This document shows, piece after piece, positions 1-64,000 of a stretch of DNA of 64,000 bases. This DNA comes from Hydrogenophilales bacterium. Lineage in GTDB: Bacteria > Pseudomonadota > Gammaproteobacteria > Burkholderiales > Thiobacillaceae. Numbering within the stretch: position 1 is the first letter of the stretch; each line of letters starts with the position of its first letter. The DNA lies in contig JAHFRD010000005.1 in NCBI GenBank assembly GCA_023258975.1, positions 1-64,000 of the forward strand, read 5' to 3'. Both the position numbers and the translations under genes were made by a program. A model generated the notes under the pieces. The model searched no databases, had not been told where the DNA came from, and was given only the letters and a program-made list of their open reading frames with translations.

Positions 1-1062
1 GCTATTCAATGCCGCTATTATCTCAGGACGCACCGCCATCTTCACCTATTGGGTGCGGAGAAATTCGCCCGCAGCCCGCGCCAGTGCTGGGATTCGGCGG
101 AAGGGGTCACGGATTCAGGAGTGGGCAACCGCGAGTTGCGCTACAACGGCTGTGGTCAGGCGCTCACCTATCGCAACCAGGGCGCCTATGGCTACACCCT
201 GGCCACCCATGCGGAGAAATACTTGGTCGATCCCGCTTTGCGCTATTACCCGGTGGACTGGAGCGATTCGACGATAACTTCACCGACGGAGCCGTATGAC
301 AAATCGGTGACGGTGCTGCGGTCTGCTATTGCATCAGTCGGCGCGATGATTATCACGCCGGGACCAGCCGGGAATGAATTGGTCAATATCTCGGATGTAT
401 CGGGAATTACTTATTTAGCGCCTGTGGTTCAGAGTGGAAGCGCTAATAGCGAAAAATCATGGATGCAATGGAGTTCCACGCCATACGGGGACCAATATTT
501 GGTGGGTTACAGAATATGGTGCGAAGACAACATTGGTAAGATCAGAGTCCGCGCCGGTATTATGAACGAGAGTTACTATATTCCGTCGGTTGCGAACTAC
601 CCAAGATATGCCGAATTTACCCCGGGTGTTAGCTCTACATCCGAATCAGTTACATGGGCCGATCAACGCAATTACGAGTTAGGCCCTTTAGCAATACAAG
701 TGAATTATGATGGCGGCCATATATTTAACTTAATACAGTCGCCGAACAATCATACTGGATACTACGGTGGACAAGGGAGTGCAATAGGCGGCATTATAAA
801 TTACGATGCCTATTTATACAGGAACATCATTCCCGTGCTATCCATCATTGATGGCAGATACTGCAATTCCGGAGAAACATTCACGACACAAGGAGGCGGG
901 TCGTTCTGTTACGATAACTCAAGACCCTATCCTTCTCCCATATACGGCTACGGCTGTAATAAGGGTTACAGTGCATACTCTTATACGGAGTATTGTTATA
1001 CGGAATGCGGCTACGCCAGTTATTGCGCGCGTCCTGTATTGAACGAAATAATTAACTGGTAA
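1..1062 (+). CDS. Hypothetical protein, 5' end cut by the window; Tyr/Cys-rich C-terminus
   Basis: The frame is open from base 1, so the true start is probably left of the window; the first internal start is TTG at 49. I do not recognise the family. The first ~280 bases are GC-rich with ordinary codon use, but from about 290 to the stop the gene becomes clearly AT-richer, as if a different 3' segment had been joined in frame. The last ~50 residues are rich in Tyr, Cys and Gly. A conserved head joined to a foreign tail is typical of pilus-tip adhesins such as PilV, which would suit the type IV pilus of this element class, but no prepilin motif is visible here. Function unknown. Confidence 0.5.
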   Translation, partial: AIQCRYYLRTHRHLHLLGAEKFARSPRQCWDSAEGVTDSGVGNRELRYNGCGQALTYRNQGAYGYTLATHAEKYLVDPALRYYPVDWSDSTITSPTEPYDKSVTVLRSAIASVGAMIITPGPAGNELVNISDVSGITYLAPVVQSGSANSEKSWMQWSSTPYGDQYLVGYRIWCEDNIGKIRVRAGIMNESYYIPSVANYPRYAEFTPGVSSTSESVTWADQRNYELGPLAIQVNYDGGHIFNLIQSPNNHTGYYGGQGSAIGGIINYDAYLYRNIIPVLSIIDGRYCNSGETFTTQGGGSFCYDNSRPYPSPIYGYGCNKGYSAYSYTEYCYTECGYASYCARPVLNEIINW

Positions 1063-1078
1063 TTCACCGGCCCAAAAG

Positions 1079-1693
1079 ATGAACCGCTTTCATGCCCTCC
1101 TCGGTCTTGCTAAAACACAGGCGAATCATGCAACTGAGGCTTGCCACTCCGCTCACCACAAACCCGTCTGTTCCTCGGTGATCCGCATGCTCCACCGGCT
1201 TGGCATGACCGGGCGGGTGGAGGTTCAGCCATTCGGCGCGCCTAATCTGCCACCCTCGTTGTTCATCACGGTCAATAAGGCTGTGGTGAAGCTGTCCCAG
1301 GCGGCGATGGCTATGCTGTCCCGAGAAATCATTGCGCATGCGGCGGGCAAGTACCAGACCGAGATCCACGGCGTGTATTGGCGCATCGAGGCGGATTTCG
1401 AGACCCCGGATGATTTCGATCTGGAAGGGGATGTATTCGGCCCCACGACCGTTGGTTATCTGGTCGAGGAAACAGTGGAACTGCATCAGCGTGTCGAGGC
1501 ACAGGCCAACAACCTGGAGCAGACGATCCAGGCGTTGAATGCGGACATCGCCAGCGGCCTGGATGTCCGGGCCAAGGCCATCTCCCAGCAGGTTTTAGAC
1601 AAAACCGCCAGGCGTCGCGATGAACGGCGCTTGGCGGAACGATCTGCAACAACCACACGAGAAGTAACTAAGGCCGCGCCGTCGCCAGATTAA
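1079..1693 (+). CDS. Hypothetical 204-residue protein with C-terminal helical region
   Basis: ATG start 16 bases after the preceding stop, same strand, so probably co-transcribed. The N-terminal half is mixed alpha/beta in composition; residues ~130-185 are rich in Glu, Gln, Ala, Arg and Leu and look like a coiled coil. No family recognised. Its 3' end overlaps the 3' end of the convergent TraB-like gene by 26 bases. The plus frame was preferred over the antisense frame because its residue composition is ordinary and it continues the strand of its neighbour. Confidence 0.5.
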   Translation: MNRFHALLGLAKTQANHATEACHSAHHKPVCSSVIRMLHRLGMTGRVEVQPFGAPNLPPSLFITVNKAVVKLSQAAMAMLSREIIAHAAGKYQTEIHGVYWRIEADFETPDDFDLEGDVFGPTTVGYLVEETVELHQRVEAQANNLEQTIQALNADIASGLDVRAKAISQQVLDKTARRRDERRLAERSATTTREVTKAAPSPD

Positions 1694-2864
1694 CCGCCCG
1701 CACCAGAGGCCGCCCGAACAGCCGGGTCTGGTTCTCGATGGAGCGTCGCTGTATCCAGACGGCCGCCAGGTCGGCCGCGAACCAGTTGTTCGCCAAGCTG
1801 ACGATGAGTTGCGGCCTGTCCAGGCTGGCCAGCAGCAGCGGATAAACGAGGTAATCCTCGTAGCAGATCGAGGCGGCTACAGTGATGCCGTGCAGCTGGG
1901 CCGTCCCTCGGCCCAGGAAATCCGGCACGCCGCTTTCCGCCTGTCCAGGCCGCCATACGCCGACAGGCATGGGGACGCGGCCGTGCAGCGTGCCGGTGGT
2001 GGTGCCCAGGATCACAGCACCGTCGATGAATCGCTCTCCACCAGCCGGCAGATCGGCACCAAGAATGAGGGTGGCATTCGCCTTTCGCGCCATCGCTTCG
2101 GTATCACGCCACCAGAATTGCGTGCCGGCACGCCAGAGGCCGGCGACTTCCTCGGGCAGCACGATGACCTTGGCGCCGTCGCGCAGTCTGGATTCGACTT
2201 CGTGCATCAATGCCTGATGGCGTTGGAAGGCGGCAGGCCGGCCTTTCGGGTACGCGCCAACCGCCGTGTCGATGCCCGTCCAGCCCAAGGGGATGCGAGG
2301 CGGTATATGCCAGGCATTGAGCGCCAGGCTGCCTGTGATGGCGATCGACGACAGCGCGATGCCCGCTCTCCAGGGGTGTCGGGCACGGACACTACCCGCC
2401 ATCGCCGCGAGCAGCGCCAGGGTCAGGCCGAGACCGGCCCAGCCGGTACCCGGAAACGCTTCGCCGGCGAGCAAAAGCGGCGAGAGCCAACCAAGGATGC
2501 CGAGAGGGGGGAGGGCGGATACCGCCAGCGCGCCGGCCGCGCCGATAAATGCCTGGCGCGGCGAAGCGCCGCCGCGCCAGAGGATGGCCCAGGGCGTGGC
2601 CAGGATGGCGGCATGGAGCAGCCAGATAGCTACCCCCCAGCCTGGCCAGCTTTCCGGGAAAAAGACGGGATAGATGGCGGGAACGTCTCTGGCGCCGGCC
2701 AGGTAGTAGCCCAGCCAGGCCAGGAACGCCGCCGGCCTCGATCGCGATGCGGCCCAGAGCGCAGGCATAAGCAGCACCCACCATTGCGTTGCTTCGGGAT
2801 GCCAGGCCAGGTATCCCAATGTGGCGCCGGCGGCGAGCCAGAGCGGGAATTTTGCCAATGCCAC
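1668..2864 (-). CDS. traB: TraB-like carbon-nitrogen hydrolase, conjugation-associated
   Basis: 398 residues. The first ~190 are hydrophobic with several predicted membrane segments; the rest is a nitrilase-fold domain with the acidic motif LPEE and a nucleophile-like Cys in ASICYED. This is the layout of apolipoprotein N-acyltransferase and of the TraB proteins of conjugative plasmids; the ~400-residue length and the mobile-element context favour TraB. Known family members sit in the inner membrane; the substrate of TraB is not established. The start is GTG, sharing its first base with the stop of the upstream SprT-like gene (TAGTG), which suggests translational coupling. An ordinary chromosomal lnt is less likely because that protein is usually over 480 residues. 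Confidence 0.7.
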   Translation of the reverse strand: MALAKFPLWLAAGATLGYLAWHPEATQWWVLLMPALWAASRSRPAAFLAWLGYYLAGARDVPAIYPVFFPESWPGWGVAIWLLHAAILATPWAILWRGGASPRQAFIGAAGALAVSALPPLGILGWLSPLLLAGEAFPGTGWAGLGLTLALLAAMAGSVRARHPWRAGIALSSIAITGSLALNAWHIPPRIPLGWTGIDTAVGAYPKGRPAAFQRHQALMHEVESRLRDGAKVIVLPEEVAGLWRAGTQFWWRDTEAMARKANATLILGADLPAGGERFIDGAVILGTTTGTLHGRVPMPVGVWRPGQAESGVPDFLGRGTAQLHGITVAASICYEDYLVYPLLLASLDRPQLIVSLANNWFAADLAAVWIQRRSIENQTRLFGRPLVRAVNLATARP

Positions 2865-3625
2865 TACTCAAGCCCCTCGGAGAACGGCACGTTGCATTCG
2901 CCACAGACGAGCTTGAGCTTGGGCTTGCCCCAGGCGTTGGCGGCGCATCCAGGACAGGTGTACTTGATCCGATTGCTGCGGTTGCCCGTCCGTTCCATGA
3001 AAAGCTCCGGCAGGGCATGGGCCGGAGGACGGGCGGCGTGGCCACCAGAAGCGGAAGGCGGTGCCGGCCGATGGGCGGGGGTGCTGGATAGCCCAGGCCA
3101 TTCTTCCGCCGGCGCCGCCGGCAGCGGGGCAGGGTAGCGGTCATACCAGGTGATCGCCCACCCATTGCCTCTCAATTCGTTGGTTGCCTGCTCGAACCGG
3201 CCGCCGGCAATCACGTAGTCCGCCATCTTCTGGCCGACTCGCCTGCCACCTGACGCACCTGTACTGGAGGGCATGAGGCCGAGAGACTCCATTTTGTCGG
3301 CCCATTCCCGGTTGTGATAACAGGACCGGCTCGGCGTGCCGAAGTGGAACTGCCACAGGTGGACCATCTCATGCACGAGGGTCTGGAGAACTTCCAGAAG
3401 GTCTTTCACGGAGGCGAAGTACTCCGGGTTGATGGCGATCTCATCGGTCTTGGTGCCATCGAGCCGGCCGAAGCGTTCCCTTGAGAAATACCCGAAGGTC
3501 CGCTTCTGCCGTTGTAGCGTGAACAAACAGGGCGGCAACCGGCCCTCGAACAAGGCCTGGTTGTAGAAGTCGTAGGCCTGCTGAAGTTCGGAGTAGGCCT
3601 GGTCGGTGGGGGTTGCACGCGGCAT
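2864..3625 (-). CDS. SprT-like zinc metalloprotease-domain protein
   Basis: About 253 residues from the ATG giving MPRATPTDQ; an upstream in-frame ATG at 3661 would add 12 residues and cannot be excluded. The zinc-protease motif HEMVHLWQ is in the first half, and a C-terminal zinc ribbon is visible as CPGC...CGEC. SprT-like domains occur in proteases acting on DNA-protein crosslinks (SPRTN, Wss1) and are frequent on conjugative elements, where the role is unknown. The gene is coupled to the downstream TraB-like gene by a one-base overlap and is divergent from the DUF5131 gene. Confidence 0.75.
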   Translation of the reverse strand: MPRATPTDQAYSELQQAYDFYNQALFEGRLPPCLFTLQRQKRTFGYFSRERFGRLDGTKTDEIAINPEYFASVKDLLEVLQTLVHEMVHLWQFHFGTPSRSCYHNREWADKMESLGLMPSSTGASGGRRVGQKMADYVIAGGRFEQATNELRGNGWAITWYDRYPAPLPAAPAEEWPGLSSTPAHRPAPPSASGGHAARPPAHALPELFMERTGNRSNRIKYTCPGCAANAWGKPKLKLVCGECNVPFSEGLE

Positions 3626-3626
3626 T

Positions 3627-3646
3627 TGTGTATTGTGCATTACACA
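3627..3646. promoter_or_regulatory. Inverted repeat between divergent SprT-like and DUF5131 genes
   Basis: TGTGTA at 3627-3632 and TACACA at 3641-3646 form a six-base inverted repeat with an 8-base spacer in the short divergent gap. The position fits an operator or bidirectional promoter element. No consensus promoter is obvious. Confidence 0.35.
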
Positions 3647-3707
3647 TTCAAAAGTTACCATGCCATCGTGTCATCACCGGCCGTCGGCCTGTCAGAATGG
3701 AGGTTCT

Positions 3708-4448
3708 ATGAGCGCAACTTCAAAGATCGAATGGACCGAGAAGACCTGGAACCCGGTGACGGGCTGCGACAAGGTCTCGCCCGGGTGCAAGCACTGCTAT
3801 GCAGAAGTCATGTCCCGCCGGCTGACGGCTATGGGCGCGACTGGCTACGAGAATGGCTTTGCCCTGACCCTGCATCCCGAGCGCCTGCTTCAGCCGACCA
3901 CGATCCGCCGGCCCACCGTGTTCTTCGTGAACTCGATGTCCGACCTGTTCCACGAGGCTGTGCCAGACTCCTTCATCGACCAGGTGATGGAAACCATCCG
4001 CGCCACGCCACAGCATACCTACCAGATGCTTACAAAGCGGGCGGAGCGGCTGCCGGAGTACTTTGCTACGCGTGACTGCCCTCCAAATATCTGGCTTGGG
4101 GTGAGCGTTGAGGATCGGCAATATGGACTGCCTCGAATTGCTCACCTCCGCCTGGTCGACGCCCGTGTTCGTTTCCTATCGGTTGAACCCTTGCTGGAAG
4201 ATCTTGGGAAAATGGATTTGACAGGTATTCACTGGGTAATCGTAGGCGGCGAGTCAGGCCACAAAGCCCGGCCGATGCAACCGGAATGGGTGGAAAACGT
4301 GCAAATCCAGGCCGAGACCTATGGCTCAGCCTTCTTCTTCAAGCAGTGGGGAGGGTGGGGCGCCGATGGTGTGAGGCGGCACAAGAAGGCGAATGGGCGC
4401 TTGTTTCAGGGGCGTACCTGGGATGGTTATCCGGCGGCGATTGTGTAG
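3708..4448 (+). CDS. DUF5131 (phage Gp37/Gp68-like) protein
   Basis: 246 residues. The ATG at 3708 is preceded by a Shine-Dalgarno ATGGAGG at 3697-3703; the longer frame upstream has no ribosome site. The N-terminus has the family hallmark IEWTEKTWNPVTGC followed by a cysteine cluster (GC, then GCKHCYA) that resembles a radical-SAM Cys motif. The family is widespread in phages and mobile elements and its activity is not established to my knowledge. It is the only plus-strand gene in a leftward block. Confidence 0.8.
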   Translation: MSATSKIEWTEKTWNPVTGCDKVSPGCKHCYAEVMSRRLTAMGATGYENGFALTLHPERLLQPTTIRRPTVFFVNSMSDLFHEAVPDSFIDQVMETIRATPQHTYQMLTKRAERLPEYFATRDCPPNIWLGVSVEDRQYGLPRIAHLRLVDARVRFLSVEPLLEDLGKMDLTGIHWVIVGGESGHKARPMQPEWVENVQIQAETYGSAFFFKQWGGWGADGVRRHKKANGRLFQGRTWDGYPAAIV

Positions 4449-4479
4449 TGAGAAGCTACCCGAGGTGGCGTGCTGGTGT

Positions 4480-5373
4480 TCAAGCCGCCAGTGCAAGCTT
4501 GTTCGGATCTGGGATAAGTGGGACATGGGTTTCTCTAAATGCGTTCGGCACCCGCAACGATGGGCCCAAAATCATCAGTTCGGTACCCACCCGTTTCAGT
4601 TGCGCCGTATAACTCAGGCTGTACTGGTTTATTCGATTATCGACGTAGAGTTGGCGTATTTCAGGCGCATCGTCATAGGTCACCATCCAATGTTTTCCGA
4701 GAGACTGGACTGCCTGCGCGAGGCGTTCATGATCGCCGGGCCGATAGAAATTCATGTAGAGCTCGGGGCCACGTGTGAAGTAGGGTGGGTCGAGGTTTAC
4801 CAGCAGGCGTGTCCCCGAATTGGGTACAACCTCGCCGAGAAATGCTATGGCATCGAGGCAGGTCAGGTTGACCTGCGACCGATACGATGCGATGCGGCGG
4901 ATTTTTCGTATCAAATCCTTTTTGTTGAATCGACAGTCGAGGGGGTAGGGGCTGGCTTGGCTATACCCTCCAATCACTCCCCCTTTAAGGATTCCCGAGC
5001 GATTGGTCCGATTTAGGAAAAATGTGGCAAATCCCCGTTTGAGCGTACTCACCGCAGCGTCGCCTGCGAGAAGTTGGCGTTGTTCATGCCACGCATCCAT
5101 GGTGACGGCTGTGCTCTCTATTAGTTCACACAGCTCGCTCGTGTGATGAAGCACTGAATACCAGAAGGCGTGGATCGCCGGGTCGATGTCATTGATATGA
5201 ATTCGATCGACGTACCCTTGCAACAACAGGCTCAAGGCAAGGCCGGCGCCACCGGCGAAAGGCTCCGCGTATTCCCCATAAAGCAGATCATTTTCACGCA
5301 GTAGCTCAACGACAAATGGCAGCAATTGGCTCTTGCCACCAGGATAACGGAGGGGGGTGTCTGTAACGGGCAT
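4480..5373 (-). CDS. D12-class (Dam-like) DNA adenine N6-methyltransferase
   Basis: 297 residues. The N-terminus has the Dam-family opening LRYPGGKSQLL, then the SAM-binding motif EPFAGGAGLAL and the catalytic motif LDPPYF. Class alpha enzymes of this type methylate adenine in short sites such as GATC. It lies 38 bases downstream of the ParB-like gene on the same strand and probably shares its promoter. No restriction enzyme of a known family is next to it, so it is an orphan methylase or works with the ParB-like partner. Base composition is lower in GC than the surrounding backbone. Confidence 0.85.
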   Translation of the reverse strand: MPVTDTPLRYPGGKSQLLPFVVELLRENDLLYGEYAEPFAGGAGLALSLLLQGYVDRIHINDIDPAIHAFWYSVLHHTSELCELIESTAVTMDAWHEQRQLLAGDAAVSTLKRGFATFFLNRTNRSGILKGGVIGGYSQASPYPLDCRFNKKDLIRKIRRIASYRSQVNLTCLDAIAFLGEVVPNSGTRLLVNLDPPYFTRGPELYMNFYRPGDHERLAQAVQSLGKHWMVTYDDAPEIRQLYVDNRINQYSLSYTAQLKRVGTELMILGPSLRVPNAFRETHVPLIPDPNKLALAA

Positions 5374-5411
5374 GGTCGAATGCTAGCGAACCCCTCCCGG
5401 TTTGGCCAGCC

Positions 5412-6725
5412 CTATTTCAGTTGACCCAGGATCGTCTTCATCACGGGTTCAATCGAGTCCCACAGTCGGATCGCATGGGTATGAGTCGGCACGGCACCAC
5501 CGTGTATGAAATGACCGATCGTGTCGGGGGAATAGCGGCTGTCTTTGTCAGAAGACATGGTGCGCAGCACCTTCAAATCACGATCCGTCATCCCGACCGC
5601 GTCCAGGGCTTTGGCAACTCGATCAAGCTTGACGTGAAGCTCACCTGGCACCGAATGGCCTTGCTGACGGAGGTACAACGTCGCCGCCTGCTCGATTACC
5701 GCTCGCAACAGATAGGTTGCCGCGAAAGAAAAGGTCTCAGCCTCCAGGGTGCGGAGTTCGTCGTAGAGCCTTTTCAGAACTTTGTCGCTGATGTGGGCCG
5801 TAAAGGTCTTAGGGATGACATGCTTGCGGTCGTCTGGGTTACGATTATTCCGCGACGTTTTAGCCGGCTTTACCGTGGTCGGACGGGGGCCTATGGAAAT
5901 GTCGAAGAGTGGGAGACCTCGGGTGAGAGGGGCTATGCCTTCAGCGCGAAGTTTTTCCGCATAAGCCTTGCGTTGGTCCGCATTGGTTCTTGAGTTCACT
6001 CCGGAGTCCCGGTCCAGGGTATCGGACAAAAAACGCTTGATGGCCCGATCAAACTCGTCTTCAGGCACAGAAATACTGAGGGTTCTGTTGTCTTCCAGAC
6101 CCAGTGCGGCCCGAAAGACGGGATTGGTCAGGTAGCGTGTCAGGGTGGTTAAGCTGACCGCGCTGATCTGGTCAGATTCCAAAAACGCCTTCTTGGCAGC
6201 ATATTCCTTGAGCAAGAGGGATTGAATATCAGGGTTTCGCCTATCCGAGCCCTGAGTATTGAAACGGGCTTTCTGCCCTGGGTTCCATGGCTTGGTGCCG
6301 ATACCGCCTTGCTCGCCTTCATGCCGAAGTGAAATCCAGGGCCTCGCTGTAGTCTTGTCACTAAAGATGACCACTTCCAGGGTATGCGGAACGGTGACCA
6401 TCTTGTCCGCCAGCCCCTGGAAGTAACTTCTGTCTGCTGCGTGCCTGGCCTTGTCAGGATCAGATAGCAGCTTCAAGGCGCATATTCTGCGATTTCCTTC
6501 GACCGCAACGAAGGCGCCAGGCACCTTCGGGTGGGCCACAACGGCAATCCGCTCCAGAGGACTCAGGCTCTTTGATTCCGCGATATGTCGGGCGATGGCT
6601 TTAATATTTTCCCGCTTCAGCAAGTGGCCGATGATCTCGTGCTCGCTGTCGATAGGGTCATGCCTCGGGTTGTCATTGTCGAGGTAGATGCGATCCAACC
6701 CAACTTGTTTTATCTCATGGCTCAT
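5412..6725 (-). CDS. ParB/Srx-domain protein with long C-terminal region
   Basis: 437 residues. The N-terminal ~120 form a ParB-like domain with VEGNRRICALKLL, the usual nucleotide-binding box of the fold. The middle is basic; the C-terminal ~130 residues are helical and not recognised. It is not the partition ParB of this element, which is at 23949-25706. It heads a two-gene unit with the adenine methylase downstream. ParB-fold proteins in such pairs may act as CTPases or nucleases; I cannot tell which. GC content is lower than in neighbouring genes, indicating cargo. A 13-codon ORF (ATG at 6761, MGKLSQDYNGGLS) ends overlapping this ATG and may couple translation. Confidence 0.65.
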   Translation of the reverse strand: MSHEIKQVGLDRIYLDNDNPRHDPIDSEHEIIGHLLKRENIKAIARHIAESKSLSPLERIAVVAHPKVPGAFVAVEGNRRICALKLLSDPDKARHAADRSYFQGLADKMVTVPHTLEVVIFSDKTTARPWISLRHEGEQGGIGTKPWNPGQKARFNTQGSDRRNPDIQSLLLKEYAAKKAFLESDQISAVSLTTLTRYLTNPVFRAALGLEDNRTLSISVPEDEFDRAIKRFLSDTLDRDSGVNSRTNADQRKAYAEKLRAEGIAPLTRGLPLFDISIGPRPTTVKPAKTSRNNRNPDDRKHVIPKTFTAHISDKVLKRLYDELRTLEAETFSFAATYLLRAVIEQAATLYLRQQGHSVPGELHVKLDRVAKALDAVGMTDRDLKVLRTMSSDKDSRYSPDTIGHFIHGGAVPTHTHAIRLWDSIEPVMKTILGQLK

Positions 6726-6805
6726 GACAGTCCTCCGTTGTAATCCTGGCTCAACTTGCCCATTACCGCTCCCTTCATTGTTTGTCTTGACTAATTTAGG
6801 CCACG

Positions 6806-6836
6806 ATTATCTATTCGGGATGGATTACAGTGTCAA
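6806..6836 (-). promoter_or_regulatory. Sigma70-like promoter for the ParB-like/methylase pair
   Basis: Reading leftward, TTGACA (complement of 6831-6836) is a perfect -35 box. Candidate -10 boxes are TAGATA with 17-base spacing (6808-6813) or GATAAT with 19-base spacing (6806-6811). It faces the ParB-like gene starting at 6725. Confidence 0.55.
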
Positions 6837-6855
6837 CACTAGGTGTAGTGCTCTT

Positions 6856-7434
6856 TCACGACCTCCCAGGACTCCGATCCGGCTTCACCCTCCCCACGTT
6901 CCGGTAGAGCGTCGTCTTCGACACCCCGAAGGCTTTGGCCACCGAGATTACCGTCATGTCCGGATCCTTGAGCATGATCCTCGCCGCCTCGATCTTCTCT
7001 GGCGTCATCGCAGGTGGACGGCCGCCTTTCCGGCCTCTTGCCCTGGCCACCTCCAGGCCAGCCCGGGTGCGCTCGCGGATCAATTCCCTCTCCATCTCCG
7101 CGAAGGCCGACATGAGCGTGAAAAACATCCTGCCGGCGGCGCTGGTGGTATCGATGTGGTCGGTCAGGCTTTTCAGGCCGACCTTCCGTGCCTCAAGGTC
7201 GCTGGCGAATTCGAGCATGCCGCGTGTGGTGCGGCCGAGGCGGTCGAGTTTCCAGACCACCAGGACGTCGCCGGCGCGCAGGTGGGAAAGTGCTTCCTTG
7301 AGGCCGGTGCGATCCATGCGACCGCCGCTGGCTGTGTCGGTGAACAACTTTTCGCAGCCGGCGGCTTCAAGTGCCTTGACCTGGGGTTCCGGGGTCTGGT
7401 CAGCAGTGGAGACGCGGGCGTAGCCGATGAGCAT
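6856..7434 (-). CDS. Serine recombinase (resolvase/invertase family)
   Basis: 192 residues, the normal length for small resolvases and invertases. The catalytic serine is in YARVSTADQ (Ser9); the partner motif LDRLGRTTRGMLEF and the ERELIRERTRAGL helix follow, and a C-terminal helix-turn-helix is seen at VAKAFGVSKTTLYRN. It performs site-specific recombination through a 5'-phosphoserine intermediate. It lies 20 bases downstream of kfrA on the same strand, typical of plasmid stability regions where it resolves multimers. An invertase role cannot be excluded. Confidence 0.9.
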   Translation of the reverse strand: MLIGYARVSTADQTPEPQVKALEAAGCEKLFTDTASGGRMDRTGLKEALSHLRAGDVLVVWKLDRLGRTTRGMLEFASDLEARKVGLKSLTDHIDTTSAAGRMFFTLMSAFAEMERELIRERTRAGLEVARARGRKGGRPPAMTPEKIEAARIMLKDPDMTVISVAKAFGVSKTTLYRNVGRVKPDRSPGRS

Positions 7435-7453
7435 GGTGAGTCCCTATGTTGGT

Positions 7454-8413
7454 TTATTTCTTGGGCTTGGTCGCATCGCCCTGTTTCTGCCCAAGCATGG
7501 CCATCAATTCCGCATTCTGCCGCTCAACGGCTTGCATCTGGCCCGTGAGCCGCGCTAATTCCTCGCGCGCCTGACCAGCAAGATTTCGAGCCTCGTCGCG
7601 GTCAGCCTCGACCTTCGTCATGCGCTCGGCCACACGGTGAGTTTCCTGGGCGGCGGTCTCGCGCTGCTCCTGATGCGCCTGCTCGGCGACCACGGCCTTG
7701 GCTTTCACCATCGTCAGTTCGGCGCGAGTTTGGTCATGTTCCGCGACCGCTTCCTGGTTAGCTTGCCTTTGCCCATCCAACTCGGCGCGCAACTGCTCTG
7801 TCTCCTGCTGGTGACGGGTGCGCTCAGCCTCGATAGTGGTGTTCATCCGGGCAAGCTCTGCGGCGTGCTGTTCGCTGGCCATCTTCGTGGCCTGTTCGGC
7901 AGCCACAAGACGCTCGCGTAATTTTGCCACCTCAACGGCTTGGGCCTGGTTGGTGGCTTGAACCTCGGTCATCCGTTGTTCCAGTCCTGCGGATTCTGCC
8001 TTCGATTCGTCCAACCTGGTTTCCAAGTCATCGACCGTTTGCGATGCATCGACCAGTTCTCGCTCGGCCTGCTCGCGTTGCTCGCCGGCGGCGCGCACGA
8101 TTTCGGCAACACGGCGCTCGGCTGCTTTCACCGCTTTGTCATTTAGTTCGATCGCCAATTTGGCAATCCGCTCGGTCAATTCCTTGCTCACGGTGCCGAC
8201 CTCCTCAGCCACCTCTACCGGCAACTCCGCCACAGGCTCCGCTTGCGTCGCAGATTTGCTGTTGATGTGTTCATCCCAGACCTGTTTGAGGCGGTTCGGG
8301 TTGCCGCCACCGATCTTCTGGCGCAGGGCAAAGCCCGTGACGTTGCGGCCAGCAGCTTGCAGCGCTTCGCCGGCGGCGATGATCTCTTCAGAGGCAAATT
8401 CAGCGGGGCGCAT
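7454..8413 (-). CDS. kfrA: KfrA-like DNA-binding coiled-coil protein
   Basis: 319 residues from the ATG giving MRPAEFASEE, chosen because AGGAG lies at 8421-8425; an upstream in-frame start would pass through the promoter. Residues 1-60 match the KfrA N-terminal DNA-binding domain; the rest is one long alanine/glutamate-rich coiled coil. KfrA of IncP plasmids is an autoregulator involved in stable maintenance and forms extended filaments. The upstream AT-rich direct repeats fit an autoregulatory operator. It probably forms an operon with the serine recombinase downstream. Confidence 0.85.
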   Translation of the reverse strand: MRPAEFASEEIIAAGEALQAAGRNVTGFALRQKIGGGNPNRLKQVWDEHINSKSATQAEPVAELPVEVAEEVGTVSKELTERIAKLAIELNDKAVKAAERRVAEIVRAAGEQREQAERELVDASQTVDDLETRLDESKAESAGLEQRMTEVQATNQAQAVEVAKLRERLVAAEQATKMASEQHAAELARMNTTIEAERTRHQQETEQLRAELDGQRQANQEAVAEHDQTRAELTMVKAKAVVAEQAHQEQRETAAQETHRVAERMTKVEADRDEARNLAGQAREELARLTGQMQAVERQNAELMAMLGQKQGDATKPKK

Positions 8414-8441
8414 GGCGACTCTCCTATGGGTTGATGCCCCT

Positions 8442-8495
8442 ATTATAGAACAAACTAACAAATAAACAAACATACAAACTAATAAATTAATTGAT
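8442..8495 (-). promoter_or_regulatory. kfrA promoter with AT-rich direct repeats (probable KfrA operator)
   Basis: A perfect -10 box TATAAT lies on the minus strand (complement of 8442-8447), with TTGTTT as a -35 candidate at 8464-8469. Overlapping it are direct repeats: CAAACTAA at 8451-8458 and again at 8475-8482, 24 bases apart, with related ACAAAT/AACAAA words between. The tract is sharply AT-rich against the background. Confidence 0.6.
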
Positions 8496-8572
8496 TAGCG
8501 CTTCGGCGTCGCAACCCGGGTCTCAAGCACCCGCACCGCATCTTCGATGGTCTGCCTCAGCCTGGGGTCGCC
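8495..8572 (-). pseudogene. Orphan C-terminal gene fragment
   Basis: A 25-residue tail (DPRLRQTIEDAVRVLETRV...) ends in TAA at 8495-8497 directly upstream of the kfrA operator. The frame is closed just upstream by TGA and no start codon precedes it. Its helical, protein-like composition suggests the end of a gene whose body was lost, possibly when the ParE/RHH pair arrived. Confidence 0.3.
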
Positions 8573-8594
8573 TCAGAAAACGGAACAGTTGCAG

Positions 8595-8870
8595 CTACCG
8601 ATCCTCGCGCGTATGCCAAAGCCGCAGCAGGTAGATCGTGGATTCCTGAATCTCATAGCGCATCTCGTAGTGGCCTATGAGAATCCGGCGCACCTCGCGT
8701 GGCTCGAACTCTTCGAGTCTTTCGCCGATGCGGGGGTTGGCCAGGAGACTGGTTGGCGCGGTGGTGATCGCCTGCACCGTGCGCACAGCGGCAAGTTTGT
8801 TCACAGGTGCCAGAAACTCATACAACCGCGCCAAGTCGGAGAGCGCCTTGCCCGTCCACTTCAGTTCCAT
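8595..8870 (-). CDS. RelE/ParE-family toxin
   Basis: 91 residues, typical for the family: N-terminal ELKWTGKALSDLARLYEFL, then RRILIGHYEMRYEI and the C-terminal LLRLWHTRE. ParE toxins poison gyrase and RelE cleaves mRNA on the ribosome; the sequence does not decide between them, though the RHH partner favours ParE. The ATG shares one base with the antitoxin stop (TGATG), so the toxin is translationally coupled to the upstream antitoxin. Confidence 0.85.
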   Translation of the reverse strand: MELKWTGKALSDLARLYEFLAPVNKLAAVRTVQAITTAPTSLLANPRIGERLEEFEPREVRRILIGHYEMRYEIQESTIYLLRLWHTREDR

Positions 8871-9130
8871 CAGCGCGGCACCGGTAGCGGCTGATCGGTA
8901 CCGAGACTATCGGCCCACGCCTGTACGGTCTGGTGGTCAATGACGCGGCCGGCGTCCACATCGGCCAACGCCTCGCGAGTCAAACGGCTGCGCTCTTCTT
9001 CCTGATCAATCCAGGCCGTCAGCGCCTGCTTGACGATCCAGCCACGCGAACGCTCCAGGCGAGCGGCAAGCTGATCGACTTTTTCGGCGAGCGGTAGCGG
9101 GACGTGGGCAGTAAGCACTTTTGTGGTCAT
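8870..9130 (-). CDS. Ribbon-helix-helix (CopG-like) antitoxin
   Basis: 86 residues from the second of two close ATGs, chosen because AGGA lies eight bases upstream. The N-terminus is an RHH DNA-binding motif (strand LTAHVPLPLAEKVDQL, helix, then SRGWIVKQAL); the C-terminus is the acidic toxin-binding tail. It neutralises the ParE-like toxin encoded immediately downstream and should repress its own promoter, where a perfect inverted repeat is found. Confidence 0.85.
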   Translation of the reverse strand: MTTKVLTAHVPLPLAEKVDQLAARLERSRGWIVKQALTAWIDQEEERSRLTREALADVDAGRVIDHQTVQAWADSLGTDQPLPVPR

Positions 9131-9142
9131 GGCTGGCATCCT

Positions 9143-9159
9143 ATTGAATCAAATTCAAT
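9143..9159 (-). promoter_or_regulatory. Operator palindrome of the ParE/RHH module
   Basis: ATTGAAT (9143-9149) and ATTCAAT (9153-9159) form a perfect 7-base inverted repeat with a 3-base spacer, 13 bases upstream of the antitoxin start. Position and symmetry fit binding by an RHH dimer pair. Confidence 0.6.
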
Positions 9160-9382
9160 CGTAGTGATTCGCCGTGATGAGAACAAGCTCCAGCAGCGGC
9201 GTAAGGTTGCATTACTCGTCGTCGTTGCTCAGTAACGTGGCGTTGTTATCGCTACAGTGTAAATGTACGGAAAGCGGGGGTTTGTGACAGGGAAACCGAC
9301 GTTCTTGAGGGTTGTTCCACAAACGGCCGTTTTTGGCACCCTTGCTAACTTTCGGGATCAAGCATAATCGCTTCACCTCCCT
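9160..9382. other. Gene-free stretch upstream of tandem terminators
   Basis: No credible coding frame or tRNA is seen. A short minus frame crosses the terminators and is rejected. Because two plus-strand terminators follow, the stretch may be the tail of a transcript or hold a small RNA; I see no clear promoter. Confidence 0.3.
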
Positions 9383-9432
9383 GACCGCCGCAATGGCGGT
9401 TTTCCAAGGCGCCTTCGGGCGCCTTCTTTTTT
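9383..9432 (+). terminator. Tandem rho-independent terminators
   Basis: First hairpin: ACCGCC (9384-9389) with GGCGGT (9395-9400), followed by TTT. Second: AAGGCGCC (9406-9413), loop TTCG, GGCGCCTT (9418-9425), then a T-run at 9427-9432. Both are oriented to stop rightward transcription before the DUF1294 gene. Confidence 0.7.
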
Positions 9433-9467
9433 GCGGGCAACCTGAGCCAAGAATGTAGCCTTCTTTA

Positions 9468-9875
9468 GTGAATGATCGGCACAGCTTTCCGAGGCACACC
9501 CTGGCAGCCTCTTTCCTCGCACTGGTGGCCATCACCACAGGCAACGGCGAGTTACCGCCGGCCGTGCTGTATCTCTACCTGGTCGGCAGCCTCGTCACAT
9601 ATTTCGCTTACGCAGCGGATAAGTTGGCCGCAAGGCGTGGTGGCTGGCGAACCAAGGAGGGCACTTTGCACCTGCTTGGTCTGCTCGGCGGTTGGCCGGG
9701 CGCATTGGTCGCGCAGAAACGACTTCGGCACAAGTCCAGGAAGGCGTCGTTCCAAGTCGTTTTCTGGGGCACGGTCGTTCTGAACTGTGGCGTACTTGGC
9801 TGGTTGCTGACGGCGCCGGGCGCCTCCAGCGCATTGCATTCCGTTTTGAACCTCATTCACCGGACGGCTCGGTAG
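9468..9875 (+). CDS. DUF1294 small membrane protein
   Basis: 135 residues from a GTG start; a slightly later start is possible. The family core is visible as YAADKLAARRGGWRTKEGTLH, then a hydrophobic segment LLGLLGGWPGALVAQ and HKSRKASFQ, followed by a last membrane segment. DUF1294 proteins are integral membrane proteins of unknown function. The gene converges on the integrase gene, overlapping its 3' end by 23 bases, and has its own terminator pair upstream. Confidence 0.75.
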   Translation: MNDRHSFPRHTLAASFLALVAITTGNGELPPAVLYLYLVGSLVTYFAYAADKLAARRGGWRTKEGTLHLLGLLGGWPGALVAQKRLRHKSRKASFQVVFWGTVVLNCGVLGWLLTAPGASSALHSVLNLIHRTAR

Positions 9876-10791
9876 CCGCTTGCTTTTTCAGTGCGCGCGG
9901 GTGCGCAAGTCCGTAGACCTCTACCAGGTGCTTCACATTGACATGGGTGTAGATTTGCGTCGAACTCAGGCTGACATGGCCCAGCATCTCCTGCACCGCA
10001 CGCAGGTCGCCGGAGAATTGCAGCATGTGGGAGGCGAAAGAGTGTCGCAAGGCGTGGGGGTGGACATGAGCCGTCACCCCACGTTTGGATGCCATGCGAT
10101 CCAAGGCAAGACGTAGGGAGGTTGTGCTGATACGTGCTCCACGCGCGCCCACGAATAGCGCCGTAATATTTCTTCCCGCCACCTCCTTGCGCTGTTTCAG
10201 CCAAATACGAATCGCTTCAATCGCTTTGCCGCCGACAGGCACAATGCGTGTGACGCTTCCCTTGCCGATCACCACAACTTCGCCTTCCCGTAAATCCACA
10301 CTATTCAGATCCAGGCCGATCAACTCCGCGCGGCGCAGACCGGAGGAGTACATCAGTTCGAACATGGCTTGGTCGCGGATTTCCCAGATGTCCCCCACGC
10401 CCCCATCCAGGAGTTTTGCCATCTCACCGACGGAAAGTGCATTGGGCAACATCTTCGGCCCCTTGGGCGGCCGAATGCCCATAGCCGGATTGACCAATGC
10501 CAGCCCGATCCGCACCAGATAGTGAAAAAAACTCCGCCAGGCCGAAATGGTGCGGGCCAAGGTCTTCGGCTTGTAGCCGCGACCATGCATCGCCGCCAGA
10601 GCCCGGCGGATGTCGTGGCTTGAAAGCCCGATTGGCTCGACGTCACCAACCTGTTCCAGCAGATGTGCCAGGTCGATGGCATAGGTGGACACCGTGTTCG
10701 GGCTGTATTTCCTCGCGGTCAAGGCGGCAAGGAAATTGTCGATTCGCGTTGAGAGAGGGGAGTGCTGCGCTGGTTCAGGAGGCGTATTCAT
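9853..10791 (-). CDS. XerC/XerD-like tyrosine recombinase
   Basis: 312 residues from the ATG giving MNTPPEPAQ; the longer frame runs back through a terminator and is rejected. It has an N-terminal SAM-like core-binding domain (FLAALTARKYSPNTVSTY) and the catalytic residues: Arg in SSGLRRAELIGLD, HALRH, LGH in EMLGHVSLSSTQ, and the nucleophile Tyr in IYTHV. It cuts and rejoins DNA through a 3'-phosphotyrosine. Length and motifs are closest to Xer rather than P4-type integrases, so it may resolve dimers of the excised element; it could also be an accessory integrase. Confidence 0.85.
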   Translation of the reverse strand: MNTPPEPAQHSPLSTRIDNFLAALTARKYSPNTVSTYAIDLAHLLEQVGDVEPIGLSSHDIRRALAAMHGRGYKPKTLARTISAWRSFFHYLVRIGLALVNPAMGIRPPKGPKMLPNALSVGEMAKLLDGGVGDIWEIRDQAMFELMYSSGLRRAELIGLDLNSVDLREGEVVVIGKGSVTRIVPVGGKAIEAIRIWLKQRKEVAGRNITALFVGARGARISTTSLRLALDRMASKRGVTAHVHPHALRHSFASHMLQFSGDLRAVQEMLGHVSLSSTQIYTHVNVKHLVEVYGLAHPRALKKQAATEPSGE

Positions 10792-10904
10792 GTTGGGTCT
10801 TCGCCGGTATGCGCCCCATTTCGGGACCGGCGCACCCTGACTAGCCGTTCTTATATGTGAAAGAAATGCTATCAGTTCCCACGCCGAATAATTGTCAACA
10901 CAAT

Positions 10905-10931
10905 GAAAAAAACCCTCCCGAAGGAGGGTTT
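10905..10931 (-). terminator. Rho-independent terminator
   Basis: Stem AACCCTCC (10911-10918) with GGAGGGTT (10923-10930), loop CGAA; the A-run at 10905-10910 becomes a U-run on the minus strand. It ends the leftward transcript of the gene at 10964-11416. Confidence 0.8.
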
Positions 10932-10963
10932 GAGACGTAGCTCTGGCGAACGCCAGAACAGCA

Positions 10964-11416
10964 TCATTCAGTTGCCACGGGCACTCCCACCGGTTCGGCA
11001 ATATCTCTGAAAGCCGGCGGCAAGCTCATTGCCAAGCGCCCGGAAAGAGACTCGACATTGAAATTGTCCCAGTCGAACACCTCGACATCGACGGTCGGGT
11101 CGCAGGTGTAGTCGGCTACACCACCAGAGACGATGACCAGGCACCGATGTGTGGCCTTCGGCTCACCGGCTTCTTCCATGCGGCCGAAGAATGTCGATAA
11201 GCCGGTCAACTGCCTTGCCGCCTCATCGGCGGCATCGAACGCGATCATCGGCTCTTCATAGCCGTTATCGGCTGCGCTGTCCTTGGCCAGGTCGTAATGC
11301 ACACCATCGGCCATCTGCTCGTGCGTCACCGCCGGCGCGCAGGTATGGAACTCCGGCGACCCTTCGCTGTTCGTGCAAAGAACCACCACCTTCGGGTAGA
11401 TCAGGTCTTTCGCCAT
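10964..11416 (-). CDS. Hypothetical ICE protein, 150 residues
   Basis: The ATG giving MAKDLIYPK is preceded by AAGGAG at good distance and by a GC-rich hairpin, the arrangement seen for many genes of this block. The frame continues upstream (to about 11581, MLSTRRTKFYAL), so a longer product is possible. The protein is acidic, with a C-terminal stretch VFDWDNFNVE; no family recognised. A terminator follows directly, so it ends a transcription unit headed by or including radC. Confidence 0.6.
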   Translation of the reverse strand: MAKDLIYPKVVVLCTNSEGSPEFHTCAPAVTHEQMADGVHYDLAKDSAADNGYEEPMIAFDAADEAARQLTGLSTFFGRMEEAGEPKATHRCLVIVSGGVADYTCDPTVDVEVFDWDNFNVESLSGRLAMSLPPAFRDIAEPVGVPVATE

Positions 11417-11440
11417 TACTGGCTCCTTGAAAAGAAGGGC

Positions 11441-11456
11441 CGGCCCCGAAGGGCCG
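11441..11456 (-). promoter_or_regulatory. UUCG-tetraloop hairpin upstream of a ribosome site
   Basis: CGGCCC (11441-11446) and GGGCCG (11451-11456) form a perfect stem; on the minus strand the loop reads TTCG, a stable tetraloop as RNA. It ends about 15 bases before AAGGAG of the next gene. It is simpler than the other leaders of this block. Confidence 0.45.
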
Positions 11457-11636
11457 AAAAGCGCGGTCATGTAGCCGCTGTTGCGTGTCGCATCCATCAA
11501 GGTGGCGACCAGCCACTGAGACGGCTGCTCGTTCGCATGACGGACAAGCGCGTAAAACTTGGTGCGACGAGTCGAAAGCATGTTCAGCCCTCCAGTCCAA
11601 ATCGCATAGCGCCTATCGGCTTGGCAGCGATGGCAC

Positions 11637-12263
11637 TCATAGCCACCCTCTTTCCGCAAAGGACACTGTGTCATTGCCAGCCACAATGATGTGGTCCATC
11701 ACCTTGCAATCGACGAACGCCAAAGCGGACCTCAATAGCTCGGTCAGACTACGATCAGCCTGCGATGGCTCAGCCATTCCTGATGGGTGGTTGTGAGCCA
11801 AGATCACTGCTGCGGCATTACGCAGCACAGCGCCTTTGACGATTTCGCGGGGGTAAACGCTGGTTTGCGTCAACGTCCCACGGAACAGTTCCTCGACCTC
11901 GATAAGGCAATTTTGCCCATCCAGCCACAACACCATGAAAACCTCATGCGGCAGTGTGCTCAGGGACAACTTGAGGTAATCCTTCACCTGGCTGGGTGAA
12001 TTAAGCTTCTGCCCAGCGCCAACAAGCTCTTCCGAGATACAACGGCGAGACAGTTCCCTGGACGCCGCCAACAAAAGCCTGGGTTGAGCCCAGCCATAAC
12101 TGGCGCCAGGCTCCCGAGCCATAAGTACCGTGCTGGGTTCCGAAGGAAACAGATCAGACAGGCACCCGCCGGTTTCCAGAAGCATGCAGTCAGCTTGGCT
12201 TTCGCCAACCAGAACGGCCAGCAGGTCGCGGTTTGAAAGTGCAGATATAGGTTGAGACAGCAT
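11637..12263 (-). CDS. radC: RadC-like JAB/MPN-domain protein
   Basis: 208 residues from the ATG that follows TGGAGGA; longer frames read through the structured leader. The C-terminal JAMM motif is HNHPSG followed by Asp in EPSQAD, with the preceding VEELFRGTLTQTSVYPREIV typical of RadC. JAB domains bind zinc and are predicted metallopeptidases; despite its name the family has no proven repair role. RadC copies are very common on conjugative elements beside anti-restriction genes. The N-terminal helix-hairpin-helix of chromosomal RadC is reduced here. Confidence 0.9.
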   Translation of the reverse strand: MLSQPISALSNRDLLAVLVGESQADCMLLETGGCLSDLFPSEPSTVLMAREPGASYGWAQPRLLLAASRELSRRCISEELVGAGQKLNSPSQVKDYLKLSLSTLPHEVFMVLWLDGQNCLIEVEELFRGTLTQTSVYPREIVKGAVLRNAAAVILAHNHPSGMAEPSQADRSLTELLRSALAFVDCKVMDHIIVAGNDTVSFAERGWL

Positions 12264-12295
12264 CGTGTCCTCCATTGCAGAAAAACACGGGGCGC

Positions 12296-12325
12296 CCCTT
12301 GGAGGAGGCGAACTCCCCGCAAGGG
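12296..12325 (-). promoter_or_regulatory. Structured leader A1 (upstream of radC)
   Basis: On the minus strand an outer stem CCCTTG/CAAGGG encloses an inner GGAG/CTCC hairpin; the loop contains CGCC, which can pair with GGCG just downstream. It ends ~30 bases before the radC start. It belongs to the leader family also seen at 12657, 13802, 14764, 15222, 16293, 17933 and 18290. Confidence 0.5.
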
Positions 12326-12366
12326 TTGGAAAAAAAGGGACTGCCAATTCGGCGCCGAAGCGCCAG

Positions 12367-12627
12367 CTACGACTCGGCGATCACCTCACGGTACAGCGCC
12401 TGGAAATCCAGGTCGCCGGCGGCGATCGCTTCAAGGGTTGCGACATCAAAGGCCTGAACGATGCGCGTGGCGCGCCGCTCAAGTTCCTGTCTGGCGATCA
12501 CCTGCCAGTTTTCGATGGTGGATAGACGCTCCAGCGCCGACGCATCATCACGGCCGTAGCCGCATTGACGCGCTCACGGAAAATCGTGATGGCCGCCTTG
12601 GCGCTACTCGACCACATACTGGGACAT
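12367..12627 (-). pseudogene. Small ICE gene with two early in-frame stops
   Basis: An ATG at 12627 follows a TTGGAGA ribosome site and leader A2. The frame reads MSQYVVE, then TAG, nine codons, TGA, and then stays open for about 68 codons to TAG at 12367, with ordinary protein composition (SALERLSTIENWQVIARQEL). It is probably a short gene inactivated by nonsense changes, or one frameshifted near codon 25, since the neighbouring frame also reads plausibly (AAITIFRERVNAATA). No family recognised. Confidence 0.5.
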
Positions 12628-12656
12628 GGTTTTTTCTCCAAAGATTGGAGAGGCCT

Positions 12657-12686
12657 CCCTGACGGGGAACGGCGCTCCCCGATGGG
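12657..12686 (-). promoter_or_regulatory. Structured leader A2
   Basis: Minus-strand outer CCC/GGG pairs around an inner stem GGGGA/TCCCC (complements of 12676-12680 and 12664-12668). A second hairpin, TCTCCA/TGGAGA, lies between it and the start of the disrupted small gene. Confidence 0.5.
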
Positions 12687-12701
12687 TGGTTGAAAAGTGA
12701 G

Positions 12702-13799
12702 CTACCGGATCGTCACCACCTGACCAAAACCATCGCCAGGCGTGAAATCCAAACCTCGAATCACCGGCACGAAGGTGTCAGTCAAACGGATGGTTTCGAC
12801 AATGCCGCCGTCTTGCTTGAACTCCTGATCCACTGCGCGCGCCTTCTCCTTGAAGGTGTCGCCCTTGATGAGGAGGGTTCTGGAGTCGGATCGCACCACG
12901 CCGGAAATCTGCCCGGCCGCCAGGGCCAAAGCCAGATGCCATTTGGACAGATCGCGCAACGGCCGTCTGGCCGGTAACGTAATCCGCCCGTACATGGCGC
13001 CGAACTGAGGCCACAGGGTATGGGCACCAAGGCGTCGAACCTCGGTTTCCAGTTGAGCGCCGTCAATGCGCAGCGAGGTGAAAGCAAACCCTTCTTCCGC
13101 CGTCATTGCCGGCACAAGGTAGGGTTCACCACTCCAGTCCTCGGGCAGTTCAGAAGGAAGCTCCCCCCGTCCGGCCGCTTCGAGCGCTCTCGCAATCGCC
13201 AGATCCGGGCTATCCGCCCGGCGCTTGACGCCCATCACCACGCATTGCTTGAACTGTCGTTCCGGCGCCATGTGAATCGTCACCCGCTCGAAGTTGCGGG
13301 CAACCATGGCGGAGAACTCGGCATCAAGCACGTAGTAAGGAACGATCAACACCATGACACCGCCGAATTGCAACCACGGCACCGTCTTGCGGTAGAAGAT
13401 CTTTTCCAGGCGCTCTCGCTTGGCGTTGTCCCCGGTGCCAGCCTTGTCGGAAACGACATCGCCATAAGGGGGGTTCAGGAACAGCAAGCCCAGGCTGCGC
13501 GCGGTCACGAAAACATCGTTCACATCCGCATGGGCCACGGTGTCGACCATCCCCTTCGCGTGCCAGGCACGTTCCGGGTCGAACTCCACGCCCAGGGCGG
13601 TGACAGCAGCACCGCACTCGCCCAGGTGGTTTTTTACCTCGGCCAGCGCAACACCCTCGCCACAACAGGGGTCCATGATGCGAACCCGGCCGGCGGCGAT
13701 GTCCAGAGCGGACAGTATCCGCTCCAGGGTCACCTCATCGGTGGGGAAATAACCATTCTTGATGAAGTTGCGCGCGAGGCGCGGGAAGATCAGGGCCAT
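12702..13799 (-). CDS. SAM-dependent DNA methyltransferase-like protein (DUF6094 type)
   Basis: 365 residues from the ATG preceded by GGAGG. The SAM motif is IMDPCCGEGVALAE and the amino-methylase motif IV is LNPPYGD, as in adenine N6-methylases. The C-terminal ~170 residues are a family-specific extension. Proteins of this kind are regular members of PFGI-1/SPI-7-type elements, close to radC, but their target is not established to my knowledge. It may modify the incoming element against host restriction; that is inference. Confidence 0.75.
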   Translation of the reverse strand: MALIFPRLARNFIKNGYFPTDEVTLERILSALDIAAGRVRIMDPCCGEGVALAEVKNHLGECGAAVTALGVEFDPERAWHAKGMVDTVAHADVNDVFVTARSLGLLFLNPPYGDVVSDKAGTGDNAKRERLEKIFYRKTVPWLQFGGVMVLIVPYYVLDAEFSAMVARNFERVTIHMAPERQFKQCVVMGVKRRADSPDLAIARALEAAGRGELPSELPEDWSGEPYLVPAMTAEEGFAFTSLRIDGAQLETEVRRLGAHTLWPQFGAMYGRITLPARRPLRDLSKWHLALALAAGQISGVVRSDSRTLLIKGDTFKEKARAVDQEFKQDGGIVETIRLTDTFVPVIRGLDFTPGDGFGQVVTIR

Positions 13800-13801
13800 A
13801 A

Positions 13802-13851
13802 GGCCTCCATGCAAAATGGACGGAGGCCCCCGGACGGGAGGCCCGTCCGGG
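13802..13851 (-). promoter_or_regulatory. Structured leader A3 (upstream of the DUF6094-type gene)
   Basis: A 10-base perfect hairpin CCCGGACGGG/CCCGTCCGGG (13829-13851, loop AGG) is followed on the minus strand by a second hairpin GGCCTCC/GGAGGCC (13802-13828) whose 3' arm contains the GGAGG ribosome site. Folding of the second hairpin would hide the site from ribosomes. Confidence 0.55.
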
Positions 13852-13861
13852 TGGGGAATTG

Positions 13862-13887
13862 AAAAACCCCGTCAGTGCTGCGCGGGG
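13862..13887 (-). terminator. Rho-independent terminator
   Basis: Minus-strand stem CCCCG/CGGGG (13883-13887 with 13867-13871) followed by a T-run (complement of 13862-13866). It lies just after the stop of the 41-residue membrane gene and before leader A3. Confidence 0.6.
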
Positions 13888-13909
13888 CTTGGTTTTGAAG
13901 GGGCGGCCG

Positions 13910-14035
13910 TTACTTCGTGAGCGCCTTGTCTTGCCTGTGGTGGTGATCCTCGGTGCGGTGCTTGTTCGCGTAGAGAGCCACGACAAGCATCACGACTGCG
14001 ACAAACCCGAGGCCAACCAATGATTCAATTGCCAT
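13910..14035 (-). CDS. 41-residue single-pass membrane protein with His-rich tail
   Basis: ATG at 14035 preceded by AGGAGA. One hydrophobic segment (LVGLGFVAVVMLVVALYA) is followed by a charged tail, KHRTEDHHHRQDK. It overlaps the end of the upstream membrane gene by 11 bases. The same two-gene arrangement recurs at 16717-17012, where the small partner also has one membrane span and an Asp/His/Lys-rich tail. Function unknown; candidates are an entry-exclusion, holin-like or regulatory peptide. Confidence 0.7.
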   Translation of the reverse strand: MAIESLVGLGFVAVVMLVVALYANKHRTEDHHHRQDKALTK

Positions 14036-14231
14036 CGTTATCTCCTGTCTCGATGCGCAAGATGTATGCCACCGAGAGTAGCACAAAGAATAAACAGACC
14101 AACCCGCCAACCACTTCCCAGCCGATTTTGTGATCGACCAGTCCTCCCACAATGGCTGTCACCATTGCGGCTGTGGCAAGGTTATCCACGACCTTTGCGA
14201 TGCCCTCGCGCTGGCCCTTATTAAACTTCAT
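14025..14231 (-). CDS. 68-residue membrane protein, paralogue of 16830-17012
   Basis: ATG preceded by GAGGAG. The N-terminus MKFNKGQREGIAKVVDNLA is amphipathic, and two membrane spans follow. The N-terminus is similar to MKLNKEQAKHLADTARIVA of the gene at 16830-17012, and each is followed by an overlapping tiny membrane gene, so the pair was duplicated within the element. Function unknown. Confidence 0.7.
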   Translation of the reverse strand: MKFNKGQREGIAKVVDNLATAAMVTAIVGGLVDHKIGWEVVGGLVCLFFVLLSVAYILRIETGDNDGN

Positions 14232-14496
14232 GTTTGCTCCTCATGGCGTCGAAGGCAGCGTTAAGGGTGGTGAAATCAATCGCCTCCATGCCCGATGCCC
14301 CTTGCTGTAACAGTTTTCCGGCTATCCGGTTGTTCTGACGGCTAAGCCGCATGAACTGGCTCGTGTCGTTGCAGTGCCTATCCCGGCGCGGGAAGTGCTC
14401 GAAGCGCTTCGGGTCGGACAGGTGCTTCGGCCGAATCCTCCAGCTCATCTCGTACTCGGCCGCGCCGTAAGGCGTCCACTTGATGATGTTTGTCAT
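14221..14496 (-). CDS. Hypothetical 91-residue basic protein
   Basis: The ATG giving MTNIIKWTPYG was preferred to a start 13 codons earlier because that extension would cover the leader region. The protein is rich in Arg and aromatic residues in its first half. Its 3' end overlaps the next membrane gene by 11 bases, so the three genes to 13910 form one unit. No family recognised. Confidence 0.6.
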   Translation of the reverse strand: MTNIIKWTPYGAAEYEMSWRIRPKHLSDPKRFEHFPRRDRHCNDTSQFMRLSRQNNRIAGKLLQQGASGMEAIDFTTLNAAFDAMRSKHEV

Positions 14497-14576
14497 GGTG
14501 TTGCTCCAAATAAATGTTGAAAGGAACGACACCACCCCAGCCGGGAGTGATGCGTCGCGGACTGGGAAGAAAAGAT

Positions 14577-14738
14577 TCAGGCGATGGTCCAGTTGCCGGT
14601 GAAAAGAGCATCACAGGCATCCTCGAACTGCTGATAGGCCTCTTTGGAGAGGCGGGCGAAACCGCAAATGGATTCGTCAAATGCGGCGATACAAAAACCG
14701 TTTCCGGCGTTGATGACTTGCAGTTGCAGGACTTCCAT
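14577..14738 (-). CDS. Hypothetical 53-residue protein
   Basis: A short gene supported by a strong GGAGG site five bases before the ATG, a structured leader A4 directly upstream, and an ordinary residue composition (MEVLQLQVINAGNGFCIAAF at the start). It contains three Cys and an acidic middle. No family recognised. Confidence 0.6.
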   Translation of the reverse strand: MEVLQLQVINAGNGFCIAAFDESICGFARLSKEAYQQFEDACDALFTGNWTIA

Positions 14739-14763
14739 GATGGCCTCCAGATAGGAAAGGGGA

Positions 14764-14817
14764 CCACCACGCCCAAAAGGACGTATCCCGGACGGGAAGG
14801 CGGACTCCCCGAGTGGG
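14764..14817 (-). promoter_or_regulatory. Structured leader A4 with pseudoknot
   Basis: On the minus strand: outer CCC/GGG, inner stem GGGGA/TTCCC, and a loop containing CCGCC (complement of 14799-14803). A separate hairpin ACGTCC-TTTT-GGGCGT follows (14769-14784), then GGTGG (complement of 14764-14768), which can pair with the loop through one G-U. The wobble works only on the minus strand. Confidence 0.6.
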
Positions 14818-14850
14818 TTTGAAATATTGCGACCGTGCTAGACTGCCCGC

Positions 14851-15057
14851 ATGAGCGGTAAACAACGGCTTCAAGTGATAAGTGGTGGGCGCGACCAGAT
14901 CGAGCAGGGGCTTGTGCAGCTCTTGTTCGCGCCTAGTCCAACACCGAAAGACGAATACAACCGCCTGATGAGCAAGCTAAAACCTGCTGCTAGGCGTGTT
15001 TCTTTAGTGACAGGCGGGATAGAACCTCCTCATCCAACAAACGCAGGGCGAGATTGA
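14851..15057 (+). CDS. Possible small plus-strand gene
   Basis: 68 codons starting MSGKQRLQVISGGRDQIEQG. The first ~50 residues have a believable composition and lie in otherwise gene-free sequence; the last ~20 overlap the minus-strand gene at 14990-15187. No clear ribosome site. It could be a chance frame. Confidence 0.3.
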   Translation: MSGKQRLQVISGGRDQIEQGLVQLLFAPSPTPKDEYNRLMSKLKPAARRVSLVTGGIEPPHPTNAGRD

Positions 15058-15187
15058 TGTCCGCCTTGCCTTCACGACTGGACACTCGGCGCCAGGCTTG
15101 TTGAATATCCTCCCGCCTCGCATCCAGTTCTGCATCACTAGCCTCTTCAAGCCAGCGCAAGAAGCCTTTGATTGCTTCCTTGTCCAT
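14990..15187 (-). CDS. Hypothetical 65-residue protein
   Basis: The ATG giving MDKEAIKGFLRWL follows GGAGG and leader A5. The product is short, charged and helical (EEASDAELDARREDIQQAW), consistent with a small regulatory or partner protein. No family recognised. Confidence 0.6.
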   Translation of the reverse strand: MDKEAIKGFLRWLEEASDAELDARREDIQQAWRRVSSREGKADINLALRLLDEEVLSRLSLKKHA

Positions 15188-15221
15188 GAACGCCTCCATA
15201 AATAATGCCGAAAGCGCGCAT

Positions 15222-15251
15222 CCCTACCGGGAGCGAAGCGCCCCGGCGGGG
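15222..15251 (-). promoter_or_regulatory. Structured leader A5
   Basis: Minus-strand stem CCGGG/CCCGG inside outer CCC/GGG pairs; the loop holds GCGC, which can pair with GCGC just downstream. It directly follows structured repeat B1 and precedes the 65-residue gene. Confidence 0.45.
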
Positions 15252-15260
15252 TTGAAAACA

Positions 15261-15366
15261 GCATTACGATAATCCCGACCTCTTGCGAGGCGTGCCGGTT
15301 ACAGGGACTGACCGGCCGCGAAGGGCACCCATAACGCCGGGTGGCGGGCTGTACTCAGCCAACGTG
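15261..15366 (-). repeat. Structured intergenic repeat B1
   Basis: One of three copies of a ~100-base repeat (others at 16520 and 18353). It begins with GCATTACGATAATCCCGA and ends with a GGCT/AGCC hairpin and CCAACGTG. It has a CCTC-TTGC-GAGG hairpin, then GCCGGT/ACCGGC (15294-15299, 15311-15316) whose loop GGGA (15304-15307) can pair with TCCC (15273-15276) as a pseudoknot. The functional strand is not certain; minus is assumed from the neighbouring genes. Confidence 0.6.
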
Positions 15367-15567
15367 TTCCTCCATGAGACATCAGCTATCCCATCGAGGA
15401 ACCCGTCGGGTTCAAGGTTGATTCATGGCGCCGGGCGGCATGTTGAATTACGTTGTTCCCTGCGGGCTTGGCCCGGGCGTCAGAATCGGGAACCAGGACG
15501 CCGAATAAAGGGGTGCGTCGCATGACGCAAAGGCCACGACAGTCTGGGTCGTCGTCACCCTGATTAG
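15367..15567. other. Gene-free stretch beside DUF3275
   Basis: No coding frame is convincing. Short inverted repeats such as GTTCCC/GGGAAC around 15450-15505 suggest more secondary structure between repeat B1 and the terminator-like hairpin. Confidence 0.3.
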
Positions 15568-15593
15568 GGAAAGCCCGTCGCAACGGGCTTTCC
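15568..15593 (-). terminator. Terminator-like hairpin downstream of DUF3275 gene
   Basis: GGAAAGCCCGT (15568-15578) pairs with ACGGGCTTTCC (15583-15593), loop CGCA. The T-tract is weak, but the position ~60 bases after the DUF3275 stop fits a terminator. Confidence 0.5.
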
Positions 15594-15653
15594 GCCGGGT
15601 AGGCCCGGTGGAAAGCCCGCTATGAGCAGGCCATCCGTTCAGGTTTTCACCTG

Positions 15654-16253
15654 CTAGAACGCATCCAGTTGAGGATGAGATTTCTCCCAGGTCTGGTTCA
15701 TCTTCTGGAACTGGTATCCCAATTCCTTCAGACGATCCCGCTGGTTGCGGAACAAACCCCGGTCGATGGTCGGATCAAGCTTGACCGGCTCGCCAGCAGC
15801 GACGATCAAGTAAAACTCAGGGCCGAACAGAACCGCATCCGGATCATCAGGATCGGCGGCGGGGGCTGCGACTTGTTCCACTTCTTCAGGGATGGCTGCT
15901 TGCGTTTGCTCAGCCAGGCTCTGTTCAGCGGGGTGCGCGACTTGCTGTTCCTCGTTCACCGGGTCAGGTTCGGACTGAACGGCGGGAACCGCCTTCTCTT
16001 CGCCCTCATCCAGGAAAATGTCGGAAACATTGACACGGATTTCCGTGGTCACCCTGCCATTCCAGACGTAGGTCGATGGAAAAATCTGAGTCACCAGGAA
16101 GGCGCCCCGATATTCCCCCTCTTCATACTGGTCCAGGATGGCGTCCTTGACCTTGAACTTGCCGATGGCGGTAGACAAATCGCCGACAGAGAAACCGCCG
16201 CGGGAACCGTTGATGTGGCGCACCACGAGGGTGCCTTCGAGTTTGATGGACAT
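15654..16253 (-). CDS. DUF3275 family ICE protein
   Basis: 199 residues from the ATG giving MSIKLEGTLVVRHINGSRG. The N-terminal ~85 residues form the conserved part, with the DUF3275 hallmarks GGFSVGDL, EEGEYRGAF and TEIRVNV. A Pro/Glu/Ala-rich linker (about 90-145) leads to a C-terminal segment ending RDRLKELGYQFQ. DUF3275 proteins are standard in PFGI-1/SPI-7-type elements; the beta-rich head resembles nucleic-acid-binding folds, but function is unknown. Confidence 0.8.
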   Translation of the reverse strand: MSIKLEGTLVVRHINGSRGGFSVGDLSTAIGKFKVKDAILDQYEEGEYRGAFLVTQIFPSTYVWNGRVTTEIRVNVSDIFLDEGEEKAVPAVQSEPDPVNEEQQVAHPAEQSLAEQTQAAIPEEVEQVAAPAADPDDPDAVLFGPEFYLIVAAGEPVKLDPTIDRGLFRNQRDRLKELGYQFQKMNQTWEKSHPQLDAF

Positions 16254-16292
16254 GCGCTGTACTCCAAGAAAGCCAGCCGGAGGCGCATGGTT

Positions 16293-16325
16293 CCCGCAAG
16301 GGAGCATGAAGCCCCCGCAAGCGGG
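16293..16325 (-). promoter_or_regulatory. Structured leader A6 (upstream of DUF3275 gene)
   Basis: Minus-strand outer stem CCCGC/GCGGG and inner stem GGGGGC/GCTCCC with loop TTCAT. It lies 40 bases before the DUF3275 start. Confidence 0.5.
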
Positions 16326-16519
16326 TTGAAAAAAAGAGTGGGAAAGGGGTGGGCCGCCACTCCGGAAGGAGTGGTCGGCTAGGCTTGATACTCAGCCTCG
16401 GGTGTTCAGACCGAGGCGGATGGGACTTGGCCGTTAGGCGGCCCCGAGTTGCTGTAGAGGCAATTTGTGTGGAATTGGCCAGAAGGGAGCTCCCGGCAAC
16501 CAAACCACAACGGCTTTTT

Positions 16520-16606
16520 GATTACATTGACCCCGAGCCTTGCGGCCGTACCAGTTACAGGGGCTGACTGGTCTCAATGGGCGCCACTTGCGTGGCAGTG
16601 TGTACG
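16520..16606 (-). repeat. Structured intergenic repeat B2
   Basis: Second copy of repeat B. GCC-TTGC-GGC hairpin, then ACCAGT/ACTGGT (16550-16555, 16567-16572) with loop GGGG (16560-16563) facing CCCC (16531-16534). Relative to the other copies (TCCC with GGGA) this is a compensatory change that keeps the pairing. The 16336-16519 stretch between it and leader A6 holds no recognisable gene. Confidence 0.6.
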
Positions 16607-16680
16607 TTTCTGAGCCTGGAAACGAACAAAGCAGGGAACAAACCGTTTTCCCGGAACAGCCTGGCGCAAGACGTTCTGGG

Positions 16681-16705
16681 AAAACCCCTCTTGCGAGGGG
16701 CTTTT
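16681..16705 (-). terminator. Rho-independent terminator
   Basis: CCCCTC-TTGC-GAGGGG stem (16685-16700) flanked by AAAA on the left, giving a U-run on the minus strand. It lies 12 bases after the stop of the 38-residue membrane gene. Confidence 0.75.
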
Positions 16706-16716
16706 CTGGTTAAAAC

Positions 16717-16833
16717 CTAGTGAGCGTGAGCGTCCTTATGGTCGTCCTTTCCCTTGCGGGAGAGGAAGTAAACAATCCAGCCGATGGCGATCATCACACC
16801 AACCAAACCTAGCAGGAAGTATTCGTGCATCAC
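16717..16833 (-). CDS. 38-residue single-pass membrane protein with Asp/His tail
   Basis: ATG with GGAGG upstream; starts MHEYFLLGLVGGVMIAIG, one membrane span, then a soluble tail SRKGKDDHKDAHAH. The stop-start overlap with the upstream gene is ATGA. It corresponds in order, topology and tail chemistry to the 41-residue gene at 13910-14035. Function unknown. Confidence 0.7.
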   Translation of the reverse strand: MMHEYFLLGLVGVMIAIGWIVYFLSRKGKDDHKDAHAH

Positions 16834-17012
16834 TCGCCCTCCAGTAGCATTACCGCCAACCACTCTGCGGCAAAGAACCACAGTGAGGAAATAACGGCTA
16901 TCAAGTATTGCTGATTAACGGTGGCAGTATAGCCAAATGCCGCAAACTGGGCGACGGCGACGATCCTTGCCGTATCCGCCAAGTGCTTGGCCTGTTCCTT
17001 GTTGAGCTTCAT
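16830..17012 (-). CDS. 60-residue membrane protein, paralogue of 14025-14231
   Basis: The ATG giving MKLNKEQAKHLADTA was chosen because GAGGAAAA precedes it. It has an amphipathic N-terminus and two hydrophobic segments, ending AVMLLEGE. The N-terminus resembles that of the 68-residue protein at 14025-14231, and both are followed by an overlapping one-span gene. The unit ends at a terminator. Confidence 0.7.
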   Translation of the reverse strand: MKLNKEQAKHLADTARIVAVAQFAAFGYTATVNQQYLIAVISSLWFFAAEWLAVMLLEGE

Positions 17013-17036
17013 TGGGTTTTCCTCATGTCGTCGACA

Positions 17037-17082
17037 GACCACTCACCATCCAAGGAATTGCTTCCCTGGATGGTTGATGGTC
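17037..17082 (-). promoter_or_regulatory. Nested-hairpin leader of the second membrane module
   Basis: Outer arms GACCA (17037-17041) and TGGTC (17078-17082) enclose CCATCC (17046-17051) and GGATGG (17068-17073). The architecture resembles family A without the GGGG core. It lies ~25 bases before the start at 17012. Confidence 0.45.
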
Positions 17083-17090
17083 AAGCCAGA

Positions 17091-17900
17091 TCAGGCAGCA
17101 GCCTTCTCGGCAAACGGGAAAGTGTCCCCATCCACCTTCGCCCAGGAGATGCTTGCGAGAGCACCTTTGAGCACCGCGTCAGTCTGGCCTTTCTTTTCGC
17201 CGCTCACATACTGGAACAGCTCGGCGCGGATGTTCTCCGCACGGAAACCGACCAACACCTTCTTCTTGGCCAGCAAGGCATCCTGGAGGGCTTGGGCCGA
17301 ATCCAGCGCGTCCGGGCCGACGGCCAGGATGAATCGCGTGGTTTCCACCTTGCCACCTTCCACGGGATCGCCACGAAGCGCGGCGATTGATGCCATCCAA
17401 GCGTATTCACCTTCGCCGAGATGGACCTTGCTCACCCGGTTGAGGTAAGCGACGCCAGAGGTAACCAACCCGAGGGGAGGCTGCTTGCTGGGAGTGTCGG
17501 TATAAGGCATCGCCGGAAGGTCGATGACCTGACCGTCCACCGTCGCCATGTACACCTTCAGAACACGCCCTTTGATGTTGACACCAAACTCACCCGCACG
17601 CGGGCCAGTCTTGAACGGGAACATCTCCGGGAACACATCACCGATTTTGACGGTGGCGATGATGCTCTTCTTGGCATCCGACGACGGTTTCAAGGCCATG
17701 ATGCAGGCCTTGGCGTGGGCGCCGACGACCTTGAGGTCGAATCGAGCGGGGCGAACCCCGTCACTGGACATGCTGGTCATGCGGCAAGCCACAAAACTGC
17801 CGCGGTTGACTTTGACCTCACGAATGTCCTCGATGTGACCGGTGACAAACGTGTGCAGATCGAAATACTTGGTAGTGGGATTGGAAGCGGTGTTGGTCAT
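17091..17900 (-). CDS. DUF3577 (STY4534-type) ICE replication-associated protein
   Basis: 269 residues from the ATG with AGGAGA upstream; the longer frame reads through leader A7. The N-terminus KYFDLHTFVTGHIEDIREVK and the conserved AYLNRVSKVHLGEGEYAWMAS stretch are typical of DUF3577/STY4534, a marker family of SPI-7/PFGI-1-type elements annotated as replication proteins. It normally lies near ssb and topB, as here with topB. No ssb is visible in this window. Confidence 0.85.
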   Translation of the reverse strand: MTNTASNPTTKYFDLHTFVTGHIEDIREVKVNRGSFVACRMTSMSSDGVRPARFDLKVVGAHAKACIMALKPSSDAKKSIIATVKIGDVFPEMFPFKTGPRAGEFGVNIKGRVLKVYMATVDGQVIDLPAMPYTDTPSKQPPLGLVTSGVAYLNRVSKVHLGEGEYAWMASIAALRGDPVEGGKVETTRFILAVGPDALDSAQALQDALLAKKKVLVGFRAENIRAELFQYVSGEKKGQTDAVLKGALASISWAKVDGDTFPFAEKAAA

Positions 17901-17932
17901 GATGATCTCCTGAGAAAGAAAGGAAGGGGAGA

Positions 17933-17986
17933 CCACCCTGTCGAAAATGACAGTTCCCATGTGGGGAAGGTGGATCCCCAGATGGG
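17933..17986 (-). promoter_or_regulatory. Structured leader A7 with pseudoknot (upstream of DUF3577 gene)
   Basis: On the minus strand, CCCAT/ATGGG encloses GGGG/CCCC with a loop containing CCACC (complement of 17969-17973). A hairpin CTGTC/GACAG follows (17938-17953), then GGTGG (complement of 17933-17937), fully complementary to the loop. The unit ends ~30 bases before the DUF3577 start. Confidence 0.65.
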
Positions 17987-18024
17987 TACAACGAGAAAGA
18001 GTTACAGCAACAAATTACAGAAAA

Positions 18025-18258
18025 CTACCCGATCTTGATGATCGCAGCGAGGATACCGACGGCGACCGCAAGCATGCCCCCCATACGCACCGTAAGTTCG
18101 AGTTTCAAGCGCTCCATGTCCTGCCGTAGCAGGCCAACATCTTGCTTGGTGGCAAGATTCTGCATGTCACGCTCCAAAGCGGTTACCACGTTCATAGCCT
18201 TGTCCTCTGGCACGTTGATGCTGAGAAGGGCGCTGTAAAGGCTAAGCTGAACATCCAT
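18025..18258 (-). CDS. 77-residue coiled-coil/membrane-anchored protein (DUF1640-like)
   Basis: The ATG follows GGAGA and leader A8. Residues ~20-57 form a charged helix (ERDMQNLATKQDVGLLRQD) and the C-terminus is one membrane span (GMLAVAVGILAAIIK). This layout, including the ATKQDVGLLRQDMERLK type of segment, resembles DUF1640/Bdr-like proteins, which are common on mobile elements and of unknown role. Confidence 0.65.
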   Translation of the reverse strand: MDVQLSLYSALLSINVPEDKAMNVVTALERDMQNLATKQDVGLLRQDMERLKLELTVRMGGMLAVAVGILAAIIKIG

Positions 18259-18289
18259 GATGGTCTCCAGAAATGAAAGGAAGGGGAGA

Positions 18290-18342
18290 CCACCCTGTCG
18301 AAAATGACAGTTCCCATAAGGGGAGGCGGATCCCCAGATGGG
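18290..18342 (-). promoter_or_regulatory. Structured leader A8 with pseudoknot
   Basis: Nearly the same design as A7: CCCAT/ATGGG, GGGG/CCCC, loop CCGCC (complement of 18325-18329), hairpin CTGTC/GACAG, then GGTGG (complement of 18290-18294). The A-to-G change in the loop turns an A-U pair into G-U, keeping the pairing only in minus-strand RNA. Confidence 0.65.
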
Positions 18343-18352
18343 TGAAAAAACA

Positions 18353-18456
18353 GCATTACGATAATCCCGAGCCTTGCGGCTGTACCAGTTTCAGGGACTG
18401 ACTGGTTGCAAAAGGCGCCCATATCGCAGGACGGCGGGCTGTACGAAGCCAACGTG
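18353..18456 (-). repeat. Structured intergenic repeat B3
   Basis: Third copy of repeat B, directly upstream (minus sense) of leader A8. Hairpin GCC-TTGC-GGC, stem ACCAGT/ACTGGT (18384-18389, 18401-18406), loop GGGA (18394-18397) able to pair with TCCC (18364-18367), and the GGCT/AGCC end hairpin before CCAACGTG. Confidence 0.6.
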
Positions 18457-18491
18457 AAACTGTTGCCAGTTTATTCAGCAGTATCGGTGTG

Positions 18492-19181
18492 TCAAGCCCG
18501 TTTATTCCGTATGGGCATAGTGAGCAGGCGGTGCGCTGGTTTTACGGCCAGATTGACTCCCGGCCGAAGCCAGCGCAATTCATCCACGGGCACCACAGCT
18601 TCGTCGCCAGAAATCGACTCATTCCAATCCCATTCATCGGTGGTCTCTGGGGCATCCTGCACATCAACCGGCGGGTTTGGTTCACGGAACTCATAGAACA
18701 CCGTGCGCATCACTCCGTCAACGGCGGTAACTTCGCAGATACCGTATGCGGGGTGATGAACCAAAGCGCCGACCGGGCATTTGATGGGGGCGTTCAACCC
18801 GACAACGGCTTGGTCGCGTTCCAGGTGATGTTCCGGGCTGGCGGTGGGTCGTTGGGGGGCGGGCCGTCTCCGGTTCAATCCCATGATCCTGGATACAGGT
18901 TGCTTCATCGGGTCGCGATCCGGCTGAACTTCACGCAGGTCGTTGACGTTCACGATCACCTCGATGACCTCGATGCTCTCGCTGAACAGAACGGTCGCGG
19001 GATCCTCGCCAGGTTCGAGGTCGGAGGTGTCCGGAACGAGATCCGGAGTGCGGACCTCATGGAGCAGGGTACGCATGGCGCCGGAGGCGGCGATGACTTC
19101 ACAGACGCCGTATTCCGGGTGGAAAGCCAGCATGCCAGGCCGGCACTTGTGCGGGGCGGTGAAGGAAAGGATGGGGTTCAT
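18492..19181 (-). CDS. Protein with two CarD/KOW-like repeats
   Basis: 229 residues from the ATG giving MNPILSFTAP, preceded by AGGAGA. It contains two similar ~60-residue units: KCRPGMLAFHPEYGVCEVIA at about residue 13 and KCPVGALVHHPAYGICEVTA at about residue 137, each followed by MRT(L/V) and ending near EVRTPD/EFREPN. The PG-HP-YG-V spacing resembles the RNA-polymerase-interacting domain of CarD/TRCF. A role in transcription control on the element is possible but unproven. The linker (about 95-130) is basic and proline-rich. Confidence 0.6.
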   Translation of the reverse strand: MNPILSFTAPHKCRPGMLAFHPEYGVCEVIAASGAMRTLLHEVRTPDLVPDTSDLEPGEDPATVLFSESIEVIEVIVNVNDLREVQPDRDPMKQPVSRIMGLNRRRPAPQRPTASPEHHLERDQAVVGLNAPIKCPVGALVHHPAYGICEVTAVDGVMRTVFYEFREPNPPVDVQDAPETTDEWDWNESISGDEAVVPVDELRWLRPGVNLAVKPAHRLLTMPIRNKRA

Positions 19182-19290
19182 GCTCAATCTCCTGGGGGTT
19201 ATTGATCGGGTTCATGCGCCCGCGCGGCGCCACGCGAAAGAACCCGTCCCGGAAGTTGATTTGGACGGCCGAAGTTGCGGGAAGTATTTT

Positions 19291-19319
19291 GACATATCCA
19301 CAGAATCTGTGGATATGTC
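19291..19319. promoter_or_regulatory. Perfect 14-bp-arm palindrome between topB and the CarD-like gene
   Basis: GACATATCCACAGA (19291-19304) and TCTGTGGATATGTC (19306-19319) around one central A. Each arm carries ATATCCACA, one mismatch from the DnaA-box consensus TTATNCACA, in inverted orientation (19294-19302; 19308-19316). TTGACA boxes abut both sides. It lies in the ~200-base gap downstream of topB: an operator, or part of a replication origin. Confidence 0.55.
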
Positions 19320-19387
19320 TGTCAAGAAACCGTCGTTATGCCTGCTACAGCAAGGATATTTTGCTTTGACCACAAAACAGGCAGGGC

Positions 19388-21586
19388 TCATTTGACCCAG
19401 TTGAAGTGCCGGCACGAAGGGAATCTGGAACAGCCCAGAAATGGTTTGCCTTTCGAACTACGCAGCACCACGGTTCCCTCGCCACAGGTCGGGCACTTCT
19501 CGCCAGCCTTGCCTGGCGCGGAGACCTCCCGATGTGCGGCTTCGGCAGGCCTTTCCGCGCGAGTGTCAACGGGGGGCGGCAGGCCGGGCTTACCATCCTC
19601 ATCCGGCAGTGTCTGTCGGCATTCCGGATAGGCCGAACAACCCCAGAACCACCCGTTCTTGCCCTGGCGCCGGCGCATCGGCTTGTGGCAGGCCGGGCAG
19701 GGGAAGTGCGGACCATCATCCGCCGGCTTGCCGGCATCATCCTGGCGGCGAGATTGCCGCCCTGGATTCTCGGCCTTGAGCTTCGAGACCAGACCCGCGA
19801 CAAATTCGGATTGCAGCGCCAGGAATGCCTCCATGCTGGCGCGGCCGGCGGCCACTTCCTCCAGCGCCTGCTCCCAACGCGCCGTGGTGGCCGGGTCGGT
19901 CAGCACAGGCGGCAAGATGCCGATCAGGTGGCGGCCCTTCTCGGTCGAGACCAGCCATTTCTTCTTCTCGGCGCGGATGTATTCCCGCGTAAACAAGTTC
20001 TGGATGATGGCGGCGCGAGTGGCTTCCGTGCCGATACCAGCGGTTTCCTTCAGCACGCTCTTGAGCTTGGCGTCGGTGACATTCCGCCCCACGTTTTTCA
20101 TGGCAGCGATCAACGTCCCTTCTGTATAGCGCGCCGGCGGCTGGGTTTTCTTCGCCGCCAGATTGGCTTTCAGGCAAGGAACTGGTTCGCCCTGGACAAC
20201 CCGAGGGAGCGGCGGCTCCTGTTCGCCGCCACTGTGTTCGGCATCCATTGCCGCGAACGCCAGCTTCCAGCCAGGTTTTGTCGGTGTACGCCCGTGGACT
20301 CTGAAGGTTTCCCCCTCGCAAATCACCTCGATTTTCTGCTTCAGGAATTCATGGTCGCCGAGGAACTGAGCCAGAAAATGCCGCACCACCAGGTCATAGA
20401 TGCGCCGTTCAGCCGTCTTCATCCCCGACACGTTCACGCGATCATTTGCGGTCGGGATGATGGCGTGGTGGGCCGTGATCTTGCGGTCGTCCCAGGCCCT
20501 CGAACGAATCGAGGCATCCGCCTTGGCGGCCACGCCAGACACGTCCTGATAGACGCGCACTACCGCATCTATCACCTTCCCGGCATCCGCGAACTGAGAG
20601 GTCGGCAGATAGGGACAATCGGTGCGCGGGTAAGTCGTCGCCTTGTGTGTTTCGTAGAGCGCCTGGGCACAAGCCAGCGTCTCGGCCGCGCCCATCCCCC
20701 AGCGCCGTGAGGCCTCCTGCTGGAGGGTGGCCAGGTCAAAGGGCAGGGGAGGGGGTTCTTTCGCCAGCGCCGTCTCGGCCACCGCCACCTTGCCGGTCTT
20801 GCCCATGACCTTCGCCACCACGGCTTCCGCCGCGGATCTGGTCAGGCAGCGCCCATCCTCGTCGACCACGGACTCCGGCGGCAACCACTGCGCGGAAAAC
20901 ACGCCTTCACGCGCCTGGAATGACGCCGACACCACGAAGTAATCCTTGGGCCTGAAGTTCTCGATCTCGCGGTCACGCGCCACGATCAGGGCCAGGGTAG
21001 GCGTCTGCACCCGGCCGACGGAAACCACGCCGGCCGCACCCTTGCCCTGGCCATGCGCCACCGTGTAGGCCATCGTGAGATTCATGCCTACCAACCAGTC
21101 CGCACGGGACCGCGCCATGCCGGCGAGGTACAGGGCGCGGGTTTTTTCGCCTGGCAGGATGTTGGCCAGCGCCTTGCGGATGGAAGCATCGTCCAGCGCC
21201 GATAGCCAGAGACGCGACACCGGGCCGCGCCAGCCATGCTTGTCCAGCACTTCCCGGCCGATCATCTCGCCCTCGCGGTCGGCATCGGTGGCCACCACCA
21301 CTTCGGTCGCACCCTTCAACAGCTTGCCGATCAGGTTGAATTGCTTGCTGGCATCTCCCTTGACGCCAGTCTTCCAGTCGCCGGGCAAGACGGGCAGCTT
21401 GTCCAGGGACCACCGCGACAAGGATTCGTTGTAGGCCTCCGGCGGCGCCAGTTCGATCAAGTGGCCGAAACACCATGTCACCGTCACATCCTGGCCCTGC
21501 ATATAGCCGTCTCCCTTGCTGTCGGCTTTCAAGACACGGGCGATGTCGCGGCCTTGGGAGGGTTTTTCACAGAGGAAAAGTTTCAT
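19388..21586 (-). CDS. topB: DNA topoisomerase III (type IA)
   Basis: 732 residues. N-terminal Toprim domain with VVVATDADREGEMIG (96-110), catalytic Tyr319 in TTYPRTDCPYL, and two C-terminal zinc fingers (CPACHKPM...C and CPTCGEGT...C) that end the protein. Element-borne TopB (TraE-like) proteins unlink single strands and precatenanes during conjugative replication. The opening MKLFLCEKPSQGRDIA is normal, so the start is secure. It is a core gene of PFGI-1/SPI-7-type elements. Confidence 0.95.
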   Translation of the reverse strand: MKLFLCEKPSQGRDIARVLKADSKGDGYMQGQDVTVTWCFGHLIELAPPEAYNESLSRWSLDKLPVLPGDWKTGVKGDASKQFNLIGKLLKGATEVVVATDADREGEMIGREVLDKHGWRGPVSRLWLSALDDASIRKALANILPGEKTRALYLAGMARSRADWLVGMNLTMAYTVAHGQGKGAAGVVSVGRVQTPTLALIVARDREIENFRPKDYFVVSASFQAREGVFSAQWLPPESVVDEDGRCLTRSAAEAVVAKVMGKTGKVAVAETALAKEPPPLPFDLATLQQEASRRWGMGAAETLACAQALYETHKATTYPRTDCPYLPTSQFADAGKVIDAVVRVYQDVSGVAAKADASIRSRAWDDRKITAHHAIIPTANDRVNVSGMKTAERRIYDLVVRHFLAQFLGDHEFLKQKIEVICEGETFRVHGRTPTKPGWKLAFAAMDAEHSGGEQEPPLPRVVQGEPVPCLKANLAAKKTQPPARYTEGTLIAAMKNVGRNVTDAKLKSVLKETAGIGTEATRAAIIQNLFTREYIRAEKKKWLVSTEKGRHLIGILPPVLTDPATTARWEQALEEVAAGRASMEAFLALQSEFVAGLVSKLKAENPGRQSRRQDDAGKPADDGPHFPCPACHKPMRRRQGKNGWFWGCSAYPECRQTLPDEDGKPGLPPPVDTRAERPAEAAHREVSAPGKAGEKCPTCGEGTVVLRSSKGKPFLGCSRFPSCRHFNWVK

Positions 21587-21638
21587 AAGTTGGTTATATT
21601 GCTTTACGAGCTATAGGTTGTACAGGATGATGTCCTGC

Positions 21639-21929
21639 ATGAAAGCGACGCCCGTACAGCGGATCAAACGCACCCACGCCGGCGGGATTGTGGAAATCGC
21701 TGTCTGGCACACGTCGGCGCCGGTGCCGCCGTGTGCGCACCACTACAAATACCGACTGGTGTATGTGGTGGGCGGGATGCGCGTCGTGGGCTTCGACAAC
21801 GAGCGTGGCAAGGGTGACCACAGGCATGACCGGGGCGTCGAGTCTGGCTACCACTTCATTGACGTTTCCACCTTGCTTGCCGATTTCTGGCGGGCGGTGG
21901 CGGAACAAGGAGATAGGCATGAAACTTGA
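21639..21929 (+). CDS. tumE: TumE family (DUF6516) toxin
   Basis: 96 residues. The family pattern is clear: IVEIAVWHTSAPVPPCAHHY, then YRLVYVVGGMRVVGFDNERG, KGDHRHDRG and a C-terminal LLADFWRAV. TumE-family proteins are toxins paired with a winged-helix antitoxin, and the next gene fits that partner. It is transcribed away from topB, against the direction of the block, with the toxin first and an 11-base overlap. A start four codons upstream is possible. Confidence 0.8.
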   Translation: MKATPVQRIKRTHAGGIVEIAVWHTSAPVPPCAHHYKYRLVYVVGGMRVVGFDNERGKGDHRHDRGVESGYHFIDVSTLLADFWRAVAEQGDRHET

Positions 21930-22284
21930 AATCAGTGTGGCCGAGCCCTTCGCGGTGGCGCAAGCCCGCATGCTGGCGCATGCCAGCCGGGTCGATGCCG
22001 GGGAGTCGGTGGCGCCACTGTGCGAAGTTGGTTTCGCCACAATGGCACAGTTCGGCGAGGTGTTCACGCCCAAGCGCTGGGAGTTGGTGGAAAGCCTTAA
22101 AGCTGCCGGCCCGCTGACAATCTATGCGCTCGCCAAGCGATTGGGCCGCCATTACAGCAATGTCCACAAGGATGTGACCACCCTGGTCGAGTGGTTGGCG
22201 GTGGAGAAAGACGATACAGGGCGCGTCTTTGTGCCATGGGATGAAATCGACGTGCGCTGGCCTTTGTTGAAACTGGCAGCCTGA
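21919..22284 (+). CDS. tumA: TumA-like winged-helix antitoxin (HVO_A0114 type)
   Basis: 121 residues. The C-terminal two thirds form a winged helix-turn-helix: EVFTPKRWELVESLKAAGPL, IYALAKRLGRHYSNVHKDV, LVEWLAVEKDDTGRVFVPWDE, as in the HVO_A0114-type antitoxins that accompany TumE. It should bind the toxin and repress the pair. GGAGATAGGC precedes the ATG. Confidence 0.8.
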   Translation: MKLEISVAEPFAVAQARMLAHASRVDAGESVAPLCEVGFATMAQFGEVFTPKRWELVESLKAAGPLTIYALAKRLGRHYSNVHKDVTTLVEWLAVEKDDTGRVFVPWDEIDVRWPLLKLAA

Positions 22285-22326
22285 CAATTAGTCAGCACAG
22301 CCGTCTCTCTGTGGTAGCTCGATCAC

Positions 22327-22566
22327 TTAGAAAGAACCGGCAGGATCATCGAAAAACGACGGGCCAGGCACTGAGGCGACATACTCGAAGGCATAGCCGA
22401 AATCGTCGTCATGATCTTGCCCAGAAGTGTCGCCAGCCTTGAGGCGTGCAAGCACGGTTTCAAGCTGGCCGACGATGTCGGCTTTGTCGCTGTGGCGCGT
22501 GCCCTGTAGCTTGATCGTCACTTGCTGCAAGGGGTAGGCGTACGCGATCCAGTTTTCATTGCTCAT
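22327..22566 (-). CDS. Hypothetical 79-residue protein
   Basis: ATG preceded by GAGGAAC. The start MSNENWIAYAYPLQQVTIKL is followed by a conserved-looking acidic tail (DHDDDFGYAFEYV). It lies between the TumE/TumA pair and a disrupted gene. No family recognised; small proteins of this sort are common in this element class. Confidence 0.5.
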   Translation of the reverse strand: MSNENWIAYAYPLQQVTIKLQGTRHSDKADIVGQLETVLARLKAGDTSGQDHDDDFGYAFEYVASVPGPSFFDDPAGSF

Positions 22567-22592
22567 TGTTGTTCCTCAAAGAGATACGGTAG

Positions 22593-23403
22593 TCATAACA
22601 ACCTTGCCTCGTAGCGGTCGGCTTCCAGGACCATGCGTTCGTATTCCTCGCGGCTGATCGGCTGCGCCCACTCCGGGATCGTCGATGCCTCGAAGTTGCG
22701 GCTTATACCGGAATCACGAGGCCGATTCTTGTCCTCCGGGGCGCTGACGATGACGCGGCCGTCCGCGAGGACGCGAGCGATTGTTTTGTGGAAGGCGTTG
22801 TTGCAGAGCACCGTCCCCTCGATGCCGAGCCCTCTTTCCAGGGACCATTGCCAGATGTCACACATCTCCTCGACATAATCGAGGTCAGCCGCAATCTCCT
22901 TGCCCCGTTTCGTGTTACGCGCAGGCCGTCCCAACCAGTAGCAACCTTCTTCGACGTAGGCGTCAAGGTCATACGCACGCGCAGGTATCCGTCCGGAAAC
23001 TCGCCAGGTTCGTAGGGCGGCATATACCCCGTCAGCACCATCTGGCAACCCTTGTAGGCGGTCAAAGATGTTGCAATTTCATCTGCCACACCCTCTGCAA
23101 AATCCAGATTGGTGATGGAGCAGTAGGTGGTCTTGTTGCCCGTGCAGTCTCTTGTTCTGATCTGGACAATCCGGCCTCTTCCTGCCATTCCCCCATGGTC
23201 TTGGCGAACCAGCCGTCGTTCTGGTTCTGGAGTGCCTGACTCAGCTGTAAGGCGTAGGAAATCATCACGGCCGCCGGCAGGCTGCCGGTTGCCTTGACCG
23301 CCCAGCGCTGGGCGACGATAGGCTCGTCGAAGACCACCATCAGGTGGGACGGGCGCATGCCCTGTGTGGGCTTGGGTTCGGCTTTCAAGGCGCGTTTGTT
23401 CAT
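22593..23403 (-). pseudogene. Frameshifted gene remnants between DUF2857 and the 79-residue gene
   Basis: Three overlapping frames carry protein-like sequence in succession. The 5' part (23403 to ~23130) reads MNKRALKAEPKPTQG and then WQEEAGLSRSEQETAR, a helix-turn-helix-like segment. The middle part (~23120-22990) reads TTYCSITNLDFAEGVADEIA and MVLTGYMPPYEPGEFPDG. The 3' part (~22990 to 22593) reads DAYVEEGCYWLG to a normal stop. They are either one gene with two frameshifts or fused pieces of two genes. In related elements this position holds a TIGR03761 protein, but I do not recognise it here. Confidence 0.5.
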
Positions 23404-23412
23404 GGCGTCACC

Positions 23413-23952
23413 TCACACGTTGAATTCGTTGATTACGGCGTACAGGGACGCCAGGGAGAATTGGGGCCAGGCCTGGTGCAGAGCCATCCATCGCTGTCGC
23501 ACGAGCATGGACTGATTCGCCGCCCACCATCGGTGGATGGCATCACGGGTATCCGTATCCGGCATGTTGGGCCGCCCGGATCGCTTATCGGCCTGTAGCA
23601 CCAGCAGATGTGCCTCGGCCTCAACCAGTGAGATCCGAAAAATCTCCGTCAGCAGCAACGCCGTGGCGCCGGCGCGGACGAGATAGGCCAGGTCATGTGA
23701 ATCATTCAGGCGCTGCGACCTGGCGGTCATGGCCGACTCGATCCGAGGCACATTGACCAGTACGGCCATCAAGCCGACCGAACTGGACAGACTGGTCAAA
23801 TCGCTCACGGTCATCTGGCGCAGCGCCAGGATGGTTTCCTGGGAGAAGCCGGCGGCGATGAGTTGGTCGGTTTCACCTGATTCAGCCAATTCGATGAAGT
23901 AGCACAACACACGGAAGCTCAGGTCTTGTGAGTCGATACCGATGCGGCTCAT
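23413..23952 (-). CDS. DUF2857 family ICE protein
   Basis: 179 residues from the ATG giving MSRIGIDSQDLSF, which overlaps the parB stop as ATGA. The N-terminal ~60 residues (VLCYFIELAESGETDQLIAA, then LRQMTVSDLTSL) are typical of DUF2857, a family found directly after parB in PFGI-1/SPI-7-type elements. The C-terminal half resembles a small helical DNA-binding region (RWWAANQSMLVRQRW). Function unknown; order and overlap suggest co-translation with partition proteins. Confidence 0.75.
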   Translation of the reverse strand: MSRIGIDSQDLSFRVLCYFIELAESGETDQLIAAGFSQETILALRQMTVSDLTSLSSSVGLMAVLVNVPRIESAMTARSQRLNDSHDLAYLVRAGATALLLTEIFRISLVEAEAHLLVLQADKRSGRPNMPDTDTRDAIHRWWAANQSMLVRQRWMALHQAWPQFSLASLYAVINEFNV

Positions 23953-25706
23953 ACCTGCCCCCGTATCGTGAATTGATGGAAGAGGGTGGATGCGGCATCC
24001 GCACACAGGGGATCCGTCATCAAGGCGACGACCCACCCCATACCGACCGACGGCCCCCAGCCGATGTCATCGGCGCCGGCGATACAGTGGCCACAGCTGT
24101 CGACCAGGAGTTGATCCTGCATCAGCATCGGCAGGGCATTGGCATCCAACCCGCCTTCGCACAAGCGCATTCGGCGCCAAAGCGAGTCTGTGGCCAGCTT
24201 TCGGCAGGTCGCTCCATCCCATTGCCCAGAAAGGGCCGCCAACAATTGCCAGGCGATGATGCGGTGTGATGGGCGCGAACAATCGGCATCGACATTGACG
24301 TCGATCGGCGATTCCGGGATTTCCATGTAGTAGCCGGCCGGCATGACCGGGGTCTCACGTAGGCAGTCCGCGACATAAGCCGCATTCGCCAGTGCGCGGA
24401 CGGCATCAAGCGGGGTGCCGGTCGGCGTAGCGTAGGCCTGCCGAGACGGGCGTAAGGGCGCGGCTTGCTCACCCGCTTCATCGGTTGCTGGAAGGGGCGA
24501 TTCGGTTACTGTCTCGGGCGTGGAACCTGGATTTGATATGGGGTTGGCCTGGCTCATGGCTGAGCCGGGCGATGCCTCTTCTTCTTTAGGCCCAGGGGAT
24601 GCCTGAGTGGGGGAGGTGGAGGGCAAGGCCGACTTGCCGGGCGGTTTTGCCGGTGGCGGCGCCGTGCCGGTATTGCGCAGGTCGGCCTCGCTTATGTCCG
24701 GGAAACGGCCCAGGGTTTCCAGCCAACGGCGCATTTCGCTTGTCGCCGCGCCGAGGCGCTCGGCGAGAGCGGCTTCGACGGCGGGAAGGAGGGCGTCCGC
24801 GCGGATCCCGCCTTCCGTGACTTTGTTCTCGGAATCAGGATCAGAATCAGAATCCAATTCCTCCAGGCGTGTACGCTGGCCGGCCAGCACGGCATCCAGC
24901 ACCGCCTGGAAGCCCGTTTCGTCCAGGCCGAGTTTCTCGGCGAGGCGGGCCATCAGGTTGAGGGCGGGCTGCATCTGGATGACTTGCGTGGCGCTCAGGT
25001 AGGGGCCGATCTTGGCCAGGCGCAACACGGCAAACTGAAACAGGGAAATCAGTGACTTTTTGATGCCTATCCCACGCTGCTCCAGTTCTTTCTCCAGTTG
25101 GCGAACGGACAACGATCCGCCGGCTTCCCGTTCGATCTCCGCCCGCATCTCGACCAGGTAGGCATTCGCCTTGTCCCAGAAAGTCATGCCGGCGCGGTTG
25201 GTATTCTCGATCAAGTGCTGCGTCAGGGTGTCCGCCTCGGAAATCCATACCTTGTAGACAATTTTGATGCGCTCCCAGCGCGCATCGCCTTCTTTGAATA
25301 GCTGCTGGATCGCGACCAAGCGCGTATTGCCGCCGCGGTAGGGCATGTACCAGTCTTCTCCGGGGCGTTTGGTTACCCACAATTCCAGGCTGTCTCGCCC
25401 AGTGGCGCGCAGCGAGTTCTTGATTACCTCGAAAGCATCGTTACTGGCCCGGCGCGGGTTGTGGTCATAGACCCGAATCTTGGACAGAGGAATTTCGTCC
25501 CTCATTCCGTCGATCATGGCGTTCGGAGTCAGGCCGGCGGCGGCGTTGGGCGGGTTGGGCACATTCAATGCCGCCGCAAAGTCGACCGGCCCCTTCCGCA
25601 AGCGCTCTCGCACCTGCTCCGGGGTCAGCTTCTTGGCCAGCTTGCTCAGGTCCGCGTCAGGATGGAAGGGCACGCTCGGTGGGGTGCGTTTTTTGGGGTC
25701 AACCAT
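23949..25706 (-). CDS. parB: PFGI-1-class ParB family protein
   Basis: 585 residues from the ATG giving MVDPKKRTPPS, sharing one base with the parA stop (TGATG). The ParB domain (about 75-260) has IPLSKIRVYDHNPRR, the box RGGNTRLVAIQQL and the ENTNRAGMTFWDKANAY stretch, followed by a KorB-like helical region. A low-complexity Pro/Ser/Glu linker (about 370-450) leads to a conserved C-terminal domain. This long form is the type described for PFGI-1 elements. It should act with ParA in maintenance of the excised element. Confidence 0.85.
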   Translation of the reverse strand: MVDPKKRTPPSVPFHPDADLSKLAKKLTPEQVRERLRKGPVDFAAALNVPNPPNAAAGLTPNAMIDGMRDEIPLSKIRVYDHNPRRASNDAFEVIKNSLRATGRDSLELWVTKRPGEDWYMPYRGGNTRLVAIQQLFKEGDARWERIKIVYKVWISEADTLTQHLIENTNRAGMTFWDKANAYLVEMRAEIEREAGGSLSVRQLEKELEQRGIGIKKSLISLFQFAVLRLAKIGPYLSATQVIQMQPALNLMARLAEKLGLDETGFQAVLDAVLAGQRTRLEELDSDSDPDSENKVTEGGIRADALLPAVEAALAERLGAATSEMRRWLETLGRFPDISEADLRNTGTAPPPAKPPGKSALPSTSPTQASPGPKEEEASPGSAMSQANPISNPGSTPETVTESPLPATDEAGEQAAPLRPSRQAYATPTGTPLDAVRALANAAYVADCLRETPVMPAGYYMEIPESPIDVNVDADCSRPSHRIIAWQLLAALSGQWDGATCRKLATDSLWRRMRLCEGGLDANALPMLMQDQLLVDSCGHCIAGADDIGWGPSVGMGWVVALMTDPLCADAASTLFHQFTIRGQV

Positions 25707-26545
25707 CACGCATCCCCCTCGCCAATGTTGCCGGCCCAGACGTCCGCCAAGTTCGGCATGAGTTCGTGGGCCAGACGATGCATGACCTCGTAGGCGCATG
25801 GCGTGGCGCCTCGCGTCACCCGGTCATGCCAATGCACGGGCGTTTGGCTGGTCGCGGCGTTGTTGTAAGCCACCGCGCTTGGGATCACGGTATCCAGCAC
25901 CGTCACTCGGCCCGCCAGCGGGATGTGGCCCTCGCGGCGGATTTGCTGCGCGATGCCTTGGGCGTCGGCGGTGCGGTTCTGCCGGTAGATGAGCGCCTTT
26001 ACGGGACCGAGATAGGCACCTCCATAGGTCAGCCGTTGGAGCAGGTCCATGGTTCCGCTCAAGTATTCGCGGGCCGACAGTGTTTCCGGCACGATCGGTG
26101 AAATCAGGATGTCGGCGGCCAGGGCGGCGGCGTCCTGGAGGGGGCCGACCGCGCCCTGGGTGTCGATCAGTACCACGTCGTATTGCTCTTCGAGGCCTGC
26201 CGAATGCAGCGGCGCGTACAGCCGCCGTTCCCGGTAGGTCTGGTTGATGAGCCAGTTTTGAATCTGGCCCTCGGGCGTGTCAGACACCACGATGTCGAGC
26301 ACGCCGTTCACCGGCAGATCGACCATCGAGATGGCGTCCGAGGTAATCACACCCGACGTGATAACCTGCGTCAGGCCCCGCAGCGCCTGGTGCTTGAGCG
26401 GGTAATACTTGCTCAAGGCCGGCTGCACATCCGCGTCGATCATGAGGACGCGAAGGCCCAGGTCAGCGAGTAGGGCGCCTAAATTGGCGGTGAGCGTGGT
26501 TTTCCCGACGCCGCCTTTGGTACTGATGACTGCGAACCGAATCAT
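25706..26545 (-). CDS. parA: ParA/Soj partition ATPase
   Basis: 279 residues from the ATG giving MIRFAVISTKGG. Deviant Walker A KGGVGKTTLTANLG with signature lysine, Walker A' LMIDADVQPALSKYY and Walker B VVLIDTQGAVG. ParA-type ATPases partition DNA and in this element class also protect the excised circle from loss. It heads an overlapping parA-parB-DUF2857 unit. A replicative helicase gene (dnaB) often follows parA in related elements and is absent here. Confidence 0.9.
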   Translation of the reverse strand: MIRFAVISTKGGVGKTTLTANLGALLADLGLRVLMIDADVQPALSKYYPLKHQALRGLTQVITSGVITSDAISMVDLPVNGVLDIVVSDTPEGQIQNWLINQTYRERRLYAPLHSAGLEEQYDVVLIDTQGAVGPLQDAAALAADILISPIVPETLSAREYLSGTMDLLQRLTYGGAYLGPVKALIYRQNRTADAQGIAQQIRREGHIPLAGRVTVLDTVIPSAVAYNNAATSQTPVHWHDRVTRGATPCAYEVMHRLAHELMPNLADVWAGNIGEGDA

Positions 26546-26668
26546 GTTGCAACTCCCAGTGGTTGAGGACACTGGAACTGGCTCAGTCGGGCATCATCCG
26601 TCGCCTCGCTCGTTGGTCGTTTAACATAATATTCATTCAGGGTTTTATCCCATACAACCAAGCGGTGT

Positions 26669-26688
26669 CGTGTCACACGGCATATACT
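26669..26688 (+). promoter_or_regulatory. Probable vapBC promoter/operator
   Basis: CGTGT (26669-26673) and ACACG (26675-26679) form a palindrome around one C, directly before a good -10 box TATACT (26683-26688). No -35 consensus is seen. The GTG start of vapB lies 32 bases downstream. Confidence 0.4.
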
Positions 26689-26719
26689 CGTGTTACCTCT
26701 GTACCCGGAGATTCGGGCC

Positions 26720-26950
26720 GTGAAAGAAGTCACCATCCGCGAAGGCCGCGAAGGTTTGTCACATCCAAAAATCAGGTTCACGGACGACGAGGAAATCCTG
26801 ATCGTCCGTCGTGGCGAACCGGTGGCGCGAATTCTTCCGGTTAACCCGAAGCGAAACGTGCGGTCGATCAAGGCGTTCCTCGTTAGCCAACCGATGCAGA
26901 CCGTACCCAGCGAAGACCTCTTGATGATTGAGCGTGAGGATCGCTGTTGA
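26720..26950 (+). CDS. vapB: Phd/VapB-type antitoxin
   Basis: 76 residues from a GTG with GGAG 10 bases upstream; this gives MKEVTIREGREGLSH, the usual Phd/YefM opening. EEILIVRRGEPVARILPV is the typical antitoxin signature. The C-terminal tail should bind the toxin. It overlaps vapC by 4 bases. It is the first rightward gene after the parA end of the element, so this is close to the element boundary. Confidence 0.75.
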   Translation: MKEVTIREGREGLSHPKIRFTDDEEILIVRRGEPVARILPVNPKRNVRSIKAFLVSQPMQTVPSEDLLMIEREDRC

Positions 26951-27390
26951 GCGCCTACATCGACACTAGCGCCCTGGCCACGTGTTACATCCGTGAGGCC
27001 AGTTCTCTGGACGTGACCGACTGGGCTGACGCGCGCGATGAGGTGAATACCAGTTCGCTGACACTGATCGAATTTCGCTGTCTGCTTGCCCGCCGCCGTC
27101 GCGCTGGCCAGATCGACCTGCAACTCGAACGTAGCGCCTTGGCCGAGTTCGATCGCGATGTTCTCGGCCAATTCTGGAGCATCTATCCGGAACCCATTTC
27201 GCTCTTTAGCGAAGCGCGCAATCTTATTGACCTGGTTCCGGAGGTTCCCCTGCGCGCATTGGACGCACTCCATCTGGCTCATGCCAGGCATATTGGCGCC
27301 AGTTCCTTCGCCACCGCCGACAAGAATCAGGCCACGGCCGCCCAGGCCCTCGGTTTATCCGTTATCAGCTTTTTTCAAACCCAATCATGA
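26947..27390 (+). CDS. vapC: VapC-type PIN-domain toxin
   Basis: 147 residues. PIN acidic residues are visible in YIDTSAL (start), LIEFRCLL (Glu) and [11 protein letters not shown] (Asp), with FATADKNQ near the end. VapC toxins are Mg-dependent RNases, several of which cut tRNA. The stop overlaps the lysS start as ATGA, so toxin and lysyl-tRNA synthetase would be translated from one message. It starts from TTG at 26947, in the overlap ending vapB. Confidence 0.8.
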
Positions 27391-28895
27391 TTGAAACCGC
27401 CTCCCCCACCTCCCCCCAGGACGAAAACCAGATCATTGCCGAGCGCCGTGAGAAGCTCGCCGGCATCCGCGCGCGGGGCATCGCCTTTCCCAACGACTTC
27501 GAACGCAAGGACTACGCCGCCAACCTGCATGCGTCCTGTGAATTCACCAGCAAGGAAGACCTGGAAGCCACGCCGGTAGCCGCGCAACTGGCCGGCCGCA
27601 TGATGCTGAAACGGGTCATGGGCAAGGCCAGTTTCGCGACCCTGCAGGACATGAGTGGGCGCATGCAGATCTACGTTTCGCGCGAGGCGGTAGGCGAGGA
27701 GGCCTACGACGCCTTCAAGCGCATGGATCTGGGCGACATCCTCGGCGTGACCGGCACCCTGTTCCGCACCAAGACCAACGAGCTCACCATCCAGGCCACT
27801 TCCGTACGTCTGCTTACCAAGGCGCTGCGGCCGCTGCCGGAGAAGTTCCACGGCCTCACCGATCAGGAGCAGAAATATCGCCAGCGTTACCTCGACCTGA
27901 TCACCAACGAGGACTCGCTACGCACCTTCATCATCCGTTCCAAGGTCATCCAGGCCATGCGCGAGTTCTTCACCGCGCGTGGCTACCTGGAAGTGGAAAC
28001 GCCGATGATGCATCCCATCCCCGGCGGTGCTTCGGCCCGGCCCTTCCTTACCCACCACAACGCGCTGGATATGGATCTCTACCTGCGCATCGCGCCGGAG
28101 TTGTATCTCAAGCGACTGGTGGTCGGTGGCCTGGAAAAAGTCTTTGAAATCAACCGCAACTTCCGCAACGAAGGCATTTCCACGCGGCACAACCCGGAAT
28201 TCACCATGGTCGAGTTCTACGAGGCCTACCGGGATTACCGCTACCTGATGGATTTCACCGAAGCCATGTTCCGCGACATCGCGCGGAAAGTGCTGGACAC
28301 CACCACTGTGCCCTACCAGGGCCACCAGATCGACCTCGGCGCCCCTTTCGCGCGCATGACCGCGCTCGATGCCGTGCGCCACTATCACCCGGAACTGCGC
28401 GACGCTCCCCTGGATGACCAAGACTTTGTCGTCGAAGAACTCAAGCGCCGCAAGATCGGCTTTCGTCCGAAAGACGGCCTCGGCGGCCTGCAACTCACGT
28501 TGTTCGAGGAAACCACCGAACACCTGCTGATCCAGCCCACCTTCATCATCGACTATCCGGCCGAGACCTCGCCACTGGCGCGCCGCAACGACACCAACCC
28601 GGAGATTACCGACCGCTTCGAACTGTTCATGGTCGGCCGCGAGATCGCCAACGGCTTCTCCGAGCTGAACGACCCGGAAGACCAGGAAGCCCGTTTCGAC
28701 GCCCAAGTGGTGGCCAAGGAAGCCGGCGACGAGGAAGCCATGTTCAAGGACCGCGACTACATCCGCGCGCTGGAGCACGGCCTGCCCCCCACCGCCGGCG
28801 AGGGGATCGGCATCGACCGCCTGATCATGCTGCTGACCGACTCGCCCAGTATTCGCGACGTGATCTTGTTCCCGCAGTTGCGGCGGGAAGAGTGA
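27387..28895 (+). CDS. lysS: Lysyl-tRNA synthetase, class II
   Basis: 502 residues, full length. N-terminal OB-fold anticodon-binding domain ([19 protein letters not shown]), then the class II core with motif 2 [19 protein letters not shown] and motif 3 [12 protein letters not shown]. It charges tRNA-Lys with lysine in the cytoplasm and is essential unless another copy exists. The ATG overlaps the vapC stop. The first ~15 residues are variable, so a start a few codons later is possible, but this ATG is the first in frame. Confidence 0.95.
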
Positions 28896-28962
28896 GCGGT
28901 GGACGCATGGATATTTCAGCCACTAATGTGGGGCCGTTCCCTACCACGATGAGCACGTCAGG

Positions 28963-30084
28963 TTGAAAAAAACCATCTGTTACATGGGGCTCAGCGCCGG
29001 GGATTACGGGGGGGGGAGCCGCTCGTTGTTTCAATTGGTGCGAAAGCTGAACCGCGAGCGGTTCCAGCCTTTTTTTCTTTTTCCCAAGGCCGGCCCAATC
29101 CTTCCCGAACTGGATCGCAGTGGCATCGGTTATGAAATCTGGGGAAAGGAACACAATCCCTATGGTCTGTTCAGCTATACGAAGGAAGTGTTGAGGACGA
29201 TTCGATTCTTTCGCTCGCGCCATATCGACCTCTTGCATATCAATCATGGCCATTTCTGGCGCCCGGCCGAGTTCATGGCGGCGCGGATACTGCGAATTCC
29301 GATCATCGGCCACTACCGCATGATCGTGGAAAAAGCGGGGCCGTTTCACAAATATGCCAGCGTGATCATCGCCAATTCCCAGTACACGGCCAGCCATTCG
29401 GATACTGCGGGCATCCCGGTCAAGGTGATCTACAACATCATCAATCTGAGCCGTTTTTCCGGCGGTGAAGACATCCGCCCCGAATTGGGGATCAACAAGG
29501 AGGATCTGGTCGTCACCTTCCTGGGGCAGATCAAGAAAGTCAAAGGAATTCCCCAGTTTCTCGAACTGGCTCGGCGCATTCCCGATAAAAACATCAAGTT
29601 TCTGATTGCCGGCCCGATCCGCGATATGCCTGGGGAGCCCGGCGGGCCTTACAGCCAGAAAAGCCTGGATACAGCAATGCGGGATCTGGAGAACGTCCTC
29701 TATCTGGGTTATCGATCCGATGTGGAAAATGTGTATCGCGCTTCCGATATCGTGGTCATGCCTTCACAGTGGGAAGAGCCATTCGGCCTGATCAATATCG
29801 AAGCGGGCGCCGCCGGAAAGCCGGTGGTCGCCACCCGTTCAGGAGGCATTCCGGAATCCATCGAGGACGGAGAGAACGGTTTTCTGGTCGATAAGGCCGA
29901 TATCGACGGCATTGAGCGGCATGTGCGCCAGTTGATTGCCGATCCGGCATTACGCCAACGCATGGGCCGACGCGGTCGTGAAATCGTCGAATTGAAGTTC
30001 AGAGACACGCCGCCCCGAGAAATCGAGCAGCTTTACGATGATCTGATCGCCCGCCGTCCGCTGGTTAGCGATCCCTATCGTTAG
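28963..30084 (+). CDS. Glycosyltransferase, GT4 type
   Basis: 373 residues from a TTG (MKKTICYMGLSAGDYGGGSR); no better start is in frame upstream and the ribosome site is weak. N-terminal Rossmann half, then the GT4 nucleotide-sugar half with VVTFLGQIKKVKGIPQFLEL and the Glu motif EEPFGLINIEAGAAGKPVVA. Such enzymes add sugars in LPS, capsule or exopolysaccharide synthesis. It stands alone between lysS and a MoxR gene and is lower in GC than both, suggesting later acquisition. Confidence 0.75.
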   Translation: MKKTICYMGLSAGDYGGGSRSLFQLVRKLNRERFQPFFLFPKAGPILPELDRSGIGYEIWGKEHNPYGLFSYTKEVLRTIRFFRSRHIDLLHINHGHFWRPAEFMAARILRIPIIGHYRMIVEKAGPFHKYASVIIANSQYTASHSDTAGIPVKVIYNIINLSRFSGGEDIRPELGINKEDLVVTFLGQIKKVKGIPQFLELARRIPDKNIKFLIAGPIRDMPGEPGGPYSQKSLDTAMRDLENVLYLGYRSDVENVYRASDIVVMPSQWEEPFGLINIEAGAAGKPVVATRSGGIPESIEDGENGFLVDKADIDGIERHVRQLIADPALRQRMGRRGREIVELKFRDTPPREIEQLYDDLIARRPLVSDPYR

Positions 30085-30114
30085 GGTTCAAGTTCGCCCC
30101 CACGCAGCCAACGC

Positions 30115-31029
30115 ATGACCCCCGCCCTGCAACAGGCACTCACCCAGGTCAACCGCGTGGTTCTCGGCAAGGACACCCAGGTGCGCCTGGGCCTGGCCTG
30201 TCTGCTGGCGCGCGGCCACCTGCTCATCGAGGACGCACCCGGCGTCGGCAAAACCACCCTGGCGCACGCCCTCGCCCGCACTCTGGGCCTGGACTTCCAC
30301 CGCATCCAGTTCACCAGCGATCTGCTACCCGCCGACATCCTTGGCGCCGCGATCTACGATCGGGACAGCGGGAAATTCAGCTTCCACCCTGGCCCGATCT
30401 TCGCCCAGGTCATCCTCGCCGACGAGATCAACCGCGCCAGCCCGAAAGCGCAGAGCGCGCTACTCGAAGCAATGGAAGAAAATCAGGTCAGCATCGAGGG
30501 CGAGACCCGTCCCCTGCCCTCCCCCTTCTTCGTCATCGCCACCCAGAACCCCAGCGAACAGGTCGGCGCCTTCCCCCTGCCGGAATCGCAGCTCGACCGT
30601 TTCCTCATGCGCATCCGCCTCGGCTACCCCGAACACGCGGCGGAACGCGCCCTGCTCCAGGGCCGGGATCGGCGCGACCTGCTGGCCAACCTGCCCGCCG
30701 TCCTCAACCCGGCGGCGTTCACCCAACTGCAACAGGAAGCGCGATCCGTGCATGTCTCGGATGCCCTGCTCGACTACCTGCAAGCCCTCCTCGCCGCCAG
30801 CAGAACCGATAGCCGCTTCGCCGCCGGCCTCTCGCCGCGCGCCGGCCTCGGTTTCCTGCGTGCCGCGCAAGCCTGGGCCTATCTGGAAGGCCGCGCCTTC
30901 GTGCAACCGGAAGATATCCAGGCGGTGATGCCGGCCCTGGTTCCCCACCGCCTGTTCCCGGCCGTCGGCCTGAGCAATCCCGCCGACGACTGGGCGGCGC
31001 GGATACTGCTGGAAGTGGCCATACCGTAG
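30115..31029 (+). CDS. MoxR-family AAA+ ATPase
   Basis: 304 residues. Walker [14 protein letters not shown] (about 40-52), Walker [25 protein letters not shown] region starting near residue 102, sensor 1 FVIATQNP. MoxR ATPases are chaperone-like and usually precede a DUF58 protein and VWA-domain genes; here the next gene is a hydrolase, so the usual partners are absent. About 30 bases separate it from the glycosyltransferase. Confidence 0.85.
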
Positions 31030-31072
31030 TCACACAGACGCACAATCCGTGCGCGTAATCGAGGAAACCCGC

Positions 31073-31966
31073 ATGACCCATGACGCCGATTACGACAGCC
31101 TGGTTCCCCCGCCGCTGGCGCATAGCCGACGCGGCTTCCTGGTCACCGCGCTGGGCGCCGGTTTTGCCCTGGCGGCGCAGCCGGTGACGGCGCAAACCGC
31201 GATCAGCACCCCCGCCGATGGACTTACCACTGGCGAGATCAGTGTGCCGACGGTGGATGGCGCCATGCTGGCCTACCGCGCGCAACCGGCGCGGGGATCC
31301 AGTTTTCCGGTCATCCTGGTGGTGCAGGAGATTTTCGGCGTCCACGAACATATCCAGGATCTCTGCCGACGCCTGGCCGGGCTGGGCTACCTGGCCATCG
31401 CGCCCGAGTTGTACGTGCGCCAGGGTGATCCACGCCAGTACACCGCGATTCCGGACATCCTCACCAAGATCGTCTCGAAAGTGCCGGATGCGCAGGTGAT
31501 GAGCGACCTCGACGCCTGTGTCGCCTGGGCCAATGCCAACGGTGGCGAACCTGCGCGCCTGGGCATCACCGGCTTCTGCTGGGGTGGCCGCATTGTCTGG
31601 CTGTATGCCGCGCACAACCCCAAAGTCAAGGCCGGCGTCGCCTGGTACGGCCGTTTGGTTGGCCAAACAAACGGCGCCGCCAACGACCTGACGCCGAAAC
31701 ACCCGCTCGACCTCGCCGGCAATCTGCATGCTCCGGTACTCGGCCTCTACGGTGGGCTGGATCAGGGGATTCCGCAGGACACGGTAGAGAAGATGAACAA
31801 GGCATTGGCTGATTCGCAAAACCCGATGAGCAAGGCCTCCGGCATCCACGTCTATCCCGACGCCCCGCACGCCTTCAACGCCGACTACCGCGCCAGCTAC
31901 CGCAAGGAAGAGGCGGAAGATGGCTGGAAGCGGATGCGGGAATGGTTCACGCGGCACGGTGTTTGA
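31073..31966 (+). CDS. Dienelactone hydrolase family protein with Tat-like signal
   Basis: 297 residues from the ATG giving [10 protein letters not shown], preceded by GAGGAA. A twin-arginine-like signal [13 protein letters not shown] with a hydrophobic stretch ends near AQPVTAQ. The alpha/beta-hydrolase nucleophile is Cys in [10 protein letters not shown]; the Asp is in YGGLDQGIP and the His in PDAPHAF, the dienelactone hydrolase triad. It is probably exported folded to the periplasm and hydrolyses lactones or esters of unknown identity. The gene is rightward, 40 bases after the MoxR gene. Confidence 0.85.
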
Positions 31967-32054
31967 CGCGCCGGATCGCCGGCATCCCGCCCCCGGGGCG
32001 AGATCCTTTGGGGTTCCGCCGGCGTCTTTTCGTTTCAGCGTGACTGACTACTAA

Positions 32055-32075
32055 CCTGGATGTTGCATAAATCAT
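32055..32075. mobile_element. Solitary insertion-sequence end relic
   Basis: CCTGGATGTTGCATAAATC here nearly repeats CCTGGATGTTGCACAAA at 42397, which borders an IS1380-like transposase relic. No transposase remains at this site, but the adjacent antitoxin gene has a degenerate C-terminus, as expected from an insertion/excision or deletion. Confidence 0.4.
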
Positions 32076-32377
32076 CCGCATAGTCCCCCCTGGTGCCAGC
32101 GAGCTGGTTTTTTGTTTTTTCGGCGACACCTCCTCTCCCCCGCACACGGGAGAAGCGAGAAGCAGTTGTCGGCGGGGGTGGCTTCGATGTCCTGTTGTGC
32201 TCTGGCGGTTGCCGCGCCCAGCATTTTGAGGTCGCCCATAGTCACCCCCATCAGATAGATGTTGACCGCCTCACGAACCACTTCCGAGACTTTGCGATTG
32301 CTTTCTTCCGCGCAGGCGGCAAGAGCTTTTTTCTGCGTCCGTCCGAGATAAATCTGGGTGAGTGCGAGTGATCTCAT
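32072..32377 (-). pseudogene. RHH antitoxin gene with degenerate 3' end
   Basis: The first ~65 residues (MRSLALTQIYLGRTQKKALA, then SNRKVSEVVREAVNIYL and ATARAQQDIEAT) are a good ribbon-helix-helix antitoxin of the type that precedes PIN toxins. The rest (NCFSLLPCAGERRCRRKNKK) is not natural antitoxin sequence, and no toxin gene follows. The gene runs into the solitary IS end at 32055-32075. Confidence 0.55.
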
Positions 32378-32527
32378 GAGGTTCCGCCATGTGAATGCGT
32401 GACGATATTCGATATCTATCACCTGTCGGATGATCGCCAAAAACACACCGGAAACTGGGACTGTTCGTGAGGTGGCCAACAGCTGTTTGCAGTGATAGCA
32501 ACCCGGTACCGCAACAATGGGCTTCGC

Positions 32528-32932
32528 CTACTCGTTGATCCTGCTTCGTCCCGACTTTACCGTCGCGCGCCGCGCCTTGTTTTCCAGCCGCTTGGCGATG
32601 GAGGTTCTGGTCGGCTTGGTCGGCCGGCGTTTCTTCGGTTGCGTGGCGACGCCGGCAATCATTTCCTGCAGTCGGCGCAGGGCCTCGGTGCGGTTTTTCT
32701 CAAGGCTGCGGAATTCCTGTGCCTTGATGATGATGACGCCGTCCTTGCTGATGCGCTGGTCACCGAGCGCCAGTAGCCGTTCGCGTATCGTTTCCGGCAG
32801 CGACGAGGCGGCGATGTCGAAGCGCAGGTGCGCGGCGTTGGCGACTTTGTTGACGTTTTGCCCGCCGGCGCCTTGCGCGCGGATCGCGGTGATTTCGACC
32901 TCTTCCGGCGGAATGGTAAAGCGAGGGCGCAT
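32528..32932 (-). CDS. arfB: Alternative ribosome-rescue factor ArfB (YaeJ-type)
   Basis: 134 residues from the ATG giving [13 protein letters not shown]. The catalytic [13 protein letters not shown] segment carries the GGQ motif, and the C-terminus is a basic tail ([20 protein letters not shown]) that in known ArfB enters the empty mRNA channel. It hydrolyses peptidyl-tRNA on stalled ribosomes without a stop codon. It is divergent from the following methyltransferase gene. Confidence 0.9.
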
Positions 32933-33122
32933 GGGGATGGTTGGATGCCGGGTTAAGCGTGATTGTAGGGTGATGCCGGAAAGCCATCGTTGTCGGATCG
33001 ACAAGCGGGTTCGGCACTCCCCGACCCGCGCCGGGGGGCCCCCGGATTCTCCACGGGTTTGCCGGGACTTTCACGGTAACCTCGCTCTTTCCCTTCTCGC
33101 GGCGGCCTGTGGCCGCGCCATC

Positions 33123-34283
33123 GTGAACCACACAGCAATCCCCCTCCCGGTCATCCACTGGGCCGAGGCCGGCGTGGCCCGTTCCGCGCTTTGGCGTTCG
33201 GAAAGTGGAAACCCGCCACCCAAACGCGTGATCGTCGGCGACGACCAGATCAGCGCGGATGCCGCTTATCGCCTGGCTTGCGAGGGCACGGCGATACTCT
33301 GGCGCGGGGATTTCCAGAACGCGCGGCAGTTGCTGCAAGCCCTGACGCGGCGCGTCGAGCGCAAGCCGCGCAAGGCATCCGCCGCCCCCGTCGCCTCGCC
33401 GACTGAAGCCTTTCATCTGCATCGACAGGCGCAATCCCGGCGTGCGCGAACGTTGGCGATGCTGCTGTTGCCGCTGGAAGGCGACTACGGCATCCCGCTG
33501 CGGCGCGCGCCCGACGCGCGGCAGGCCTGCATGGAGGCCTATGGCCCGGTTGATGGGCCGATAAACGGCCCGTCCGTGGTCTCGCTGCGTGAGTTGCTCG
33601 GCCTGATCGGCGCGCACGAGTGGCGCAAGAAAGGAGTCGCGGTTCCCGCGCTGGGCGACCGTATCCACCCGCACTACGGCGTGTTCGCGCCGATTCGTGG
33701 CGAATACGTGGAACTGGTGGCCACGGCGCCGCTGCCCGCGCGGACGCTCGCCTTCGATATCGGCACTGGAACCGGTGTGCTGGCCGCGCTGCTCGCCCGC
33801 CGGGGCATCGCCCGCATCGTGGCGACCGATCAGGATCCGCGCGCGCTGGCCTGCGCGCGCGCGAACATCGCGCGGCTCGGGCTGGCCGATCAGGTCGAGG
33901 TGGTAGCGGCCGATCTTTTTCCCGAAGGGCGGGCGCCGCTCGTGGTCTGCAACCCACCTTGGCTGCCGGCGCGCCCAAGTTCTCCGATCGAACATGCGGT
34001 GTATGACCCCGACAGCCGCATGCTGCGCGGCTTCATCGCCGGGCTGGCCGCGCACATGACGCCGGGGGGTGAGGGCTGGCTGGTGCTCTCGGACCTCGCG
34101 GAACATCTGGGCCTGCGCTCACGAGCCGAACTGCTCGCCGCTTTCGACGCGGCGGGCTTGAAAGTCATTGAGCGTAGTGATGTCCGCCCAAGCCATCCCC
34201 GCGCCGCCGATGCAACCGACCCGCTGCACGCGGCGCGCGCGGCGGAGATGACCTCGTTGTGGCGTCTCGCGGCAGCGACGTGA
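33123..34283 (+). CDS. Class I SAM-dependent methyltransferase (HemK/RlmF-like)
   Basis: 386 residues from a GTG giving MNHTAIPLPVIHW; the frame extends upstream across the arfB promoter, so the start is uncertain. SAM motif LAFDIGTGTGVLAALLA and the catalytic motif CNPPWLPARP (NPPW) place it with HemK-like amino-methylases. The N-terminal ~190 residues are an extra domain with a basic linker. Possible substrates are ribosomal protein or rRNA; undetermined. Confidence 0.7.
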   Translation: MNHTAIPLPVIHWAEAGVARSALWRSESGNPPPKRVIVGDDQISADAAYRLACEGTAILWRGDFQNARQLLQALTRRVERKPRKASAAPVASPTEAFHLHRQAQSRRARTLAMLLLPLEGDYGIPLRRAPDARQACMEAYGPVDGPINGPSVVSLRELLGLIGAHEWRKKGVAVPALGDRIHPHYGVFAPIRGEYVELVATAPLPARTLAFDIGTGTGVLAALLARRGIARIVATDQDPRALACARANIARLGLADQVEVVAADLFPEGRAPLVVCNPPWLPARPSSPIEHAVYDPDSRMLRGFIAGLAAHMTPGGEGWLVLSDLAEHLGLRSRAELLAAFDAAGLKVIERSDVRPSHPRAADATDPLHAARAAEMTSLWRLAAAT

Positions 34284-34376
34284 GACCGCTCCTGCGGCAG
34301 CGGCAACCCCGCCGACGCCACAAAGGCGCGGAACCCGGATAATGCCCGGCATTGCCACCGCAACCTTCCCCCCCCC

Positions 34377-34814
34377 ATGCCAGCCTCCTACATGCTCGCC
34401 GCCCAGGATCCCATGCCGCAAGGCCTCGACCCTTATCAGGAACTGGTCTGGCAACTGAACCGCCTGCCCGGCGGCGCGGCGGCGGCGATACCGGATTTCT
34501 TCGGCGGCCTGCTGGCCGATCCCCCAGCCCATGACCGTTGGCGCTTCAGGGAGGGCGGCCAGCTCGAACTGCAAAACGACGGCTCGCTTGGGCATGGCGA
34601 TACTCACATCACCCACATCACCCACATCACCCACTTCCCACGGGAATTGCTGGCCGCCGCCGCCGCCGCCGCGCTCAACCCCATCCTCCTTGGCCTGCTT
34701 GCCCTCGCCACCGGTGAAATCGACGGCGACCGCCGCCTCAAAGCCGTGTTGCCGAAAGTCGACACAGCCGCCAAAGACCTCATGTTGATGACGGTTTGCC
34801 GCCTGTGCGGCTGA
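34377..34814 (+). CDS. Hypothetical 145-residue protein
   Basis: Starts MPASYMLAAQDPMPQG; a start at MLAAQD is equally possible. The middle carries THITHITHITHF, encoded by a 9-base tandem repeat, followed by a helical AAAAAAALNPILLGLLALA segment. The end VDTAAKDLMLMTVCRLC looks natural. No family recognised. It lies between a methyltransferase and a pseudouridine synthase gene. Confidence 0.45.
   Translation: MPASYMLAAQDPMPQGLDPYQELVWQLNRLPGGAAAAIPDFFGGLLADPPAHDRWRFREGGQLELQNDGSLGHGDTHITHITHITHFPRELLAAAAAAALNPILLGLLALATGEIDGDRRLKAVLPKVDTAAKDLMLMTVCRLCG
34600..34635 (+). repeat. 9-bp tandem repeat inside the 145-residue gene
   Basis: The unit CACATCACC is repeated about four times, giving the Thr-His-Ile residues. 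Length multiples of nine keep the frame, so slippage would change repeat number without breaking the gene. Confidence 0.6.
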
Positions 34815-34874
34815 AACGGGCGCGGCGGTAAACTCGCAGGCTTCCCGTTCAACCACGCCCAACCACGTCCGCTC

Positions 34875-35612
34875 ATGACCGATCCCATACGCCTTGCCAA
34901 ACGTGTCGCCGAATTGCGCGCCTGCTCGCGTCGCGAAGCCGAGCAGATCATTACCGGGGGCTGGGTGCGGGTGGACGGCATCGTGATCGAAGAGCCCCAG
35001 TTCCGCGTCGCCGATGAGCCAATCGAAATCGACCCGCACGCCGACCCCGGCCAGACCGAACCCGTCACCCTGCTGCTGAACAAACCTGTCGGCCCTCACA
35101 CGGCGCAACTGCTCGCCGCCGCCAACTTGTGGGCGGAAGACGCATCGGGCATCCGTCCGCTGAAAATGCATTTCAACCGGCTCACCGCCTGCGCGCCGCT
35201 GGAAGCCGAGGCCAGCGGTCTGGTCGTGTTTACCCAGGATGGGCGGGTGGCGCGCAAGCTGACCGAGGATGCCGCGACCCTGGAACACGAGATCGTCGTC
35301 GAGGTCGCGGGCGAGTTGGTGGCGAACGGGGCGGCGAATGGGGCGGCGAATGGGGCGGCGAACGGACTCGAACGGCTCAACCAGGGTCTCCGCTTCAATG
35401 GCCGCGTCCCGTCCGCCATCAAGGTCAGCTGGCAAAACGAAACCCGTCTGCGCGTGGCGCTGAAAGGCGCGCAACCCGGCCAGGTCGCGCACCTGTGCGA
35501 AGCCGTCGGCCTGCGGGTGGTGTCGATGAAGCGCATCCGCCTCGGCAGCGTGCCGTTGGGCAAGCTTCCGCCAGGGCAGTGGCGTTATTTGCGCGGGGGC
35601 GAACGGTTCTGA
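34875..35612 (+). CDS. RsuA/RluB/RluF-family pseudouridine synthase-like protein
   Basis: 245 residues. N-terminal S4 domain (RLAKRVAELRACSRREAEQI, then GGWVRVDGIV) and the synthase opening LLLNKPVG. The catalytic motif, normally G-R-L-D-x-x-(T/S)-x-G-L, reads APLEAEASGLVVFTQDG, so the catalytic Asp is replaced by Glu110. Residues ~149-161 are a tandem ANG repeat encoded by a 12-base DNA repeat (35325-35364). It may be inactive as a synthase and act as an RNA-binding protein, or the Glu may support altered activity. Confidence 0.75.
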   Translation: MTDPIRLAKRVAELRACSRREAEQIITGGWVRVDGIVIEEPQFRVADEPIEIDPHADPGQTEPVTLLLNKPVGPHTAQLLAAANLWAEDASGIRPLKMHFNRLTACAPLEAEASGLVVFTQDGRVARKLTEDAATLEHEIVVEVAGELVANGAANGAANGAANGLERLNQGLRFNGRVPSAIKVSWQNETRLRVALKGAQPGQVAHLCEAVGLRVVSMKRIRLGSVPLGKLPPGQWRYLRGGERF

Positions 35613-35824
35613 AAGCCGGCGCTTTCCTGGCCCGATTCGGGCTGAACCGCGCCCCTTCGGCAAGCTCGATGCGAGCAGGCTTCCCACATGGGCGCGCCGA
35701 TTCAACCAGAAAGAGTGGCTATCCCGCTGAATCCACAGATTGATTTCATGGCCACGCGCGTCTTGCCGAGGCGTTCGGCGCGCGGCCGCTGATAGACTGA
35801 CGCCCGTCGCCAATCGCGTTTCGG

Positions 35825-35850
35825 GCCAACCCCGCGCGGTTGGCTTTTTT
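35825..35850 (+). terminator. Rho-independent terminator just before ygiQ
   Basis: GCCAACC (35825-35831) pairs with GGTTGGC (35838-35844) and is followed by six T. It ends only 14 bases before the TTG start of ygiQ, so it either ends the upstream transcript or acts as an attenuator in the ygiQ leader. Confidence 0.75.
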
Positions 35851-35864
35851 CTTCACGGATACCC

Positions 35865-38045
35865 TTGGAAACCGCCAAATCCCTTTTCTCCTACCGCCCC
35901 TTCTGGGCCAGGCGCTTCGGCGTGGCGCCGTTTCTGCCGATGTCGCGCAAAGAGATGGAGGCGCTGGGCTGGGACAGTTGCGATGTCATTCTGGTGACCG
36001 GAGATGCGTATATCGACCATCCCAGTTTCGGCATGGCGCTGGTCGGCCGGCTGCTGGAGGCACAGGGCTTCCGCGTCGGCATCATCAGCCAGCCGGACTG
36101 GAAATCAGCCGATGCTTTCCGCGTTCTGGGCCAGCCGAATCTGTATTTCGGGGTGACGGCGGGGAACATGGATTCGATGGTGAACCGCTATACCTCGGAT
36201 CGGAAAATCCGCTCCGACGACGCCTACACCGCCGACGCCGCGCCCAACAAGCGCCCCGACCGCGCCGTGGTGGCCTACTCGCAGCGCTGCCGCGAGGCCT
36301 ACTCCGGGGTGAACGTGGTGATCGGCGGCATCGAGGCCTCGTTGCGCCGCATCGCGCATTACGACTACTGGTCGGACAAGGTGCGCCGGTCAGTGCTGGC
36401 CGATTCCAAGGCCGACATGCTCCTGTTCGGCAACGCCGAACGGGCGCTGGTGGCGTTGACGCATCGCCTGGCGGCGGGTGAGTCGATCGCCAACATCCGC
36501 GATCTGCGCGGCACGGCGTTCATGGTGCCGTTCGGCTGGAAGCCCGGCGAAGACTGGACGGAGATCGATTCGACGCAACTGGAGATTCTCGGCCGGGTCG
36601 ACCCGCATCCCGATCCGTATGCCTTCGCCAGCGCCCGTCAGCCGGATCTGGCGGCGACAAACCCGGCGCTCCAGCCCGTTCGTCTGGTCAGCAAGGAAGA
36701 ACGTCTGGCGCAACGCGCCGCCGCGCGCGCCCACACGGTCTTGCGCATCCCCGCCTATGAGCAGGTGGAGAAGAACCCGGTGCTCTACGCGCATGCCTCG
36801 CGCATGTTGCACCTGGAATCCAACCCGGGGAACGCCCGCGCCATCGTCCAGGCGCATGGCGAGCGTGATGTCTGCTTGAACCCGCCGCCGATTCCGCTTT
36901 CCACCGAAGAACTCGACCGCGTCTACGACATGCCATATGCGCGGGCACCGCACCCCACCTACGGGGACGCGAAGATTCCCGCCTGGGAGATGATCCGGTT
37001 TTCGATCAACATCATGCGCGGATGCTTCGGCGGCTGTACCTTCTGCTCCATCACCGAACACGAAGGCCGCATCATCCAGAGCCGTTCCGAGGCCTCCATC
37101 CTGGGCGAGATCGAAGCCATCCGCGACAAGACGCCGGGCTTCACCGGGGTGATTTCCGATCTCGGCGGCCCCACCGCCAACATGTACCGCCTGGCCTGCA
37201 AGGATCCGGTCATCGAATCCGCCTGCCGCCGTTTGAGCTGTGTGTTCCCGGATATCTGCGAGAACATGGGCACCGACCACGGCCCGCTGGTGCAGCTTTA
37301 CCGCAAGGCGCGGGCGCTGCCCGGCATCAAGAAGATCCTCATCAGTTCCGGGGTGCGTTACGACCTGGCGTTGCGTTCGCCGGAATACGTCAAGGAACTG
37401 GTCGCCCACCATGTCGGCGGTTATCTCAAGATCGCTCCGGAACATACCGAGGCAGGCCCGCTCAACCACATGATGAAGCCGGGCATCGGCGCCTACGACC
37501 GTTTCAAGCAGATGTTCGAGCGCTTTTCCAGGGAAGCCGGCAAGGAGCAATACCTGATTCCCTACTTCATCGCCGCCCACCCGGGCACCACCGATGAGGA
37601 CATGTTGAATCTGGCGCTCTGGCTGAAGCACAACAAGTTCCGCCTGGATCAGGTGCAGACCTTCCTGCCGACGCCGATGGCGCTGGCCACCACCATGTAT
37701 CACACCGAGCGCAACCCGCTGAAGAAAGTGCTGCGTGGAGGAGAGCCGGTGCCGGTAGTGCGCGCCGGGCGCACGCGCAAACTGCACAAGGCCTTTCTGC
37801 GTTACCACGATCCGGAAAACTGGCCGCTGCTGCGCGATGCCTTGCAGGCAATGGGCCGCGCCGACCTGATCGGCAACGGCAAGAAACACCTGATTCCTTC
37901 GTTCCAGCCCGCCGGCACCGGGCGCCGTTTTGAAAGCGCCGTCCCGGTGGGGGAACGCCGGCCACCTCGCCCGGCCACCCGGAACACGCCGGATCCGCGC
38001 CGCCCGGTGAAACCCTCGGGCCCGCGCGGCAAGCGGCCGCGTTAG
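35865..38045 (+). CDS. ygiQ: YgiQ family radical SAM protein
   Basis: 726 residues from TTG; the N-terminus ([20 protein letters not shown]) matches the usual YgiQ opening, so this start is near correct. B12-binding-like N-terminal region ([16 protein letters not shown]), then the radical SAM cluster motif [17 protein letters not shown] and a basic, disordered tail. Reaction unknown for the family. The terminator directly upstream suggests that it is transcribed separately from the pseudouridine synthase gene. Confidence 0.9.
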
Positions 38046-38052
38046 CGACAGG

Positions 38053-38478
38053 TCAGAGTGGCCCGCATTCCTTGCGGTACTTGCGCTGGTCGCTCTTCAG
38101 GGTTTTTTTCCGGCTCTTGCCGGATTCCGTGCCGGCCTCCGCCTTTCCGATCTTGCCCAGCAGGCGGGTGCAATCGGTTTCCTGCCTGAGCGCGCTGGCG
38201 TGTGCTTTTTCCCGCGTCTTGGCCGTCTTTTCCTCGCGATGCCTGAGCGCCTCCGCAGCGGAGATGTCGTTCCTGGCTCGGGTACGCGCCTCGTTCACCT
38301 CGTAGGCGCCGGGTTCGGGTAGCGTCTCGGGCGGATCCAGGGCCAGACTGCCGGCGGGGCAGGGCTGCGACTGGTAGATCACCCGCTCGCCCTGGCGACA
38401 TTTATGGACTTCCGCGCGCGCGGTTGCGCTCACCAGGATCAACACGAACAGCGCGCTTCGATATGCAGGTACGTTCAC
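38053..38478 (-). CDS. DUF4124-like secreted protein
   Basis: 141 residues from GTG at 38478, preceded by GGGAGGT. A signal peptide ends near SATARA; the mature start EVHKCRQGERVIYQSQPC resembles DUF4124, a small Cys-containing periplasmic domain. The rest is a charged helix and a short tail with two more Cys. It converges on ygiQ with an 8-base gap. Function unknown. Confidence 0.7.
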   Translation of the reverse strand: MNVPAYRSALFVLILVSATARAEVHKCRQGERVIYQSQPCPAGSLALDPPETLPEPGAYEVNEARTRARNDISAAEALRHREEKTAKTREKAHASALRQETDCTRLLGKIGKAEAGTESGKSRKKTLKSDQRKYRKECGPL

Positions 38479-38520
38479 GGCCACCTCCCGATCTCTGAAA
38501 TTGCTTGCCGCCGCGCCGGC

Positions 38521-39471
38521 CTATTCCGCCACGCAGATTTCCCGTCGCGCCACGGCGAGGCAAGTGCGGATGAACAATGCCGCGATGACCACGCTGGCGA
38601 TGGCAAGGAAGATGCCGGAAAGGCGCAGGAACAGCGGGTCGCCAGTATGTTGGAACATGGTCAACGTGGCGATGGTGATGGCCGCCAGGGGGAAAGAATA
38701 GGCCCACCACGAGAGGAAGAATCCGAGCCGGGTGAACCAGCGCAACTGGGCGATCAGCAGAATCGTGAAAAACAGCGCGGCGTAATACAGGACGCGGGCG
38801 AAGGCATCGACCTCGCCGGTCAGCGCCACATAGGAAAGAAAGCCCACGGCCGGCGGCGCGATCAGGATGAACAGCGTGGGCATCAGCCGCTCCGGCAGGC
38901 TGCCGTGGAAGATCACCCGGTTGAAGAGGATCGTCAGCAGTACCGGCCAGAAGACGAGGCCGACGCTGAAGAAGAACCAGGAGATTTCCGCCGGCGCGTG
39001 TTGCGCGCCGGCGATGGGCACCAGGATGTTGCCCACCACGGGGATGAACCAGGCCGGGTTGAGGTGCGTGATTTCATATTTGCCGTGGTGCATCCAGCGT
39101 GTGACGACATGCAGGGTGAGCACCAGATGCAAAGCCGTTCCAGCCAGCCAGAGCAGCTTGGAATAAGGCGCGCTGAACGGCAGCCAGGCAATGGACAGGA
39201 GAATCAGCGCGATGCTCACCGTCGGCACGAAATTCAGCTTCACCGGGTGCTCGAACTCGGCCACCGCTGCCGCGCGGTACTTCACCAGCTTGATCGTGTA
39301 GAGCAGCGCCAGCAGGACGAACAGGCCCGAACTTGCCGGCAGCAGCCAGGAACTGATGGAGAAAGGCAGGGAGAGAATTTGCTCCGCGCGCAGCCAGGCA
39401 ATCGTGAGCCCTCCCAGGCCCATGATCATGGCGAACCAGGCGATGGGAAAATGTTGCAGGCGGGAGGTCAT
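38521..39471 (-). CDS. SLAC1/TehA-type anion channel or transporter
   Basis: 316 residues with about ten membrane spans. The start RLQHFPIAWFAMIMGLGGLTIAW and the NPAWFIPVVGNILVP stretch are typical of the TDT/SLAC1 family, in which the bacterial TehA structure shows an anion channel gated by a Phe. Substrates in relatives include tellurite, C4-dicarboxylates, chloride and sulfite; not determined here. It ends 40 bases from the DUF4124 gene. Confidence 0.85.
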   Translation of the reverse strand: MTSRLQHFPIAWFAMIMGLGGLTIAWLRAEQILSLPFSISSWLLPASSGLFVLLALLYTIKLVKYRAAAVAEFEHPVKLNFVPTVSIALILLSIAWLPFSAPYSKLLWLAGTALHLVLTLHVVTRWMHHGKYEITHLNPAWFIPVVGNILVPIAGAQHAPAEISWFFFSVGLVFWPVLLTILFNRVIFHGSLPERLMPTLFILIAPPAVGFLSYVALTGEVDAFARVLYYAALFFTILLIAQLRWFTRLGFFLSWWAYSFPLAAITIATLTMFQHTGDPLFLRLSGIFLAIASVVIAALFIRTCLAVARREICVAE

Positions 39472-39490
39472 GGCCGGGCCGTGTGGCGGT

Positions 39491-40066
39491 TTACATCGCC
39501 TTCTTCATCGAAAGTATTCCGCGAATCATGCCGGCGCTGTAGCCCACGGCCTTGTCGCCGGGATACTCGGTGGCGAGTTTGGCCTTGACCTCCGGGGAGA
39601 GCTTGTCCGGATCGCCGTGGCAATTCAGGCAGAGCGCTTGGGTCGGCAGCGCCTTGGCGTAGCGGAACAGCTTGCCTTCGGGCGTATCGACCACGACGGA
39701 CATATCCAGGGTTTCCGGCTTCTCGCCCGCCGCCAGGCGTTTCTCCAGGCTGGCCAGGGCATCGGCTTCCCAGGCGTCGGGCACGGCCTTGGGGTTACGG
39801 TTTTTCGGGCTGGCCCGTTTGATCGAGAAACCGGATTTTTGCGCGGCTTCTGCGGCGATTTTGGGCGCCTTTTCCTTGCAAACGCCGATCGCTTCGGCGG
39901 GGCCGCCGGCAGTCATCGCGGCTTTCAGTTCGCCACCCAGGGTTTGCAGCAGGCCGGCGGCGGTCTGCCGCGCGGAGTCGGTCAGGGCGGCCTGCTTATC
40001 GGCATTCGGCGTGGCGGCGCAACCGGCGAGCAGCAGCAAGGGCAAGGCAAGGGCGAGTCGTTTCAT
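39491..40066 (-). CDS. DUF3365 (Tll0287-like) heme-binding lipoprotein
   Basis: 191 residues from the ATG giving MKRLALALPLLLLAGC, a lipoprotein signal with lipobox LAGC. The heme c motif CLNCHG is near the C-terminus. The ADALASLEKRLAAGEKPETL region is typical of DUF3365. It is probably a periplasmic, lipid-anchored c-type cytochrome or redox sensor. It precedes the SLAC1 gene by about 20 bases, suggesting one transcript. Confidence 0.8.
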   Translation of the reverse strand: MKRLALALPLLLLAGCAATPNADKQAALTDSARQTAAGLLQTLGGELKAAMTAGGPAEAIGVCKEKAPKIAAEAAQKSGFSIKRASPKNRNPKAVPDAWEADALASLEKRLAAGEKPETLDMSVVVDTPEGKLFRYAKALPTQALCLNCHGDPDKLSPEVKAKLATEYPGDKAVGYSAGMIRGILSMKKAM

Positions 40067-40121
40067 GGTGTCTCCTTGGAAAGTGGGGATGGGGTGAGCG
40101 TGGCGCCAGTCACACCGCGCT

Positions 40122-40511
40122 TCAGGCGCGCAGTTTGGCAAGAACACCCGACAGGTGGGTTTGCGCCTCCGCCATCGCGGCGCTGATGTCCGGGTGCCCG
40201 GCGGAAGCGGCGATCACGCCGGGGTCTTGCAGCGCGATGCGAGTGACGCCCGGCGCGGTTTCGTACACGCAGCAGCCGCAGGGCAACAGGGCGCCGGCGT
40301 CGCGATCTGCTTCCAGTATTCGCTTGGCGATGCCGGGCGCGCACACACCAAGCAGGCGGTAAGGCGGGATTTCATGGTTCAGCTTGGCCTTCATGATGGC
40401 CTGCACATCGACTTCGGAAACCACCCCCATCCTGGCTTCGGTCAACGTGGTTTTGAATTTCTCGATGGCCTGGTCGATGGGCAGTGCGAGTTCAACGGTA
40501 TGGGCGTACAT
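40122..40511 (-). CDS. DUF302 domain protein
   Basis: 129 residues. It shows the DUF302 pattern: an N-terminal EKFKTTLTEARMGVVSEVDV, then the conserved (R)LLGVCAPGIAKRILEADRDA and LLPCGCCVYE. DUF302 proteins are small alpha/beta proteins often near sulfur or redox genes; function unknown. Here the neighbours are a truncated hemoglobin and an SQR-like flavoprotein, consistent with a redox or stress role by context only. Confidence 0.85.
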   Translation of the reverse strand: MYAHTVELALPIDQAIEKFKTTLTEARMGVVSEVDVQAIMKAKLNHEIPPYRLLGVCAPGIAKRILEADRDAGALLPCGCCVYETAPGVTRIALQDPGVIAASAGHPDISAAMAEAQTHLSGVLAKLRA

Positions 40512-40524
40512 GGCGTGTCCTTCA

Positions 40525-40926
40525 TCAATGTGGGTGGGGTGGTTGGGCTTGGTTGCGCATATGGTCGGCGACTTTCACAAAAGCCTGGTACAGCTCCGCG
40601 CGCAGTTTGGCATCTTCCACCACCTCTTCCAGCGCCAATTTCATGCAGTGCATCCACTGGTCGCGTTCCGATTCGCTGATGGGGAAGGGAAGATGGCGGC
40701 GGCGCAGCATGGGATGGCCGTGTTTCTCGACATACAGTTGCGGGCCGCCCAGCCAGCCGGACAGGAAGTCGAACAGTTTCCGCCGCGAGCCGGACAGGTC
40801 TTCCGCGTGCAGTCTGCGGATGCCATAGGTTTCCGGCAGTTCATCCATATGCTCATAGAAGCGATCCACCAGTTGCCGTACCCTGGCTTCGCCACCGATG
40901 CGTTCGTAATGGGATTGGAGGGTCAT
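40525..40926 (-). CDS. Group II truncated hemoglobin
   Basis: 133 residues. The globin features are RIGGEARVRQLVDRFYEHMD, FLSGWLGGPQLYVEKHGHPM (proximal His region), and the RRRHLPFPISESERDQW segment with a conserved Trp. Truncated group II globins bind O2 and related ligands and are linked to NO or sulfide tolerance. It lies 13 bases before the DUF302 gene. Confidence 0.9.
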   Translation of the reverse strand: MTLQSHYERIGGEARVRQLVDRFYEHMDELPETYGIRRLHAEDLSGSRRKLFDFLSGWLGGPQLYVEKHGHPMLRRRHLPFPISESERDQWMHCMKLALEEVVEDAKLRAELYQAFVKVADHMRNQAQPPHPH

Positions 40927-41016
40927 GGCTTGGGTTGGCGGTAAGCGGTGAATGTGAGCCGAGCGATGCTAACGCGATTTTCCCGCTCTTCATGCAAGGA
41001 GAGCGGGGGAGGCCGG

Positions 41017-42156
41017 TTACTCCCGGAACGCCTTCAAGTAGTGCCGCTCGAAAAAGCGTTTGGCCCAGTGGAACATGCGTAGCGACGGGAACAGGAGGGA
41101 ACGTTTGAGGTCGCGGTAGACCAGGATGCCGGAGGAAAGGGTGTCAACGATGCAGATCAGTTCCACCTTGAAGCGCGCTGTCGGCGCCTTGCCGTTCAGC
41201 GCCAGGAGCAGGTTCTCCGCCGCCGCCTTCGCTTGCAGGTCGGCCATGTGCGCCTGCTTCGGCATCCAGTCGGGGCCGGGGAAGCTGCCGGCATCGCCGG
41301 CCACGAATACCCGCTCGGCCCCTTTGACCCGGCAAAATTCGTCCGCCTGAAAAAAGCCGCCGGGCGACAACGGCAAGCCGGAATCCGGCGCCCAGGCCGG
41401 GCCAGTGAGGCCGGGCATGAACAGAATCAGGTCGGCGTTGATATGGCCGCCTTCGGTATCCACCCCTTTTTCCGTGAAGCCCAGCGGCTTGTGGCCGAGG
41501 TGAGTGTCGATGCGGCGCTTCGCCATTTCGGAAAGCAGGCCGGAGACCGCCTTTTCTCCCAGGCGTTTGCCCGGTTCGGCGGCGGCGTTGAAGAAGGTCA
41601 GTTCAATCCGGTCGCGCTTGCCCTGCCGGCGCAGGAGGGTATCCAGGCCGAACAGCAGTTCGAACATGGGGCCGCCACGCATGGCGGAAGGCTCATTGGG
41701 GTTGCCACCGAAACCGAGAGCGATGCGCCCGCCGCTCATGGCGTTCACACGATCGCGGATGGCCTCGGCCGAGGCCACGCCTTCGCACAACGTCAACGCA
41801 TGTTCGATGCCGGGTAGCTTCTTGATGAAGCGTCCGCCGGTGGCGACGATCAGCGCATCGTTTTCGATCGGCCCGCTGTCCGTCAGCACTGTGCGGCCGC
41901 CATCGCTCAAACCGGTGACGCGGCCGGCGACGAATTCGACGCCGTGGTCTTTCAGAAAACGGTTCAGCGGCAGGATCAGGTCGCTGCCCTGGCGCAATCC
42001 GGAAGGAATCCAGATCAGGCTGGGCAGGTAGACGAATTCCGCCTTCGGCGCGACCAGGGTGAGATGGGCCCGGGGCGCGCGTTTGCGCAATTCGCGCACG
42101 GCGGTGAGCGCGGCAAAGCCGGCGCCGAGGATAACGATGCGGGGTGAAGCGTTCAT
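41017..42156 (-). CDS. Sulfide:quinone oxidoreductase-like FAD flavoprotein
   Basis: 379 residues from the ATG giving MNASPRIVILGAGFAALTAV, which shows the FAD motif GAGFAALTA. Later features are the second dinucleotide-binding region (RIALGFGGN), FVAGDAGSFPGPDWMPKQAHMADLQAKAAAENLL-type FAD segment (begins near residue 290), and a C-terminal amphipathic segment (MFHWAKRFFERHYLKAF) typical of SQR membrane attachment. Three Cys that could take part in sulfide oxidation lie in LTLCEG, EFCRV and ELICIV. SQR activity itself is inferred. Confidence 0.75.
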   Translation of the reverse strand: MNASPRIVILGAGFAALTAVRELRKRAPRAHLTLVAPKAEFVYLPSLIWIPSGLRQGSDLILPLNRFLKDHGVEFVAGRVTGLSDGGRTVLTDSGPIENDALIVATGGRFIKKLPGIEHALTLCEGVASAEAIRDRVNAMSGGRIALGFGGNPNEPSAMRGGPMFELLFGLDTLLRRQGKRDRIELTFFNAAAEPGKRLGEKAVSGLLSEMAKRRIDTHLGHKPLGFTEKGVDTEGGHINADLILFMPGLTGPAWAPDSGLPLSPGGFFQADEFCRVKGAERVFVAGDAGSFPGPDWMPKQAHMADLQAKAAAENLLLALNGKAPTARFKVELICIVDTLSSGILVYRDLKRSLLFPSLRMFHWAKRFFERHYLKAFRE

Positions 42157-42396
42157 TGGGCTCCGGGGTGGACGATTCAATCGGCGGATTTTGCCAGGGA
42201 GCTGGCGAAGCTTTCATTCAGATTGAGCGACGCGAACTTCATTGCATCCGCCTCGGTTTTATGGCGTGGTACAGCCAGGGTTTAACAAAACGTAATCAAG
42301 TCGTTATGTGGTGCTTGTGAAGTATGACGTGAGAAATGGCGCCGTGCCTGGCCTGGGCTTCCAGGTTCAATGCTTGCCGGCGTGGCTTGATCCTAT
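42157..42396. other. Intergenic stretch upstream of the SQR-like gene
   Basis: Holds the probable promoter region of the leftward flavoprotein gene. No coding frame or clear promoter consensus was identified. Confidence 0.3.
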
Positions 42397-42870
42397 CCTG
42401 GATGTTGCACAAAGGGGGCGATATACGTTGTAAGTATTTGATCTAATTTAAGTTGTCCGGAAACAAATTCGTAAAAAACGCCTCCAGGCACTCGCCCTGC
42501 TGCTGATTTTACCCCGGAGCAACTCCGGTTTCCGCCTGCTGCGGGCTTCACGGTCTCCAACCCCGAATCGATGCAGTTGATCGCGGCCGATGGCCAGGCC
42601 CGATTTCATCTTCGGCCTGGCCGGCAACGCCGTCCTGGCGCGCCAGGACGAGGGTCTGATGAAGAATGCGCGTGGCCACCCAGGGACCTGGGGCCGGAGG
42701 TGGCAGCGGTGCGGTTGTTCGGTGAATTCGAGTATGCGGCCAGGTCTTGACCACAAGCTTTCCGCGTGCTGGTCAAGGCCGAAGTCCCTCCAAGCACTGG
42801 GGGACTGCCCGCCAAGGATAACGAGCGCTTCGTGGTGACCACGCTGCGCAGCGCCTCACCCCGCAATCAG
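42397..42870 (+). mobile_element. Degraded IS1380-family insertion sequence
   Basis: The left end CCTGGATGTTGCACAAA (42397-42413) matches the solitary end at 32055. Rightward, fragments of an IS1380-type transposase are readable: PDFIFGLAGNAVLARQDEGL from about 42600 and, in another frame, VRLFGEFEYAARS-stop-PQAFRVLVKAE to FVVTTLRS near 42850. A frameshift and a TGA separate them, and both ends of the transposase are missing, so the copy is dead. Confidence 0.7.
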
Positions 42871-43225
42871 GGCGCGCGCCATGCCGGCTTCCCCATGACG
42901 CGCCACGTTTGGCCCACGAGACGGCGCCCCCCAGGATTGTCGGGGTTCAGCGGCGCCCATCCCGCAGCGAGTTTGAAGAGCGGGCCGCGACGCAAGGGCG
43001 ACGCAAGGTATTGGTGTCATTACCGTCTTCATAGCCCGACGCGATCTGAAACACCTGGAGACATTATTCCGAATTGGCTTCTATATAACTCCAATTATAT
43101 CAATCACTTACATGGAATCACGCCCTCTTTGCGCAAAATTCAGGCTAGAATCCTCCGGCTTTCCTCGTCCACCGATTTCTCATGGCTCTTGTTCCATCCC
43201 ATCCGACCCGGCCGGGCCACACCCC
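42871..43225. other. Gene-free stretch between IS relic and TVP38 gene
   Basis: GC-rich decayed sequence to about 43050, possibly more of the IS relic, then an AT-rich tract around 43070-43130 (for example ATTATATCAATCACTTACATGG) that may hold the promoter of the following operon. No gene seen. Confidence 0.3.
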
Positions 43226-43915
43226 ATGACCTGGCGTGTGCTGCTCAAGGGTTTGGTCATGCTCGCCTCGCTGGCGTTGTTGGGTTTTATCGCCAGCCAT
43301 TTCCAGTTAAACGAAATGCTTTCGCAACACTGGATCGACAGTGAAGTGCGCGGCAAGGGCTGGATGGGCGATTTGTTGTTTCTGGCGGTGGGGGCGCTGG
43401 CCACGGGCTTGAGTTTTCCCCGCCAGGTGGTGGCGTTTCTCGGCGGCTATGCCTTCGGGTTCGTATCGGGTACCGCGCTGGCGACCGTGGCGACCGTGCT
43501 GGGCTGTGTTTTCGGTTTTTTCTATGCACGCTGGCTCGGGCGCGGATTTGTGCAAAAGCGCTTTCCCGGACGTATCCGCAAACTGGATGCCTTTCTGCAT
43601 CACCACCCATTCAGCATGACCCTGGTCATCCGTCTCTTGCCGGTGGGCCATAACGCCAGCACCAATCTGCTGGCGGGGGTTTCCGGCGTGCGCGCGCTGC
43701 CTTTCTTCGCCGGTTCCGGAGTGGGTTATCTGCCGCAGAATCTGGTGTTCGCGCTGGCCGGCAGCGGCGTCAATCTCGACCCCACCGTGCGTCTGACCCT
43801 GGCGGTGGTCCTGTTCATCATTTCCAGCCTGCTGGGCATCTGGCTGTATCGCCGCCATCGAAAGAGTTTGGCGGGGGTGAATGATGAAAATGGGCAACCT
43901 CGGGATCCGCCATGA
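43226..43915 (+). CDS. TVP38/TMEM64 (DedA-like, VTT domain) membrane protein
   Basis: 229 residues from the ATG giving MTWRVLLKGLVML. It has about five membrane segments, with the VTT-domain features GLSFPRQVVAFLGGYAFGF and RLLPVGHNASTNLLAGVSGV. These proteins are linked to lipid scrambling or undecaprenyl phosphate recycling in relatives; activity here is inferred. It is followed, after about 80 bases, by an envelope glycosylation operon. Confidence 0.8.
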   Translation: MTWRVLLKGLVMLASLALLGFIASHFQLNEMLSQHWIDSEVRGKGWMGDLLFLAVGALATGLSFPRQVVAFLGGYAFGFVSGTALATVATVLGCVFGFFYARWLGRGFVQKRFPGRIRKLDAFLHHHPFSMTLVIRLLPVGHNASTNLLAGVSGVRALPFFAGSGVGYLPQNLVFALAGSGVNLDPTVRLTLAVVLFIISSLLGIWLYRRHRKSLAGVNDENGQPRDPP

Positions 43916-43996
43916 GGCCGCACGGCCCGCTTTTCGTTTCAGTCGCCCGGCGTTCCCAGTAGACTCGCGCCTCTTTCTCCCAGCCCTGCCGCCGCC

Positions 43997-44980
43997 ATGA
44001 CGGACTCACCCTCCATTCGCGTTTCCCTGATCGCGCCCATCTACAACGAGCATGAAAACCTGCCCGATCTGGTGAACAAGGTCGAGACGGTGATGTCGGC
44101 GCAGCCGCAATCCTGGGAGTTCATCTGCGTGGACGACGGCTCGCGCGACGGCTCCGACACATTGCTTACGGAACTGGCCGCCACCCGCCCCTGGTTGCGC
44201 CCCCAGTTCCTGCGCCGCAACTACGGCCAGTCCACCGCCATGCAGGCCGGTTTCGACGCCGCGCGCGGCGAGGTGCTGGTGACCATCGACGGCGACATGC
44301 AGAACGACCCGACCGATATTCCGCGCCTGCTGGCGATGCTCGACGCCCGCCCCGAGGTCGACATCATTTCCGGCTGGCGCAAGAACCGCCAGGACAAGGC
44401 CTTCTCGCGCAAACTGCCGTCGATGATCGCCAACCGGCTGATTTCCAAGGTGACCGGCGTCCGCCTGCACGACTACGGCTGTTCACTGAAGCTGTATCGG
44501 CGCGAAGCGGTGCGCTACGTGAAGATCTATGGCGAGTTGCACCGTTTCATCCCGGCGCTGGCGCATGAATATGGCGCCAAGGTGATGGAGGCCGAGGTCA
44601 ACCATTTCCCGCGCACCAAAGGCGTCTCCAAGTACGGCATCGACCGCACCATCCGTGTGCTGCTCGACCTGATCTGGGTGAAGTTCATGTTGCGTTTCCT
44701 GCACCGCCCGCTGCATGCCTTCGGCGGCATTGGCGCGGCGATGTTCTTTCCCGGCCTGCTGATCCTGGCCTATTTGCTCGGGCACAAGCTGTTTTCCCAC
44801 GCCGACATCGGCGGCCGCCCGTTGCTACAAATGGGCGTGATGTTCACCCTGATGGGCGCGAACTTCATCGGCATGGGCATCCTGGGCGAACTGCTCACCC
44901 GCATCTGGCACGAACCGGGCGGCAAGGCGCAGTACCTGTTGCGTGAACCGCCCCCGCCGCGCGAGCCTCCCGGCGCATGA
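43997..44980 (+). CDS. GT2 glycosyltransferase (DPM1/ArnC-like)
   Basis: 327 residues. The GT2 domain shows SLIAPIYNEHENLPDLV, VDDGSRDGSDT and the DxD-type TIDGDMQNDP; GVRLHDYGCSLKLYRR is typical of polyprenyl-phosphate glycosyltransferases such as ArnC/PgtB. Two C-terminal membrane spans anchor it. It probably makes an undecaprenyl-phosphate sugar used by the GT39 enzymes downstream. The next gene overlaps by ATGA. Confidence 0.85.
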   Translation: MTDSPSIRVSLIAPIYNEHENLPDLVNKVETVMSAQPQSWEFICVDDGSRDGSDTLLTELAATRPWLRPQFLRRNYGQSTAMQAGFDAARGEVLVTIDGDMQNDPTDIPRLLAMLDARPEVDIISGWRKNRQDKAFSRKLPSMIANRLISKVTGVRLHDYGCSLKLYRREAVRYVKIYGELHRFIPALAHEYGAKVMEAEVNHFPRTKGVSKYGIDRTIRVLLDLIWVKFMLRFLHRPLHAFGGIGAAMFFPGLLILAYLLGHKLFSHADIGGRPLLQMGVMFTLMGANFIGMGILGELLTRIWHEPGGKAQYLLREPPPPREPPGA

Positions 44981-46488
44981 GACTGGATCGCCCGCTGCTG
45001 GCGGTGCTGGTGCTGTTCCCGTTTCTGGCTCTGGGCACCCCGCCTCTGTTCGACCTGGATGAAGGCGCGTTCACCGCTTCCACTACGGAAATGTTTCTGC
45101 GCGGCGACTTTCTCTCCAGCTATCTGCTGGGCGAACCGCGCTACGACAAGCCCATCCTGATCTACTGGCTCCAGGCCGCCTCGGTGAGCCTGCTGGGCCA
45201 CGCCGAGTTCACCTGGCGTCTGCCTTCCGCGCTGGCTTCCAGCCTATGGATCCTCGCCACTTACGGCTTCGTCAGCCGGGCGCGCGATCGCCAGGCCGGG
45301 CTTGCGGCCGCTCTGATCGTCGCCACGGCGGCGGGGCTGACCATCATCACGCGCGCGGCGACGGCGGATGCCCTGCTTAATCTCTGGCTGGCCTGCGCCG
45401 GCTATGCCACCTGGCTATGGCTGCGCGAGGGGGGGCGCCGCTGGCTCTACGCCGCCTGGCTGGCGATGGCGCTGGGTTTTCTCACCAAGGGGCCGATCGC
45501 GCTGCTGCTGCCGGTCGGCGCCCTGTTCCTCTGGTGCGCCACGCGCCGCGACTGGCGTTCGTTGTTCGCCTGGGCACTGGCTCCGGGCCCGATCCTGTTG
45601 TTCCTGGCGGTGGCGCTGCCCTGGTTCGCCATCCAGACCTGGCATGAAGGCCCCGGCTTTCTCGCTGGCTTCTTTTTCAAGCACAACCTGTCGCGCTTCG
45701 GCACGCCGATGGAGGGGCATGGCGGACAGCCTTTTTATTACGTGCCGGTGGTGCTGCTCTCGCTGTTGCCGCACACCGCCTTGCTGCTGGTCGCGCTGGC
45801 CCGGATCGGAAGCGTGTGGCGCGATGAACTGCTGCGCTTCGGCCTGCTCTGGTTCCTGCTCGCGTTCGTGGTGTTCTCCTTTTCCGGCACCAAGCTGCCG
45901 CACTACGTTTATTACGGTTATGGCGGCCTGGTTCTGATTCTGGCCGCCCAGGTCGAACACAAGGCCTCGCGCTGGCTGCTGGCCATCACCGGCGCCCTCA
46001 CCTTCGCGCTGCTGCTGGCCTTGCCCGCCCTGCTCGATCAGGCGCTGCCCCGGCTGAAACCGGACGATCTGCTCCTGGCGCGGGACATCGGCCGGCATTT
46101 CGGCCCGGCCTACTGGCTATGGTGCGGCGCGGCCCTGGTCGTCAGCCTGTTGCCGCTGCTGCTGCGTTCCGTGACGACCCGTTTCGCGCTATACGGCAAC
46201 GGTTTGCTGGCGGGTGCCAGCGTGGCGTTTTTCCTGCTTCCCATCGTCGGCCAGGTACAGCAGGAACCGGTGAAGAAGGCGGGACTGCTCGCTCGCGGCC
46301 TTTCCGGCCCCCTGTTGCTGCACGGCATCAACACGCCCAGTTTTCAGACTTATGCCGAGCGGCGCGTGGAAAAACGGCCGCCGCAGTCGGGCGACCTGGT
46401 ACTGACTCGGGAGAGCCGCCTGAAAGAATTACCCACCACCGAGGTGGTGTTCCGCGAGCGTAGCTATGTGCTGGCGAGAGTGAAATGA
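44977..46488 (+). CDS. ArnT-like GT39/GT83 lipid-sugar transferase (first copy)
   Basis: 503 residues, about twelve membrane spans. The early periplasmic acidic pair lies in FDLDEGAFTASTTEM, followed by EPRYDKPILIYWLQAA, the pattern of ArnT/PMT enzymes, which move a sugar from undecaprenyl phosphate to lipid A or protein. The start overlaps the GT2 stop and the stop overlaps the PAP2 start, both as ATGA. The acceptor is unknown. Confidence 0.85.
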   Translation: MRLDRPLLAVLVLFPFLALGTPPLFDLDEGAFTASTTEMFLRGDFLSSYLLGEPRYDKPILIYWLQAASVSLLGHAEFTWRLPSALASSLWILATYGFVSRARDRQAGLAAALIVATAAGLTIITRAATADALLNLWLACAGYATWLWLREGGRRWLYAAWLAMALGFLTKGPIALLLPVGALFLWCATRRDWRSLFAWALAPGPILLFLAVALPWFAIQTWHEGPGFLAGFFFKHNLSRFGTPMEGHGGQPFYYVPVVLLSLLPHTALLLVALARIGSVWRDELLRFGLLWFLLAFVVFSFSGTKLPHYVYYGYGGLVLILAAQVEHKASRWLLAITGALTFALLLALPALLDQALPRLKPDDLLLARDIGRHFGPAYWLWCGAALVVSLLPLLLRSVTTRFALYGNGLLAGASVAFFLLPIVGQVQQEPVKKAGLLARGLSGPLLLHGINTPSFQTYAERRVEKRPPQSGDLVLTRESRLKELPTTEVVFRERSYVLARVK

Positions 46489-47243
46489 AGGCGAGCCCGC
46501 CCTTCGCGCTCTGGCTGCTTCCGGCGCTCGCGCTGCTGGCGCTGTTGCCGATGAGCGACCCGGCGCGCGACCAGGCCGCGTTTCTCGCGCTCAATCACGC
46601 GGTGGCGGTGTTGCCGGATGTCCTCTGGTCCGACCTGACCGTGTTGGGCGATACCCTGGTGGCGCTCGCCCTGTTGCTGCTCATCCTGCGCAAGCGCCCC
46701 GACCTGGCGCTGGCCGTGCTGCTCGCCAGCCTGCCCGCCACCCTGCTCTCGCACGGGCTCAAGGCCGGCCTGGATATGGCGCGGCCCTACGCGGTGCTGG
46801 GCGATCAGGTTCATGTCATCGGCCGCTTGCTGACCGCCGGCTCGTTTCCCTCCGGCCATACCACCACCGCCTTTGTGCTGGCCGCCGTGTTGATCGGCGG
46901 CCAGCGTTCCGCAGTGGCCACCGGCTGGATTTTGCTCGCGGCGCTGCTCGTGGGCTTTTCCCGCATCGCCGTGGGCGCGCACTGGCCGCTCGACGTGCTG
47001 GGCGGCATTTTATGCGGCTGGGCCTCCGGCCTGATCGGGCTGGATTGGGCGCGGCGCGTGGACTGGGCGGCGCGGCCCCGCGTCCGGCTCGCCATGCGCG
47101 TCCTGCTGCTCGGCTGCGCCGTTGCGCTGTTCCTCGATTACGACAGCGGCTACCCGCTGGCGCGGCCGTTCGAACGGTTCATCGCGCTGGCGGCCCTGGT
47201 GGTTCATCTGCTGCCCGGCTGGCGCGCGGGGGACAAGACATGA
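46485..47243 (+). CDS. PAP2-family membrane phosphatase (first copy)
   Basis: 252 residues, about six membrane spans. All three catalytic motifs are intact: KAGLDMARP, FPSGHTT and SRIAVGAHWPLDV. PAP2 enzymes remove phosphate from lipids such as undecaprenyl diphosphate or lipid A. Placed between two GT39 genes it probably regenerates the lipid carrier or trims lipid A phosphate. Both gene junctions are ATGA overlaps. Confidence 0.85.
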   Translation: MKASPPFALWLLPALALLALLPMSDPARDQAAFLALNHAVAVLPDVLWSDLTVLGDTLVALALLLLILRKRPDLALAVLLASLPATLLSHGLKAGLDMARPYAVLGDQVHVIGRLLTAGSFPSGHTTTAFVLAAVLIGGQRSAVATGWILLAALLVGFSRIAVGAHWPLDVLGGILCGWASGLIGLDWARRVDWAARPRVRLAMRVLLLGCAVALFLDYDSGYPLARPFERFIALAALVVHLLPGWRAGDKT

Positions 47244-48745
47244 ACCCCGGCATGAACCCCGCCTCCCGCGCGCCGCCGCTGCTTGCCTGCCTGGGCCTGC
47301 TGATGCTGTGGCGGCTGCTGGCGGCCTGGCACGGCCACATCGAGTTGTATGCCGACGAGGCGCAATACTGGACCTGGGCGCTGCAACCGGATTGGGGGTA
47401 TTTCTCGAAACCTCCCATGGTGGCGTGGGGGATCTGGCTCAGTCGCGCGCTGTTCGGCGACAGCGAGCCGGGTGTGCGCGCGCTCTCCACCCTGCTTTAC
47501 CCGGTCACGGCCTGGGTGCTGTTTCTGCTGGTGCGCCGCTTGTTCAAGACGCATCCCCAACGCGAAGACATGGCCTTCTGGAGCGCCCTCACCTTCGCCA
47601 CACTCCCCCTGGTTTCACTCGGCGCCTGGCTGGTCACCACCGATACGGTGCTGTTGCTGTTCTGGTGCCTGTCGCTCTATTTCACCGTCGCCGCCGTGGA
47701 AACCGGGCGCTGGCGCGACTGGCTGTTGCTGGGCGGCGTGCTTGGCCTCGGCCTTCTGTCCAAATACAGCATGGTGTTCTACGGTCTGGGTTTTCTCGCC
47801 TGGCTGCTGCTCGAACCGCGACGGCGTGGTCTTCTACGCGACCCGCGGCCTTACGCCGCCGCCGCCATCGCCTTCCTGCTGCTGCTGCCCAACCTGCTAT
47901 GGAACGCGCAACACCATTTCGTCAGCGTCCAGCACACCGCCGAAATCTCGCAACTGGATCGCGGCTTGTTCCATCCCGCCGCCCTGTTCGAATTCTTCCT
48001 CGCGCAATTCGCGGTCTTCGGGCCGCTCACCTTCGCCGGCCTGTTGCTCCTGGCCGCGCGCCCGCGCACCTGGTTGGGCGACGAACGCCTGCGCCTGCTC
48101 GCCGCCTTCACCCTGGCGCCGTTGGCGGCCTTCATCGCGTTGAGCCTGTTGTCGCGCGCGTTCGCCAACTGGGCGGCGTTTTCCTATGTGGGCGCCGCCG
48201 CTCTGGTCGCGGCCGTGTGGGTCGCCCAGGGGCGCCGCCGTTGGCTGATCGCCGCGTTGGCGCTGCATCTGCTCATGGCCGCCGCGATGTACCACGCGCA
48301 CGACATCACGCGCGCGCTCGGCATACAGCTCACCCGCAAGACCGACCCCTATGGCCGCGTCACCGGCTACCGCGAACTCGGCCAGGAAGTCGCGCAGCGT
48401 CTGCGCGCCCACCCCGGCGCGCGCCTGCTCGACAACGACCGCAAGCTGCATGCGCTGCTGCGTTATTACGCGCGGCCCGGCAGCGAAGGAATGCGGTACC
48501 TGAACCCGCAGGGCCGACGCGACAACCATTACGCCCTCAGCGCCGACCTGCGCGAAAGCCCGAACGGGGAATTCCTGCTCATCAGCCAGGGAGTCGACGC
48601 GGGGCAACTCGCCGCCTGGTTCACCCAGGTGACGCCCCTGGCGCCGATCCGCCTCGACCTCTACCCCGATTACCAGCCGGAATATCAAGTCTGGCTGCTG
48701 CGCGATTACCACCCGGTAGCGCCGTCGCCGGCGTCCTTGCCATGA
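47240..48745 (+). CDS. GT39-family glycosyltransferase (second copy)
   Basis: 501 residues from the ATG overlapping the PAP2 stop. The acidic pair and PMT pattern are in ELYADEAQYWTWALQPDWGYF, followed by SKPPMVAW. About eleven membrane spans, with a C-terminal periplasmic domain. It is only distantly similar to the first GT39 protein, so the operon carries two different transferases rather than a recent duplicate. Confidence 0.85.
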   Translation: MNPGMNPASRAPPLLACLGLLMLWRLLAAWHGHIELYADEAQYWTWALQPDWGYFSKPPMVAWGIWLSRALFGDSEPGVRALSTLLYPVTAWVLFLLVRRLFKTHPQREDMAFWSALTFATLPLVSLGAWLVTTDTVLLLFWCLSLYFTVAAVETGRWRDWLLLGGVLGLGLLSKYSMVFYGLGFLAWLLLEPRRRGLLRDPRPYAAAAIAFLLLLPNLLWNAQHHFVSVQHTAEISQLDRGLFHPAALFEFFLAQFAVFGPLTFAGLLLLAARPRTWLGDERLRLLAAFTLAPLAAFIALSLLSRAFANWAAFSYVGAAALVAAVWVAQGRRRWLIAALALHLLMAAAMYHAHDITRALGIQLTRKTDPYGRVTGYRELGQEVAQRLRAHPGARLLDNDRKLHALLRYYARPGSEGMRYLNPQGRRDNHYALSADLRESPNGEFLLISQGVDAGQLAAWFTQVTPLAPIRLDLYPDYQPEYQVWLLRDYHPVAPSPASLP

Positions 48746-49446
48746 CGGCGCGTGCCGGCGAGAAGACCGGCGTTCCGCTCTCCCCGCGCCTGATGCTTGC
48801 CTCCGCGCTGGCTTTCACCCTGCTGTTCCTGGCCTACCCGCAACTCGACCTGATCGCCAACGGCGTTTTCTACAACACGGAACAACATTTTCTGCTGCGG
48901 GATGACGCGGCGTTCGACGCGATACACAAATATGTGGGCGTACTGGCGCTGGCGCTGCTGACCTGGGCTGCGGCGATCTGGGTATTGTCGAAACGCGCGC
49001 CGGATCGGGAGAAATGGCTTGCCCGCCGCCCGGCCGCCCTGTTCCTGGCCCTCTCCCTGGCGCTTGGCCCCGGCCTCCTGGTCAACGTGGTGTTCAAGGA
49101 CCAGTGGGGCCGCGCCCGCCCCGCGCAGACACGGGAATTCGGCGGCACCGCGCGCTTCACGCCGCCCTGGGTGATGAGCGACCAATGTGCCAGGAACTGC
49201 TCCTTCGTCTGCGGCGACGCCTCGCTAGGCTACGCGCTGGTCGCGTTGGCTTTCGTCAGCCGCCGCCCGCGCGTCTGGCTGATCGCCGGCCTCTCCGCCG
49301 GCACGGCCCTGGGCCTGATGCGCATGGGCCAGGGTGGGCACTTCTTCAGCGACGTGATTTTTTCCTTTTATGCCGTCTATTTCGCCGCCTGGGCCTTGCA
49401 CCGCTTCATGACCCGGAGCGGGCGACCCATGCTTCCCATCGACTAA
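48742..49446 (+). CDS. PAP2-family phosphatase, LpxE-like (second copy)
   Basis: 234 residues, about six membrane spans. Motif 1 is KDQWGRARP and motif 3 MRMGQGGHFFSDV. Motif 2, usually PSGH, reads CSFVCGDASLGYA: the usual histidine position holds Asp. LpxE-type lipid A phosphatases are close relatives, some of which tolerate variation here. The start overlaps the second GT39 gene by ATGA, ending a five-gene overlapping chain. Confidence 0.75.
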   Translation: MTARAGEKTGVPLSPRLMLASALAFTLLFLAYPQLDLIANGVFYNTEQHFLLRDDAAFDAIHKYVGVLALALLTWAAAIWVLSKRAPDREKWLARRPAALFLALSLALGPGLLVNVVFKDQWGRARPAQTREFGGTARFTPPWVMSDQCARNCSFVCGDASLGYALVALAFVSRRPRVWLIAGLSAGTALGLMRMGQGGHFFSDVIFSFYAVYFAAWALHRFMTRSGRPMLPID

Positions 49447-49466
49447 TTCCAAAAGACAACTCAGCC

Positions 49467-51995
49467 ATGAACAATCCCACCCGACTGAAACCGCTACGCA
49501 GCAGCAAGCCCACGCCCGAACTCTTCCAAGTGCCCCCGCTGGGCATGGATCCGGCGTCTCTGGCCCTCGACATCCGCCGCAATTTCGGCACCTTCCTCGG
49601 CCGTGACAAGCATTGCCGCTCCACCCATTACCCCTATCAGGCGCTGGCCCTGGCCCTGCGCGACCGCCTCATGGAGCGCTGGAAACGCACCCGCTACGCC
49701 TATGAGGAACAGGATGCCCGGCACGCCTACTACCTGTCGCTGGAATTCCTGATGGGGCGCACGCTCAACAATGCGCTGCTCAACCTCGGCCTTGAGGAAA
49801 ACATCGCGCCGGCCCTGCAACGCCTGGGCCTGGATCTGGAAGAGTTGATGGATGTGGAAAACGACGCCGGCCTCGGCAACGGCGGCCTCGGCCGTCTCGC
49901 GGCCTGCTTCCTGGACAGCTGCGCCACCCTGCAATTGCCGGTGATGGGCTACGGCATCCGCTATGAGTACGGCATGTTCCGCCAGCATGTGGAGAACTTC
50001 CTGCAGGTGGAAGAGCCGGATCACTGGTTGCGCGATGGCAATCCCTGGGAACTGGAGCGTCCGGAAAACACCCGGCGCATCCAGTATTACGGCCATACCG
50101 AGGTCTACCAGGATACCGATGGGCGCCGCCATACGCGCTGGGTGAACAGCCACGACGTCCTCGCCGTGCCGTTCGACACCCCGATTCCCGGTTACAAGAA
50201 CGACACCGTCAACGTGCTGCGCCTGTGGAGCGCGGCGGCCACCGATGAATTCGACCTGGGCGAATTCAACGCCGGCTCCTACACCGAGTCGGTAGCTTCC
50301 AAGAACGCCGCCGAGAACATCACTATGGTGCTCTACCCCAACGACGCCAGCGAGAACGGCAAGGAACTGCGCCTCAAACAACAGTATTTCCTCGCCTCCG
50401 CCAGCCTGCAGGATGTGCTGGCGCGCTGGATACAGCACCACGGCCATGACCTCGGCGCGAATGTGGAAAAATTCGCCGAGAAGAGCTGCTTCCAGTTGAA
50501 CGACACCCACCCGAGCTGCGCGGTGCCAGAACTGATGCGCCTGCTGATGGATCAGCACGGCCTGGAGTGGGACACGGCCTGGGCGATCACCAGCCGCACC
50601 ATGGCCTATACCAACCACACCCTGCTGCCTGAAGCGCTGGAAAAATGGCCGGTGCGCCTGTTCGGGCAACTCCTGCCACGCTTGCTGGAAATCATCCACG
50701 AAATCAACGCCCGCTTCCTCAAGACCGTCGCGCGGCGCTGGCCCGGCGACAACGCCCGTCTGGCGCGCATGTCCCTGATCGAGGAAGGCCCCGACCCGCA
50801 GGTGCGCATGGCTTACCTGGCCATCGTCGGCAGCTACTCGGTCAACGGCGTGGCCGCGCTGCATTCCGAATTGCTCCAGCAAGGACTGTTCCGCGATTTC
50901 TTCGAGCTCTGGCCGTGGAAATTCAACAACAAGACCAATGGCGTCACCCAACGCCGCTGGATGGCTTCCGCCAATCCCGAGTTGTCCAGTCTCATCACCG
51001 CGAACATCGGCGACGCCTGGATCCGACAACTCGACACCCTGCGCAAACTGGCGCCCCTGGCTGAAAAACCCGAGTTCCGCGCCCAATGGCACGCGGTCAA
51101 GCGGGCCAACAAGATCCGCCTGGCGGAACTGGTCAGACACGACTGCCAGGTGGATTTCGATCCCGACGCCCTGTTCGACGTGCAGGTCAAACGCATCCAC
51201 GAATACAAGCGCCAGCTGCTCAACATCCTCCATGTCATCCATCTCTACGCCCGCCTGAAGGCCGGCGACGATGCCGACTGGACGCCACGTTGCGTGCTGA
51301 TCGGCGGCAAGGCCGCGCCCGGCTACTTCATCGCCAAACGCATCATCACCCTGATCTGCAAGGTGGCCGAAATGATCAACGGCGACGAACAGGCGGGTGA
51401 CCGCCTCAAGGTCGCCTTCCTGCCCAACTACCGGGTTTCGGCGATGGAAATCATCGCCCCCGGAACCGACCTTTCGGAACAGATTTCCACTGCCGGCAAG
51501 GAAGCCTCGGGCACCGGCAACATGAAATTCATGATGAACGGCGCCATCACCATCGGCACCCTGGACGGCGCCAACATCGAGATTCGCGAGGAAGTGGGCG
51601 ACGAGAACTTCTTCCTGTTCGGCCTGACCGCCGAGGAAGTGGAAGCCACGCGACCGCGCTACGACCCCAATGCCCTGATCGAAGCCGACGCCGACTTGAA
51701 GCGGGTGATGAAACTGCTCGAATCCGGCCACTTCAATCATTTCGAGCCCGGCCTGTTCGATCCCATCATCCAGGCCATCCGAAGCGAACACGACCCCTGG
51801 CTGGTGGCGGCGGACTTCCGCGCCTTCGTCGAAGCCCAGGAGCTCGCGGCGGCCGCCTACCGCGACAAGGAGCGCTGGACCCGCATGAGCATCCTCAATA
51901 CGGCCGGCAGCGGCAAATTCTCCACCGACCGCACCATGCTGGAATACAACGCGGAAATCTGGAAGCTGACCCCGGTGGCATCCACCGGCGCATAG
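49467..51995 (+). CDS. glgP: Glycogen/maltodextrin phosphorylase
   Basis: 842 residues, full length. The PLP-lysine motif ASGTGNMKFMMNGA is at about residue 685, and the family features EDAGLGNGGLGRLAACFLD (as ENDAGLGNGGLGRL) and TMAYTNHTLLPEALEKW are present. It releases glucose-1-phosphate from glycogen or maltodextrin with inorganic phosphate. Start ATG is 20 bases after the PAP2 stop. No other glycogen gene is in the window; it converges with the sucrose operon. Confidence 0.95.
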   Translation: MNNPTRLKPLRSSKPTPELFQVPPLGMDPASLALDIRRNFGTFLGRDKHCRSTHYPYQALALALRDRLMERWKRTRYAYEEQDARHAYYLSLEFLMGRTLNNALLNLGLEENIAPALQRLGLDLEELMDVENDAGLGNGGLGRLAACFLDSCATLQLPVMGYGIRYEYGMFRQHVENFLQVEEPDHWLRDGNPWELERPENTRRIQYYGHTEVYQDTDGRRHTRWVNSHDVLAVPFDTPIPGYKNDTVNVLRLWSAAATDEFDLGEFNAGSYTESVASKNAAENITMVLYPNDASENGKELRLKQQYFLASASLQDVLARWIQHHGHDLGANVEKFAEKSCFQLNDTHPSCAVPELMRLLMDQHGLEWDTAWAITSRTMAYTNHTLLPEALEKWPVRLFGQLLPRLLEIIHEINARFLKTVARRWPGDNARLARMSLIEEGPDPQVRMAYLAIVGSYSVNGVAALHSELLQQGLFRDFFELWPWKFNNKTNGVTQRRWMASANPELSSLITANIGDAWIRQLDTLRKLAPLAEKPEFRAQWHAVKRANKIRLAELVRHDCQVDFDPDALFDVQVKRIHEYKRQLLNILHVIHLYARLKAGDDADWTPRCVLIGGKAAPGYFIAKRIITLICKVAEMINGDEQAGDRLKVAFLPNYRVSAMEIIAPGTDLSEQISTAGKEASGTGNMKFMMNGAITIGTLDGANIEIREEVGDENFFLFGLTAEEVEATRPRYDPNALIEADADLKRVMKLLESGHFNHFEPGLFDPIIQAIRSEHDPWLVAADFRAFVEAQELAAAAYRDKERWTRMSILNTAGSGKFSTDRTMLEYNAEIWKLTPVASTGA

Positions 51996-52093
51996 GCCAT
52001 TCCGCGCGACGTTGCGGCCTTTTCGCCGGGCTTCGCCCTGGTTGGCTTGAAATTCATCGCAAGTGGCGCCGGATCAGGGTTCGTGTCCCGGCA

Positions 52094-52990
52094 TCAGCCG
52101 CCCCAGTCCGCGAGGAAGCGCTGGTAGAACGCGCGGTCGGCCACGGTGGCGCCACGCACGCCGACGATGGCGGAGGCGAAAGACTGGGCCCGCTCCAGGG
52201 TGGTGGCCAGGGGCCAGCGCCGCAATTGCCCAAGCAGGAATACCGAGGTGAAGGCATCGCCCGCCCCCACGGTATCCACGACGTGGGTCGCGGCGACGGG
52301 TTTGACACCTTCGCGCGCGCCCGCGCCGGTAAACGCCAGGGCGCCTTCCGCCCCGCGTGTGACGAGCAGCCCGCGCAAGCCGTGGCGTTGCAGGAATTGC
52401 AGCGCCACGGCCTCCAGATCGCCCTGATCGGAGGCCAGTAGCGCCAATTCGTCCTGATTCAGCTTGACCCAATCGGCCCGGTTCGCCCAGCGCAGGACAT
52501 CCGCCCGCGCCCACCAGGGTGGACGCAGGTTGACGTCGAGGAAGACGGGCATGTCGAGGTGCCGCAACAGGGTTTCCAGGGTGACGCGCGACTCCGGGTG
52601 ACGCAGACCCAGGCTGCCGTGATAAAAAAATGCGGGGCGCTCCACCTCCGGCACGTCGGCGAGATGGATGAAGTCGTAGGCCTGATCCGGAAAAATCTCG
52701 AAACGCGGCTCGCCGTGGGCGAAGTCGATGCGCACCGCGCCAGTGGGATGCACGGGATCGCTCCGCACACCGGCGCCATCCATGCCCCAGGCGGTCATGG
52801 CCAGACGTACCCGGAGACCGGCATCGTCCTCCCCCACCCGGCTGATGAACAAAGGGTTCTCGCCGAAGCCGCGCAGATGCCAGGCCACGTTGAAGGGCGC
52901 TCCACCCAGCACCTCGGTGCCGTCCGGGAAGCGGTCGAAGAGCACCTCGCCGAACAGGACGGGGCGCGCTCTGGTTTGTTCCGGGTTCAT
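52094..52990 (-). CDS. PfkB-family fructokinase
   Basis: 298 residues. N-terminal GEVLFDRFPDGTEVLGGAPF and the C-terminal PfkB signature DTVGAGDAFTSVF, with the catalytic Asp in GAGD. As the third gene of a leftward operon with sucrose-phosphate synthase and phosphatase, it most likely phosphorylates fructose or feeds fructose-6-phosphate to sucrose synthesis, as in methylotrophic and ammonia-oxidising bacteria with the same cluster. Confidence 0.85.
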   Translation of the reverse strand: MNPEQTRARPVLFGEVLFDRFPDGTEVLGGAPFNVAWHLRGFGENPLFISRVGEDDAGLRVRLAMTAWGMDGAGVRSDPVHPTGAVRIDFAHGEPRFEIFPDQAYDFIHLADVPEVERPAFFYHGSLGLRHPESRVTLETLLRHLDMPVFLDVNLRPPWWARADVLRWANRADWVKLNQDELALLASDQGDLEAVALQFLQRHGLRGLLVTRGAEGALAFTGAGAREGVKPVAATHVVDTVGAGDAFTSVFLLGQLRRWPLATTLERAQSFASAIVGVRGATVADRAFYQRFLADWGG

Positions 52991-52994
52991 GATT

Positions 52995-53837
52995 TCAGGC
53001 CTCCAGCCAGGCTCGGGTGGCGGGGATGAAATGGCCCACGCCTTCCAGAATGCCGGCGCTGTAATTGCCGTTCATGGCCGCCATGCCGCCGCGCGCCAGA
53101 TACAGGCTCGCGCCGTGGCCGTCAGCCACGGCGCGGGCCACGGCCTCGGCCCGCACCGTTTCCTGGGCGTTGGCCACCAGCACCGAGGGGATACCGCTCG
53201 CCAGCACTTCCATGTCGTTGCCGCTGTCACCGGCGAACACGGTGTGATCGAGGGGAATGCCCAGGTGTTCGCGCAGGAATTCCAGCGCGCGCAGTTTGCT
53301 GGCGCGCGCGGGGAGGACGTCGAGCAGGCCGGTGGCGCTGGTCTCGTCCACGCTCCACACCAGGTTGACGCGGGCGCCGGTGGCCGCGAGCCGCTCGCGC
53401 GCGCGGGCCAGGAGCGCGGAGGGGTCGGCCAGGGGAGCGGCGTAATAGCTCAGTTTGCAGGGGCCTTGCCTGGCCGCCTCCTGCAAGCGCAGATCGGCCA
53501 TCCCGGCCAGGGCGGCGGCCAGTTCGTCATGGCCGTGGCCGTCCCAGTCCACGGCGATGGTTTGCAGCCAGTCGCCGCGCTGGCGCCAGTCGTCGTCGTG
53601 CACCTCATACAGGCTGGTGCCCACGTCGCCGATGACGAAGTCGGGCCGGGGCAGGTCGTACTCGGAAATGGCGGCCTCCACCAAAGCCCGATGGCGGCCG
53701 GTCACGTAGGCCAGCCTGACCTCGGGACGGGCGACGAAGCGGCGGAAGCGGGGGCGAGCCAGGGACGATTCCGGTTGGACGCCGTTGGGCAGGAGGGTAC
53801 GGTCCAGATCCGTGGCGAGGAGGATGAGTTCATGCAT
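52995..53837 (-). CDS. Sucrose-phosphate phosphatase (HAD-IIB)
   Basis: 280 residues. HAD motif I ATDLDRTLLPNG (DxDxT), motif II in AYVTGRHRA, and motif III/IV HTVFAGDSGNDMEVL. The C-terminal ending (GNYSAGILEGVGHF) is typical of sucrose-phosphate phosphatase. It removes phosphate from sucrose-6-phosphate. It follows the synthase gene with no gap, so translation is coupled. Confidence 0.9.
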   Translation of the reverse strand: MHELILLATDLDRTLLPNGVQPESSLARPRFRRFVARPEVRLAYVTGRHRALVEAAISEYDLPRPDFVIGDVGTSLYEVHDDDWRQRGDWLQTIAVDWDGHGHDELAAALAGMADLRLQEAARQGPCKLSYYAAPLADPSALLARARERLAATGARVNLVWSVDETSATGLLDVLPARASKLRALEFLREHLGIPLDHTVFAGDSGNDMEVLASGIPSVLVANAQETVRAEAVARAVADGHGASLYLARGGMAAMNGNYSAGILEGVGHFIPATRAWLEA

Positions 53838-56021
53838 TCAGCGAACCTCCGCCGCCGGCACGCGGCAGGCGCTGTAGAAATCGTAGTAGTCGATGGCTTC
53901 CAGAATGCCGCGCGCGTAGCCGGCCTGGGCGAAGTAGATGCGCTCCACCTCGGCCAGGGCGCGCAGTTCGTCGTTGTGGCGGTTGGCCACCACCACGGCC
54001 AGGGTGTTGCCGCGCATCATGTCTTCATCCGACCCGGAACCGCCCGCCGCCAGGATGTGCTCCAGCGGGATGCCCCACTGGTCGGCGAACCAGCGCACGG
54101 CGAAGCCCTTGGAGGCGCGGATGGGCAGCACGTCGAGGAACTGGCCGAAGGAAAGGCTGACGTTCACCGTCTGGTCGCCCTGATGCAGGAGGCGGTTGAT
54201 CTCCTCCACGCTAGGGGCCACTCGCGGGTCGATGTAATAGCTGATCTTGTAGCGGCCCTGGTCGTCCTTGGGTTGCCGCTTCAGGCCCGGCAGTTCGTCG
54301 AGGATGGCGCGCACCGCGACGGGAGTCCAGAGGTGGTCGATGTGCCGCGTCCAGGCCTTGTCCACGGCATATTCCGGCGCGAAATGGATTTCCGAACCGA
54401 GGCTGGTGATGAGCACGTCCGGCATGGGAATGCCGTAACGGCGCATGACCTTGAGGGCGGATTCCAGCGAGCGCCCGGTCACGATGCCGAAGCTGGCGCA
54501 TTTGCGATGTTCCCGCACCACGCGCACGAATTCCGTGAGCGATTCCGGATCGCCCAGCAGGTTCTGGTCGAGGTCGGTGAAGATGGCGCGGTCGTGATAC
54601 AGCATGGGGCGCCGCGCGGGCGGCTTGCGCGCGGGGCCGCTCTGCTCCAGCAGTGGCGTCACCGCCGCCAGGTAGCGTTCGGCGTGGGCCGGCCAGGAGT
54701 AATGCCGCTGCACGCCCCGCAGGCCGGACTGCGCCAGTCGCGTCCAGGTGTTGTGGTCCCGCAGCACCTCCAGCAGAGCCGCCGCCATATCGTCGGGGCT
54801 GAGGGGGTCGATCAGAAGGCCGTTATGGCAGTTGCCGATGATGTCGCGCGGGCCGCCGTCGGAAGTCGCCACGATGGGCAGGCCGCTGGCCGCCGCCTCG
54901 ATCAGGGTCAGTCCGAAGGGTTCGGTCAGGGCCGGGTTGATGAACACACCGCGCGTGGCGGCCGCCAGGCGGTACAACGTCGGCACTTCATCGCGCTTGT
55001 GGTGCTTGGGATAAGCCACCCGGCCGTAGAGGTCGTAACGGTCGATATCCAGCAGCAGATCGCCCAGAACCGTCTGGGCGCCGCTGTCCAGGTCGCGGAT
55101 GTCATCCCGGTTGCCGGCCACCACCACCAGGTTGGCCAGGCTCCGGAGTTCCGGCGATTCGCCGTAAGCCCGCACCAGGGTGGCGATGTTCTTGCGCTCG
55201 TCCGGGCGGGACAGGGCCAGGATCATGGGTTTGGCTGGTTCGCCTAGGAATCGGGCCACTTCGGCGGCGATGGGGGCGCCTTGTTCGTCGCCATTGGGCG
55301 GCATGAAACTTTGCAGATCCGTGCCGGGCGGGATGACGCGCATCTGCTCGGGCTGATAGTGGTCATAAAGACCGTACTGTTCCTCGATTTCGTTGACGGT
55401 GGAGGCGATCACCAGGGACGCCGAACCCAGGGTCAGTTCCTCCGCCTCCACGCGGCGAGCCATGTGGTAGCGGGCCTCGATCACATCCCGCTTGGTGCCA
55501 GAGGCGATCAGGCGGCGGCGCTTCACGCGGCCCAGGGAATGCCCGGTATGCACCAGCGGCGCACCCAGCAGATTGGCCAGACGGGTGCCCACATAACCGG
55601 CATCCGCATAGTGGCTGTGGACGATGTCCGGGGAGAGTCCTTCGCCGCGCAGGAATGCCAGGGCGTTATCGGCGAACGAGTCCAGGTGATCCCAGAGTTC
55701 TTCCTTGCGGATATAGCCCTCGGGCCCCGCGTCGATGCGCACGATACGAGCCTTGGGGCCGAGCGGCTCGATGGGCCGGGCATAGTCGGGGCCGACCTGG
55801 GGATCCAGCACACGCCGGGTCATCAAATCCACCCGCGCCACGCCGGGCAGTTCCGCCAGGGCGCGGGCCAGTTCCACCACGTAGAGGGTCTGTCCGCCGG
55901 TATCGGCATCCCGCCCCAATTCCAGGTTGGAGCCGCGAATGAGGCCGTGGACACTCATCAACAACAGATACAGACCCCGCGAATCCGTGCGGGAATGGGG
56001 CGTGGAATCAGGGTTGTTCAT
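53838..56021 (-). CDS. Sucrose-phosphate synthase, bidomain
   Basis: 727 residues from the ATG giving MNNPDSTPHSRT. A GT-B synthase domain (about 20-470) carries GRDADTGGQTLYVVELARAL, SHYADAGYVG, ALSRPDERKN and EPFGLTLIEAAASGLPIVA. The C-terminal ~240 residues are a HAD domain resembling the phosphatase, but motif I reads TDLDQNLLG, lacking the Thr, as in plant-type synthases. It makes sucrose-6-phosphate from UDP-glucose and fructose-6-phosphate. Sucrose probably serves as osmoprotectant or storage. Confidence 0.9.
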   Translation of the reverse strand: MNNPDSTPHSRTDSRGLYLLLMSVHGLIRGSNLELGRDADTGGQTLYVVELARALAELPGVARVDLMTRRVLDPQVGPDYARPIEPLGPKARIVRIDAGPEGYIRKEELWDHLDSFADNALAFLRGEGLSPDIVHSHYADAGYVGTRLANLLGAPLVHTGHSLGRVKRRRLIASGTKRDVIEARYHMARRVEAEELTLGSASLVIASTVNEIEEQYGLYDHYQPEQMRVIPPGTDLQSFMPPNGDEQGAPIAAEVARFLGEPAKPMILALSRPDERKNIATLVRAYGESPELRSLANLVVVAGNRDDIRDLDSGAQTVLGDLLLDIDRYDLYGRVAYPKHHKRDEVPTLYRLAAATRGVFINPALTEPFGLTLIEAAASGLPIVATSDGGPRDIIGNCHNGLLIDPLSPDDMAAALLEVLRDHNTWTRLAQSGLRGVQRHYSWPAHAERYLAAVTPLLEQSGPARKPPARRPMLYHDRAIFTDLDQNLLGDPESLTEFVRVVREHRKCASFGIVTGRSLESALKVMRRYGIPMPDVLITSLGSEIHFAPEYAVDKAWTRHIDHLWTPVAVRAILDELPGLKRQPKDDQGRYKISYYIDPRVAPSVEEINRLLHQGDQTVNVSLSFGQFLDVLPIRASKGFAVRWFADQWGIPLEHILAAGGSGSDEDMMRGNTLAVVVANRHNDELRALAEVERIYFAQAGYARGILEAIDYYDFYSACRVPAAEVR

Positions 56022-56235
56022 GGTGGCGACTGCTCCTTGCCGACGCGTCCCGTGAGCTTGGGACGGGGCGGGCGATTGTTCTGATCGGGGCATCGGAATA
56101 ACAGGATTTCGACACCACAGCGGGAAAGGCGCTGGCTCGAATTCATCTTTTTAGGGTAAACCGTTAAGGCCCGCCTTGGCAAAACAGGCATTTCCCGACA
56201 ACCCGCGACACAAGGGGCGCAGACTTGGCCAAGTT

Positions 56236-56257
56236 AGCCAGATTAGTTAGACTGGCT
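56236..56257 (+). promoter_or_regulatory. Inverted repeat upstream of phd/vapC
   Basis: AGCCAG (56236-56241) and CTGGCT (56252-56257) flank a 10-base AT-rich spacer with GTTAG repeats. It lies ~50 bases before the antitoxin start in the divergent gap with the sucrose operon, fitting an autoregulatory operator. Confidence 0.45.
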
Positions 56258-56305
56258 GTTCCGGTAGTCGGTTTGCCGCAGCGGCGATGCAACAAGAGGA
56301 CACCC

Positions 56306-56578
56306 ATGCAAGTCAACATGCTCGAAGCCAAGAATCAACTTTCCCGCCTGGTGAAGGCCGCGCTGGCGGGCGAGGAGGTCATCATCGCCAATCACGGGGT
56401 GCCGGTGGCGCGCCTGTTGCCTATGAAAAACGCGGAACCGACACAAACTCTGGCCGATGAACTGGCGGGACTGCGCGCCTTGTTACTGCGGGAACAGGCC
56501 GAATTGGGCATCCCGCCGCGCGACAATCGCGCCAACACCTTCGCCGAACCCCTGCCCGAAGACCATGCTGCTGGTTGA
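56306..56578 (+). CDS. Phd/YefM-type antitoxin
   Basis: 90 residues from the ATG giving MQVNMLEAKNQLSRLVKAAL with AGAGGA upstream; the longer frame has no ribosome site. EEVIIANHGVPVARLLPM is the family signature, and the C-terminal tail (RALLLREQAELGIPPRD) should bind the toxin. It overlaps the toxin gene by 14 bases. Confidence 0.85.
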   Translation: MQVNMLEAKNQLSRLVKAALAGEEVIIANHGVPVARLLPMKNAEPTQTLADELAGLRALLLREQAELGIPPRDNRANTFAEPLPEDHAAG

Positions 56579-56957
56579 TACCAACATCATCAGCGAACTC
56601 AGCCGACAACGGCCGGATCCTGGCGTGCTGGCCTGGGCCTCCTCGGCCACGGACTTTCGCTTTTCCGTCATCAGCCTGGAAGAGATCGCCTTCGCCCTGG
56701 CATGGCGTCCGAATCTCCGGGTTCAGGACTGGGTCGATGCCTTCTTCAACCGCCATACCGCCCTGCCGGCCACCCAGGAAATCGCCCGCCGCGCCGGCGA
56801 ACTGCGCGGCCGCCTCGCGGCCCAGGGCAGCCCGCGCAGCCAGGCCGACATGCTGATCGCCGCGACCGCGCTGGTTCACGGCCTTACCCTGGTCACCCGA
56901 AATACCCGTGACTTCGACGGCTGCGGGCTGCCACTGCTCAACCCTTTCTCCCTCTAA
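56565..56957 (+). CDS. VapC/FitB-type PIN-domain toxin
   Basis: 130 residues from the ATG giving MLLVDTNIISELSRQ. PIN acidic residues are in VDTNIISEL, SLEEIAFAL and QADMLIAAT, with LVTRNTRDFDGCGL closing the fold. It is predicted to be a Mg-dependent RNase inhibited by the preceding antitoxin. The ettA gene follows after 15 bases. Confidence 0.85.
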   Translation: MLLVDTNIISELSRQRPDPGVLAWASSATDFRFSVISLEEIAFALAWRPNLRVQDWVDAFFNRHTALPATQEIARRAGELRGRLAAQGSPRSQADMLIAATALVHGLTLVTRNTRDFDGCGLPLLNPFSL

Positions 56958-56972
56958 TCACCGCAAATACAT

Positions 56973-58637
<1,665 letters not shown>

Positions 58638-58669
58638 ACTTACCGTCATCCAGCCACTGGGAGCGGACG

Positions 58670-58999
58670 ATGATCGACATGGACACCATCAAGGCGGCGG
58701 CAGGTCGCTTGGCTGCCGCCGCCAGTTCACCGAGCCGCATCATCCTGTTCGGTTCCTATGGCCGAGGCCAGGCGGATGAGGGATCGGATTTGGACCTGAT
58801 GGTCGTCGAGCGTGAACTGCCGGACAAGGCTGCGGAATATATGCGGCTGATGGATGCCTTGGGCCGGGTGGCCCCTGGCGTGAGTGTGGATTTACTGATC
58901 TACCCCCTGCGCGAATTCGAACGGCGTAGCCAGGTGCCGGGCACCGTGCTCTACGAGGCCCGCGTCGATGGCCAGGTTCTCTATGACGCCCTGCACTGA
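58670..58999 (+). CDS. MNT-type nucleotidyltransferase antitoxin
   Basis: 109 residues. The nucleotidyltransferase motif is ILFGSYGRGQADEGSDLDLMV (GSYGRG, then DxD), normal for minimal nucleotidyltransferases. In MntA/HEPN systems it inactivates the HEPN RNase by adding AMP. It overlaps the HEPN gene by 17 bases, the usual arrangement. A weak GGGAG precedes the ATG. Confidence 0.85.
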   Translation: MIDMDTIKAAAGRLAAAASSPSRIILFGSYGRGQADEGSDLDLMVVERELPDKAAEYMRLMDALGRVAPGVSVDLLIYPLREFERRSQVPGTVLYEARVDGQVLYDALH

Positions 59000-59393
59000 A
59001 GAAGCGCATCGCCTGCTCAGGCTCGCCGAGCGCGACATGCAAACCTTCCGCATACTCGCGTCCCATCCCGAAGCCGCCTTGTCCGCCATTTGCTTTCACG
59101 CCCAACAGTGCGCGGAGAAGGCCCTGAAAGCCGTATTGACCGCTCGGTGTTCTCACTTTCCCCGCACTCACAACCTTGAGGAACTGGCGAAACTGGTTGG
59201 TGACCTGGGCTTCGATCTGCCGCTCCCGGAACGCGAACTGCGCAGGCTGAACCCGTTTGCCGTCGAGTTCCGTTATGACGATGAAAGCATTCCGCTCATC
59301 AGCCGGGAAGAAGCCGAAGAGATCGTCACGACCACACTGGCATGGGCACTGCAAAGGGTTGCCGCGGCAAGTGCTTCTGCACAAGAGAACTGA
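58983..59393 (+). CDS. HEPN-domain toxin
   Basis: 136 residues from the ATG giving MTPCTEEAHRLLR. Helical HEPN features are AERDMQTFRILA, ICFHAQQCAEKALKAVL and FPRTHNLEELAKLV. In the MNT-HEPN type the HEPN protein is an RNase held off by AMPylation, and such pairs can act in phage defense. The classic Rx4-6H motif is not clearly intact, though R and H occur in FPRTHN. Confidence 0.8.
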   Translation: MTPCTEEAHRLLRLAERDMQTFRILASHPEAALSAICFHAQQCAEKALKAVLTARCSHFPRTHNLEELAKLVGDLGFDLPLPERELRRLNPFAVEFRYDDESIPLISREEAEEIVTTTLAWALQRVAAASASAQEN

Positions 59394-59408
59394 GTGGAAC
59401 GGGGGCGC

Positions 59409-59608
59409 ATGAGCCAACGAATCAACCCCATCCCGGCCCTCGCGACCGATGAGGAAGAACGGGCGTTCTGGAAAAATCGTGACAGCAATGAGTACCTGGA
59501 TTGGAGCAAGGCTGCCCAGACTGTCCTGCTCAACCTCAAGCCCTCCTCCGAAATTAATTCCGCGTTTCCATACGGAGCCGTCATTTCCCAACCTGACTTG
59601 ATCACGCC

Positions 59609-59612
<4 letters not shown>
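59409..59612 (+). pseudogene. Truncated CopG/BrnA-type antitoxin
   Basis: 67 residues. The N-terminus (INPIPALATDEEERAFWKNR, then YLDWSKAAQTVLLNLKPS) is a good CopG-antitoxin domain (PF12441-like), which normally continues into a ribbon-helix-helix part. Here the sequence departs after NLKPS and stops, overlapping the start of the ettA fragment. No toxin gene is adjacent. Confidence 0.6.
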
Positions 59613-60193
<581 letters not shown>

Positions 60194-60196
<3 letters not shown>

Positions 60197-60291
60197 TGTC
60201 GCTTAACCGACGTGGAAGATGTTGGCGTCTCTAGACCGTTATTTAAGATGGTGAATGGTTTATATCTTCCACGTCGGTTAGCGTGTCCACT
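60194..60291. mobile_element. 98-bp MITE-like element, copy 1, with TAAG target duplication
   Basis: Flanked by TAAG at 60190-60193 and 60292-60295. Removing the element plus one TAAG restores the ettA 3' end exactly (TATAAG then CCGATTAGTCGGTAA, Y-K-P-I-S-R-stop), which defines insertion and a 4-base target duplication. Arms AACCGACGTGGAAGAT and ATCTTCCACGTCGGTT are perfect inverted repeats near the two ends. No coding capacity. Confidence 0.8.
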
Positions 60292-60341
60292 TAAGCCGAT
60301 TAGTCGGTAAGGTGGGACTTCACTAGCACAAGAGGTGGCAC

Positions 60342-62573
60342 ATGAGTTTCAAGACCGTAAATGACACGCTGTTTAATTACCTAATTAGTGATATATCAGG
60401 TGCCAATTTCGAATCATTAGCCAAGAAGTTGTTTGGCTCGGAATATGGTGAGAATTACATCCCTTTAGGCGGCATGCACGACGGTGGGGCTGATAGTTTC
60501 TATTTGCCAAATGTCTTAGGTTGCCAGAAACCAAACACATTCTTTCAGTTCAGTGTTACCGATACGGAGAGAGCTAAGAAGAAAATATCAGCTACCATCG
60601 CGTCACTTCGAAATGCGGGTCGAACTCCAAAACAACTGATTTATTCGACAACAGAACTCATTCCAAAACAAGACATCTTGGTTGGTGAGATTTTTGATGA
60701 ATATGAAGTCTTATTGCGAATCCGAGACCGCGAGGCAATCAAAACGCTTATTAATTCATGTCAGACTGCTAACAAGTTATTTCTCGAAAGCTTTACAGTG
60801 GAAATCAATACTGTAATCAAGTCAGCAGAAAATCTTGGTGGAAGTGTTAATCAGTTTGTTACTGACCCAACAATATTTTCCTTTCTGGATTTTGAATTAA
60901 GAGATAAGTTTTCGAAGAATTTGCTGCATGACAAGATTCTTGATTCTCTGATCTATTGGGCTTTGCGGGACACAGACCCAGACGCCAAACGATTTAAGAC
61001 GCGGCAAGAAATTAAGGAAGGCATTGAATTGGTTATGCCCAGTGCGTCGTCATTCCTTTTGCCTCGGCTGAATAATCGGCTTGCAGAGCTTTGCCAAAAA
61101 GGGGCAGGGGGAGAGGAGCGTGTTCGTCATCATCGCAAAGATGATCTCTTCTGTTTGCCATTTGAGATGCGCAGTCAACTCGCCGAAAGAGCAGTTGAGG
61201 AAAATTCCCTCCAGGCACAATTTATTCATTCAATAACTGATCGATTAAAAAGTGTTTCACCAGTTTTGCCAAACGAATCCGAACTTGATTTAGCGACGAA
61301 GATTGTCTTCGACACGGTGCATGAATATTTTGTAGAGCAAGGCTTGATCCTTTCCGCCTTCCTTAGCAAGAAAATTAAAGAAATAAATATCAATGAGCAG
61401 GTCGTCGAGCTTCATGTTTCCAAGATTATAGGAAAATTAGATACGAAAACGAATATTTCACCAGAGTTGTTTGGACGTTGTTTGAAAGTGCTTGGGGGTA
61501 TTTTCTATAACTCTTCTGAGCCCGAGCGAAATTACATGGGGTACCTCAGTAGAACATCAATGCTCTTCATGACGCTTCAGTCATTGCCAAAAGTTATCGA
61601 ATACTTCAATCAAATGAGTGGCAACTTCAGTTTGTTTGTTGGCACTGATCTGCTTATTAAGGCGATTTCAGAACAGCATCTCAAGCCAGAGCATAAACAG
61701 GTCGAGACGCTGCTTCAGATATGCGTAAAGTTGGGGGCGAAACTAATCCTTGCGGAGCCTGTACTTGATGAGGTTTTCACACATTTGCATGCTGCAGATT
61801 TGGAATATAGAAACCACTACCTTCCAAACGAAGCCTATTTGTCGGAAACGGACGTGAGTGAATGTGATCGAATTCTAATTCGCAGCTACTATCATGCACG
61901 AATCGTTGATAAATCTACTCGTAAGGGTTGGGACGCATTCATTAACAGCTTGCTTGACCCGAAATGTCTGAGAAGTAAATCTGAACAAGGCAGAGATCAA
62001 CTGAGGGGCATTCTAGTTCAAAAATTCCACCTCAAATTTGAATCGAGAGAGGATTTATGTAAGGGGGTAGACCAAGCAAAAGTTGCCGTGTTGGCTGAAC
62101 AATTATCATCCGAGCGTAGCTATAGTAAACATCCAAATCTTTCGCAGAATGATGCATTAATGGTGTATGCCACGTATGCTCACCGTAGGGCTAATAATGA
62201 ATCTGCAAACTATGATGGCTTCGGTTATCGGACGTGGTGGCTTACTAAAGAAACCCACATTCTGAGCTTTACTGGGCAGCTGGTAAGCCAGCAAAGTGGT
62301 GTGCCTTATGTAATGCGCCCGGAATTTTTGCTGAACTTCGTTGCTTTTGCAGCAAAAGCATCTGAAGTACGAAAAGAATTTAGCAATTTATTGCCTACGA
62401 CCGTTGGATTGCAGCTTGGGCAACATCTAAAGCAAGAGGTAATGAATGAATTGCTGGATAGCGTTCAGCAATGGAACGATCTATCACCTGAAAGAGTCGT
62501 AATCAAGATATCAGACATGGTTAACAAGTTGAAATACGATAGGTACAAACAGTACTCTAAGGTGATGCAGTGA
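60342..62573 (+). CDS. Large putative nuclease: PD-(D/E)XK-like head and PIN-like C-terminal half
   Basis: 743 residues; AGAGGTGG precedes the ATG. Residues 15-95 resemble a Mrr-like endonuclease fold: FESLAKKLFG (Glu24), GGMHDGGADSF (Asp47, Asp51) and FFQFSV, where the usual QxK reads Q-x-S. Residues 428-640 resemble a PIN domain: LFVGTDLLIK (Asp436), LAEPVLDEV (Glu472, Glu477), SQNDALMVYA (Asp604) and YRTWWLTKETH. The middle is helical and unrecognised. GC is far below its neighbours. It lies between MITE copies, next to an Eco57I-type methylase. Probably a single-gene defense system; both domain calls are by eye. Confidence 0.6.
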   Translation: MSFKTVNDTLFNYLISDISGANFESLAKKLFGSEYGENYIPLGGMHDGGADSFYLPNVLGCQKPNTFFQFSVTDTERAKKKISATIASLRNAGRTPKQLIYSTTELIPKQDILVGEIFDEYEVLLRIRDREAIKTLINSCQTANKLFLESFTVEINTVIKSAENLGGSVNQFVTDPTIFSFLDFELRDKFSKNLLHDKILDSLIYWALRDTDPDAKRFKTRQEIKEGIELVMPSASSFLLPRLNNRLAELCQKGAGGEERVRHHRKDDLFCLPFEMRSQLAERAVEENSLQAQFIHSITDRLKSVSPVLPNESELDLATKIVFDTVHEYFVEQGLILSAFLSKKIKEININEQVVELHVSKIIGKLDTKTNISPELFGRCLKVLGGIFYNSSEPERNYMGYLSRTSMLFMTLQSLPKVIEYFNQMSGNFSLFVGTDLLIKAISEQHLKPEHKQVETLLQICVKLGAKLILAEPVLDEVFTHLHAADLEYRNHYLPNEAYLSETDVSECDRILIRSYYHARIVDKSTRKGWDAFINSLLDPKCLRSKSEQGRDQLRGILVQKFHLKFESREDLCKGVDQAKVAVLAEQLSSERSYSKHPNLSQNDALMVYATYAHRRANNESANYDGFGYRTWWLTKETHILSFTGQLVSQQSGVPYVMRPEFLLNFVAFAAKASEVRKEFSNLLPTTVGLQLGQHLKQEVMNELLDSVQQWNDLSPERVVIKISDMVNKLKYDRYKQYSKVMQ

Positions 62574-62732
62574 CAATCAACTAACACAAGCTAAGTAATG
62601 CCTTGAAACCGATTTGTCATTTCGAGCAACATCATGATGGCGAGGCCCGCATATAACACTGATAATGGTCTTCTGATATACCAAAACGGTTACGCAGATT
62701 TACTTAATGACATCAGAACAAAAGGCGCTAAG
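62574..62732. other. Intergenic stretch after the nuclease gene
   Basis: AT-rich, non-coding. TAAGTAATG at about 62592 and GATGGCGA near 62637 echo the ends of the MITE, so a third, decayed copy may lie here. TAAG at 62729-62732 borders copy 2. Confidence 0.35.
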
Positions 62733-62831
62733 TAATGTTGCTTAACTGTCGTGGAAGATATTGACATCACTAGACCGTAAATTGCGATGGCGAATGGTAT
62801 ATATCTTCCATATCGGTTAAGCGTATCTACT
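62733..62831. mobile_element. MITE-like element, copy 2
   Basis: Same orientation and about 75% identical to copy 1, with GTGGAAGAT and ATCTTCCA arms, CTAGACCGT and GATGGxGAATGGT blocks conserved. Flanks are TAAG on the left and TATG on the right. The inverted repeats are less perfect than in copy 1, suggesting an older insertion. Confidence 0.7.
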
Positions 62832-62869
62832 TATGCTCGAATTGATTTCCACAACCTCAAACACTACCA

Positions 62870-64000
62870 ATGCAACTAAATTTCGCCGCCTTCGCCGACA
62901 CCATGCAGCCAGCCTCCCGGACGGCGCTTGCTGCTGTCGAGGCATTGGCATCACAAGGCGATGTTGAAGCGCGTGGTGCTGTGTTTACCCGCCGCGAGGT
63001 GGTTGATTTCATCCTCGACTTGGCGGGTTACACGCCGGATCAAACCTTGCATGAAATGCGCCTGCTGGAGCCTTCCTTTGGCGGCGGTGATTTTTTGTTG
63101 CCTGCCGTGGAACGACTGCTGGCGGCTTGGCGCATTTATGGCGATGGCTGTTTGATGTTCGATGCATTGAAGGATGCCATTCGCGCGGTAGAACTGCACC
63201 GAGATACTTTCCAGGCTACTCGGCGTGCATTGGTTGAATACCTGATGGCCTCCGATGTCGGTGCGCAAACAGCGAATCGGCTTGCCGATTTTTGGCTGGT
63301 GCAGGGCGACTTTCTGCTCGAGCCGCTTGAAGGTCAATTCGATTATGTAGTCGGCAATCCGCCCTATGTAAGGCAGGAGTTGATTCCCGAGGCGTTGATG
63401 CGCGAGTACCGCGCCCGTTATGCCACGATCTACGACCGGGCCGACTTGTACATTCCGTTCATCGAACGTTCTCTGTGCCTGCTTGCGCCGGGTGGGGCTT
63501 TAGGCATCATCTGCGCGGATCGCTGGATGAAAAATCGCTATGGCGCACCGTTGCGCAAGCTGGTTGCCGATCAGTATCACCTGAAGGTTTACGTTGAGAT
63601 GACCGGCAGCGATGCTTTCCATCAGGAAGTTTCCGCCTATCCCGCTATCACCGTGATTTGCCGCGAACCCAGTGGGCCGACGCGCATTGCCCATTGTCCG
63701 AAAATCAGCGCGGTGTCGCTCGCAAAGCTATCTGCGCTGCTGGATGCCGCATTGCCGCTGGCGGATAGCGGCGAGGTACACGAGATGCAGGACGTGGCGG
63801 CGGGCGAGTCACCCTGGCTAATCGAATCCAGCGACTTATTTGGCAACCGATTGGCACTGCTGCGCCGGCTTGAAAAGCAGTTTCCGTTGCTGGAAGAGGC
63901 GGGTTGCAAAGTGGGGATCGGCGTTGCGACCGGGGCGGACAAGATATTCATCGGCGACTATGCCGCGCTGGATGTGGAACCTGAATGCAAGTTGCCGTTG
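62870..64000 (+). CDS. Eco57I-type DNA methyltransferase, 3' end beyond window
   Basis: The frame is open for 377 codons to the window edge. SAM motif LLEPSFGGGDFLLPAVERLL and the adenine-methylase motif VVGNPPYVRQELIPEAL at about residue 163 are typical of Eco57I/type II N6-adenine methylases; DRADLYIPFIERSLCLLAPGG follows as usual. Such proteins either pair with a separate restriction enzyme or form type IIG enzymes. GC is near 55-60%, higher than the nuclease gene, so the two came separately. No ribosome site is obvious. Confidence 0.85.
   Translation, partial: MQLNFAAFADTMQPASRTALAAVEALASQGDVEARGAVFTRREVVDFILDLAGYTPDQTLHEMRLLEPSFGGGDFLLPAVERLLAAWRIYGDGCLMFDALKDAIRAVELHRDTFQATRRALVEYLMASDVGAQTANRLADFWLVQGDFLLEPLEGQFDYVVGNPPYVRQELIPEALMREYRARYATIYDRADLYIPFIERSLCLLAPGGALGIICADRWMKNRYGAPLRKLVADQYHLKVYVEMTGSDAFHQEVSAYPAITVICREPSGPTRIAHCPKISAVSLAKLSALLDAALPLADSGEVHEMQDVAAGESPWLIESSDLFGNRLALLRRLEKQFPLLEEAGCKVGIGVATGADKIFIGDYAALDVEPECKLPL

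Follow-up and report, generated by a model that had tools for sequence, protein, structure and literature searches.

Many genes of one ICE family appear to be preceded by a cis-acting translational switch. The leader in question, called Q here, is about 65-95 nt long and ends on the start codon; it consists of a first hairpin (H1) and a downstream strand (anti-SD) that faces the Shine-Dalgarno (SD) sequence and the spacer behind it. From the sequence evidence, we put the probability that Q acts as such a switch at roughly two in three.

Leaders in the window (the whole 64,000-nt stretch of DNA that was analysed) were sought with covariance models, because purely mechanical hairpin scanning proved much too permissive and returned more than 100 window candidates. 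Model R3 was built from 19 leaders of other genomes and contains no window sequences. It gave ten matches at E <= 1 in the 64-kb window, the top seven of which (E 1.1e-6 to 0.031) are the seven leaders at the head of this list:

18256..18343, minus strand: Q leader of a 77-aa ORF (R3 E 2.7e-4); H1 18342-18313, second hairpin 18310-18295, anti-SD GGTGGTCTCC 18294-18285, SD to ATG 18268-18256.
17898..17987, minus strand: Q leader of the DUF3577 (STY4534-like) gene (R3 E 1.1e-6); H1 17986-17956 with loop ATCCACCTT, second hairpin 17953-17938, anti-SD 17937-17928, SD to ATG 17910-17898.
14736..14819, minus strand: Q leader of a 53-aa ORF (R3 E 7.3e-5); H1 14817-14787, second hairpin 14784-14769, anti-SD GGTGGTCCCC 14768-14759, SD to ATG 14748-14736.
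14494..14567, minus strand: Q leader of a 91-aa ORF (R3 E 0.0019); H1 14566-14536, anti-SD GGTGGTGTCGTTCC 14536-14523, SD to ATG 14507-14494.
12625..12688, minus strand: Q leader of a disrupted small ORF (R3 E 7.4e-4); H1 12686-12657, anti-SD 12657-12647, SD to ATG 12639-12625.
12261..12326, minus strand: Q leader of radC (R3 E 0.024); H1 12325-12296, anti-SD CCCCGTGTTTTTC 12292-12280, SD to ATG 12273-12261.
15185..15252, minus strand: Q leader of a 65-aa ORF (R3 E 0.031); H1 15251-15222, anti-SD 15222-15210, SD to ATG 15197-15185.
13797..13855, minus strand: weak or variant leader of the DUF6094 methyltransferase gene (R3 E 0.53; 0.06 unfiltered).
16251..16325, minus strand: variant leader of the DUF3275 gene, recognised by eye only.
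17010..17075, minus strand: possible further leader, of a small ORF starting near 17012 (R3 E 0.0029, unfiltered only).

The original prediction had placed at least eight minus-strand leaders here, naming eight, with outer CCC/GGG and inner GGGG/CCCC pairs. Those before the radC, disrupted small, 53-aa, 65-aa, DUF3577 and 77-aa genes were all recovered by R3. The remaining two can be folded by eye; the DUF6094 copy is weak, with its SD inside a GGCCTCC/GGAGGCC helix, and the DUF3275 copy has no significant R3 match in the window (16286-16327, E 0.42 unfiltered). DUF6094-type genes and DUF3275-type genes each have matches to another covariance model, R1, in three other loci. The loops CCGCC, CCACC and CCGCC of the 53-aa, DUF3577 and 77-aa copies and their GGTGG partners are present as described, and the change from CCACC to CCGCC opposite GGTGG does turn an A-U pair of minus-strand RNA into a G-U pair. 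The second hairpin likewise keeps its position while its sequence changes (ACGTCC/GGGCGT at 14784-14769, CTGTC/GACAG at 18310-18295 and 17953-17938). However, the proposed order of a second hairpin followed by the ribosome site holds in these three copies and fails in the others, where the downstream helix includes the ribosome site; by eye, a separate second hairpin is confined to these three in the window and to few leaders elsewhere. Pairing of the leader with the SD and start region had been overlooked.

Where do such leaders lie relative to genes? Across seven complete annotated records totalling 1.28 Mb, R3 gave 23 matches, and 20 of them stop precisely at an annotated start. For R1, the best 150 of 201 matches were aligned, and removal of 16 identical sequences left 134 distinct matches in ICE loci, some of them weak (E values reach 0.016) and one lying on the opposite strand; model and alignment were both fitted to the structure. 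All but one of these (133/134) terminate at ATG or GTG, an outcome built partly into the model, whose final codon is ATG; 124 of the 134 open an ORF of at least 40 aa. Behind the best 150 of 201 matches stand 123 ORFs of at least 45 aa, which fall into 34 BLAST groups, 16 of them single. The gene types include RadC, SNF2/DEAD helicase, DUF6573, DUF6927, DUF932, antirestriction, C5 methylase and DUF3560, and the leaders extend over named gamma- and betaproteobacterial elements, one copy per start codon with genes in between. As judged from these comparisons, the leaders are real and are tied to the start codons of unrelated genes.

The strongest covariation in the leader joins the upstream anti-SD strand to the SD and spacer, with double changes in all nine pairs. 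The covariation score of the whole structure is 0.281, compared with 0.164 after shuffling and at most 0.102 after sliding; the MAFFT alignments are imperfect at stem borders, and the register of the anti-SD helix shifts by at least one base from group to group. For duplex tests, 129 of the 134 R1 leaders were kept (ORF of at least 25 aa and an SD), and then 78 at less than 72% identity. In the first test against shuffles, both sham segments beat the shuffles too (z -4.1 and -3.8), a composition effect; swaps within the same ICE and shuffles of own composition were therefore used. Against swapped partners, the pairing of anti-SD with SD and spacer gave z -10.8, and with the spacer without the SD z -8.6; the shams were still non-zero (z -3.0 and -4.2). 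In predicted folding (n=78), the SD has a mean open probability of 0.087, versus 0.277 when the upstream sequence is shuffled. G-U pairs exceed A-C in this helix by 102 to 68, which favours sense-strand RNA. At the level of sequence, the anti-SD strand both pairs and covaries with SD and spacer, and Q can be classed as an SD-sequestering leader in that its covarying helix takes in both.

The GGGG/CCCC core of H1 is nearly invariant, so the hairpin itself has little covariation support; its outer and inner stems are paired in 76.5% and 89.6% of cells. Its loop is complementary to the anti-SD strand when compared with shuffles of its own composition (p=6.6e-12, n=78). The controls gave p=0.15 for the reversed loop and p=0.50 for the first nine H1 bases (n=78 for both), and a reversed spacer was likewise significant (p 6e-7). 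The result extends to leaders outside DUF3577 genes (p 1.9e-9, n=60; reversed 0.51), and own loops exceed those swapped inside the same ICE (z -7.3; shams -3.0 and -4.2). At least five contiguous loop pairs are found in 41 of 78 leaders, against 15.9 for shuffled loops; in the DUF3577 leader, the computed duplex of loop and anti-SD has -10.0 kcal/mol. The site of loop pairing overlaps that of SD pairing in 91 of 97 cases; with so short a segment, random placement would by itself give 82%. When loop and partner are blocked in predicted folding (n=78), mean SD opening rises from 0.087 to 0.204 (control 0.111), exceeds 0.5 in 5 of 78 leaders, and decreases in one of two window copies; opening is only partial because the CUCC part of the anti-SD can remain on the SD. 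Taken over the set, these comparisons indicate that the H1 loop is complementary to the anti-SD strand and varies along with it leader by leader. Covariation, loop complementarity and a fixed position at start codons thus support the prediction of a structured leader family that includes a loop pseudoknot; a lack of covariation or of such a position, named beforehand as evidence against it, is not what the alignments and start registers display.

How might such a leader work? The pairing of anti-SD with SD and that of loop with anti-SD may be alternatives. In an OFF state, the ribosome site would be covered by the anti-SD strand; in an ON-leaning state, the loop of H1 would pair with that strand instead, forming a pseudoknot. 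We infer this direction together with a trigger, namely a factor or condition in element activation or entry that would stabilise the pseudoknot. Since loop and anti-SD are made before the ribosome site, the pseudoknot could form first during transcription.

The same structure could instead keep translation constitutively low, with the SD helix throttling the gene or insulating it from read-through translation and the loop complementarity a by-product. The SD is indeed strongly covered in predicted folding, 37 of the 78 leaders are without strong loop pairing, and the leaders repeat before gene after gene. However, a plain blocking hairpin needs neither leader-specific loop complementarity nor H1 stems paired in 76-90% of cells, and we regard this explanation as rather unlikely. 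The G+C-rich H1 and the pyrimidine-rich linker between anti-SD and SD (T 0.40, C 0.26) could also suggest a transcriptional attenuator or processing site, in which H1 would be terminator-like or an RNase site and the SD helix secondary. Against this, in the leaders examined by eye the anti-SD strand, and not an immediate U run, comes after H1, and the strongest covariation involves the SD; it has little probability in our estimation.

Could Q act as DNA? Frpo is a promoter active on single-stranded DNA, and Q might be an Frpo-like promoter or priming site acting as the transferred strand enters the recipient. Antirestriction, radC and methylase genes would suit early entry. The covarying helix ends on the SD and start codon, though, Q stands before each of several genes in a run rather than at one operon head, and G-U pairs outnumber A-C pairs on the coding strand. 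We hold a single-stranded DNA role to be improbable, only slightly less so than an attenuator, even with leading-region biology on its side (PMC11541004) and with such a role weighed for the STAXI motif by its authors (PMC2864571). Several copies per element and the weak DUF6094 and DUF3275 window copies might be taken for functionless decay of a mobile repeat. This is very improbable and already largely contradicted by the register with annotated starts, the compensatory changes and the occurrence in a range of named gamma- and betaproteobacterial elements.

Is Q, read as a translational switch, one of the known motifs? The choice left by the original prediction, STAXI or a new family, is largely settled: on the model matches, the leader is something else and STAXI a neighbouring module. 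Identity with STAXI (RF01728) was rejected, with no match in the window or in its own genome at E <= 10; nor did 13 ICE-bearing genomes give one at E <= 1. Among 16 genomes or records, SGI4 was over the cut-off and ICEHin1056 below it, with matches upstream of Q or without Q. In SGI4, a Q leader follows 61-64 nt downstream of two of the three strong matches; in ICEHin1056, two sub-threshold ones (E 0.002-0.003) are within 60 nt of a Q leader. Both motifs are pseudoknots near DNA-handling genes, but the STAXI unit comes in two or three tandem copies, unlike the single Q. STAXI consists of tandem pseudoknots with UUCG loops, and start-codon pairing is not described in the passage concerned (PMC2864571).

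Identity of the leader itself with radC RNA (RF01754) was also rejected, as the window has no match; the own genome has none either, where the control was also silent. The genes associated with radC RNA are radC, antirestriction genes and methylases. Q precedes RadC, antirestriction, C5 methylase and DUF6094-type genes and thus shares its gene position, and the two occur in the same elements. Seven loci hold 13 distinct matches to radC RNA and 62 to R1 (E <= 1). Of the 13, eight are located on the 5' side of an R1 match, one runs 29 nt into its R1 match and four have no adjoining one, so that in 9 of 13 an R1 match overlaps or starts at most 40 nt downstream. The 149-position model ends ahead of the leader in all but one case. 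At the Rfam 15 gathering score, no family overlaps the window leaders, and the sources scanned (sets of 20, 7, 7 and 1, covering part of the loci) yielded radC, STAXI and group II intron only, none covering the leader; the 29-nt overlap is the sole one elsewhere. No description of the leader was found among the papers listed from open-licence PubMed Central literature. The DUF3577 protein is a conceivable regulator; a PDB sequence search with it gave no match.

In fold-back inhibition of insertion-sequence transposase mRNA, a leader strand covers the ribosome site, as in Q, of a mobile-element gene. Q differs in its extra hairpin, with a loop that would compete for that strand, and in its repetition before many genes. 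Translational pseudoknot riboswitches such as preQ1 resemble Q in that pseudoknot and SD pairing decide ribosome access (PMC10622847). In contrast to these, loop, anti-SD and spacer of Q change together from gene to gene, before unrelated genes of a mobile element, and no conserved unpaired ligand core is apparent in the Q alignments.

A further module, P, is a new 43-nt pseudoknot with a GNRA hairpin, separate from Q and found 5' of some Q leaders:

18364..18406, minus strand: P element, 20 nt 5' of the 77-aa leader.
15272..15316, minus strand: P element, 19 nt 5' of the 65-aa leader.
16530..16572, minus strand: P element, about 205 nt upstream of the variant DUF3275 leader; a U-A to C-G double change lies in its pseudoknot.

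These three were absent from the original list, as were the 91-aa copy and the weak copy at 17010-17075. The P pattern, derived from these window copies, has three window matches against 0.02 expected; in a 369-genome class sample, the P model had no strong match beyond its own genome (best foreign E 3e-4, noise-like). Before some copies of Q, P, radC RNA or STAXI may be a sensing or operon-head part. A wider and more tentative reading, possible though doubtful, is a modular RNA regulon: Q would be reused before about thirty gene families, with P, radC RNA and STAXI as exchangeable upstream sensor or antitermination modules at some genes, and a single signal in activation or entry would open the whole establishment gene set. 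Two orphan Rfam families would then gain their missing downstream half.

Control of establishment genes in such elements is usually sought at promoters. A shared translational leader before dozens of element genes would, if true, be an unrecognised layer of control, and as a common downstream partner it would link the unexplained STAXI and radC motifs and suggest their role. The host elements (ICEHin1056, SGI4, a plasmid that we take from its kinship to be pKLC102-like, and relatives) carry genes between bacteria. At E <= 1, R1 matches the own genome (3.63 Mb) nine times; seven of these matches fall within the 6-kb module, and three of the seven belonged to the R1 training set. The two outside are C15 (E 0.026), a probable chance match with a frame of only 42 aa behind it, and C23, which has a P element, a Q-like leader and a Q leader.

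Q, the proposed cis-acting RNA leader that ends on a start codon, recurs in related elements. Gathering these through their DUF3577 genes gave 43 loci, some sharing a genome, and an ATG with a ribosome site was found in 34 of them. By eye, nearly all of the 34 share one architecture upstream of the start, ACCC-nn-GGGG-loop-CCCC-nn-GGG; 3' of this first hairpin (H1) come a strand of the type GGTGTTTCCC, a linker rich in pyrimidines and GGAGAAACACC-ATG. R1, a covariance model trained on 23 leaders, three of them window copies, was searched against the window and 30 loci (662,537 bp, duplicates L045 and L046 included). At E ≤ 1 there were 201 matches, the first of which on the strand opposite the module has E 0.016; these E-values are rough by the search tool's own note. 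Among the best 150 of the 201, 134 are distinct. Of these, 133 finish with ATG or GTG, the model itself having ATG at its end, and 124 lead into a reading frame of at least 40 aa. By BLAST linkage, the 123 ORFs of at least 45 aa behind R1 matches form 34 groups, 16 of them single, the largest being DUF3577 (27), RadC (13), helicase (9) and a 53-aa family (8); ten representatives were searched against Pfam. The locus choice was mostly through DUF3577, and related leaders inflate the counts despite a 72% cut.

In a class-wide sample, 29 of 369 genomes have R1 matches at E ≤ 0.001: 17 of the 18 with DUF3577 versus 12 of the 351 others, an association that is partly circular because R1 was trained on DUF3577 leaders. 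The matches without detected DUF3577 are in G107, G089, G131, G249 and eight further genomes, and some are clustered. Element families beyond this one may also carry the leader.

Eight leaders had originally been predicted on the minus strand of the window, at 12296-18342. Six of them, together with a further leader before a 91-aa ORF, make up the seven clear leaders, and these are the top seven matches in the 64-kb window of R3, a second model trained on 19 leaders from which the window and its close relatives L001 and L002 were excluded. The copy before the DUF6094 gene is weak (tenth, E 0.53), ranking behind 36929 (E 0.096, far from the module) and 14785 (other strand, E 0.42). Over seven whole annotated records, R3 gave 23 matches at E ≤ 0.01, of which 20 end exactly on an annotated start. 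The misses are SGI4 4804, where no gene is annotated, and two DUF3577 genes with another annotated start. At L066 11977 and L068 12001, where the annotation of DUF3577 genes uses a different start, the leader may mark the true one. The second hairpin of three window copies is found at the same position, in unrelated sequence, in the DUF3577 leaders of loci L008 and L021; it was not seen in most other leaders.

The predicted structure is accompanied by covariation in related ICEs. In a model-fitted alignment with 134 distinct rows, pairing holds in 82.9% of cells and double changes occur in 14 of 17 pairs; the covariation score is 0.281, compared with 0.164 for shuffled and at most 0.102 for slid controls. 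Double changes affect all nine pairs of the helix between the anti-Shine-Dalgarno (anti-SD) strand and the SD region, and the core of the inner stem of H1 is nearly invariant. Since a fitted alignment leans towards its own structure, a further set of pairing tests compared segments instead of alignment columns. Within ICEs (23 loci, 118 leaders), exchanging a leader's SD region for one from another gene makes pairing with the anti-SD strand weaker (z -10.8, or -8.6 without the SD itself), as does exchanging its hairpin loop (z -7.3); two sham segments gave z -3.0 and -4.2. Loops complement the anti-SD strand better than shuffles of their own letters do (mean percentile 0.217, p 6.6e-12, n=78), also without DUF3577 leaders (n=60, p 1.9e-9), and at least five contiguous pairs form in 41 of 78 loops versus 15.9 for shuffled loops. 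For reversed loops the percentile is 0.47 and for the opening nine bases of H1 0.50, neither of which indicates complementarity. The spacer is likewise significant (0.178, n=77), and its reversed control is weak because it is significant itself (0.34, p 6e-7).

How might such a leader act? The SD is predicted to be covered by default: its open probability has a mean of 0.087 and a median of 0.011, and shuffling the upstream sequence raises the mean to 0.277. The stretches of the anti-SD strand that pair with loop and SD overlap by half or more in 91 of 97 cases (82% by chance), and the two pairings are probably mutually exclusive because both use much the same stretch. The loop duplex averages -5.7 in energy and that of the SD region -14.0, which means that the pseudoknot loses at equilibrium unless it is formed first or stabilised. 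A switch is proposed for this reason: in a young or factor-bound transcript the anti-SD strand would be held in the pseudoknot and the gene translated, while a relaxed transcript would be silent. Counting against this, blocking the loop partner in folding raises SD opening only to 0.204 on average. Judged from sequence, Q looks like a translational switch.

Is Q a known RNA? Three kinds of structured RNA stand just 5' of some Q leaders, and many leaders adjoin none of them. One, P, is a putative 43-nt pseudoknotted RNA found in this analysis, in which the GTCCC loop of a hairpin would pair with GGGAY beyond a GNRA-type hairpin. The whole genome from which the window comes has four copies:

Window 18364-18406, minus strand, P copy
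Window 16530-16572, minus strand, P copy
Window 15272-15316, minus strand, P copy
Own genome, C23:32899-32943, P copy

In an alignment of 15 copies from related elements, pairing holds in 98.7% of cells and double changes occur in 10 of the 15 pairs; the pseudoknot helix has one in only 1 of 5 pairs, and variants outside this alignment change both sides (e.g., ATCTCCT/AGGAGAT). By hand count, leaving out the duplicates L045 and L046 and also L072, which was not in the R1 search, an R1 match (E ≤ 1) lies within 40 nt after 28 of 32 distinct P matches (E ≤ 1e-5). The other two are Rfam families. An R1 match follows or overlaps 9 of 13 distinct radC RNA matches; after the remaining four, a Q-like hairpin is seen by eye in two cases and none in two. 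STAXI, to which the original prediction had compared the leaders, precedes Q at two of three strong matches in SGI4 and at two sub-threshold matches in ICEHin1056. When membership was tested, Q belonged neither to STAXI nor to radC RNA. Rfam 15 places no family over the leader in the window or the scanned relatives, save one 29-nt radC overlap, and no description turned up in searches of open-licence literature. Q looks like a new, translational-switch-like family with an unusual modular arrangement.

Seven of the nine R1 matches (E ≤ 1) in the window's own genome lie inside the window module. At a second locus, on C23 (L072 5899-6565), a 140-aa ORF is preceded by P and a Q-like leader, and a 278-aa protein by a Q leader in which the loop and the second hairpin are similar to those of the window DUF3577 leader.

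RadC, DUF6094, DUF3275 and DUF3577 genes are present in the leader region of the window. Upstream are a topoisomerase, ParA and a ParB-like protein (best NCBIfam model ICE_PFGI_1_parB, below its cut-off), and downstream a XerC-like recombinase and a KfrA-like protein. No transfer genes were seen in the portion of the window whose proteins were scanned, and the element may therefore be a reduced one. The DUF3577 protein scores 152 bits against the NCBIfam STY4534 family ICE replication protein, below the cut-off of 160. At 17091-17900, one 269-aa protein has two DUF3577 matches; most relatives are of single-copy length.
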